NCBI GenBank assembly: GCA_021800365.1
Contig: JAJYZA010000008.1
Coordinates: 1-36,806 of the forward strand
Reading direction: 5' to 3'
From: Nanobdellota archaeon
GTDB lineage: Archaea > Nanobdellota > Nanobdellia > Parvarchaeales > Parvarchaeaceae
DNA length: 36,806 nt
Shown: one piece after another, positions 1 to 36,806 of the stretch
Layout: every line of letters starts with the position of its first letter
How positions within the stretch are numbered: position 1 is the first letter of the stretch
Program-made: the position numbers and the translations under genes
Notes under the pieces: model-generated
Told to the model about the DNA's origin: nothing
Databases searched by the model: none
Seen by the model: the letters and a program-made list of their open reading frames with translations, nothing else

Positions 1-72
1 TACTATTTATGTCTGGCATAAATTATACTTAATTTAGATAGTATTTATAACTGAATTACTAGCAGTAAATAT

Positions 73-1965
73 TTACTTACGCTTTCTTACTGAATTCTTG
101 CCAATTTTTGGGGATCGTGGTATTAATTTATTCCTCTTTAGGATCCTAAACAGCTTATACTCATATATCACACCGGCTATAACCGCTCCGATAGCGATTC
201 CGAGGATGATGTCCTTAAGGTCCTGAAGCGTAAATACTGTAGCTGCCGGTACTTGAAGTGGCTGAAATGTTAAGCTGTACGGAAGCGACGACGAATTTAT
301 TAAATCCTTCTCGAAGTCAGTATATACTCTCGCGAATGATTCGTATTGTACGTAGAGATACGCAGAGTAGTTTACGTAGCTCTCGCCGAGTTGATAATAA
401 CTTATTCCGAGAAATGGCGTTACTCCGGCATTTTCTGCACTATTTATTAGTCTAAGCGCAGAATCTGCAATCTGATTTTCGACCTGCGTTTCCGAACCGT
501 TAATTACTATGCTATTCTCCTCTATTATAAGTTCGGCTGTAGCCGTTGCCTCGAGAGAATCAAAGATTGAAGAAACGTAGTGGCCACTATTCTGATAAGT
601 TTGGGCCTTACTAAAGTACGAATTCATTAAGTTTATATCCGATAAATAGGGCGCTCCTAATAAAATTGCGTAATTAACGAGGGACGCTGCGCGATATAGA
701 TAATAATTGCTCATATTATAATATGAAGATTCTGAGAAATTGGAATTACCCTCGGGTAATATTGATACCCAAAATAGCGCTGATGCACGTTTTACCTCTG
801 CAAGAGAATAATTTGAGACCGCATTGAAAGAATTTACATTTGCTTCCGATTTTGAGATATTGAGATAAAACGAGGCCTGATTTAAACGGTCTATCGCTAT
901 GAGTTTAAGCTCAAGCGTTGAAGAATTTGTCAAATAGCTCCCCGTTATTTTATTGTAGGTATTCTGTATCGATCCATTCTCGGCTGAAATCAGGTTGGAT
1001 ATAAAACTAGACGGATCACTAGCCGTAGACAATTGTTCGAGGGTATCTGCGTAGACCAGGTCTAATGCGGAGGCCACTACGTCACTTGCCGCGACATAAT
1101 ATTTTCCCGAAGCAGTTAGATTTTTCTCCTGCTGCATTAAGCTAAGAGCAGCGCTTATAGAGCCATTTATTGTAGAATTTGAGCTCGTTTTTGATGGCAA
1201 AGAGTTATAGATATTCTGTTGATAGGCATTAAACTGCTGATACGTATGTTCCATCAAAGAGTTATATAGTGGTGTATAAATGCTATAATTTAACGGTGGC
1301 GTGGCATTGTAACCTCCTGTAAAATAATTAAAAGCCTGGTATATCGAATTTACTGCTATAGGGATCATCCCTAGGTTTTCATCGTATGATAGTGCGGCGA
1401 AGGTTATATTGTCCTGAGTAGGTTCATTCGAGGGATATAAGAAGATCTTTATACCTTGATTAGCGGCCGCCTCACTTTTTGCGGCAACGCCTCCGACAAT
1501 ACCAATGCTCCCGTCTGGATTAGCGGTTCCGGTCATCGCAACTTGAGAGTCCAATGGCTTATGTGCCAGAACCGACATAGCAGCAATAGTAAAGGCTGCT
1601 CCGGCGCTAGGTCCGCTTATGTTGGCCGAAGACGAGGAGATATAGTAATAAAAGTTATAGTCATTGCAATTTAAATTTAGTAACTCGCAAGCTACCGAAA
1701 CTGATACTACGGCTTGTGCCTGAGTATCGGCGCCTGCCAGGGGGGTCGAACCAAGAAAAACCCGCCCAGTGCCATTTGTAACGGTTAAAGATAACTGCGC
1801 CGGTACACCGACTTCCGTGCCATTTTGAATTGTTACCCCAAAGATGTATAAACTCGTTTGCCCGATTTCCGGTATCTGAGCGGATGACCCTGTTGCAAAT
1901 ACAAAATATACTGACGATAAAAATAGTAAAGCGATTAACGGGATAACCAAGTAGCTTAATCTCAT
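73..1965 (-). CDS. Membrane-anchored Lon-like (S16) serine protease without ATPase domain
   Basis: Predicted cell-surface peptidase of the archaeal Lon-like group lacking an AAA+ module. An N-terminal hydrophobic segment is followed by an S16-like domain. Numbering from the ATG at 1965, the nucleophile is Ser120 in GPSAGAAF and the general base Lys163 in GGVAAKSEAA. Their 43-residue spacing equals that of the E. coli Lon Ser-Lys dyad (679/722). A long helical, Asn/Ser-rich region with many N-x-S/T sequons follows, and a membrane segment (DIILGIAIGAVIAGVIYEY) and a basic tail end the protein. So the bulk lies outside and the basic C-terminus inside. An ATG at 1998 is in frame, but a TATA box (TTTATAAA, 1988-1995) lies between the two ATGs, 26 bp from the ATG at 1965, which favours a leaderless start there. 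Substrate unknown. Confidence 0.82.
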   Translation of the reverse strand: MRLSYLVIPLIALLFLSSVYFVFATGSSAQIPEIGQTSLYIFGVTIQNGTEVGVPAQLSLTVTNGTGRVFLGSTPLAGADTQAQAVVSVSVACELLNLNCNDYNFYYYISSSSANISGPSAGAAFTIAAMSVLAHKPLDSQVAMTGTANPDGSIGIVGGVAAKSEAAANQGIKIFLYPSNEPTQDNITFAALSYDENLGMIPIAVNSIYQAFNYFTGGYNATPPLNYSIYTPLYNSLMEHTYQQFNAYQQNIYNSLPSKTSSNSTINGSISAALSLMQQEKNLTASGKYYVAASDVVASALDLVYADTLEQLSTASDPSSFISNLISAENGSIQNTYNKITGSYLTNSSTLELKLIAIDRLNQASFYLNISKSEANVNSFNAVSNYSLAEVKRASALFWVSILPEGNSNFSESSYYNMSNYYLYRAASLVNYAILLGAPYLSDINLMNSYFSKAQTYQNSGHYVSSIFDSLEATATAELIIEENSIVINGSETQVENQIADSALRLINSAENAGVTPFLGISYYQLGESYVNYSAYLYVQYESFARVYTDFEKDLINSSSLPYSLTFQPLQVPAATVFTLQDLKDIILGIAIGAVIAGVIYEYKLFRILKRNKLIPRSPKIGKNSVRKRK

Positions 1966-2037
1966 AGGTATTAGTAATAAGGTCGGATTTATAAACATTT
2001 CTTTGAATTTTCAGACTTATTACAAATAAAGTCTCGA

Positions 2038-2304
2038 TTACTCGAAGTCTTTGGCTTCGAGTTTTTTCCTAAATGACTGCAGGGCTTCTATTAATAAGGG
2101 CAACTCATCGAAGTTTACGACTAGATTTGTTTTTATTCGCTCTTCCGGTTTTCCGTCTTTGTTCGTAGTATAACCTTTTTTTATACTTATGAAGGTTATT
2201 TCTTTTTCACCTTCTTTACCACGAGTAAGATTTATCTGTAAAAAATTATTTGAACCTTCGCGCCTTATCTTTTCGGACGGCTCCGCTAAATCTTTAAACT
2301 CCAT
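2038..2304 (-). CDS. Small conserved-looking hypothetical protein (88 aa)
   Basis: I do not recognise this protein. It has an alternating beta-strand pattern (FLQINLTRG, EITFISIKKGY, IKTNLVVNF) ending in a helix (ELPLLIEALQSFRKKLEA), loosely like the PC4/Pur-alpha-type ssDNA-binding fold, though no decisive motif is visible. The track start is an ATG at 2319; a TATA-like TATTTAAA (2326-2333) is 26 bp from the ATG at 2304, so I prefer 2304. It sits 31 bp after the end of the RHH/nucleotidyltransferase gene on the same strand but has its own promoter-like element. No cysteines suggesting metal binding. Function unknown. Confidence 0.6.
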   Translation of the reverse strand: MEFKDLAEPSEKIRREGSNNFLQINLTRGKEGEKEITFISIKKGYTTNKDGKPEERIKTNLVVNFDELPLLIEALQSFRKKLEAKDFE

Positions 2305-2335
2305 GAGAAGAGGACACATGGATTGTTTAAATACA

Positions 2336-3163
2336 TTATTTCTTTTCTAGTGACATGCGTGCCTTTTCTACATCGTCCTTTGATTTTACATGGACCCAAT
2401 TCCCGTTATAAAGATAGCCATAAAGCAATCCCTCACGCGCGAGCAGCGGTAGAAGATCTTTCCTTATGTCCCACGCCATCTCCCCGGGCGGTATATACTT
2501 AAATACTTCTTTATCAAAAATAAAAATTGATGTTGGAACGAACTTTGATTTAATCAGGGTCGATAGGCGCTCATACGCGACAACGCGATTGCCTTTTATA
2601 ACTAGCTTGTCTTTTACTTCTTCCGTATGTTCACCGAGAGTTGAAATCGCAATAGACGCTACGCTATTATGTGACGCGTGAAATCGTAACATATCCTTCA
2701 AATCTAGATCAAAAATGGCATCGCCAGGAACAAAAAGGGTCGTAGATCCGACGTATTGTTTAACTCGTTCAAGGGCCTTTGCGCTGCCATTCAGGCTGTT
2801 ATCATCGACGTACTTTATGTCGACGCCGTACCCTTCTCCGTTTTTTAGAAGTTTAAATGTATCTTTAAGGAGGTCTGTTTGCCCGGATATAAAGATATTC
2901 CTAAAACCGCTTAGTCTTAGATTATTTATGGTGTTTTCTATGATAGAAGAGCCGTTTATTTTTAGTAAAGATCTATACGTATTGATACCATCCAACATAA
3001 AGTTTCCACCGCACAGTATTATCGCAGTGTGTTGTCTCTCAAAGAATTTTCTAAGTATATCTTCAACGGCTTCACTTTTTGATCTATAAGTTATGTTATC
3101 GACTACTGAGTCCAATTTGGATAATACGTCTGCTTCTATCGTGAAGGATGCCCTAGTTTTCAT
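2336..3163 (-). CDS. Ribbon-helix-helix DNA-binding domain fused to a nucleotidyltransferase-like domain
   Basis: Residues 1-44 look like an RHH/CopG DNA-binding domain: a strand (RASFTIEADVLSKLD) then SKSEAVEDILRKFFER. Residues 46-275 follow the sugar-1-phosphate nucleotidyltransferase pattern: TAIILCGG, SIIENTINNL, the metal-site-like GD (VPGDAIFDLDLKDML, residues 147-148), TSIFIFDKEVF and a C-terminal GNWVHVKSKDDVEKA. The usual GxGTR...PKP loop is replaced by GGNFMLDGINTYRSLLKI, lacking the signature Arg and Lys, and no EKP is seen. It may be a sugar-nucleotide-sensing repressor rather than an active enzyme (inference). The ATG at 3163 is 24 bp from a TATA element (3183-3192), supporting a leaderless start. 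The neighbours do not reveal a pathway. Confidence 0.8.
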   Translation of the reverse strand: MKTRASFTIEADVLSKLDSVVDNITYRSKSEAVEDILRKFFERQHTAIILCGGNFMLDGINTYRSLLKINGSSIIENTINNLRLSGFRNIFISGQTDLLKDTFKLLKNGEGYGVDIKYVDDNSLNGSAKALERVKQYVGSTTLFVPGDAIFDLDLKDMLRFHASHNSVASIAISTLGEHTEEVKDKLVIKGNRVVAYERLSTLIKSKFVPTSIFIFDKEVFKYIPPGEMAWDIRKDLLPLLAREGLLYGYLYNGNWVHVKSKDDVEKARMSLEKK

Positions 3164-3263
3164 ACAGTAAATATAAGAGCGGTTTTATATTTAACTTTAT
3201 TAACGCGAACTAAAGCTTTTTATACCGATACTTATTTATAATTAATAGATTCTATTGAAATTT

Positions 3264-3878
3264 ATGGATGAAATAAAAACCGGCACCACGACACTCGGAT
3301 TAATTTATAAAGATGGCGTTGTACTTGCCGCAGATAAGAGAGTTACGGCGGGAAATCTCGTCTTCAGCCATTTCGAAAAAATCGACAGGTTGAGCAATAG
3401 CATTGGAGTAACAATAGCTGGTTCGGTTGCGGACGTACAGGCCCTTGTGAAGATAATGAAGTCTGAAATCGCTTTGTATGAAGTACGTTCGGGAACTAAA
3501 ATGAATACGCAAGCCGCGGCTGGTCTATTTGCGACGATACTTTTTAATAATAGATTCTCACTTGTACCAAGCGGATTCATAATCGGCGGTTACGATGTCG
3601 CTCCAGAAATTTATAGTCTTGACACTGCCGGATCAAAAATACCAAGTAAATATACTTCCAGTGGTAGCGGTAGCGTAATAACTCTTGGCGTATTAGAATC
3701 GGAATACCAGGACAATCTAGATTTTAATAGTGCCGTCAAACTTGCACATAGAGCAATTTCGACATCTATAAAAAGAGACGTGTATACTGGTGACGGAATC
3801 GACATAGTCATTATAGATAAACTTGGTTATAGAAAACTTACGGAACAAGAAATAACCAAAATCTTGGCACAGAAATAA
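3264..3878 (+). CDS. psmB: 20S proteasome beta subunit
   Basis: Catalytic subunit of the archaeal 20S proteasome. A seven-residue propeptide (MDEIKTG) would be removed before Thr8, giving the mature N-terminus TTTLGLIYKDGVVLAADKR. The Lys of LAADKR corresponds to the catalytic Lys33, and SGSGS and GDGIDIVIIDK match conserved regions of the Thermoplasma enzyme. Length 204 aa is normal. A TTG at 3255 would add three residues, but the TATA element TTTATAAT (3235-3242) is 25 bp before the ATG at 3264, so a leaderless ATG start is preferred. The next gene is the aCPSF1 nuclease; psmB and aCPSF1 are also neighbours in Methanocaldococcus (MJ1237/MJ1236). No alpha subunit is in this window. Confidence 0.96.
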   Translation: MDEIKTGTTTLGLIYKDGVVLAADKRVTAGNLVFSHFEKIDRLSNSIGVTIAGSVADVQALVKIMKSEIALYEVRSGTKMNTQAAAGLFATILFNNRFSLVPSGFIIGGYDVAPEIYSLDTAGSKIPSKYTSSGSGSVITLGVLESEYQDNLDFNSAVKLAHRAISTSIKRDVYTGDGIDIVIIDKLGYRKLTEQEITKILAQK

Positions 3879-3944
3879 CACTAAGCTAAGATAACGCCTT
3901 AATAAGCTTACCGAGAATTCCCTTTTTTGCGAGGAAAATATTTT

Positions 3945-5834
3945 ATGGATATAAAAAAAGAAGTAATTGAACTTATTGGAGACCCTTCACTAGTGGAGGA
4001 AATAAACTTTGAGGTCTCTAATATAATAATTTATACAAAAAATAGAAATTTCTTCCTTAATAGTTCCGAGCTAATAAAATCGATGGTCGCCAAAGAAAAA
4101 AAACGCATAGAGGTAAGACTCGATCCATCTCTTCTGATGGATGAAAAAGATGCAGAAAAAGAAATAAATAAACTTGTATCAAAGGAAGCCGATCTAAAGG
4201 AAAGCTGGTTTGATCGCGAGAGAAGTATAGTGTCGCTCGAAGCAGTCAGACCTGAGATAATAACCGCAAATAACAAAAAAATAATAAACGGTATCAGGGA
4301 AAAGACCGGTTGGTCTGTCATACTAAGCCGTTATCCGTTGATAAAATCAGATATAGTACGAGCGATAAGAGAAATGTTATATGCGAATTCAAAATTCAGA
4401 AGGAAGTTGCTAAATTCGATAGGCGAAAAGATTTACAATTCTAAATTTGAAGTTAATGAGAAGTATTGGGTTAGGTTGAGCGCTCTTGGTGGATTCAGGC
4501 ATGTTGGACGATCTTCAATGTTAGTGCAAACGCCATTAAGCACAATAATGTTAGACGCGGGAGTAGACGTCGCAAATACAAAAGAGCCGGTGCCAAGAAT
4601 AGACGCGCCGGAATTTGATGTGTCCAAATTAGATGCAGTAGTAATAACCCATAGCCATTTGGACCATTGTGGATTCTTACCTGCATTATATAAGTACGGA
4701 TACCGCGGACCCGTATACTCAACATTACCGACGAGAGACGTAATGACTTTGCTGCATTTAGATTATATCTCCCTTGGCAATAGGACCAATTCAAAAATGT
4801 TATTTGACGTCGCAGATATAAAGGAAATGCTTAAATATTCTATCCCATTGGCTTATCATGAAGTCACTGATATAGCACCGGATATACGAGTTACATTACA
4901 TAACGCAGGCCACATCCTAGGCTCAGCAATGATCCATCTTAACATAGGGGACGGATTTTATAACCTGTTATATACGGGCGATTTTAAATATGCAAATTCA
5001 AAGACCCTTAATCGGGCCGATAACCTATTCGATCGAGTTGAAGCACTTATAATGGAAAGCACTTACGGTGGTGATCAAAACAGAGAACCGTCCCGCGAGG
5101 AAGCAGAGCAGTTTTTCTTGGATATAATAACCAAAACAACTGAGAAAAATGGTAAGGTACTTGTACCAGTTCTCGGGGTCGGCAGGGCACAGGAACTTAT
5201 GCTACTGATTGAGGAATGGGAGCGCTATGGCCTGATGCCGGATATCCCGGTAATAATAGATGGAATGCTGTGGGATGTAACTGCGATTTATACTGCATAT
5301 CCAGAATTTATGAACACAGAAACTAGAAGGAGGATTATTGAACATAATAACAATCCATTTATGTCCCCCAACTTCAAGCATATTGTGAGTGAAGAAGAAA
5401 GAAAACAGATACTCTCTGGCGGGCCTGCAGTAATACTAGCAACGTCTGGTATGCTTAATGGTGGACCTGCGGTAAGCTACTTTGCAAATTTATGTGAAGA
5501 GGAGAGAAACTCAGTGGTCCTAGTTTCTTATCAGGGGCCAGGTACCCTCGGCAGAAATATTAAGAACGGTGCCAGAGAGGTCGATATGGAACTAAATGGG
5601 AAGATAAGGCACTTCAACATAAATGCATTAGTTTACTCCATAGAAGGATTTAGTGGACACTCTGATAGGACGCAACTTGAGCGCTACGTAAATGACATAA
5701 AGCCGAGACCGAAAAAAATAATCTTAGATCACGGTGAAGAGAGTAAGATAATTGAACTTGCTAATTTTATACGAAGGCGCTATAGGATAGAAACGCTTGC
5801 ACCACACATACTCGACGCAATACGACTGAAGTAA
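3945..5834 (+). CDS. aCPSF1 / FttA beta-CASP ribonuclease and transcription termination factor
   Basis: Archaeal CPSF73 homologue: a 5'-3' exo/endonuclease that promotes factor-dependent termination at U-rich sites. The first ~140 residues fit the two N-terminal KH domains of the family (EVIELIGDPSLVEEINFEV; GWSVILSRYPLIKSDIVRAI). The metallo-beta-lactamase signature THSHLDH places His236, His238, Asp240 and His241 (from ATG 3945). NAGHILGSAMI, LLYTGDFKY, LMESTYGG, the beta-CASP region (VPVLGVGRAQELML, LATSGMLNGGP) and the C-terminal FSGHSDR and DHGEESK follow. Length 629 aa is typical. A TTG at 3927 is an alternative start; GAGG (3931-3934) 10 nt before the ATG at 3945 favours the latter. 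It follows psmB at short distance. Confidence 0.96.
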   Translation: MDIKKEVIELIGDPSLVEEINFEVSNIIIYTKNRNFFLNSSELIKSMVAKEKKRIEVRLDPSLLMDEKDAEKEINKLVSKEADLKESWFDRERSIVSLEAVRPEIITANNKKIINGIREKTGWSVILSRYPLIKSDIVRAIREMLYANSKFRRKLLNSIGEKIYNSKFEVNEKYWVRLSALGGFRHVGRSSMLVQTPLSTIMLDAGVDVANTKEPVPRIDAPEFDVSKLDAVVITHSHLDHCGFLPALYKYGYRGPVYSTLPTRDVMTLLHLDYISLGNRTNSKMLFDVADIKEMLKYSIPLAYHEVTDIAPDIRVTLHNAGHILGSAMIHLNIGDGFYNLLYTGDFKYANSKTLNRADNLFDRVEALIMESTYGGDQNREPSREEAEQFFLDIITKTTEKNGKVLVPVLGVGRAQELMLLIEEWERYGLMPDIPVIIDGMLWDVTAIYTAYPEFMNTETRRRIIEHNNNPFMSPNFKHIVSEEERKQILSGGPAVILATSGMLNGGPAVSYFANLCEEERNSVVLVSYQGPGTLGRNIKNGAREVDMELNGKIRHFNINALVYSIEGFSGHSDRTQLERYVNDIKPRPKKIILDHGEESKIIELANFIRRRYRIETLAPHILDAIRLK

Positions 5835-5902
5835 ACTAAATCTTTTCAGATTAGTGTACAACGAAATAAAATCTTTATATAGAAAAGAGACGACTAGCTC
5901 TT

Positions 5903-6478
5903 ATGTCGATGCACAAGAAAAAGTATCTTATAGTCGGATTAAGTTCTTTTCCGGGGGGCGGAAAAGATTTTATCGCTGATATATTAATTGATAAGTATGA
6001 TTTCTATAAAGTTTCTCCCGGTGACATAACGCGTGAAGCGTTAAAACGCGCTGGCAGAGGACATACCCTCACGAGGGAGATGCAAGAAGAAATATCAAAG
6101 CGGATGATTAGAAAACATGGCCAAAATTATATTATGGAGCTATGTTACAGACAGATTTTAAAGTCTAAAAAACCGCGAATAGTTATACCGGGTATACGTT
6201 ACCCATCAGACTTTGAATTTTATAAAGAAAAATTCGATGATTCTTTCATAAATATATTCGTGTCAGCCTCAAGAAAAACACGTTATGACCGCATTATCTT
6301 TAGAAAAAGGGAAGCCAAGATATCGTATGCCAAATTTATTAAAGAAGATGCGGAACAGGAGCATAGATACCATCTGCAGCAAACTAAGGAGTTATCTGAT
6401 TATAAAATAAACAATGACAAGAGTAATTTGCGCTCGCTTAAAAAAACATTATCTAGCATAATCGAACGCCATATCTAG
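5903..6478 (+). CDS. UPF0200-type P-loop kinase (NMP kinase / dephospho-CoA kinase-like)
   Basis: Probable small-molecule kinase. The N-terminal P-loop is GLSSFPGGGKDF (Lys21), with Asp in place of the usual Ser/Thr after the Lys; GKD also occurs in some deoxynucleotide and phosphomevalonate kinases. It continues with VSPGDITREALKRAG, a possible substrate-binding IVIPGIRYPSDFEFY, and FVSASRKTRYDRI, an order seen in the archaeal UPF0200 family. Substrate cannot be told from sequence. TTTATATA at 5874-5881 lies 26 bp before the ATG at 5903, pointing to a leaderless transcript; a second ATG at 5909 is in frame. Upstream is aCPSF1 on the same strand, 68 bp away. Confidence 0.75.
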   Translation: MSMHKKKYLIVGLSSFPGGGKDFIADILIDKYDFYKVSPGDITREALKRAGRGHTLTREMQEEISKRMIRKHGQNYIMELCYRQILKSKKPRIVIPGIRYPSDFEFYKEKFDDSFINIFVSASRKTRYDRIIFRKREAKISYAKFIKEDAEQEHRYHLQQTKELSDYKINNDKSNLRSLKKTLSSIIERHI

Positions 6479-6549
6479 CGATTAACGCCGCGCAGGGATC
6501 ATTAAAATGGATCTTAAGGATATTCCACGCTAATGTTTTTCTGCAGAAG

Positions 6550-7284
6550 TTAGTGTAGATTGAAAGATACACCATGCTTTGGTAAAGAAACTATCTGCTT
6601 AATTTCGAGATACCCTATCCTTTCCTTATCATTCCAAACCGTACTAGAGTTTACTATTTTTAATTCTTTCGAAAAGATTGGGCAGTCTATTACTAAGCTC
6701 TCATATTCTCCTCCTTCGCCGGCCACATTTATACCGTATTTTTTTCTATAGACAATTAGTTCATCAATAGATTTTTCATCGAGTACACGTCCTAGCCATT
6801 CTTTGCCCAGACCTTCCGCAGATACTTTGATGATAATGATTTTAAATCCGGAATTAACTAGGGTTTTCAGATATTCTTCTTGGTTTATGCCCCATAGAGG
6901 CGCGATGCTTGAAAGTTTTAATTTTGAACAGATTTTATCGACTCTGGATTTTTGGTAACTGCTCGCAATGGCACCGCTTACTATTCCATCTAAGTTATAC
7001 TTGTCCTTAACTTTAGCCAAAAAATCCTCCAAGTCCAAAAGCTCTTTCTCTTTTTCTCCGTGCGTGTGAAACCGTTCTAAAGGCAGCCCTAATGCTTCAG
7101 CTTGGTCACTTAACAAATTTGACCCTATCGTATGAAACATATAAGAATCTTTATTTTCTGAGTCGGCGTTGATGACGCAAACTACCTCGCCGAGCATTCT
7201 TGCTAATAGGATAGAATAAGTAGAATCCTTTCCACCGGTAAACAGTGCACCAAATCTTCGCATTGCCGCGTTTTTACTTTCCAT
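6550..7284 (-). CDS. dph6: Diphthine--ammonia ligase (Dph6-type PP-loop ATPase)
   Basis: Catalyses the final amidation of diphthamide on EF-2. The PP-loop is FTGGKDSTYS near the N-terminus (first Ser of the usual SGGKDS is Thr). LWGINQEEYLKTLVNSGF, VSAEGLGKEWLG and the signature NVAGEGGEYESLVIDCPIF are typical of the ATP_bind_4/Dph6 family. The target is present in the same window: EF-2 with His603 in DAIHRGPAQ. The open frame runs up to 7536, but the added residues overlap the divergent gene; the ATG at 7284 is about 28 bp from a TATA element (7310-7316), so this start is preferred (ATG 7263 also possible). It diverges from the PH-domain gene and seems to share its promoter. Confidence 0.9.
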   Translation of the reverse strand: MESKNAAMRRFGALFTGGKDSTYSILLARMLGEVVCVINADSENKDSYMFHTIGSNLLSDQAEALGLPLERFHTHGEKEKELLDLEDFLAKVKDKYNLDGIVSGAIASSYQKSRVDKICSKLKLSSIAPLWGINQEEYLKTLVNSGFKIIIIKVSAEGLGKEWLGRVLDEKSIDELIVYRKKYGINVAGEGGEYESLVIDCPIFSKELKIVNSSTVWNDKERIGYLEIKQIVSLPKHGVSFNLH

Positions 7285-7307
7285 TGTATTGTATATGACA
7301 AAGAAAT

Positions 7308-7317
7308 ACATATATAG
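7308..7317. promoter_or_regulatory. Shared bidirectional TATA element
   Basis: ACATATATAG lies midway between two divergent start codons: the ATG at 7340 (+) is about 27 bp away and the ATG at 7284 (-) about 29 bp away. The ATATAT core is symmetric and can be read as a TATA box on either strand. No other good TATA candidate lies at the right distance for either gene. So one element probably drives both leaderless transcripts. Confidence 0.6.
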
Positions 7318-7339
7318 CTTATTATCTGCTATACTTAGT

Positions 7340-7945
7340 ATGGACACGGGTTTAATCTCCCCAAATGAAAAAATCCTAGGCAGCCGTAAGCCATCGATAT
7401 TGTCTGAAAATGCTTTTTGGGGGGGAATAATTTCTATTGCGCTTTCCACCTCGATATTTGGTTTTTTGTCTGTTTTGTATCCAACATATGACTTCTCTTT
7501 GAAGTCGATACTTAATTTTTTTAAAATAGCCGGCATTGGATTTTTTGGGGATATCCCACTAGTCCCGGCATTTCTACTGGTAATCGGTTTACTTTACATA
7601 GTATACGCGGAATTTGCAGTGTATTTCAAAGAATTCATAGTTACTAATGAAAGAATAATAGCAAAACGAGGCATAATAAGCAAAGACGCAAACAGTGTTC
7701 TGCCAGATAAGATAGCTGATGTGTCGGTAGATATAAGTGTAATTGATCGCGTTTTGGGCCTGGGGAAAATCGTACTTAGACCGCAGGAATCAAGCAGACC
7801 TCAAATAACGCTGGAGGGCATACGAGACCCCTATAAATTTCAGGATGAAATAATGCATATGATTTCAAAAGAGACTTACAAAAATGTAGACCACTCGGTT
7901 AATGATGGTGATAAAAGCTTGGATGGAAACGTCAAGAGTCCTTGA
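7340..7945 (+). CDS. PH-domain (DUF304/bPH2-like) membrane protein
   Basis: Membrane protein with a short cytoplasmic start (MDTGLISPNEKILGSRKPS), two hydrophobic segments (IISIALSTSIFGFLSVLY; PLVPAFLLVIGLLYIVYAEF), then a bacterial-type PH domain: KEFIVTNERIIAKRGIISK, LPDKIADVSVDISVIDRVLG, GKIVLRPQES. That layout is the YdbS/DUF304 family. The tail is acidic and polar. An upstream in-frame ATG at 7289 exists, but a TATA element 27 bp before the ATG at 7340 and the overlap with the opposite gene argue for 7340. The next gene overlaps its end. Role unknown; envelope or lipid association is likely from the family. Confidence 0.8.
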   Translation: MDTGLISPNEKILGSRKPSILSENAFWGGIISIALSTSIFGFLSVLYPTYDFSLKSILNFFKIAGIGFFGDIPLVPAFLLVIGLLYIVYAEFAVYFKEFIVTNERIIAKRGIISKDANSVLPDKIADVSVDISVIDRVLGLGKIVLRPQESSRPQITLEGIRDPYKFQDEIMHMISKETYKNVDHSVNDGDKSLDGNVKSP

Positions 7946-8498
7946 TTCACTAGGATTTTTTCTTTCTGTGTTAGTTACGTTGAGCCTGGCGGTGCTCTCT
8001 ATAGATTTATTACAATTAAACGCTGCCCAATTACCGACATTCGTATTAATCCTGCCGGTATTTACAGGAAGTATAATATTAAGGACACTGACGTGGAAGA
8101 AGGTCTACTCTGCTTCCCATAAAACATTGCATCTTTTTACCGCGATATTTGTTCTTGTATTTGGCCTGTCTTTACTGGTAGGATTTATTTACTACGCGTC
8201 TTCGCAGTTGGCTCTGGCTTCGCTTGAAAATTACTCGGGGTTGGCCTCAATATCTACGCTGCCGATAATAATTTTGTCGCTATTGTGGCTGACTTATTCT
8301 TTATTCGAATTTAGCTCGTTGTATAGCCTATTTAAAAATAAAATCTTGAGGCTTGTCCGATTCTCTATAGTGCCGATCGCGCTAACAGAATCAGCCATAG
8401 TATTTTTTGACGGTTATTCCGGTTATCTTCTTCCCATTGGATTGGTATTATTAAGCATTACAACGTTTATTGCGGCACTGGGATTCTTATTTGACTAA
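7923..8498 (+). CDS. Multi-pass membrane protein of unknown function
   Basis: I do not recognise a family. About 191 aa with roughly six hydrophobic segments (FFLSVLVTLSLAVLSI, FVLILPVFTGSIILRTL, LFTAIFVLVFGLSLLVGFIY, LPIIILSLLWLTYSLFEF, IVPIALTESAIVFF, LLPIGLVLLSITTFIAALGF) and few charged residues. The start overlaps the end of the PH-domain gene by 23 bp. The ATG at 7923 is preceded 10 nt upstream by GGTGAT (7907-7912), a perfect Shine-Dalgarno match, so translation is probably coupled and the two proteins may act together in the membrane. In-frame ATGs at 7902 and 7905 are less likely because the SD lies over them. Confidence 0.7.
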   Translation: METSRVLDSLGFFLSVLVTLSLAVLSIDLLQLNAAQLPTFVLILPVFTGSIILRTLTWKKVYSASHKTLHLFTAIFVLVFGLSLLVGFIYYASSQLALASLENYSGLASISTLPIIILSLLWLTYSLFEFSSLYSLFKNKILRLVRFSIVPIALTESAIVFFDGYSGYLLPIGLVLLSITTFIAALGFLFD

Positions 8499-8574
8499 CC
8501 CACTCAAATAAAAACTGAAAGCATATATACCAGATGTACTCTAACAATAATAAAAAAGAGAGAAACAGACGTGT

Positions 8575-8994
8575 ATGTTAAACGATACAAAAATTTATGA
8601 CAAAAAATGCCTTTCAGATCTAGAAACGAAGTTGTTTTGTCAAGCGCTTACGTTAGCTAGAAAAATCGATGACAGTCCGAGTATTACACGCAGCGTATTT
8701 TCTGATACCTTTTACAGTCTACAGGCAATAATAGATGACGAAGTCTACATCCAGTACGATTTACGATCGGAGGGGAGGGCGGGGAATCCGCGCCTTCAAA
8801 CCAGCTTATACGTAAAATCTTATACGCGGATACGAGAAGGCTGGATGCAAACTGACATAGACACGGTCGAGATAACACGGAAACTCACAAAAGAGGATAT
8901 GCACGGTAGCTACAAGATCGAGACTGAAGGGGACCTCGACAAGATCGTTTCAAAAGTAAGTAAACTCTTTTATAAGTACTGCAAGCCTCAGTAG
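8575..8994 (+). CDS. Hypothetical cytosolic protein (139 aa)
   Basis: Not recognised. A helical N-terminus (CLSDLETKLFCQALTLARKI) leads into beta-rich sequence (TFYSLQAIIDDEVYIQYDLRSEG, RLQTSLYVKSYTRI, WMQTDIDTVEITRKLT) and a C-terminal amphipathic helix (LDKIVSKVSKLFYKYC). No signal or membrane segment. A TATA-like GCATATATACC at 8521-8531 would start transcription about 25 nt before the ATG, so this gene would have a short leader. It follows the membrane gene by 76 bp on the same strand. Coding likelihood rests on length, charge pattern and position. Confidence 0.6.
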   Translation: MLNDTKIYDKKCLSDLETKLFCQALTLARKIDDSPSITRSVFSDTFYSLQAIIDDEVYIQYDLRSEGRAGNPRLQTSLYVKSYTRIREGWMQTDIDTVEITRKLTKEDMHGSYKIETEGDLDKIVSKVSKLFYKYCKPQ

Positions 8995-9117
8995 ATTTGA
9001 ACTTAAACCTGTGGATACCCAAAAAAGAAAATAGTCTATAAAATACCTAAACTGCATCAAAACAGTTATCTGATATGAAAGATTAAGCTTTTTATACTGT
9101 TTTAATCATTTTACTGT

Positions 9118-10035
9118 ATGCAATCTAATTATGCCGCGATTATCTATACATATAAGGATATCCCAATAAGTGAGCTTGACAGGTACAGGCTGAGCGGCGA
9201 TGTCATGATTGAGAACGGCAAGGCTCTTGGCATAGCACCTGAATTTTTTATACTTAATACGTGCAACAGAAGTGAGCTCTATGTTTGCTCCAGTAATATA
9301 GACCATACTCTGCACACTTTACTTGAATACATCGGACGAGAGGCCGAAGAGAAGGCACGAATCCTAAAAGGGACTGAAGCCGTAAAACACCTTTTCTGTG
9401 TTGCGTCTGGCCTTGAATCAATAATAGTCGGAGAAACTGAAGTAATGCATCAGCTGAAATCCGCTTATCGCGTACATAAAACTGCGAATTATTTTGGGGA
9501 CAAGCTTGATTTGCTCCTTACAGACGCTATAAATTTTAGTAAGAGATTACGAAGAGATACAAATATATCAAAAGGTCGTACGAGTGCGCCGTACATCGCA
9601 CTGTCCTTGCTACCGAAGTATCTAGCAAATGGACAGAAAATTGCTGTAGTCGGCGCCGGCTATATGGCTGGCAGGATCTTAGAGTCGCTGATGAGCCGAT
9701 ACGACAACGATTGTATAACTATTTTTGATAGGAATGAGGACAATGGGAACAGATTAGCTGCGTTATTTTATGCCAAATCCGCACTACTTGACTTTAAGCG
9801 ATTAGACACATATGATTTCATAGTGAGTGCGATATATTATAATGGCGAGCCGGTACGATTGACCGGTCCCAAGAAAATCGTGGACTTATCTTCTCCCAGC
9901 TTATTCGTTGGTGAAAATGTCGTCGGGATAAACGAGATAAATGCATTAGCGCTTAACAATATAAAAATACGATTAGATGCTGCCGAGGAGTGCCGACGTA
10001 TTATAGATAGGTATGTGAAAAGTCATTACGACTAA
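9118..10035 (+). CDS. hemA: Glutamyl-tRNA reductase, short form
   Basis: First committed enzyme of C5 tetrapyrrole synthesis: NADPH-dependent reduction of Glu-tRNA(Glu) to glutamate-1-semialdehyde. The catalytic Cys49 is in FILNTCNRSELY, the family signature is GLESIIVGETEVMHQLKSAY, and the NADPH-binding Rossmann loop is KIAVVGAGYMAG. At 305 aa it ends soon after the NADPH domain, whereas typical enzymes run to about 400 aa with a C-terminal helical dimerisation domain; no frameshifted continuation is visible downstream of the TAA. TTTATACT at 9090-9097 is about 24 bp before the ATG, giving a leaderless start. It converges on the ABM and chlorite-dismutase-family genes; no other heme biosynthesis gene is in the window. 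Confidence 0.92.
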   Translation: MQSNYAAIIYTYKDIPISELDRYRLSGDVMIENGKALGIAPEFFILNTCNRSELYVCSSNIDHTLHTLLEYIGREAEEKARILKGTEAVKHLFCVASGLESIIVGETEVMHQLKSAYRVHKTANYFGDKLDLLLTDAINFSKRLRRDTNISKGRTSAPYIALSLLPKYLANGQKIAVVGAGYMAGRILESLMSRYDNDCITIFDRNEDNGNRLAALFYAKSALLDFKRLDTYDFIVSAIYYNGEPVRLTGPKKIVDLSSPSLFVGENVVGINEINALALNNIKIRLDAAEECRRIIDRYVKSHYD

Positions 10036-10180
10036 ATAATCCATGCTTACATCATACCGTAAAGGTGTGTCTTATGCGTTTCAATTTGTATAAAACATTA
10101 TAATAAAGCAATAATATTTTATATTTAATGTATTCTTGCTGTAAAAATCAGTTTTATGCCTTGTGCAGTATAGTGCGTTG

Positions 10181-10471
10181 CTAGCTTATTTCCTGAAAGA
10201 TTTTGTGGTGCGGACGACCTTCCAGTATAGAAGCACCCTTTTGCGTTGTCGAGCGGAACGCATCGCTCGATATGAACTTCCTAAACGCATCAAGGTCTTT
10301 CCATTCACTGTATACCATATAATCCTGTTCCGACCCCACATTTTTGTATAATCTCGCATCCAGAAATCCTTCCACGTTTGCTTTAAGATATTCGATCACG
10401 TCTTTAAACATTTCCTCAAATTCATTTTTATGACCACTTTTTACCCTGTAATAAAGACCAACGTTTATCAT
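10181..10471 (-). CDS. ABM-domain monooxygenase-like protein
   Basis: A 96-residue antibiotic biosynthesis monooxygenase (ABM, dimeric alpha-beta barrel) protein: MINVGLYYRVKSGHKNEFEE, VEGFLDARLYKNVGSEQDYMVYSEWKD, AFRKFISSDAFRS. The family includes small oxygenases and heme-degrading IsdG/HmoA proteins. The gene immediately upstream on the same strand is chlorite-dismutase-like, and haloarchaeal PitA proteins fuse exactly these two domains (established), so a heme-linked role is plausible but not shown by residues here. TTTTAAAT at 10494-10501 is 26 bp from the ATG, so it likely has its own leaderless promoter. Confidence 0.82.
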   Translation of the reverse strand: MINVGLYYRVKSGHKNEFEEMFKDVIEYLKANVEGFLDARLYKNVGSEQDYMVYSEWKDLDAFRKFISSDAFRSTTQKGASILEGRPHHKIFQEIS

Positions 10472-10513
10472 GTTGAAGAAAAAGGCAGCCCAGTTTTAAA
10501 TGCTTTGACTATC

Positions 10514-11161
10514 TTATGCGGATAGCCATTCAAAGCCACCAATATACCCCACGAGGACCGGTTTCTCTTCCACCACCCATTTATGCGCTTTTGCGCCCCT
10601 TAGTTCCTCCGTAAGCTTTACCCAATCGTGAATTTTTGGGAGCTCATATGCGACCACAAAATCGGCGTCGCAGATACCGAATGATCTTGTCGTGTATGAC
10701 TTTACAGAATCATTATTTTTACTATTTGTTGCCATAGCAATATGTTCCGCCATCACTCTTTTCCTCTCATTCTCATCTAATAGATACCAATCGCTGTCCT
10801 TTTTAACCGGGTAGGCTACAAAAAAATCTAAATTATCATTTTTTGATTTGTCCTCATTTTTATTCGCTGAGTATACTGACACGAAACCGTATTTTATATC
10901 GTTGTATCCGCCTAATGCCTTGTTAATTTCGGCACGGCACTGCAATAGCCCTTCCACGCTTGTTGAAACAAAAAAGCATATGAGATCTATATCTGGACAC
11001 AGAGACGTGTACAATTCCACTCTTAAAAACACGTCATTCTTTGATAGCCCTTTTAGCTTGGACCTCAGCCTAGCTATAGTTTCCGACCTGTACTTGGAAG
11101 TTTTTTTCCACCACGGCGCACATAATTTAATACCAAAAATGTTCATTAAGTATTGTTCCAT
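10514..11161 (-). CDS. Chlorite dismutase/HemQ-family heme protein
   Basis: Member of the chlorite dismutase superfamily, which includes HemQ/ChdC coproheme decarboxylase. The C-terminal half aligns by eye with HemQ: FFVAYPVKKDSDWYLLD, RKRVMAEHIAMA, SYTTRSFGICDADFVVAYE, WVKLTEELRGAKAHKWV, KPVLVGY. Tyr117 and Lys121 occupy the positions of the catalytic Tyr and propionate-binding Lys of S. aureus HemQ (YPMSK, Tyr145/Lys149), and His140 matches the axial His. The N-terminal half is diverged. Start at 11161 or 11146; a TATA element (about 11180-11187) fits 11161 slightly better. The ABM gene follows by 42 bp and hemA converges on both. True activity (decarboxylase, peroxidase or regulator) is not decided by sequence. 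Confidence 0.85.
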   Translation of the reverse strand: MEQYLMNIFGIKLCAPWWKKTSKYRSETIARLRSKLKGLSKNDVFLRVELYTSLCPDIDLICFFVSTSVEGLLQCRAEINKALGGYNDIKYGFVSVYSANKNEDKSKNDNLDFFVAYPVKKDSDWYLLDENERKRVMAEHIAMATNSKNNDSVKSYTTRSFGICDADFVVAYELPKIHDWVKLTEELRGAKAHKWVVEEKPVLVGYIGGFEWLSA

Positions 11162-11385
11162 GCAATCCGTACAAGTATGTTTATATAACTGCCTTTATTA
11201 AATAATTATCTTTATCTGCTCATCGAATCAAAGCGGATATTGAGCGCAATATAGCTAGCTTAGTCTATTAATGTTCGAGGTGCCAGCGATATCCTGATTA
11301 GAAGACGAAATATTCGAAAAGAAGGTTATTTTTATAGTTATTAAACTATTAATATGAATTCGATTCTATTCGCTTTTAGATTTAT

Positions 11386-12063
11386 ATGGAAATAGCTAAA
11401 AATCGCGCGTCGGCTCTGCTTAATGCTCTTGGGCTTAAATCAGGTATAGATTATATGGCTGGACCGGAACCGAGATTTAAAGATAGAATGTATAAGTTAA
11501 CCCTCGAAGGCTACGTAAAAATAAAAGAACTTGGCGAGGAAAAACTACGTAAGTTTGGGCTTCTGTTAAAAGACAAAATGCTTTACCCTGAGCAATTGGC
11601 GGTCGAAGGCGTAAAAGCTTACTATATGCATAATGCATTGGGCCAATATTCACCTAAGGTCTTCGCATTACTAGATGAATGTCGCTCCAAGGGGTATCTT
11701 ATGGAGTTTACAAGCGGGTATCATATAGCTGAGCTCTTTAGATACAAACCGCGTGATGGCAGCCTAAAATTAAGAATCAACGAAAAAGGAGATGAACGAC
11801 TTATAATACTTACAAAGCGCGAAATTCTTGGAATAAAAGAACAGCTAGATGATATTCAAAATCTCCTGTATAAAAATAAGATAGTGCATGGTGATATATA
11901 CGAAGGAAATATTCTATTAAGTTATGATGGGAAAAAAATCACCCTCATCGATCCATGGTGGGAAACATATGACCCTGAGAGACTAGATAAGTGTGTAAGA
12001 AACGATGCTAGTGAAATAGCCAGGATAAAAGGCAGACTTGATAAATTGATAAGCGGATTTTAA
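11386..12063 (+). CDS. Atypical protein-kinase-fold protein (RIO/LPS-kinase-like)
   Basis: Likely a small atypical kinase. The catalytic loop is IVHGDIYEGNILLS (Asp170, Asn175) followed by KITLIDPWWE, where IDP replaces the DFG motif as in RIO/ABC1/Kdo-kinase-like families. A hinge-like KGYLMEFTSGYHIAEL (from residue 102) precedes it. The N-lobe is short and I see no clear Gly-rich loop or certain beta3 Lys, so nucleotide binding is not proven. An in-frame stop at 11377-11379 fixes the start at or near ATG 11386. A TATA-like element (about 11330-11337) lies well upstream, so the mRNA would carry a leader, which contains an overlapping 13-codon frame starting at 11354. Confidence 0.7.
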   Translation: MEIAKNRASALLNALGLKSGIDYMAGPEPRFKDRMYKLTLEGYVKIKELGEEKLRKFGLLLKDKMLYPEQLAVEGVKAYYMHNALGQYSPKVFALLDECRSKGYLMEFTSGYHIAELFRYKPRDGSLKLRINEKGDERLIILTKREILGIKEQLDDIQNLLYKNKIVHGDIYEGNILLSYDGKKITLIDPWWETYDPERLDKCVRNDASEIARIKGRLDKLISGF

Positions 12064-12175
12064 TACGAAGATTCATATATTTTGCGGACCGATTTTAAGA
12101 AATTGGCACTAGTAGCCCACTGCAAGTATTCCGTGGTCTAGGTTTGTCAAAATCTACTTTCGGAACTACTGAATC

Positions 12176-12260
12176 TGCAGAGAGAGGGATTTGAACCCTC
12201 GAAGGCCTGAGCCACTAGCCCCTGAAGCTAGCACGTTTGACCGAGCTTCGCTATCTCTGC
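12176..12260 (-). tRNA. tRNA-Leu(CAG)
   Basis: On the minus strand the acceptor stem is GCAGAGA/TCTCTGC with discriminator A. The anticodon stem is CTAGC/GCTAG around the loop TTCAGGG, anticodon CAG. A long class II variable arm (GTGGCTCAGGCCTTC) and T arm GAGGG-TTCAAAT-CCCTC are present. No intron, CCA not encoded. A promoter-like GTATAAAAT lies at 12293-12301. Confidence 0.95.
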
Positions 12261-12377
12261 TATTACTGCTCTAGTGAACTATCCTTCCCTTGCATTTTAT
12301 ACTTTACTTGTCTCCTTTTAGCCCAGTCGCATGAAGAAAGCATTATAGGCGAAGTTATTAAATTATTTTCAATAAAA

Positions 12378-12394
12378 TTTGTAAAATTTACAAA
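12378..12394. promoter_or_regulatory. Perfect 17-bp palindrome upstream of AAA+ gene
   Basis: TTTGTAAAATTTACAAA: two 8-bp arms around a single A. It lies about 40 bp upstream of the probable TATA element (TTATAC, 12433-12438) of the AAA+ ATPase gene starting at 12457, and behind the divergent tRNA-Leu promoter. The AT-rich symmetric form suits a dimeric HTH regulator, but the regulator is unknown. Confidence 0.4.
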
Positions 12395-12456
12395 AATATC
12401 ACGAAATGCTAGTATTTATTCTAGTTGTAGTCTTATACTATTAATCTTTAGAAGGC

Positions 12457-14031
12457 ATGGGAACAAAGAATGATACTGGAGGTAAGACAGTGGTTTCAAA
12501 GCAACTTAAAACACTGAGAGAAAATATCATTGGATTAATAGACACGGAAAAAGAAAATGACCCAAAATTAAGGGGGCGCTTTCCGGATTTGCCGACATTA
12601 AAACAGCCAAGATTAGATAAACTACTTTCTCCCAGTATAACCTACAATAAAAGAAACGGAGATACTTGGCTAAATATTTACTTCGAATGCGATGCCGCCG
12701 TTGGTGATGAAGCCGCGTTATTTGACGATGTTAGTTACTGTGCAATCCAATACAACAGGGAATTAGCGCATTCATTCAAGGATCCGGAAACTAGACTTGA
12801 AGTAAAAGGCGATGTATTAAAGACATTGGAACGAATTTTTATTACTGCTGCCTACGCTGGAAATAAAAGAATAGACCTATTCACCGTAAATTATGCGTAT
12901 AATTTGGATGGAGGAGGCACACTTAAAATTGGTATAAATGAGCGACTTGCACGAACCACTCCTGATATCCCTTTATCACTTTTTTCTAGTCTATGGGAAG
13001 GAATAATCCTAAATCACTTTCGTATTGAGGGATTGGAAGGGTCTATTTTTGGGTATGGACAAGATATTCCTGAGAACACTGCCTCTGATAAAAGGCAGAT
13101 TCCTAGCCATAGTGACTCCCACAATGAGCACTTAGACGACTTGATAGACGAAAACGAGGCCGCACAATTGTGCGATGATTTTGGACTTAAGGTCTGTAGG
13201 GGAAATGAATCGTTTAAAAACATCGGAGGCTATGAAAATCTTAAGGAGGAAATAAAGCGCGAGGCATTATATCCACTCCTGTACCCAGAGATTTATAATG
13301 AGATAGAAAAAAATATGAATGGAAACGAATCTTCTTCGACTTCAAATGCCATATTATTCTACGGCAAACCTGGCACGGGAAAGACACTAATGGGAAAGGC
13401 TATAGCAAGCGAACAAAAAATAAATTTTATATACCTTCCGCTACAAAAAATGTTCTCGAAGTGGCTTGGTGAAGCAGTAGAAAGACTAAGTGCTGCTTAT
13501 GATGCCGCTGAAGCATACAGTGAAAGACACGGAAAGACGATTTTGTTCATAGACGAAATCGATGCACTGAGCAGTAGAAGCGAGGGCAACCAAGCTGGAG
13601 ACGTAGACAATGCAAGACTAATAACCACTCTGCTCACGAAACTCGAGGGATTTGATACGAAAAAACCTTCAAATCTAATAGTAATAGGTGCTACTAATTA
13701 TCCGGGATTGATTGATCCCGCTTTGCGTTCTAGATTTGGATACGAAATCGAATTTCCATTGCCTACGACAGAGGACAGGATTAAAATAACCGCACTTTAC
13801 GCTCCATATCTGTCAGAAAACGATCTTAAAATTATAGCTAACTCTACGGATCAGTTTAGCGGAAGGGATCTTAGAGACCTGAAAAGTATGGCGGTTAAGA
13901 GGTTGGGAAAAGAGCGCGTGGAAAAAACAAGTGCTTATAGCGTACCACCATTGACATATTTCTTAGAGGCCATAAAGAAATTAGAGCCTAAGATAAGACA
14001 ACAAAAACAAAAGGTTTTAGGGTATTCTTAA
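12457..14031 (+). CDS. AAA+ ATPase with unrecognised N-terminal domain (copy A)
   Basis: Single-AAA+ protein of the classic clade. Residues ~1-250 form a domain I do not recognise, with mixed strands and helices and a polar linker near 205-240. The AAA+ core starts at FKNIGGYENLKEEIKRE. Walker A is GKPGTGKT (residues 303-310, Lys309), pore loop FSKWLGEAVERL, Walker B ILFIDEIDAL (Asp366, Glu367), sensor 1 GATN, arginine finger region ALRSRFG, and sensor 2-like FSGRDLRDLKSMA. The C-terminus is VLGYS, with Tyr penultimate. Copy B (31893-33356) shares this layout. The KWxGE pore loop recalls katanin/Vps4/Cdc48-like enzymes; the N-terminus lacks the coiled coil and OB fold of PAN. A protein unfoldase is most likely; partner unknown. 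Confidence 0.85.
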   Translation: MGTKNDTGGKTVVSKQLKTLRENIIGLIDTEKENDPKLRGRFPDLPTLKQPRLDKLLSPSITYNKRNGDTWLNIYFECDAAVGDEAALFDDVSYCAIQYNRELAHSFKDPETRLEVKGDVLKTLERIFITAAYAGNKRIDLFTVNYAYNLDGGGTLKIGINERLARTTPDIPLSLFSSLWEGIILNHFRIEGLEGSIFGYGQDIPENTASDKRQIPSHSDSHNEHLDDLIDENEAAQLCDDFGLKVCRGNESFKNIGGYENLKEEIKREALYPLLYPEIYNEIEKNMNGNESSSTSNAILFYGKPGTGKTLMGKAIASEQKINFIYLPLQKMFSKWLGEAVERLSAAYDAAEAYSERHGKTILFIDEIDALSSRSEGNQAGDVDNARLITTLLTKLEGFDTKKPSNLIVIGATNYPGLIDPALRSRFGYEIEFPLPTTEDRIKITALYAPYLSENDLKIIANSTDQFSGRDLRDLKSMAVKRLGKERVEKTSAYSVPPLTYFLEAIKKLEPKIRQQKQKVLGYS

Positions 14032-14168
14032 ATTATAATCGACTACAAAAAGCCAGCTGCAATTTAAAGTGGGTATATAGGTACTTATTGAACATATCGC
14101 GATTGCACTTCCAGAGTTAAAAGAAGCTATAGTGTTAACCTTATAAATAATGTTTGTAATAAACAGAA

Positions 14169-16352
14169 ATGCCAGAAAAGGAGTCTTTGACAGATAAGGT
14201 TGTAAGATTAATGCCTCAGCAGGGCAGGATAAGAAATGTCGGTGTTATCGCGCACATAGACCACGGAAAGACTACTACTTCCGATAGCCTTCTTGCGGGA
14301 TGCGGAATGCTTTCTGAAGAAAAGGCAGGCAAGCAGCTGTACCTCGATTCAGAAAAAATCGAACAGGAACGCCAGATGACTGTAAAGTCTTCGAATGTAA
14401 ATATGGTCTATGAGAGAACGCCGGGCGACGAATATCTTATAAACTTAATAGATACTCCGGGGCACGTCGACTTCGGCGGGCACGTGACACGCGCAGTGAG
14501 AGCAATAGACGGCGCGATAGTCGTTATGGACTCGGTAGAAGGCGTGATGCCGCAGACCGAGATGGTATTGAAACAGGCACTTAAAGATAAAGTTAAACCG
14601 ATTCTTTATATAAACAAGATAGACAGGCTTATATCCGAACTTAGATTTTCACCGGATGAGATGCAAAAGCACCTTATCAAACTTATAATCCAAATAAATT
14701 CTTTCATAAAAGATCTTGCACCACCAGAAATGAGGGAGAAATGGCAGGTAAATGTACAAGATAACACTGTGGCGTTTGGGGCTTCGAGAGAGAATTGGGC
14801 GCTTTCTTTTAAAAGAATGAAAGAGACCGGTCTATCTTTTAAAGACATATATGATGCTTATACGTCAAATGACAAGGAAAAAATAAAAGAGTTAGCGAGA
14901 AAGACACCGGTCCATAAAGTATTGCTTGACATGGTGATAGAGCATTTGCCGAGCCCTCTAGAAGCACAGAAATATCGCATCCCTATAATCTGGCATGGCG
15001 AACTTGATACGAACACAGGAAAATCGCTGCTCGATTGCGATATGAATGGACCCTTGATGATTTCCGTCACAAATATAGAGATAGATCCTCAGGCAGGAGA
15101 GATTGCCGTAGGCAGAATCTTCTCCGGTAAGATTACTAAAGGACAGGACGTTTTCCTGATAAATAACAAACAGGTAAACAAAGTCCAGCAGATATATATC
15201 TGGAAAGGACCACACAAATTCCAAGTAGACGATGCAATCGCAGGCAACCAGATAGGGATGGCGGGATTAAAGAATATCATGGCCGGTGAGACACTGTCTT
15301 CCCTTCAGGATGTTACACCGTTTGAGCCTGTCAAACACATTCTTCAGCCGGTAATGGTAAAGGCCATAGAGCCCAAGAACCCTAAGGATCTTCCTAAACT
15401 CGTACAGGCGCTTAGAGAACTGGAGATATACGACATAACCCTTAAAGTTTCAATAAACCACGAGACTGGAGAAAACTTAATCGCTGGTTTAGGGACGCTT
15501 CATCTAGAAATAGTAGAGGATAAATTAAAGAGAACTTATGGGCTGGACTTAGTCAGCTCGCAGCCGATAGTCGTATATAAAGAGAGCATCTCTGCAAGGA
15601 GCCCGGTAATGGAAGGCAAATCGCCCAACAAACACAATAGATTTTATGTCTATGCGGAACCACTTACACCGGAGCTAATGAAGGCGGTGGAGGAAGCTGA
15701 GATACCTACTGGAAAGGTAAAATCACTTACCCCTACACAATTAGATGCACTTATCAACGCCGGCATGACTAGAGAAGAAGCAAAAAAAATAGTTGCGTTT
15801 AATGGTGATAGTATGTTCATAGACGCTACGAGAGGCGTTATCCATATCGGAGAAGTGATAGAGATGTGCATCGAAGCATTCAACGATGTGATAAAAAACG
15901 GTCCACAGGCAAAGGAAGAAATGCATGGTGTAAAAGTGGTTCTTACAGATACTGTTTTGCATGAAGACGCGATTCACCGCGGACCCGCGCAAGTAATCCC
16001 TGCAGTAAGGGATGCGATAAAGGACGCAGTAATGGCAGCCAGCCCTACTTTACTGGAACCAATACAACTAATAAGGATAGATATGCCGATGGCTTTCTTG
16101 AGCAATATAAGCGCCCTTATCCAATCAAAACGCGGCATAATAAATGACATAAAAGAAGAGCAGGACAAGGTAATCATACTTGCGGATCTCCCAGTCGCGT
16201 CTTCATTCGATTTTACTAATGAACTTAGGTCAAGCACTGAAGGGCGCGGATCATGGTCTTTGTCTGGTGAAAAGTTCAGGCGCCTTCCAAAGGAGTTATA
16301 CCCACAGGTATTAAAACAAATACGCGAGAGAAAAGGCTTACCTCCACTGTAA
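14169..16352 (+). CDS. Translation elongation factor 2
   Basis: Archaeal EF-2, the translocation GTPase. The P-loop is AHIDHGKTTTSD (residues 28-39), G3 DTPGHVDFGGHVTRA and G4 NKID. Domain IV has the diphthamide loop DAIHRGPAQVIPA with His603 as the target residue. The C-terminal domain (PMAFLSNISALIQSKRGIIND) is complete. Length 727 aa is normal. TTATAAAT at 14141-14148 sits about 25 bp before the ATG, implying a leaderless mRNA. The matching modification ligase gene dph6 is at 6550-7284. Confidence 0.98.
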   Translation: MPEKESLTDKVVRLMPQQGRIRNVGVIAHIDHGKTTTSDSLLAGCGMLSEEKAGKQLYLDSEKIEQERQMTVKSSNVNMVYERTPGDEYLINLIDTPGHVDFGGHVTRAVRAIDGAIVVMDSVEGVMPQTEMVLKQALKDKVKPILYINKIDRLISELRFSPDEMQKHLIKLIIQINSFIKDLAPPEMREKWQVNVQDNTVAFGASRENWALSFKRMKETGLSFKDIYDAYTSNDKEKIKELARKTPVHKVLLDMVIEHLPSPLEAQKYRIPIIWHGELDTNTGKSLLDCDMNGPLMISVTNIEIDPQAGEIAVGRIFSGKITKGQDVFLINNKQVNKVQQIYIWKGPHKFQVDDAIAGNQIGMAGLKNIMAGETLSSLQDVTPFEPVKHILQPVMVKAIEPKNPKDLPKLVQALRELEIYDITLKVSINHETGENLIAGLGTLHLEIVEDKLKRTYGLDLVSSQPIVVYKESISARSPVMEGKSPNKHNRFYVYAEPLTPELMKAVEEAEIPTGKVKSLTPTQLDALINAGMTREEAKKIVAFNGDSMFIDATRGVIHIGEVIEMCIEAFNDVIKNGPQAKEEMHGVKVVLTDTVLHEDAIHRGPAQVIPAVRDAIKDAVMAASPTLLEPIQLIRIDMPMAFLSNISALIQSKRGIINDIKEEQDKVIILADLPVASSFDFTNELRSSTEGRGSWSLSGEKFRRLPKELYPQVLKQIRERKGLPPL

Positions 16353-16434
16353 ACTTACGGTAGTTCCGGCCGAATCCGCGATTTGTCATGTTCTGTTTCG
16401 GTAGGGATTTAAATTATAATGGATATAAGTCTTT

Positions 16435-16905
16435 ATGGACTGTGCATTTTGTGACAAGATAAATCTGGATTTCCGCAAGTTTTACGAAAATGACCTTTTC
16501 GTCGCTATGTATAACCTGCGTCCTTTTGTCGAAGGACACTCCATAATTTTTCCGAAGAGACACGTAGATAGCTTATTAAAGCTAGATGAAAAAGAAAAGA
16601 CGAGTCTTGTATCTTTTTTGGATCGCACTATCTTCATTGCTCTAAAATATGCCGAAGCATATCAATTTGACTTGATACTACAGGAAGGCGAAATGGCGGG
16701 ACAAAGCGTACCACATGTACATTTTCATGTAATGCCGAGAAAAGCGGGGGACGATGTTGCAAAAAGCAAAAGTGAGTGGCTGCAAAGCTTCCAAAAGACG
16801 GAAAATGATATCAGAAAGAACCTGTCGAAGGAGGAAACTCAACGCGCAGTCGATAAGCTCCGCTTCATAGCCAAAGAATACGCACTTCAGTTAGAAACGC
16901 TTTAG
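16435..16905 (+). CDS. HIT-family nucleotide hydrolase/transferase
   Basis: Histidine-triad protein with the active-site motif VPHVHFHVMPR (His94, His96, His98; His98 is the family nucleophile). Cys3 and Cys6 of CAFC with His43 and a triad-region His match the zinc site seen in many HinT/Fhit-like members. Conserved YNLRPFVEGHSIIFPKRH precedes. The C-terminal helix beyond the core is longer than in minimal HinT. The family acts on nucleoside phosphoramidates or dinucleoside polyphosphates; the substrate is undecided here. A TATA-like TTTAAATT (16408-16415) is about 24 bp from the ATG. Confidence 0.92.
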   Translation: MDCAFCDKINLDFRKFYENDLFVAMYNLRPFVEGHSIIFPKRHVDSLLKLDEKEKTSLVSFLDRTIFIALKYAEAYQFDLILQEGEMAGQSVPHVHFHVMPRKAGDDVAKSKSEWLQSFQKTENDIRKNLSKEETQRAVDKLRFIAKEYALQLETL

Positions 16906-16946
16906 GTTTTATTGGATTAGACGATTGCCCGGTTCTGCCTCGAATC

Positions 16947-17534
16947 TTATAATTTTTCTTTTATTCCTTTTAATTTCCACATCCTGTTGCTATTTTTGAT
17001 TAGGCCTGCGAGAGGTACTTGCATATATATCTCATCATAATATCTTCCTGAGCACTTACTGAAAATTGTCTTCTTGAATTTACCAACTTCGATACCGCCA
17101 CAGTGCTTAAAGAAATAAACGGATGCTTTGTTTTGGGGCAGAATTGCTGCCAGAACTGTTTTTATACTCCTCTTTGCGTGCTTTGCTGCGGCGTAAATCA
17201 GAAAATATGCTAGTCCTGTTCCCCTAAATTCCTTTGCAACTACGTATCCGCAGTAAGCTACATGTCTGCTTAATTCTCCACCCATAGAGTTTATGTCCGC
17301 GACGCCAACTACCTCTCCATTGGATATAGCTATATAAGGAGAATGGTGATTTTTCATTTGCCGTTTTATCAACTTTATTTCCATTTTTAAAGTATATCGT
17401 TTATGAATAAGGCCATGGCTGTCGTAAGGCGCTTCGGATCTCATTTTATTTCCGAATTTTACTAGCATACCGGCATGATTCAAGCCAATCTTTTCTACTC
17501 TTATCACTTTCTCATCATTAAGTCGTATCAACAT
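16947..17534 (-). CDS. GNAT-family N-acetyltransferase
   Basis: GCN5-related acetyltransferase. The acetyl-CoA binding region is YCGYVVAKEFRGTGLAYFLI (RGTG replaces the usual R/Q-x-x-G-x-G/A), followed by AAKHAKRSIKTVLAAILPQNKASVYFFKHCGG, the beta5-alpha4 region. SPYIAISNGEVVGVADINSM is the beta2-beta3 hairpin. The C-terminal ~30 residues are basic. TTAAATA near 17555-17562 is about 25 bp from the ATG at 17534, so it appears to have its own promoter, which overlaps the end of the upstream GT gene. Substrate unknown; placement next to glycosyltransferases leaves a surface-sugar role open. Confidence 0.85.
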   Translation of the reverse strand: MLIRLNDEKVIRVEKIGLNHAGMLVKFGNKMRSEAPYDSHGLIHKRYTLKMEIKLIKRQMKNHHSPYIAISNGEVVGVADINSMGGELSRHVAYCGYVVAKEFRGTGLAYFLIYAAAKHAKRSIKTVLAAILPQNKASVYFFKHCGGIEVGKFKKTIFSKCSGRYYDEIYMQVPLAGLIKNSNRMWKLKGIKEKL

Positions 17535-17558
17535 GCTACACTGATTGTTTTGGCGTAT

Positions 17559-18617
17559 TTAAGTTTTGCCAAAATCTGCCGATTTTTTTTCGCCCCAAAC
17601 AAACAATGATGCCGAGGCATAATTAAAGACGAATGCGAGCGCTATCGCAATCAGGTTTGCTAAAAGATAGTATACTCCGACGAAATAAAGTGCAAAAAAT
17701 GACACATAATTTACGATAAACCCTATCGCGAACATCGCATTTGCTTTCACCAGTCTACTCAATATGCCGTGTAGTCTTTTGTCCAATTTTCTACGTTTGA
17801 ACGTCCATGTTTCGTTAAAAATGAAATTTGTTATCAGGCTGACCTCCACAGCGATAAATTCCGCCGCATAAATATTATATGCATGAAGCAAAAACAAAAA
17901 ACCCTCATTTACAAGAATTCCCGACAGCCCGACGATAATGTATTTAAGAAGATTTCCGATTGCCAGCATAAAGACGAGAAAATGGGTCAAGTCCCTTATC
18001 CTTAATTTGCTTTTGCCTTCTTTTCTCGGTATAAAATCTATCGGAAACTCCGAACATTTGAATGAATTGTCGATAAGCCTTCTTACTATGTCTACTTCTC
18101 CTGCCCACCCCTCTTCTAAATTTTTTTGTTTCGTCAAAAAAAGGTACGCCTTCTTTGAGTATACCCTGAAACCCGAGGTGGCGTCCTTTATATTAGAGTA
18201 AAAAGCGAGCCTAAACAGAAGATTCGCTGTCTTGCTCATTAACTTTCTTTTTGATGAATCCCGTGTGTTTCCACCGGACACATACCGCGAGCCTAAAACT
18301 AAGTCAGATGAAGTCGCTGAGGCGAACTTTATTAGCCTTTTTATGTATTTCGGGTCGTGTGAAAGATCTGCATCCATCGTTACGGCATAGTCTGTCTTGC
18401 AGTGTCTAAAACCTTCAATGTGCGCAGATACGAGGCCGGATCTGCTTTTTCGCCTTATTAAAGTCACATTTTTGTATTCGGATGCGATGGCTTCAGACCG
18501 GTTTGATGGGGAATCATCTACTATTATCACTTTATGGGTTTTAAGCAATGGCAACAGCCGCGGTAGGCTTTTCTCTTCGTTGTATACCGGTATTATTACG
18601 GTAAAGTTCTCTGCCAT
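17559..18617 (-). CDS. Dolichol-phosphate-sugar synthase (GT2) fused to GtrA membrane domain
   Basis: Two-domain protein. Residues ~5-220 are a DPM1-like GT2: FTVIIPVYNEEKSLP, VIIVDDSPSN, the metal-binding DAD in TMDADLSHDP (Asp83/Asp85), LGSRYVSGG and ATSGFRVYSKKAY. The C-terminal part is a GtrA-like domain of about four membrane helices, with FIFNETWTFKRR and FNYASASLFVWGEK as the recurring GtrA motifs. It should transfer a sugar from a nucleotide to a polyprenyl phosphate lipid at the inner face. Two adjacent ATGs (18620, 18617); TTATTTTATAAG at 18636-18647 favours 18617. It diverges from a GT-C-like gene. Confidence 0.92.
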   Translation of the reverse strand: MAENFTVIIPVYNEEKSLPRLLPLLKTHKVIIVDDSPSNRSEAIASEYKNVTLIRRKSRSGLVSAHIEGFRHCKTDYAVTMDADLSHDPKYIKRLIKFASATSSDLVLGSRYVSGGNTRDSSKRKLMSKTANLLFRLAFYSNIKDATSGFRVYSKKAYLFLTKQKNLEEGWAGEVDIVRRLIDNSFKCSEFPIDFIPRKEGKSKLRIRDLTHFLVFMLAIGNLLKYIIVGLSGILVNEGFLFLLHAYNIYAAEFIAVEVSLITNFIFNETWTFKRRKLDKRLHGILSRLVKANAMFAIGFIVNYVSFFALYFVGVYYLLANLIAIALAFVFNYASASLFVWGEKKSADFGKT

Positions 18618-18692
18618 CATATTCTAAGTACCACTTATTTTATAAGTAAATGCCAACAAACCAAATAAATACTAAAAACCATTAATAAATTG

Positions 18693-20189
18693 ATGGGCCG
18701 ACTAAAAGCAGGTTTCAAAAAGGTGGTGCGCAAATTTGAACGTGTAAATGATTTCTTATACAAATATCGAAAATATCTAGTTGTTGCTTATTTGATCCTA
18801 TCAATCATCTTCTTCATCATTCAATTCAATCTCATAAATAACTGGGATATGCTTGTTAGGATCCTAAATGGAAATTATCTCTTCCATAACGGTCAATACT
18901 TTGAGTACCAGCGAGCGCTGCTTGAAAGCACCGTGATCGGGTTACTGGCCTTTGCATTCGGCAGTTATGCGGTTTATGCCTTTATAGCGCTTTTTTCCGT
19001 GATATTTTTTATAGCATTGTTGATTTTTTCTAGGGCTTTTAAAGTAGAGTACGTGCTACTTTTGGGGATCGTTTTAAATCCATTTCTCCTGTATTATGGA
19101 ATAAAAAACGGTTCTGAGATACCACTCTACGCCTTTCTGATACTTTTTGTCTCAATGATAAAGTTAAAAAGACCGATCGCTGGGATGTTTTTTGCGCTTG
19201 CCTTTGTTTCAAAATATGATGCTGTAATGTTTCTTCCGCTTGCACTTTTTCTTATAGACAAAAGGATATTGGAGTCATTGAAGAGGATTGGCTTATTCAT
19301 AGGGATTCTCCTGGTCTCTCTGCTTCCTTTTTTCGCGTACAATTTAATCCTTTACCATAATCCCTTATTTACGTTCGAGTTCGCGTTCTCTCAAAGCTCT
19401 GCACAGAATTTAATCTTAGGTCCTGGTATGACCAATATAGCTAATGTATACGGTGGCTTCTTGGAGCTGGTAGTTTTTGTACCGATAGTCGCATTTATAT
19501 TGTTATTTAACAGAGACGTCCTAAAAGAAATAAAACAAAGAAAAAGAGAATTGGCATTGCTTGCGGCGGCGGCTGCGATAGCACTCGTGATATACTTGAT
19601 GGCCAGTGGTCTTTATGTTGGAGGTTTGGGTTACTTTAGATTCTTTTTAGGACCTACGCTATTTCTAAGTCTGCTTTCGGCGCTGTTTCTAAAGCGTGGT
19701 GCATTATTATTCACGCTGATTTTCTTTGCGATCTCCATTCTATTGGCTTATAACATCCTTTACGCCCAACAATTTGGTACGCCTACCATGCAGATCGAAG
19801 TTTCGTCGGCTAGGTCGCTTCTTTATGCGACGTATAATACGACAAACTGCACCGTACAATCCAATAATTGGGTGTATCTTGACTATCATGGTATAAGCGC
19901 AACGTATATTTGGGGAGTAAATTATTCACAATATCCCATAATAAGTTTCGGAGCGCTGGCAGGCAACTATTCACTTCTCGGGCAAAGCAACGGGATTTAT
20001 CTGTATGGCTATGGGGCCTCTAAAAGATACTGTTCTTATACGCCGGTCATAGATTTCAAATACGGGGTAAACTTTGCTATAAACGCATCGAGAGCGAACA
20101 ATACTGTGGGTTGTTATTTAGCGTATAATAGGTTAAGCTCGACGCTGCTATTAGATGCTTGCAAATTTCTTGCGTCCATAACGCGCTAA
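18693..20189 (+). CDS. GT-C-like multi-pass membrane glycosyltransferase
   Basis: A ~498-residue protein with about ten hydrophobic helices and a hydrophilic C-terminal domain (from ~360) that is probably extracytoplasmic. NNWDMLVRILNGNYLF in the first loop has the acidic residue typical of GT-C lipid-sugar-dependent transferases, and YYGIKNGSEIPLYAFLIL and ALAFVSKYDAVMFLPLALFLI resemble the helices of ArnT/PMT/DUF2029-type enzymes. The C-terminal domain has several Cys and N-x-S/T sequons (NTTNCT, NNTVGC). Family assignment is by topology only. A TTG at 18690 precedes the ATG at 18693; AAATAAATA at 18663-18671 is 26 bp from that ATG. It probably uses polyprenyl-linked sugars made by the divergent DPM1/GtrA gene (inference). 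Confidence 0.7.
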   Translation: MGRLKAGFKKVVRKFERVNDFLYKYRKYLVVAYLILSIIFFIIQFNLINNWDMLVRILNGNYLFHNGQYFEYQRALLESTVIGLLAFAFGSYAVYAFIALFSVIFFIALLIFSRAFKVEYVLLLGIVLNPFLLYYGIKNGSEIPLYAFLILFVSMIKLKRPIAGMFFALAFVSKYDAVMFLPLALFLIDKRILESLKRIGLFIGILLVSLLPFFAYNLILYHNPLFTFEFAFSQSSAQNLILGPGMTNIANVYGGFLELVVFVPIVAFILLFNRDVLKEIKQRKRELALLAAAAAIALVIYLMASGLYVGGLGYFRFFLGPTLFLSLLSALFLKRGALLFTLIFFAISILLAYNILYAQQFGTPTMQIEVSSARSLLYATYNTTNCTVQSNNWVYLDYHGISATYIWGVNYSQYPIISFGALAGNYSLLGQSNGIYLYGYGASKRYCSYTPVIDFKYGVNFAINASRANNTVGCYLAYNRLSSTLLLDACKFLASITR

Positions 20190-20512
20190 GATTGAGAGCT
20201 GGGAGAGCCTGTAAAGTCACTGAATTTTAAGACCCGGAGAATGGATTCACACTAAAATCGCTAAAGAAAAGAGGCGAACGTAATCTATCTTATCAGAAAA
20301 AGAACGTTTTAACCGTTTAATATCATAACTATCGTTACAGGCATAAAAACTATAATTTTGTGCACATTCTCCTTTATCGCGCTTTTGAACTCATATGTTC
20401 CCAGTATCTGCCAAATACGGTGAATGATAGACAAACGCGCCAAACCGAGGCCATTTCGATCTGAAATGTATTTAATAGAATAGAGTCAATAACTATTTTA
20501 TCGATACAAACT
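20190..20512. other. Intergenic region without a gene
   Basis: 323 bp between two surface-glycan genes. I find no convincing ORF; the reverse-strand ORF starting at 20775 is a shadow of the GT2 gene. A TATA-like TGTATTTAATAG (about 20466-20477) and ATTTTATC (20490-20498) are promoter candidates for the gene at 20513. A weak C/D-box-like pair (ATGATAG, CTGA) near 20426-20465 was considered and not accepted. Confidence 0.5.
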
Positions 20513-21784
20513 ATGACATATACACAAATTTTACTAGAAGTATTAAGCGCATTTGTACTTTTGTTGGTGTTTTTTTGGCTCATGGTATACTTTGAGATAT
20601 CGGATACTCGCCGAGAAAGATTGAAAAAAAATAAGCTCCCGCTTATTGCAGTAATAATACCGACACTTTTCGAAGGAAAGGATCTTGCGCTTTCTATAAA
20701 AAGCGTACTTAAAAGCGATTTTCCAAAAAACAAGATAAGGATATACGTCGCACTAAACAAGGCTACGGACGGCATTACCAGAGACTTCGCTTACTCTTTT
20801 AAAGATCGCGGCGTGCGTGTGGTTGAGACTCATTTAAATGGAAAGGCGGCGGTAATGAATTATGTCTTAAAGCACGTGATAAAAAAAGAAAGATTCTTTC
20901 TAACGCTCGATGCAGACTCGGTAGCTGATAAAAACCTGATAAAAAGGTTACTAAGCGGTTTTAAAGACGAAAAAACGGGAGTAGTAACGCCATCGGTAGC
21001 AGTCTATAAACCAAAAAAAGCTGTCGAATTAATACAAAAGTACGACTATCTCTTTTCTATAGTACTGAGAAAAGCGTTTAGCCATGTAGGGAATCTCCTG
21101 GTCGCACCTGGCCCGGGTTCGATGTTCAGAACTTCCGCAGTGAGGGAAGTCGGCTATTTTGATGAAAATAATGTTACGGAAGACATGGAGATTGCGATAC
21201 GTCTTCTTCTTCACGGATATAATGTAGAAAACCGAATCGATGCATTTTCGTATACGATCGTCCCGACTTCGGTATCCTCGCTGCTTAAACAAAGGGTCCG
21301 CTGGTATTCTGGGTTTTTCTTCAATATGTTCAAATACAGAAAAAGGATAACAAACGATAAAAGGAACGGACTTATAGACAAGAACATAATGCTGCTGATA
21401 TTCGCGTCGGTATTCCTTTCTATGCTCGCTTTGCCGCTCGTGGCATACTATATATATATTGGGATTACTTATGCTTACACCCTCATAGCAAATGTCGGTA
21501 TCGTTTTTCTATCCTCCCAGATATACTCAGAGATGCTAAGCATAATGTTCAGCGTCGATACGCTATCGTTTTTGAGCATAATGTTGCTGATATTTGGCGC
21601 ATACTCCATGTTCTATGCCATAAAACTGGTCAATAAAAGGCTCAACGCCGTCAAAGACACGTTGGGAGTAGCTATTTATGTCGCGCTGTTCTCATATTTC
21701 CTTGGGCTAACGTGGATGTATGGGTTCATAAATGCAACTGTTTTCAGGCGTAGCATGATGTGGAAAATAAAAAACAGAAATTGA
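20513..21784 (+). CDS. Processive-type membrane glycosyltransferase family 2
   Basis: Membrane GT2 related to hyaluronan/cellulose-synthase-like enzymes. One N-terminal helix, then the catalytic domain: LIAVIIPTLFEGKDL, FLTLDADSVADKNL (DxD), VTEDMEIAIRLLLHGY (TED) and the acceptor-side QRVRW (LLKQRVRWYSGFFF). Several C-terminal membrane helices follow (MLLIFASVFLSMLALPLVAY and later). The motif set D, DxD, TED, QxxRW is complete, so it should be active, polymerising or adding a sugar at the inner face; the sugar is not predictable. Its 3' end overlaps the thioredoxin-like gene. Confidence 0.9.
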   Translation: MTYTQILLEVLSAFVLLLVFFWLMVYFEISDTRRERLKKNKLPLIAVIIPTLFEGKDLALSIKSVLKSDFPKNKIRIYVALNKATDGITRDFAYSFKDRGVRVVETHLNGKAAVMNYVLKHVIKKERFFLTLDADSVADKNLIKRLLSGFKDEKTGVVTPSVAVYKPKKAVELIQKYDYLFSIVLRKAFSHVGNLLVAPGPGSMFRTSAVREVGYFDENNVTEDMEIAIRLLLHGYNVENRIDAFSYTIVPTSVSSLLKQRVRWYSGFFFNMFKYRKRITNDKRNGLIDKNIMLLIFASVFLSMLALPLVAYYIYIGITYAYTLIANVGIVFLSSQIYSEMLSIMFSVDTLSFLSIMLLIFGAYSMFYAIKLVNKRLNAVKDTLGVAIYVALFSYFLGLTWMYGFINATVFRRSMMWKIKNRN

Positions 21785-22452
21785 AACGAAATAAGTCGAG
21801 GATTCTTATCGCCATACTAGCGGTCGCATTAGCGGTGTCTTTGGCTTTCGCCCTTGGTTTTGTAGCAGCAAACTTAAAGATCCCGTCGCTGTTAAATAGC
21901 CTAAACCAGGATCAGCAAACACTGGAAGCCCTGTCTACTGCTACGTATGTCGGTTCGTCTAATTCTACTCTATCATGTTCCATACTCGAGAGCGGTCTTG
22001 GTTATCTAAATCAGCAGCTTCAAACGCTTAGTACGGAGATAACCGCTGCACAGACCGATGTCGCATATTCTTCGGATTACCAAGACATTCTAAACCAATT
22101 TGAATATACGCGAGTGGATTATTGGTTGCTCGCACAAAGGATAGAGGACCAATGCGGCCATAAAATAGCGAATGTTTTGATGCTTTATCCGCAAAATGGC
22201 TGCACAAACTGCGTATATGAAGGGACGGAATTGACTTATTTGGAAGAAAAATCAAATTACAGTATAATCGCAACGGTTATAAATGCCAATACCGGCATAA
22301 CTCCGATCGAGGCCATAGACAGCGTATACAACGTCAGTTCTTTTCCCATGTTAATAATAAACGGCAACGCAACTTATGTCGGCTACGAAGATACAAGTCA
22401 GCTTCTTTCGACTATTTGCCAGTATTCTCCCAGATTAGAAATTTGTGCTTAG
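21760..22452 (+). CDS. Membrane-anchored thioredoxin-fold protein with CTNC motif
   Basis: Type II membrane protein: basic start, one helix (ILIAILAVALAVSLAFALGFVAA), a Gln/Leu-rich spacer (~45-130) and a C-terminal thioredoxin-like fold. The redox motif is NGCTNCVYEG (Cys148, Cys151), with VLMLYPQ before it and the probable cis-Pro in VSSFPMLIINGNATYVGY, the expected order. It would act outside the membrane on disulfides, perhaps of the nearby Cys-rich protein or other surface proteins. The start is uncertain: GTG at 21760 overlaps the GT2 gene by 25 bp, while TTG at 21781 overlaps its stop as TTGA. Tight overlap suggests co-expression. Confidence 0.85.
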   Translation: MENKKQKLKRNKSRILIAILAVALAVSLAFALGFVAANLKIPSLLNSLNQDQQTLEALSTATYVGSSNSTLSCSILESGLGYLNQQLQTLSTEITAAQTDVAYSSDYQDILNQFEYTRVDYWLLAQRIEDQCGHKIANVLMLYPQNGCTNCVYEGTELTYLEEKSNYSIIATVINANTGITPIEAIDSVYNVSSFPMLIINGNATYVGYEDTSQLLSTICQYSPRLEICA

Positions 22453-22468
22453 ATGAAGCGTAATGAGT

Positions 22469-23671
22469 TCAATTTAAATGTTTTAGCAACTCCAATAAGA
22501 CTATGGTCGCATATGCCCCTTTTTTAAGATCAAAAGACAGTATCACATCGTTGCCGTCGATCAGATACGAGAAGTTCTCGGGGTAAATTAAAGCGTTTCT
22601 TAAGAATGTCTTCATGCTCGCTTCCGGCATTTCGTTTATTTTAAATTTGGATAGGTTCGTAAAATTTTCTTGCTCCAATACTGACGCAATAGTTTCCTTT
22701 ATGCTAGGTTCCATGGCATCGATATCGAGATCATAACCTATCGTTGGGATTGTTTGTGGCACGTTGCCGCCAGCTATAAGTTTACTTAAAGTCAGATTAA
22801 AGAGATATGCCTGCAATGCCTGGATTATCAGTAGCCTAAAATACTTCGGTACAAGCCTCAATGCGCCTATGTAATCGTGCCTGTTGGTTAGCAGGTACCT
22901 TAATATTTCTCTTTCGGTGCTAAAAAAACCGGGCAATCCCTCTATAACTTCATTTTCTCCCGCTTGATTCGGCTCACTTTCATCGGAAAACTTGCCTGAA
23001 AAGCTTTCGCGCATCACTTTACGCGCCTGCTTAGCCGTTTCGCTTTCATCTCTGTCTTCAAATAAAAACATATAGACTGCCTGCTTAAAATCCCGGTTTA
23101 TTATGCTTCTTGAGATTTTAAGATTCGTGGCCGAAGTACCGAAATGCTGTGGCCCGTAGAAATTTGGTATGCCATTCATGGCCTCCTTCAAAAAGTTATC
23201 TAATATCTCTGCGTTACTAACGTCTCTTATGCGTACAGTAAATCTGTTACCATAAAGGTTTCCGATTTTGCAGCCACTTTCTGAGTATTCAAGATCTTTT
23301 AAATAAAAGCTATTATACTGCGTTTTAATGCGCTGCGGATCGCCTTTGAATATACTTATCCTCTGGGCGGTGACGGCATTCCTGTCTTTGTTCCCTAAGT
23401 AACCAAGGCGCTTGATGCTCAGATGGTTCTCGCGCGAGATTATTTTCAGTGCGTCCTGTGTAGTGGTCCCTTTTTTTACCAGCGTAAATACAAGAAAATC
23501 TTTTTTATCTACTTGGTTTAATGGTTGTTGTTCCTTTCCTATTGTTAATACGGAATTATCGATCTCTATCTCCTGGACAAGAAAATCCTCTTTTTCTCTG
23601 AATATATTGCCATTCAATGGCGGCGTTTTTGTCTTAAACGCAGTTATCCCTATTTTCTGTGTATCGTACAT
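22469..23671 (-). CDS. truD: tRNA pseudouridine(13) synthase TruD
   Basis: Archaeal TruD, which isomerises U13 of tRNA. The catalytic Asp is in RLGYLGNKDRNAVTAQRISI (Asp109 if numbered from the TTG at 23710, Asp96 from the ATG at 23671). The second signature NFYGPQHFGTSATN is intact, as is GNLYGNRFTVRIRDV. An insertion-like, charged stretch (FSDESEPNQAGENEVIEG) lies in the TRUD domain region. Length ~400 aa is typical. The ATG at 23671 starts just before the conserved N-terminal strand, leaving 22 bp to the previous gene; the TTG at 23710 would overlap it. Probably transcribed with the Cys-rich protein gene. Confidence 0.94.
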   Translation of the reverse strand: MYDTQKIGITAFKTKTPPLNGNIFREKEDFLVQEIEIDNSVLTIGKEQQPLNQVDKKDFLVFTLVKKGTTTQDALKIISRENHLSIKRLGYLGNKDRNAVTAQRISIFKGDPQRIKTQYNSFYLKDLEYSESGCKIGNLYGNRFTVRIRDVSNAEILDNFLKEAMNGIPNFYGPQHFGTSATNLKISRSIINRDFKQAVYMFLFEDRDESETAKQARKVMRESFSGKFSDESEPNQAGENEVIEGLPGFFSTEREILRYLLTNRHDYIGALRLVPKYFRLLIIQALQAYLFNLTLSKLIAGGNVPQTIPTIGYDLDIDAMEPSIKETIASVLEQENFTNLSKFKINEMPEASMKTFLRNALIYPENFSYLIDGNDVILSFDLKKGAYATIVLLELLKHLN

Positions 23672-23693
23672 AATTTTTCTAAGGAGTTCAAAA

Positions 23694-24059
23694 TCAGGCT
23701 TGTATGACAATGCAGCTGTTACTTACCACCACCGCATTAGATTGCAATACGTCGCATGTGCAGCCAGTCGCGGTGCTTTGTATCGATTCCGCCTTTTTGG
23801 CACAAGCAAAAGAATAATAACAATAAAAGATCGTGCCATTCGTAGTCGGACTTGCTGAAAGTCCGCTTGTCTGGTGCGCGCCGTAAGCCTCACAGTATTG
23901 AGTCAAGCTGTTTATCTGTTGATTTGATTGCGTCGATGCTATGGATTCAGAGACGAAGTAGGCTAAACCTATACTAAGCGCAAAGACTAGGACGATGACG
24001 ATCACCCATTTATTCAACTTTCTTCTTTCTTTTTGCTGCCTTTTGATATTTACATGCAT
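23694..24059 (-). CDS. Small membrane-anchored cysteine-rich protein
   Basis: Not a recognised family. 121 aa: a strongly basic start (MHVNIKRQQKERRKLNK), one membrane helix (WVIVIVLVFALSIGLAYFV), then a ~75-residue extracytoplasmic part with six Cys (TQYCEAYG, FYCYYSFACAKK, GCTCDVLQ, NSCIV). An even number of Cys outside the membrane suggests disulfide bonding. The gene is about 150 bp downstream of the S-layer gene, separated from it by a terminator-like hairpin, and near a membrane thioredoxin gene that could form or shuffle its disulfides (inference). Confidence 0.7.
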   Translation of the reverse strand: MHVNIKRQQKERRKLNKWVIVIVLVFALSIGLAYFVSESIASTQSNQQINSLTQYCEAYGAHQTSGLSASPTTNGTIFYCYYSFACAKKAESIQSTATGCTCDVLQSNAVVVSNSCIVIQA

Positions 24060-24167
24060 AATTTAGTACGACCTCAGCATGAGAATAGTACATCTTAAGA
24101 TTAAATAATTTACTAAAGACCTATTTTAACTGCGAGAAAAATCTAAAAAATAATAAAAACAAAAAAT

Positions 24168-24189
24168 GAGGCCCCAAAAAGGGGACCTC
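24168..24189 (-). terminator. Hairpin plus T-rich terminator after the S-layer gene
   Basis: Read on the minus strand, GAGGTCCCC-TTTTT-GGGGCCTC forms an eight-pair stem with one bulged base and a five-base loop, followed by ATTTTTTGTTTTTATT. It lies just 23 bp past the S-layer stop codon and before the next gene. Archaeal terminators are usually T-tracts without a stem, so a GC-rich hairpin here may also protect the mRNA 3' end. Confidence 0.75.
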
Positions 24190-24211
24190 TTTAATCAATT
24201 ATTGGTTTTAT

Positions 24212-26800
24212 TTACGATGAACTTACTACTGTCACACCAGTATAACTACTGGATGATGTACTTAGTATCATCTTGGTTCCGTTAAGTGCTACTCCACTTA
24301 CTGGCGTGCCAAGCAGTGCTTCTGCGACTACTTCAGCTGCGTTTAAGGTATCACCTGCATTGTAACCTGCAACTAAAAGTGCATTTTGGTGTCCCAATCC
24401 TGATACATTGGTGAACCATTCTACAAGTGCTTGTCCAGAGCCTACGCCCGTAAGGTTAGTAAACTGCGATCCGAATACTGGACCCGAAAGGCCAAGTACA
24501 GTCTGTGCTAGTTTGTTGGCCGCTGGACCACCAACTATCACAACTGGAACGCTGTTTGTCGAACTGCTGAAGGACGTATCAAGTTCTGCAAGAGGGAATA
24601 CTCCCGATCCGAATAGTCCAGATGCTGATACCGAAGATACACCAGTTATATTAAGCAGTTTACCCGATGAAACAGATCCGCCTAATGAAACAGTCTGCTT
24701 TCCAGTAATTGTTTGTGTACCATTAAGAGCCAAAGTGTAGTTCTGCGAAGGTATTACAAATGTTGCACCATCTTTCGTTGCTGCAGTCACATATGCGCCC
24801 CAACTATCAGCTGAGCCGTTTGTCGGAGATACAAGGTAAGTATAGTCTGACTTATTCTCAGTTACAGTGACACTCGTCGTCTTTCCGCCTAATGTAGGTT
24901 CAGTGTAAGTTAGTACCGTACCGCTAAATGATAGCGCACCGAGCTGATTAGGTAAGGTGTAAGAACTCAATACAGTACCATTGCTTTGATACAACCCTGC
25001 ATAGCCGGGAACAAAACTGCCACCAGTACTAAGTGACGCGACTGGACCTGAAAGGTTAAACTCTGTAACATTTCTGTAAACTGGCTTGGCGGTAGTATTA
25101 ATATTAACCTCCTTAAGTTTAGTCGTTAAATTGTAACCTCCAAACGAGTAAGTCATATTTTCTTTTATGGTTTGTTGCGAAGAATAACTGCCGTTATATA
25201 ATGTAGTAGCATTCATAGTATCATTTGCAGCATAAGTTCCTGTACCTGCTAATTCCTTGAACTGCAATGCAAATGACTTTCCATTTGGCAATTGTACTAA
25301 CAAGGCTACAGGCACATTTTTAGAGTTATTAACAACGTAACTGTAGTCGGCAGAAGCACCGATGACAGTAGTGTTAAGCACATAGCTGTGATTCTTTGTC
25401 AGAGGAAATATATTCTCTGAAGGTGCAGTAATATTCAGCCTATTACCTGTCGTATTAAAGTACCACTGATAAGGTTCCAAGCTAAAGTCTGGACCGGAGT
25501 AGTTAGCATACGCCTCTGCCGCTGTCGCAAGTGGACCTCTAAAGTCCGCACCTACTGCAACGTTAGGCAAACCGTGACTCAAATTAAAGTTTACATTCTT
25601 TGAAGCAACCAATCCGCTGAGTGGCAAGAATCTATCCACGCCTGGGTTACCAGCAGTGACTGTTATATTCTGTGCATTCTTTGCACCTACATAGCTATGT
25701 GTTAAAGCTTCCAAGGATATCGCCGAAACCGGCAGCGCCAAATTAGCGGCCGTGCTCAAAGATGCATCCAACATCGCAGCCTTTGACAGAGAGAAATTAA
25801 AGTAATCCCAGTCCTTTGTCGAAGTATTGTAGTTGCCTAAACCAAACACATTCGCTGAAGACCAGTTCTGTACCTTGCTTATAGCCGAAAGCGTAATGCT
25901 AGGCAAGTAATATACGTTAGTCGCATTGCTCCTCAATGGGCCAGTAGCCTTAAGAGTCACGCCTGAAACCGTAGTGGAAACTGATAGGTTGACGTATTGC
26001 GTTGCGCCGCCGTTTACATTAAATTCAAGCTGGCTGTAAGAACCAGAACCTGGCAGTACTGTCTCTACCCCTAAAAGGTTGACTGTATCACTACCTATGG
26101 TAAGCGAGCCTGGCACCTTGACGTTGTCCGTAACGCTTGAAGAACCAGTCGTATAATTCACGCTTGTCCTATTAAGCACCGTCAGAAATGAACTGCCGAC
26201 TAAGTACTTCAATGGAACAGTGCTTGTGTGCGTCGTATTTACGACTGCCTTTGAATTTGACAGGTTTATGTCGTATGATACGAATTTAAACGACCCAACT
26301 GGAAATTCCACGTTAAGACCATTCAACTCTGGCTTTGCCGTCGCAGAGAACGTTACGTTCTCTATTGCCGTATAATTAGACGATTTAAGATTGCCGGGCA
26401 CTGCAGACCAGTTCTCTTTCAACACAGTCGCAGACAATGGAGACCAGTTGTTGACGAAAGCCGTCCCATTCGCTGATGAATAAGTTGAAGCTTTAGCTGT
26501 CGAAGAAAGCGAGTAAGTTCCTATGACTACGCTTCCGCTGGCTGTCGTAGACAAAGATGCTGCCTGTGCGGTCAATGCTGCCGCTATGTCTATGGATCCA
26601 AGAATGTCCTGCGCAGCTGCGTTTGATCCTACTACAACCACTGAACTTACTGCATTGTTGTGCAATAATGGATTGGTAGACGCCGAAGATAATGTACTCA
26701 GGCCACTACCGAAGACTGCTGCGGCACCAAGAGTGGCTCCTAAGAATAGAGCACCCGTAGCTACTGCTGCTGCCTTTTTTATACTTCTTATTACTTTCAT
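24212..26800 (-). CDS. S-layer protein
   Basis: Main surface-layer protein, about 862 aa. The N-terminus is a signal peptide (MKVIRSIKKAAAVATGALFL, then ATLGAAAVFG). Next comes SSVVVVGSNAAAQDILGSID, and near the C-terminus VPVVIVGGPAANKLAQTVLG with ALLVAGYNAGDTLNAAEVVA, the paired VGS/VGG blocks typical of archaeal S-layer families (S_layer_N/C). It is Ser/Thr/Asn/Val/Gly-rich, with dozens of N-x-S/T sequons and no Cys that I could find. Start: ATGs at 26806 and 26800; the strong Shine-Dalgarno GAGGTG (26809-26814) is 2 nt and 8 nt away respectively, so 26800 is better. The glycosyltransferase genes at 17.5-21.8 kb are candidates for its glycosylation (inference). Confidence 0.93.
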   Translation of the reverse strand: MKVIRSIKKAAAVATGALFLGATLGAAAVFGSGLSTLSSASTNPLLHNNAVSSVVVVGSNAAAQDILGSIDIAAALTAQAASLSTTASGSVVIGTYSLSSTAKASTYSSANGTAFVNNWSPLSATVLKENWSAVPGNLKSSNYTAIENVTFSATAKPELNGLNVEFPVGSFKFVSYDINLSNSKAVVNTTHTSTVPLKYLVGSSFLTVLNRTSVNYTTGSSSVTDNVKVPGSLTIGSDTVNLLGVETVLPGSGSYSQLEFNVNGGATQYVNLSVSTTVSGVTLKATGPLRSNATNVYYLPSITLSAISKVQNWSSANVFGLGNYNTSTKDWDYFNFSLSKAAMLDASLSTAANLALPVSAISLEALTHSYVGAKNAQNITVTAGNPGVDRFLPLSGLVASKNVNFNLSHGLPNVAVGADFRGPLATAAEAYANYSGPDFSLEPYQWYFNTTGNRLNITAPSENIFPLTKNHSYVLNTTVIGASADYSYVVNNSKNVPVALLVQLPNGKSFALQFKELAGTGTYAANDTMNATTLYNGSYSSQQTIKENMTYSFGGYNLTTKLKEVNINTTAKPVYRNVTEFNLSGPVASLSTGGSFVPGYAGLYQSNGTVLSSYTLPNQLGALSFSGTVLTYTEPTLGGKTTSVTVTENKSDYTYLVSPTNGSADSWGAYVTAATKDGATFVIPSQNYTLALNGTQTITGKQTVSLGGSVSSGKLLNITGVSSVSASGLFGSGVFPLAELDTSFSSSTNSVPVVIVGGPAANKLAQTVLGLSGPVFGSQFTNLTGVGSGQALVEWFTNVSGLGHQNALLVAGYNAGDTLNAAEVVAEALLGTPVSGVALNGTKMILSTSSSSYTGVTVVSSS

Positions 26801-26806
26801 TTTCAT

Positions 26807-26872
26807 AACACCTCACTTTTTTACACTTCCGACTTCTCGGATTAAATTCTCGGATTAGGCATTAAAGCCTAA
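26807..26872 (-). promoter_or_regulatory. Structured 5' leader of the S-layer mRNA
   Basis: From the TATA element at 26889-26901, transcription should begin near 26870. The RNA would then start with a 6-bp stem-loop TTAGGC-TTTAAT-GCCTAA (26855-26872), carry two copies of TAATCCGAGAA (26847-26857 and 26834-26844), form a second hairpin TCCGA-GAAG-TCGGA (26828-26841) over the second copy, and then a purine-rich stretch and GAGGTG (26809-26814). This is the only long, structured leader in the window. Confidence 0.65.
26834..26857 (-). repeat. Two 11-bp direct repeats in the S-layer leader
   Basis: TTCTCGGATTA on the plus strand at 26834-26844 and 26847-26857 (RNA sense TAATCCGAGAA), with a 13-bp period. 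The first plus-strand copy takes part in a 14-bp inverted repeat (26828-26841). Identity is exact. Confidence 0.85.
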
Positions 26873-26888
26873 CAATTCGATAAATTCG

Positions 26889-26901
26889 GTATATTTAAAG
26901 C
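26889..26901 (-). promoter_or_regulatory. S-layer gene promoter (TATA)
   Basis: Sense CTTTAAATATACC, preceded by purine-rich GCGAAAG as a possible BRE. It is about 90 bp from the start codon, unlike the ~25 bp of the leaderless genes, which implies a ~70-nt leader. Confidence 0.65.
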
Positions 26902-26918
26902 TTTCGCTTAAGACTAAT

Positions 26919-27374
26919 TCACGATTTATCAGTAGGTACTTGTGGATTTTCCTGACCGAGCTTCTTTTTTAGCTGCGCGTTCTCATTTGTAAGTATCACG
27001 TTTTGCGCGGAGAATATCTTTATATTTTGATCCATCTGGTTTAGCCTGCCGGAAATGTCGTTTAATATCGCCTGCAAATCGGTTATCGAAAGTTTTATGT
27101 CCTTTGCATTATGGACCTCTACGCTAGATGGCGCATAATCCAATACAAAACCGAACGCCGCTACTGGGTCAGCCTTTATCTTGAACGTGGCAAAGGCAGA
27201 ATAGAAATCCTGCTCGACTTTTTTTGGCTCGCTATAAGTCGCATCAGAGACTTCTAGTTTGGAGCCTTCCTCTTCTATGTTAGCGAGTATCTTTTTTAGG
27301 GCATCTACTGCCATCTCTTTGGGCTTAGCAAGAAGCTCTAATATGCACCTCAATTCAATCTGGTTTCCTTCCAT
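26919..27374 (-). CDS. Hypothetical protein with C-terminal coiled coil
   Basis: Not recognised. The 151-aa protein has an alpha/beta N-terminal part (MEGNQIELRCILELLAKPKE, DALKKILANIEEEGSKLEV, DFYSAFATFKIKADPVAAFG, SSVEVHNAKDIKLSITDLQ), then a heptad-like helix (AILNDISGRLNQMDQNIKI) continuing to ENAQLKKKLGQ, and a polar tail. Beta-strand pairing plus a terminal coiled coil suggests an oligomer. The open frame extends to 27440, but that runs into tRNA-Gly; the ATG at 27374 is about 25 bp from a TATA-like GTTAATAAC (27396-27404), so the shorter start is right. Upstream of the S-layer gene, same strand. Confidence 0.7.
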   Translation of the reverse strand: MEGNQIELRCILELLAKPKEMAVDALKKILANIEEEGSKLEVSDATYSEPKKVEQDFYSAFATFKIKADPVAAFGFVLDYAPSSVEVHNAKDIKLSITDLQAILNDISGRLNQMDQNIKIFSAQNVILTNENAQLKKKLGQENPQVPTDKS

Positions 27375-27407
27375 CCTACAATTCACGGACCACGTAGTTA
27401 TTAACTT

Positions 27408-27492
27408 TGCGCCGACCGGGATTCGAACCCGGATTAGCAACTTTTACCATATCTATGGGAAGCTGCTGTCATAACCATTGGACCATCGGCGC
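27408..27492 (-). tRNA. tRNA-Gly(CCC) with a 13-nt intron
   Basis: Minus strand. Acceptor GCGCCGA/TCGGCGC, discriminator A; T arm CCGGG-TTCGAAT-CCCGG. The anticodon stem GCAGC/GTTGC encloses 20 nt rather than 7. Placing a 13-nt intron (27443-27455) at 37/38 leaves the loop TTCCCAA, the usual archaeal Gly(CCC) loop. The bulge-helix-bulge is imperfect: UUCC against GGUA has a U-U mismatch and there is no inner helix. A shift of the splice site by one gives the same mature tRNA. Confidence 0.85.
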
Positions 27493-27739
27493 GCAAGGCT
27501 GTTTTTATCCATGACTCTAATATTTACCGTATGCAATGCTATAATTACGTTGTTATTTTATTTTCTCTTTTATTTAAGAGTTTTGCGGCCCGTATTTATC
27601 TTTTTTGTGGATGGTTTTTGCGGGTGAAAATCGGTGTGACAAATGGAAAGAGATAGTCATGTTTGCTGCAGCCGATGGTATAAACACAATGAAAAAATCT
27701 TAAATAAGTATTTAAAAGTTAGAAGTGTTAATCTATATT

Positions 27740-28216
27740 ATGTTATTCGGAAAAAAGAAAGCCACGCCAGCAAACCCATATTATTCGAACGGTGCAAAGA
27801 CTGCCGCTCCTGCGACAGGTGCGCAGCAACAAACCGCTGCACAGACCCAACAACCGGTACAGAATATTGAGACCCCGCAGTTTCCAGTGCCTTTGCTTCC
27901 TATGCCGGAACCGATATCAATACCGAATATAAGATCTGAACCGTTCAAGACCGGCAGCGTAAGCGCACTAGATATGATAAGGATGGGCGGCGAAACCAAA
28001 TCATTTGCATTCGTAAAGCTAAGCGACTTCAAGAGGATATTGGACGATATAAAAGCGCTTGAAAGCAAGATAAGTGAATCGCAGGAAGACCTGGATGAAT
28101 TTTCTAAAGTCTTGAAACAACAGGAAGAGTATCTGGCAAGATATTCTACGGTTATAAGGGATTTAAGAAGGACTATAGATGAGATAGCCGCCTCTCTGTC
28201 ACACGTAGAAGACTAG
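27740..28216 (+). CDS. Hypothetical protein: Gln/Pro/Thr-rich start, coiled-coil end
   Basis: Not recognised. 158 aa from the ATG at 27740 (27 bp after TATTTAAAA, 27709-27717). The first ~65 residues are low complexity (KTAAPATGAQQQTAAQTQQP, then PVPLLPMPEPISIPN). A conserved-looking SFAFVKLSDFKRILDDIKAL leads into a coiled coil (ESKISESQEDLDEFSKVLKQ, RDLRRTIDEIAASLSHVE). No membrane segment. The layout suggests a scaffold or adaptor. The tRNA-binding OB gene begins 6 bp after its stop, so the two are likely co-transcribed. Confidence 0.7.
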   Translation: MLFGKKKATPANPYYSNGAKTAAPATGAQQQTAAQTQQPVQNIETPQFPVPLLPMPEPISIPNIRSEPFKTGSVSALDMIRMGGETKSFAFVKLSDFKRILDDIKALESKISESQEDLDEFSKVLKQQEEYLARYSTVIRDLRRTIDEIAASLSHVED

Positions 28217-28222
28217 GTCATT

Positions 28223-28570
28223 ATGCCGGAAGCTGGCGATAACGAAATTGTTGATATAGACTATTTCAAAAAGATTAAACTTGTCGTGGGCAAGGTGGTA
28301 TCTGCAGAGAACGTGGAAAAAAGTAATAAGTTGTTGAAATTAACTGTCTCCTTCGGTTCACGACAAAAAACCATATTGTCTGGAATAAAAAAATATTATA
28401 AAACGGAAGACCTCGTCGGCAAAAAAGTCATAGTGATAGATAATCTTAAACCAGCAAATCTTATGGGCATGCAATCCGAAGGCATGCTTCTGGCCGCCGA
28501 TGACAAAAACGGCAATCTATCTTTACTTACCGTTGACAGGGATCTTGCTGATGGTAGTGAGATCAGCTGA
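28223..28570 (+). CDS. tRNA-binding (EMAPII/MetRS-C-like) OB-fold protein
   Basis: 115-aa stand-alone tRNA-binding domain. KKIKLVVGKVVSAENVEKSN matches the first strands of the Trbp111/MetRS C-terminal family (V-G-x-V...HP.ADKL), followed by KLLKLTVSFG, TILSGIKKYY, GKKVIVIDNLKPANLMGMQSEG (family signature NLxPxxLxGxxSxGM) and LADGSEI. It probably acts in trans with an aminoacyl-tRNA synthetase. AGGT 5 nt before the ATG could serve as a ribosome site, which suits an operon position after the coiled-coil gene. Confidence 0.9.
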   Translation: MPEAGDNEIVDIDYFKKIKLVVGKVVSAENVEKSNKLLKLTVSFGSRQKTILSGIKKYYKTEDLVGKKVIVIDNLKPANLMGMQSEGMLLAADDKNGNLSLLTVDRDLADGSEIS

Positions 28571-28765
28571 ACCTTTTCCCTATAGAATTCCCGAGTTACA
28601 ATCCAATGGTTAGCGATATATTATTATGAATCACCGCAAACTTCCGCACTGAGCTTCTTGAAGCCAGTGAATTTCTTTACGAGAGGCGCGCATAGGCCGA
28701 TTTTTCGATCGGGACACCGTTTATACTTTACTTTGGTTATTTGAAATGCCGCGGATATGACGATA

Positions 28766-30532
28766 TCAACCGAACCCTTCCTGTCTTATTGTATCCATCG
28801 CACCCCCCTCGATTATTTTTATTCCCTCGGGAAGATACTTTGTAAATGCACTCGATCTAAAGCGCGAATCCATCAGGAGAACTATAGCCCTGTCTTCTGC
28901 TGACCTGATCCCTCTTCCAGCGGCCTGCATCGTCTTTACCATTGATGGAAGTATCTGTGCATATTCGAAGCCTTTCGAGAATTTCTTCTCATAATATGCC
29001 TGCAGTGCCTTGAGTCTTATCGATGGTGGTTCGAATGGCACGCCCACTATCACAATCAATCTCACTATATTGTTCTTCACGCCGATGCTTTCTGAAAAAT
29101 TTCCACCGATTACTGCAAAAAGACATTTACCTGGCTTTGACAGGGTTGAAATGATCCTTTGCTTTTCTTCCCGGTCGAGTTTCGGCGATTCCTTTATTAC
29201 TCCATCCTTATGCTGCAGCAGATCGAAAATCGATCCCATAAAACTGTAGGACGGAAAGAAGACTATGGAATTATGCTTAAATCCGTTCAATAGTTCATCA
29301 ATGCGCTCGGCTATAAGACCAAACTGTAGAGCCCGGCTGGTGAATTTAGTCGTTATGTCCGTCTCATTTATTATGACCCTGTTGTTTTTTAACGTCTCAT
29401 CTTCGATGACGACCTTCTTCGCGTCTGGTATTCCCAAAAGATCTGCAAACGTGTCCATAGGCTTGAAAGTCCCGCTTATAAGAATCGACGAATAAAAGGA
29501 ATTTATTGCGCTGCCAGCATATGCGGACGGGTCGAGCGAAGAGATATTGATCTTTATTCTGCCGCCTTCGTTTGACGCATACTTTACATATGATTCGTCT
29601 GCTTTCAAAAGAAGCGTTACGAATTTACCCAAAGTGAAAGAAGCAGGGACATTGTACCCTTTTTCATTCGCTTCTACGATAGAAGAAATTGTCTCCATAT
29701 CCTGCTGCCTAAATATGCCATCCAGCTCAAGAAGCGCTTCTGTTGTTACAGACCGCGCTTTTGAAATCAGGACGTCTATCTTGCTTGCCAATGCCAGTTC
29801 TTTTGCTGCTAATGCCTCTTCATATGCTTTCTCTAATGTTCGCTCTGATATGGAAAATGAGTTCATGTCTATTATTCTGCTGTGAAGATTGTGCGCTTCG
29901 TCGATTACCATGATAGTTTTCTCCGGGGCGATGCCGACCTTTGACATGAAGCTGCCTGAAATCCCGGAATCGAACACGTGCATGTAATTTGCGATGATTA
30001 CGTCTGAATTTCTCGCGTTTAAAATAGATAATTCATATGGGCATACCTCAAATTTCCTGCCGGCGGCCATTACGGATTCCGGATCCGATATCCCTTCGCT
30101 TAAAGCTTCTAATGCTCTCGGCTTTATTTCCTTCGTCTTCGAAAGCGTATTCCTGTAAAAATCGCACATGCCCTGCTCTCTGACCGCGCGGCAAAATTCC
30201 GTAAACAACTGCGGCTCTACATTGTTCTCGAACAGGCACATCGACCTTTTCCCGTTTATCCCTGTAAAGGTTATTTTTTCGTTGGACGCATTATTCATTT
30301 TCCTTAAGGTGTCGTATACTATACTCTGGTGCGTATGTTTAGCTGTTAGGAAAATGATCCTTAAACCGGATTCTTTTGCCGCCAAAAGTGCGGCGTACAA
30401 GACCGGCGCGGTCTTTCCCATCCCGGTTGAGGCATGCAGCATCAGTTTTTCGCGATTGGCTACCGCGCCTTGTATCGCATTTATTATCTTATCCTGGCCG
30501 GGCCTAAGTCCCGAAAAAGGAAAGGAAACCAT
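28766..30532 (-). CDS. XPD/Rad3-like Fe-S DNA helicase
   Basis: Superfamily 2 DNA helicase of the XPD/DinG group. Q-like GLRPGQDKII, Walker A HASTGMGKT (Lys40), DEAH box at 211-214 (MVIDEAHNLH), four Cys fitting the 4Fe-4S domain (Cys99, Cys114, Cys123, Cys164), and motif VI TMQAAGRGIRSAEDRAIVLL. SGTFKPMD and FFPSYSFM lie in HD2. Length 588 aa is close to archaeal XPD. Starts 3 bp after the stop of the HerA-like gene with no clear SD, so translation is probably coupled. Role in repair or replication (family). Confidence 0.93.
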   Translation of the reverse strand: MVSFPFSGLRPGQDKIINAIQGAVANREKLMLHASTGMGKTAPVLYAALLAAKESGLRIIFLTAKHTHQSIVYDTLRKMNNASNEKITFTGINGKRSMCLFENNVEPQLFTEFCRAVREQGMCDFYRNTLSKTKEIKPRALEALSEGISDPESVMAAGRKFEVCPYELSILNARNSDVIIANYMHVFDSGISGSFMSKVGIAPEKTIMVIDEAHNLHSRIIDMNSFSISERTLEKAYEEALAAKELALASKIDVLISKARSVTTEALLELDGIFRQQDMETISSIVEANEKGYNVPASFTLGKFVTLLLKADESYVKYASNEGGRIKINISSLDPSAYAGSAINSFYSSILISGTFKPMDTFADLLGIPDAKKVVIEDETLKNNRVIINETDITTKFTSRALQFGLIAERIDELLNGFKHNSIVFFPSYSFMGSIFDLLQHKDGVIKESPKLDREEKQRIISTLSKPGKCLFAVIGGNFSESIGVKNNIVRLIVIVGVPFEPPSIRLKALQAYYEKKFSKGFEYAQILPSMVKTMQAAGRGIRSAEDRAIVLLMDSRFRSSAFTKYLPEGIKIIEGGAMDTIRQEGFG

Positions 30533-30535
30533 AAT

Positions 30536-31843
30536 CTATTTCTTTGGCGGCGGTATAGAACGGGGCGTTTCTCCACCATGCCACGTCAATCTCGGCTTTA
30601 TTTGAACGGGGTAGATGCGCTCAGAGTTGTCGTCTAATATTATACATGCACCCGGCATGCGTGGAAGGTCCATAAGATACTTCCTTATGTCAGATGCCAT
30701 GTAAATCTGCATGACCGTATTCAGCGCTTCTATATCGAGTTTCGCCGTTACGTGCTGAGAGATTATCAGATCTGATTGCGTTATTATATCCGTATCTAAT
30801 TTACCTGGTTGTTGCGTGGCTATAACAAGCCCGATACCGGGCTGTCTTCCTTCTTTTATAACGCGTGAAAGAGCGGCGCTTGCTGCGGTCCTGCCATTTG
30901 CCGGCAGGAATTCATGAACTTCGTCTATGAATAGCCAAACAATCGGGATCTCCTTCTTGGAGTTCTCTTCCTTCACCATAACGGTCGCATTAATCTCTTT
31001 TAATTCTTCGGAACGGCGCTCTATCGTACGCATTTCTAGGATCTTTTGTGAGATTAGCCCTATGACGAGAGCGCGCAGATTGAATTCGCCAAGAGAGTGC
31101 GCATAAAGACTTATATCCAGAATGTTTATGTATCCCGGCGCCAAAAGGTCCGATATCGGCGTGCCGTATTTCTCGAATATCCCCCAGCCTTTGGCCGTTT
31201 CAAATCGCTGTTTACAAGCTTCCTTTACAGTATCGGTCGCTATCTGCCTGTCTATTTCGTTTATTATGTCTGGAATGCCATACTTGCTATTTGTTTCCGA
31301 TAGCTGTTCTATAACCTTGTTTATCAGCACTCCAAATTCATCGTTTATTGAAAAATTAAACATGTCGGACCAGTCGCTCGCTGATAAATCTGAAACTGTA
31401 ATAGAAAACGCACCGTCCGCCATCCCGGGATTTTGTTCTTTTATGGCGTCGAAAGAACCTCTCGGTACGAATACCTTCACATTGCTGAATGCTTTTGGTT
31501 CTTCGCCCCAGTCTTTCAGGATATTCACTTCCTTGTAATTTGGACTTTTCATAGTCCAGTATATCCCCATCGTGTCTATTATAAGAGAAGTTACGTTCTG
31601 TGAAACTTCCTGTGGCAGGGAAGCCAAGCCCTCGGCTATTACTCCCATAGTATAACTTTTTCCGGAGCCTCTCTTTCCGGCGATAAGTACGACGTGCGGC
31701 CTTAGTGCATCTAGAAGAATCTGGTTGCCTAAGCTTACGACATTGCCCATCGTTATATATTGTTTTCCAATAAAGGTGGTAGCGAGATCACCATAAGTTC
31801 CAAGGTCTTTCTCGTTCCTCCCGATTATAACATTATAAGACAT
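30536..31843 (-). CDS. HerA-like ATPase/helicase
   Basis: HerA/FtsK-superfamily ATPase (DUF87). A short N-terminal HAS-barrel-like part (IGRNEKDLGTYGDLATTFIG) precedes Walker A IAGKRGSGKSYTMGVIAEGL (Lys62), VTSLIIDTMGIYWTM, Walker B VWLFIDEVHEFLP, sensor LVIATQQPG and DLIISQHVTAKLD. The C-terminal tail is Pro-rich (SIPPPKK). HerA normally works with the nuclease NurA in end resection; no NurA is in this window. It precedes the XPD-like gene by 3 bp, and a TATA-like GATAAATT (31865-31872) is 25 bp from the ATG. Confidence 0.9.
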   Translation of the reverse strand: MSYNVIIGRNEKDLGTYGDLATTFIGKQYITMGNVVSLGNQILLDALRPHVVLIAGKRGSGKSYTMGVIAEGLASLPQEVSQNVTSLIIDTMGIYWTMKSPNYKEVNILKDWGEEPKAFSNVKVFVPRGSFDAIKEQNPGMADGAFSITVSDLSASDWSDMFNFSINDEFGVLINKVIEQLSETNSKYGIPDIINEIDRQIATDTVKEACKQRFETAKGWGIFEKYGTPISDLLAPGYINILDISLYAHSLGEFNLRALVIGLISQKILEMRTIERRSEELKEINATVMVKEENSKKEIPIVWLFIDEVHEFLPANGRTAASAALSRVIKEGRQPGIGLVIATQQPGKLDTDIITQSDLIISQHVTAKLDIEALNTVMQIYMASDIRKYLMDLPRMPGACIILDDNSERIYPVQIKPRLTWHGGETPRSIPPPKK

Positions 31844-31892
31844 AATAGTGATTCACAAGATGAGAATTTATCTCTTTAGACCGGGTTTTAAA

Positions 31893-33356
31893 TCAACGGT
31901 ATAACCCTTCTGGCGTCTTAACCGGTTTTTTATTAGTATATTCTTCAAGTGCCCGGACATATGTAGAAAATGGCGGCACTGAAGCCGTTTTTATACCGTG
32001 TTCTATTAAATATTTTACGTGTTCGGTCGTAGCTATAGTTGCTATGTTATCGATATCGCGGCCGGTCGATCCTTCATTCATCCTTTTTGCAAGATCTTCT
32101 ATGCATTGTAGCGTAAGACCTGGTGCGTGGATCTTCCATATCTCTATCCTATCCTCTAAAGAAGGGGGCGGAAATAAAATCTTGTCTTTAAACCGCTGAA
32201 ATATAGCGTCATCTAATTCGTCTGTGCGATTGGTGGCACCTATCAAAAGAAGATTATGATTTTTCTTGTCCGTTTTAAGTCCCTCAATTTTTGTCAGAAG
32301 TGTGAGTATGACCCGGTTATCCTCCTTGTCTGAACCGGTATCCTCCGTAGTTCTTTTTCCAAAATAATCCATCTCATCTATAAAAAGAATTGCTTTCTTT
32401 TCTTTGCTGTAATCTTCTATGTAGCTGAGCGCTTCTCCCAGTTTCCTCTGCGTTTCACTATACCATTTTGTAAATACTTTCTGCAAATTGATGTAAAAAA
32501 AAGTTATTCCCTGTTCTTTTGCTATCGCTTTCGCCATCAGGGTCTTACCCGTGCCTGGCGGACCATAAAACAATACGGCGTTCATTGAACTCTCATAGCC
32601 TTTTGTTCTGCTAAGTTTGATCACTTCGTCAAACAACTCCCTGTTTAAAAATGGATAGAATACGTCTCTCTTGATCTTCTCTTTTACATCCTTGTAACCG
32701 CCCACATTCTCAACGCCTATTTCGCTCGTATAGATTTCCAGGCCAAGGTCTCCCGTGGTATCCGTTATTTTTTCATTGGATAACAATGCCTCTAGTCTTA
32801 CTGAATCGGCCACCGTATATTTCCACAAGAATAAAAACGCGTCGACCGGCTTTCCTTTTGTAGCATAATCGCTCCCGAATCTGAAACTAAGTGTCCCGGT
32901 TTCCTGCCCAAATCTTTTTGTATAATCGAATCTAAATAGCTCTGAATCATCAAAAAATGATTTGCCTATGAATGACGAAACTGTCTGTTTTTCCTGTGCG
33001 TCTATCTGAACGTCGATATAATGTGTAAAAGAGTTCCCTGACAATAGCATTTCTTTCAAGCCGATCGTCAATATATAGTTGATAGCAACTGAAATGCGCT
33101 CATATTCGTTTTGAGTGGTATCGCATAATGTAGTAACGAGGAGCATGTCCTTGTCCTCTCCCCTCAGTTTATAGCACTGCGGCGTAATCAGCGCCTCTAG
33201 CTTAGATGCCCCATATTTGCTTTTAAGACCAGATAGATATGGGTTGGAATCTAATTCAAAGGCTATCCTCTTTTTAATCTCTTCTCTTGTCTTATCAAGA
33301 ACATCTACTTCAGTCGGAACAAGCGCAGTACTAGTATCCTCCTTATCTTTTTCCAT
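31893..33356 (-). CDS. AAA+ ATPase with unrecognised N-terminal domain and C-terminal LYR (copy B)
   Basis: Paralogue of the AAA+ gene at 12457. Residues 1-210 form an unrecognised domain (EIKKRIAFELDSNPYLSGL; VTTLCDTTQNEYERISVAIN; DAFLFLWKYTVADSVRLEAL). The AAA+ core begins at VENVGGYKDVKEKIKRD. Walker A is GPPGTGKT (265-272), pore loop FTKWYSETQRKL with Ser where copy A has Gly, Walker B ILFIDEMD (Asp327, Glu328), GATN sensor, GRDIDNIATIAT sensor 2. The last three residues are Leu485-Tyr486-Arg487, the hydrophobic-Tyr-X pattern by which PAN opens the 20S gate (PAN also ends in LYR). So a proteasome-linked unfoldase is a reasonable hypothesis; N-terminal coiled coils and OB fold of PAN are not evident. 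Confidence 0.85.
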   Translation of the reverse strand: MEKDKEDTSTALVPTEVDVLDKTREEIKKRIAFELDSNPYLSGLKSKYGASKLEALITPQCYKLRGEDKDMLLVTTLCDTTQNEYERISVAINYILTIGLKEMLLSGNSFTHYIDVQIDAQEKQTVSSFIGKSFFDDSELFRFDYTKRFGQETGTLSFRFGSDYATKGKPVDAFLFLWKYTVADSVRLEALLSNEKITDTTGDLGLEIYTSEIGVENVGGYKDVKEKIKRDVFYPFLNRELFDEVIKLSRTKGYESSMNAVLFYGPPGTGKTLMAKAIAKEQGITFFYINLQKVFTKWYSETQRKLGEALSYIEDYSKEKKAILFIDEMDYFGKRTTEDTGSDKEDNRVILTLLTKIEGLKTDKKNHNLLLIGATNRTDELDDAIFQRFKDKILFPPPSLEDRIEIWKIHAPGLTLQCIEDLAKRMNEGSTGRDIDNIATIATTEHVKYLIEHGIKTASVPPFSTYVRALEEYTNKKPVKTPEGLYR

Positions 33357-33413
33357 TTAACCCAGTTAATTTATAGATGCGATGCACTATTAATAGTTAC
33401 TAGCGCGGCGTTT

Positions 33414-33779
33414 TTACTCTTTCGAAGGTATTTTTCTTGGATCGCCGTACACCTTTTTCTTATCATATCTTTTATCCAGTTCTTTCATCTTCGATACAAA
33501 AGCTTCCTCTAAATCAAAACCTGCTTGATCAGCGATGGAAAGACAGGCAAGGAATACGTCGGCAGTCTCGTTCTTTATCTTTTTAAGGAAAACGGTATCT
33601 TCTTTATTTAATATTTTCTTGTCTAAAGCCCTTTCGTTTTGCCACAGGAAAAGTTCAAGAAGCTCATTCGCCTCGACTGATGCGTTCATGGCAAGTTCCT
33701 TTGTAGTCTGGAACCGGCGCCAGTCCCTTTCATCGATAAATCTTTTTACTAGTTTCTGTAATTTCCGTAAGTCGGTCAT
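33414..33779 (-). CDS. MazG-like nucleotide pyrophosphohydrolase
   Basis: Short all-alpha NTP pyrophosphatase of the MazG/RS21-C6 group (121 aa). The first metal-site helix is FQTTKELAMNASVEANELLE (E-x-x-E pattern) and the second is ETADVFLACLSIADQAGFD (E-x-x-D). KMKELDKRY followed by DPRKIP matches the C-terminal part of dCTP/dNTP pyrophosphatases. Probably cleans up non-canonical dNTPs. TTTTATC (about 33800-33806) is ~25 bp from the ATG, consistent with a leaderless start. Neighbours are the AAA+ copy B downstream and tRNA-Ser upstream. Confidence 0.88.
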   Translation of the reverse strand: MTDLRKLQKLVKRFIDERDWRRFQTTKELAMNASVEANELLELFLWQNERALDKKILNKEDTVFLKKIKNETADVFLACLSIADQAGFDLEEAFVSKMKELDKRYDKKKVYGDPRKIPSKE

Positions 33780-33828
33780 GCATCATCAAAGTATCTAGAA
33801 GATAAAAGGTTTCTTGTCAGTACACAAA

Positions 33829-33913
33829 CGCCGGGAGCAGGATTTGAACCTGCGAATCCTTGCGGAAATCGGTTCTCGAGACCGACGCGGTAACCAGGCT
33901 GCGCCACCCCGGC
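33829..33913 (-). tRNA. tRNA-Ser(CGA)
   Basis: Minus strand. Acceptor GCCGGGG/TCCCGGC with discriminator G. Anticodon stem TCGGT/ACCGA around the loop CTCGAGA, anticodon CGA. A long variable arm (class II) and the T arm GCAGG-TTCAAAT-CCTGC are present. No intron. Confidence 0.95.
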
Positions 33914-34023
33914 ATCTACAAGCTAGTAGGATCTATGTAAATAAAGCTATATCTATTAAAATAATAAAAATAAATCCCCTATATGTCCAGTCAAAGGCGC
34001 TTCTTAAGTAGTTGAATTAAAAA

Positions 34024-34094
34024 TGCGGCCACCGGGATTCGGACCCGGGCTATCGGCTTGGAAGGCCAATGTTCTACCACTAGACTATAGCCGC
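34024..34094 (-). tRNA. tRNA-Gly(TCC)
   Basis: Minus strand. Acceptor GCGGCTA/TGGCCGC with discriminator A. Anticodon stem TTGGC/GCCGA around the loop CTTCCAA, anticodon TCC. T arm CCGGG-TCCGAAT-CCCGG. No intron, unlike the Gly(CCC) gene at 27408-27492. Confidence 0.95.
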
Positions 34095-34195
34095 AATAAT
34101 AATACTATTTTTATCTTGCTTATTAAATGTATTATATACGCTTACGCGGTGTTTTGATTACTTTTATGACTATCCTAAAAATAAGATTAGGCCGC

Positions 34196-35434
34196 TTAAC
34201 CGCTTATGCCTGTGATTGTTTTATTTATTTTTAACATGCCCGTATAACCTGGTGAATAGGTGTAATTATACCAGATATTTACATTTGCGGTATATCTTGA
34301 GTTCGGGGTGCAAATCCCGCCGAAACCCAATGTAATAGACTTTCCAGCGGTGAGTACCGCCCCAGAAGCGTTGCCTTTGCCTGCGCCAGTAATGCCAGTA
34401 GATTTGATTATAGTCTCATTTATAAAAGTTACATTGGCCGTAGACAGCGTATTAGTCGGACCGCTGAAAATGACGCTGTTGTCATAACTGTCAGTTAGAT
34501 TGAGCTGGAGTCCCTGCGGAGGACTACATGACTGTCCGACCAGTGTAAATTCACCAAACGGCTCCCGCAGCACGGTACTGCCAAAAACTCCTTGCGGAAG
34601 TGAGGTGATGCTCGCAGCCGTAGGTTCATTTCCTGGAAGAGATGTGAAAAGCGTGGCAATCTTTACGCCCGGTCCCAGGTAACTATCATTTACGAAGGAA
34701 CTATTTAAAAACACGGTTAGACCCGAACTATCTGACATGCAGAGGTATGCGACAATGGCACTGGAGTATGTTTCCTTAAACATTGTGCACTGCTGACCAT
34801 TAATAGTGGTCGTTCCTAGATTACTCATTCTCCAGCTGGAGTTTATGCCATTTAGATCTCCTTCAGTCGCCAAACTTAGTATCGACGTACTTCCGTTAAC
34901 AGTCAAGACCGAGTGGCTAAGCGGCGCGGAGGGAACATAAGTACAGTTAACCGCTTCTTTATTCGCCACGCTCTGATTGAACTTCAAACTACTTAATACC
35001 CAGGAATTTGAGCACGTTATGTTAGCAGTGCCATTTTGAAGCGCTATAAATCTTATAGTAAACTGCTTATAGGCGGGGGGAAGACTAGTACTGAGACCAA
35101 GAGCCAAAAACAGCGGTGATGCTTGAAGAACTCCCTTAAACATACCACCATACAGCGAAAAGGAAACGTTATCGAGTGAAATTGATTCTACCGGATTTGA
35201 GCCATTTTTCAGCAGAATAGAAAAATAGCTGCTGGTGTTTAACGTGTTGACCCTTGATAAGAGCGCATTCGCGGTTGCGTAAACCTGGGTTATGTTAGTT
35301 TCACCGGAATACGCATTGCTTTGGCCCGACTGAGAAATGTTTGGGAAGGGGACATTAAAGACTTCGATGGCGACCACTACTATGATGGCGACGGCGATAA
35401 CCGCGCCAATGACTGCCACTACAGTTTTATCCAT
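34196..35434 (-). CDS. Secreted/membrane-anchored protein rich in N-glycosylation sites
   Basis: Not recognised. One N-terminal helix (VVAVIGAVIAVAIIVVVAIEVF) right after MDKT, as in pilin-like or anchored surface proteins, then ~385 extracytoplasmic residues with many N-x-S/T sequons (NIT, NTSS, NGS, NLT, NYT) and about six Cys (CSNSW, NCTYV, QQCTMF, YLCM, QSCSPP, GICTPN). No transmembrane segment at the C-terminus. A TATA box (TTTTTATATC, 35454-35463) sits 25 bp from the ATG, so it is leaderless. Likely a surface protein of unknown role. Confidence 0.75.
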   Translation of the reverse strand: MDKTVVAVIGAVIAVAIIVVVAIEVFNVPFPNISQSGQSNAYSGETNITQVYATANALLSRVNTLNTSSYFSILLKNGSNPVESISLDNVSFSLYGGMFKGVLQASPLFLALGLSTSLPPAYKQFTIRFIALQNGTANITCSNSWVLSSLKFNQSVANKEAVNCTYVPSAPLSHSVLTVNGSTSILSLATEGDLNGINSSWRMSNLGTTTINGQQCTMFKETYSSAIVAYLCMSDSSGLTVFLNSSFVNDSYLGPGVKIATLFTSLPGNEPTAASITSLPQGVFGSTVLREPFGEFTLVGQSCSPPQGLQLNLTDSYDNSVIFSGPTNTLSTANVTFINETIIKSTGITGAGKGNASGAVLTAGKSITLGFGGICTPNSRYTANVNIWYNYTYSPGYTGMLKINKTITGISG

Positions 35435-35649
35435 ATATTACTCTCGCCGGAAGGATATAAAAAGGTATGTCTATGCCAGTTTAAGATTACGCTTAATCCG
35501 GAATTTGCGGCGTGGCCTACGGCATTTGTGTGTTTACGTAAAGTCGGGCAGAAAGTCCGTGATTTTGGTCTCGGGAGATGTCGGGTTTGATTCGCCCGCC
35601 TTAAATTGTCGTTAAAAAGTTTATATACCGAAACTACGCAATTAATTGC

Positions 35650-35877
35650 ATGGTCAATGCACTTGTACTTGTTAACATAGAACCGCAGAGCACGGAAACG
35701 GTGTTCAGGGAAATAAAGAAGATGCCGGGTGTAACGCAGGCAATGATGGTATATGGCGAGTATGACGCCGTGTTCCTTGTAACGGAGGAGCATACTACAG
35801 GGATACAGGATTTTGTAAAGGCCGTTAGAAAATTCCATGGCATAACAAGAACGGTCACGCTTTTAGAACTAGTATGA
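35650..35877 (+). CDS. Stand-alone Lrp/AsnC-type RAM domain
   Basis: 75-aa ligand-binding/dimerisation domain of Lrp/AsnC regulators without the DNA-binding HTH: ALVLVNIEPQSTETVFREIK, MPGVTQAMMVYGEYDAVFLV, GITRTVTLLELV. Such single-domain proteins can bind amino acids or pair with a full-length Lrp (family knowledge). TTATATA at 35621-35627 is 26 bp from the ATG (leaderless). Its stop overlaps the rpoN start as ATGA, so the two are translationally coupled. Confidence 0.9.
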   Translation: MVNALVLVNIEPQSTETVFREIKKMPGVTQAMMVYGEYDAVFLVTEEHTTGIQDFVKAVRKFHGITRTVTLLELV

Positions 35878-36065
35878 TACCTATACGCTGTTACAGTTGC
35901 GGAAAACCTATTGCGCACTTGTGGGAGAAATATAAAGAGATAACAAAGATAGAAAGTCCGAAAGACGCCCTCGATGAGCTTGGAGTAAAAAGATATTGTT
36001 GCCGTGCAATTTTCCTTGGAACTATAGACGAAGACAATATTATAAATTTCTCCAACCTTGACTAG
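35874..36065 (+). CDS. rpoN: DNA-directed RNA polymerase subunit N (Rpb10 homologue)
   Basis: Zinc-binding small subunit of archaeal RNA polymerase, 63 aa. The N-terminal MIPIRCYSCGKPIAHLWEKY supplies Cys6 and Cys9, and RYCCRAIFLG supplies Cys42 and Cys43; all four zinc ligands are present. The start overlaps the preceding RAM-domain gene by 4 bp (ATGA). Archaeal rpoN is often in a ribosomal protein operon; here it follows an Lrp-type domain instead and no ribosomal genes are near. Confidence 0.97.
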   Translation: MIPIRCYSCGKPIAHLWEKYKEITKIESPKDALDELGVKRYCCRAIFLGTIDEDNIINFSNLD

Positions 36066-36131
36066 ACAGTTTCCTAAGCCGAGGAGATAAGAAATAACTT
36101 AAAATAGACGCGTGTTTATTTATATTTTGCT

Positions 36132-36223
36132 GGGGTGGTGATCTAACTTGGTTATGATGCCAGACTTGGGTGCATCGTTGCCAAGATCTCTGGCTGTTCC
36201 GGGTTCAAATCCCGGCCGCCCCA
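36132..36223 (+). tRNA. tRNA-Pro(TGG) with a 17-nt intron
   Basis: Acceptor GGGGTGG/CCGCCCC, discriminator A; T arm CCGGG-TTCAAAT-CCCGG. Anticodon stem CCAGA (36160-36164)/TCTGG (36189-36193) encloses 24 nt. Removing 36171-36187 leaves the loop CTTGGGC, anticodon TGG. The bulge-helix-bulge is textbook: central helix CUUG/CAAG, bulges GG|U and AU|C, inner helix GCA-UCGU-UGC. A TATA-like TTTATATTTT lies just upstream (about 36119-36128). Confidence 0.95.
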
Positions 36224-36280
36224 TGTAGTTTATGGGCACTGTCTAATGTAGAAGAGGAGTATTTTGTTAAAATCTGCGAA

Positions 36281-36460
36281 GTGCTCAGAACAGATGCTAA
36301 CCTGTACAAGAAAATTAAAGACAAGCCTGATGAGATTATTGATTTGATTAAACAAATTAATAAAGGTTATAATCCTAAAAATTTATCGGAAATGATTGGC
36401 GATGATCATATACTTTATGCTAGATGTTGCATGAAAACAAAGAGTAAAGCGACGGTATAA
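36281..36460 (+). CDS. Small orphan ORF, possibly a gene remnant
   Basis: Not recognised. The open frame continues from inside tRNA-Pro to 36460, but has no ATG before the conserved-looking part; the first usable start is GTG at 36281, giving 59 aa (LRTDANLYKKIKDKPDEIID, NPKNLSEMIGDDHILYARCC). The reading seems coding-like already from VEEEYFVKICE upstream of this GTG, which suggests either a non-standard start or a truncated gene next to the tRNA. The region is visibly richer in A/T than the genes to the left. Low certainty that it is a functional gene. Confidence 0.35.
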   Translation: MLRTDANLYKKIKDKPDEIIDLIKQINKGYNPKNLSEMIGDDHILYARCCMKTKSKATV

Positions 36461-36516
36461 AGTATCTTATAAGCTATTTACAGGCTTAAATTCAATAAGT
36501 TTTCTCTAAACATAAT

Positions 36517-36806
36517 ATGATAATGCACTTAGTAACTATTAGAACAGAGGATAGATTAACTTTAGATGGGGCGATATACTTACCAAAGCAAAAAACTAAA
36601 AAAATCGTGATTAATATACACGGTGTAGCGCATAACTTTTATTCACCTAAGTTTATACAAGAGATATCAAAGAGTTATACTAACTCGGGGTGGGCATTCT
36701 TAACCATGAACAATAGGGGACATGATTACATAAATGAAACGAAGCTGAACATTTCAAAAGAAAAATACAAGATATTAGGTTCAGCTTATGAAAACTTTAA
36801 GGATTG
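36517..36806 (+). CDS. Alpha/beta-hydrolase-like protein, 5' part only (runs off window)
   Basis: Frame open from ATG 36517 (or ATG 36523) to the window end, ~96 residues. KIVINIHGVAHNFYSPKFIQ carries the beta-strand and HG oxyanion-hole motif, and WAFLTMNNRGHDYINETK the next strand and RGHD seen in alpha/beta hydrolases. The nucleophile elbow and His lie beyond the window. Codon choice (TTA, AAA, ATA) is more A/T-rich than in the rest of the window, as for the preceding orphan ORF, so both may belong to acquired DNA next to tRNA-Pro (inference). Confidence 0.7.
   Translation, partial: MIMHLVTIRTEDRLTLDGAIYLPKQKTKKIVINIHGVAHNFYSPKFIQEISKSYTNSGWAFLTMNNRGHDYINETKLNISKEKYKILGSAYENFKD

Follow-up and report, generated by a model that had tools for sequence, protein, structure and literature searches.

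A candidate HbYX proteasomal ATPase outside the PAN family in a PAN-less archaeon with a tiny genome

The AAA+ gene and its locus

In the 36,806-nucleotide stretch of Nanobdellota DNA analysed here (the window), a gene on the minus strand (31893-33356) encodes P0001, a 487-residue AAA+ ATPase and candidate non-PAN HbYX proteasomal ATPase. The original prediction of a protein with a single AAA+ module and a Leu-Tyr-Arg end was borne out: PF00004 matches once, at residues 261-396 (E 7e-33), and the reading frame closes with EGLYR-stop, the Leu-Tyr-Arg lying at 31896-31904 (minus strand) and the stop codon at 31893-31895. The AAA module covers residues about 205-475 (31932-32744, minus strand) and carries the Walker A motif GPPGTGKT, the Walker B motif ILFIDEM, the pore loop TKWYSE and a short, Vps4-like SRH, AIFQRFKDKI. 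It is preceded by a genus-specific N-domain (residues 1-196; 32769-33356, minus strand) and followed by a flexible C-terminal linker with the terminal HbYX (31896-31931, minus strand), as delimited from the sequence, a pLDDT of 39 and conservation. The beta subunit of the 20S proteasome, a putative partner, is encoded in the same window as had been claimed (3255-3878, plus strand; TIGR03634, 205 bits).

P0001 belongs to a conserved MazG-AAA-HerA-XPD block. A gene for a MazG-like pyrophosphohydrolase (33414-33779, minus strand) opens the block, a HerA/DUF87-like ATPase (30536-31843, minus strand) is the downstream neighbour of P0001, and an XPD/Rad3-type helicase (28766-30532, minus strand) closes it. 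Seven further genomes of the genus have the same block, in one of them spread over more than one contig. In these genomes, AAA orthologues are only 32-36% identical to P0001, with 48% for a partial copy in genome G011, while HerA is 76-86% and XPD 57-66% identical; full-length copies of the HerA/DUF87-like ATPase in other genus genomes, 19 in number, show 73-86% identity. The tails of the P0001 orthologues at this locus read FYN, LYG, LYR, LYS, LYS, LYR and IYR. Judged from these sequences, the tail persists at the syntenic locus despite the divergence of the AAA protein. The HerA/DUF87-like ATPase also matches PADLOC mads_8 over nearly its full length (67 bits).

The AAA gene is absent from this position in genome G015, which is 100% complete. 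The gap between MazG and HerA there is about 540 bp; the surroundings of the MazG end are kept, and the sequence then jumps to DTKAPEGIYR-stop, the final codons of the AAA gene, which compare with SAPEGIYR at the end of the G011 protein. It looks as if a P0001 orthologue was deleted here and left a scar (L226:3000-3760), which suggests that the AAA gene can be lost. The slot is variable elsewhere as well, both between MazG and HerA (L187, L188 and L227) and between MazG and the AAA gene (L198). Its contents include a NYN-domain gene (G017), an unrelated reading frame that replaces the AAA gene (G014) and a 141-residue reading frame (G005), and in G022 an IS605-type HTH gene stands beside the AAA gene.

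A paralogue of P0001, which the original prediction had not mentioned, is encoded in the same window. P0002 (12457-14031, plus strand; 524 residues) has the same architecture, ends in Gly-Tyr-Ser and lies directly upstream of aEF-2; the two proteins are 40% identical over the AAA module. Other family members are found beside PEPCK (identified in L192, with a neighbour of equal size in L190 and L193-L196), EF-2 (P0002 and L043), an AlaX/enolase/S2 block (L200) and Cdc48 (L199). A functional tie of the AAA gene to the HerA/XPD block was considered and rejected, as members elsewhere adjoin PEPCK, EF-2 or Cdc48; for the same reason the neighbourhood offers no shared clue to function.

A family confined to one genus and its N-domain

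Members of the family were detected in 18 of 28 genomes of the genus, at several loci and with at most two per genome. None was found outside the genus in the 74 genomes searched, where the other matches were Cdc48 or PAN. One member, L091 (a record of genome G010), was found among generic AAA proteins in a scan of genome contigs. Since the remaining 10 genus genomes, including one that is 100% complete, lack a detected member, the family is not essential. Other members are 26-48% identical to P0001.

In a tree of AAA modules, a single branch (99/99), recovered in 100% of bootstraps, sets all 22 family rows apart from PAN (100/99) and from both Cdc48 D1 and Cdc48 D2. The family is monophyletic and separate from PAN and Cdc48. 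The tree holds one very long outside row, and its deeper branching order is not trustworthy. The single CdvC row, recovered with a chimeric query in which a stretch of CdvC was joined to P0001, sits on a long branch, and its position apart from the family is tentative.

The Walker A and B motifs, the sensor region and the aromatic pore loop are intact in the family. Against solved structures, the family profile found its best single modules in Cdc48 D2 (191.8 bits) and CdvC (4lcb, 189.4 bits), and the AAA model of P0001 superposes on the PAN ATPase domain 3h4m with a TM score of 0.85 by target length (2.9 A). Relative to PAN and Cdc48, the SRH lacks two residues and resembles that of Vps4/CdvC (LDxAxxxRF). 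The pore loop of P0001, KWYS, had been called unusual, which overstated the case: it is an ordinary aromatic-hydrophobic-Gly loop with Ser for Gly. At the same position orthologues have KWYG, MWYG, HWYG, KYYS, KFYS or KWLG, and most family members follow the pattern K-aromatic-x-G/S.

The N-domain comprises about 190 residues, over which other members are just 12-28% identical to P0001. Its AlphaFold2 model (pLDDT 87.6, pTM 0.81) predicts three helices at each end and, between these, a pair of strands, one long helix and another four strands, in that order. An unrecognised and new N-domain had been proposed, and the searches agree with this: the N-terminal 196 or so residues match no Pfam family, the best PDB fold reaches a TM of 0.34 by query length (none exceeding 0.5), nothing above 0.38 by query length appears among the matches listed from PDB and viral structures, and, with a profile run against 279 genomes from the phylum, convincing matches were confined to the genus. 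Five marginal matches outside the genus and one in G015 (E 1e-3 to 1e-2) were treated as chance, because the inspected reading frames lack an AAA-type P-loop ATPase; all but one were inspected, the exception being L181, which has internal stops. In viral contigs there were 43 AAA relatives, and the best four of these 43 lack a Y-X tail. As PADLOC and PHROGs matches were confined to the AAA core, no defence or viral assignment was made. The family and its N-domain thus appear new, although the non-PAN HbYX ATPase as a kind is already known.

The C-terminal tail and the proteasome

Tail statistics were drawn from 22 distinct family members with an intact end. Clustering at 60% identity leaves 18 groups, which means that the count is not that of one near-identical sequence taken repeatedly. 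Tyr occupies position -2 in all 22 (entropy 0 bits), and position -3 is L, M, I, V or F in 18 (Leu 13, Met 2, Phe 1, Ile 1 and Val 1; the others are Ala 2, Ser 1 and Gly 1). Position -1 is mostly Ser or Arg. In the same proteins, positions -6 to -23 vary, with entropies of about 2.5-3.4 bits, and the linker ahead of the tail differs in both length and sequence. The conservation of the P0001 tail is more than chance. HbYX ends occur in about 0.93% of archaeal proteins (PMC11475706), and P0001 is the sole strict HbYX protein among the 34 likely genes of the window. The last residues of its model (479-487) have low AlphaFold2 confidence, as would be expected of a flexible docking tail.

The hydrophobic residue is not kept throughout. 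The P0002 group lacks it at -3 (GYS, SYS) and retains Tyr; the P0002 orthologue of G011 (L043), also beside EF-2, ends in SYS. Two further family members have Ala at -3. Orthologues without a C-terminal Y-X would have spoken against the original prediction, and none was seen: wherever the end of an orthologue or paralogue is intact, Y-X is present.

The genome that contains the window (G000; 898 kb, 30 contigs, 98.4% complete) encodes both 20S subunits, the alpha gene lying outside the window (G000:C15:92093-92650, minus strand). In this alpha subunit the gate and pocket are conserved in sequence (GYDRAIT, FSPDGRL, QVEYAR, IEKI and SGMIAD), as read from an alignment to the Archaeoglobus alpha subunit solved with PAN, the pocket residues being those generally assigned to it. 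Across the genus, 27 of 28 genomes have proteasome subunits, and every family member occurs in a genome with 20S subunits.

The strong AAA proteins of G000 are Cdc48, P0001, P0002, RFC and RFC-like clamp-loader proteins and LonB. This inventory contains no PAN, the presence of which, together with a disordered and variable tail, had been named as evidence against the prediction, and PAN was also absent from 14 other sampled genomes of the same taxonomic family. Among 111 genomes of the class, matches that include the N-terminal part of PAN were found in 21, all of which lie outside both the genus and the taxonomic family of G000. The proposed search for PAN and VAT gave a divided answer, as PAN is missing, but a two-module Cdc48 (762 residues, ending NYFG) is present, so P0001 is not the sole candidate activator. 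Cdc48, with its own conserved YFG tail, may be the main activator in G000. In the genus, Cdc48 (L001, L036, L037 and L063-L082) ends in [NTSA]YF[GAV], and the PAN proteins of three relatives in the class (L086, L088 and L089) end in MFG. Standard motors here, both Cdc48 and PAN, carry Phe where Tyr is usual, and the new AAA family keeps Tyr.

A proteasomal role and its alternatives

Non-PAN ATPases that engage the archaeal proteasome have been described. Cdc48 and AMA, both HbYX AAA proteins other than PAN, bind archaeal 20S (PMC4192671, a review), as does the non-PAN HbYX ATPase MJ1494, or PAN-2 (PMC11475706). The principle is therefore not new. AMA and MJ1494, from methanogens and Archaeoglobus, resemble the present family as AAA proteins with an HbYX tail and reported 20S binding. 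However, MJ1494 keeps an OB domain (PMC11475706), whereas the N-domain of P0001 matches no solved fold; the family was set beside AMA by published description, and the P0001 N-domain is confined to one genus. With PAN, P0001 shares a single AAA module, a C-terminal HbYX, co-occurrence with archaeal 20S and the AAA fold. In contrast to PAN, the family forms a separate clade with a shorter SRH, the scores are 128-130 bits where the PAN model requires 500, and the coiled coil and OB domain are missing, the N-domain model having no OB match in PDB. Cdc48/VAT is likewise a published non-PAN HbYX activator, and its D2 is the best single-module match, but P0001 has one module instead of two, a different N-domain and a separate clade, and G000 has its own Cdc48. 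On sequence grounds, the family would be counted among HbYX proteasomal ATPases by its tail, the accompanying 20S genes and its catalytic motifs, and it falls outside PAN, Cdc48 and CdvC.

We consider it probable that P0001 is an HbYX unfoldase of the proteasome, accessory in role and specific to its lineage, whose substrate-receptor domain evolves fast and whose tail would dock on 20S. The analysis itself establishes the AAA architecture, the tail conservation, the presence of 20S and absence of PAN, monophyly, the unmatched N-domain model and dispensability in one relative. The proposed role draws on the tail kept amid a divergent protein, the accompanying 20S with its conserved alpha gate and pocket, the missing PAN, the intact catalytic motifs and pore loop, the superposition on the PAN ATPase domain and the published non-PAN precedents. 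The predicted non-PAN activator is to that extent supported, by the conserved Y-X and the missing PAN. P0001 would assemble into a homohexamer or, perhaps together with P0002, into a mixed ring; the fast-evolving N-domain would bind substrates or adaptors, the aromatic pore loop would pull these substrates through the pore and presumably unfold them, and the flexible Leu-Tyr-Arg would insert into the inter-subunit pockets of the 20S alpha ring and open the gate. Weighing against this role are the loss of the hydrophobic residue in the P0002 group, Ala in two members, the Vps4/CdvC-like short SRH, the lack of a PAN-type coiled coil/OB domain, the patchy presence in the genus and the Cdc48 of the same cells with its own conserved tail.

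Some of these features would fit a Vps4/CdvC-like ATPase that remodels protein complexes or membranes, its C-terminal Tyr docking elsewhere and its likeness to HbYX being convergent. The SRH, short by two residues in both, the CdvC profile score close to that of the best Cdc48 module, and the retention of Tyr-X alone in the P0002 group speak for such a remodeller, and the Vps4/CdvC clade is not known for proteolysis. We nevertheless regard it as unlikely: the score is 120 bits where the CdvC model requires 650, no MIT-like N-domain was recognised, the N-domain is predicted to be alpha/beta and not a helical bundle, and no ESCRT-like context was found. In addition, the tree tentatively places the one CdvC sequence, on its long branch, apart from the family, and the main group carries the exact terminal Hb-Y-X, a known 20S signature that is not a CdvC feature.

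Proteasome assembly chaperones also bear HbYX tails, and P0001 could act on the proteasome indirectly, helping its assembly or regulating it and using the HbYX in the manner of Pba1-Pba2, with the large, fast-evolving N-domain as the working part. The intact Walker A/B motifs and pore loop argue instead for an active translocating ring, and relatives without the AAA gene still encode 20S; an indirect role is accordingly improbable. Patchy presence, fast divergence and the G015 scar might also suggest a functionless tail, inherited as a relic in a decaying and dispensable gene family. This seems very improbable given a Tyr that is invariant at 26-48% identity to P0001 next to a variable linker, and given that catalytic motifs are kept and no orthologues with intact catalytic sites and random C-termini were found.

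Should the proposed role hold, it would mean that archaeal proteasomes gain motors specific to a lineage and that the parts of these motors that recognise substrates can change rapidly. The novelty lies in a monophyletic family of one genus, in a PAN-less archaeon with a tiny genome, that combines an N-domain without a matching solved fold, evolving far faster than the neighbouring genes, with a docking tail that is kept. It is also conceivable, though we hold it doubtful, that the genus replaced PAN by paralogous HbYX caps, their rapidly diversifying N-domains serving as interchangeable receptors so that one 20S would serve several specialised motors particular to the lineage, possibly as mixed LYR/GYS rings.

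Two other genes of the window deserve mention. In the 641-residue product of the gene at 73-1998 (minus strand), residues 126-192 match the Lon S16 proteolytic domain; the protein has no AAA domain and shows apparent hydrophobic segments at its N- and C-terminus. The gene at 2336-3163 (minus strand) encodes an unusual fusion, in which a NikR/CopG-like ribbon-helix-helix segment (residues ~3-45) is joined to a sugar-phosphate nucleotidyltransferase domain.
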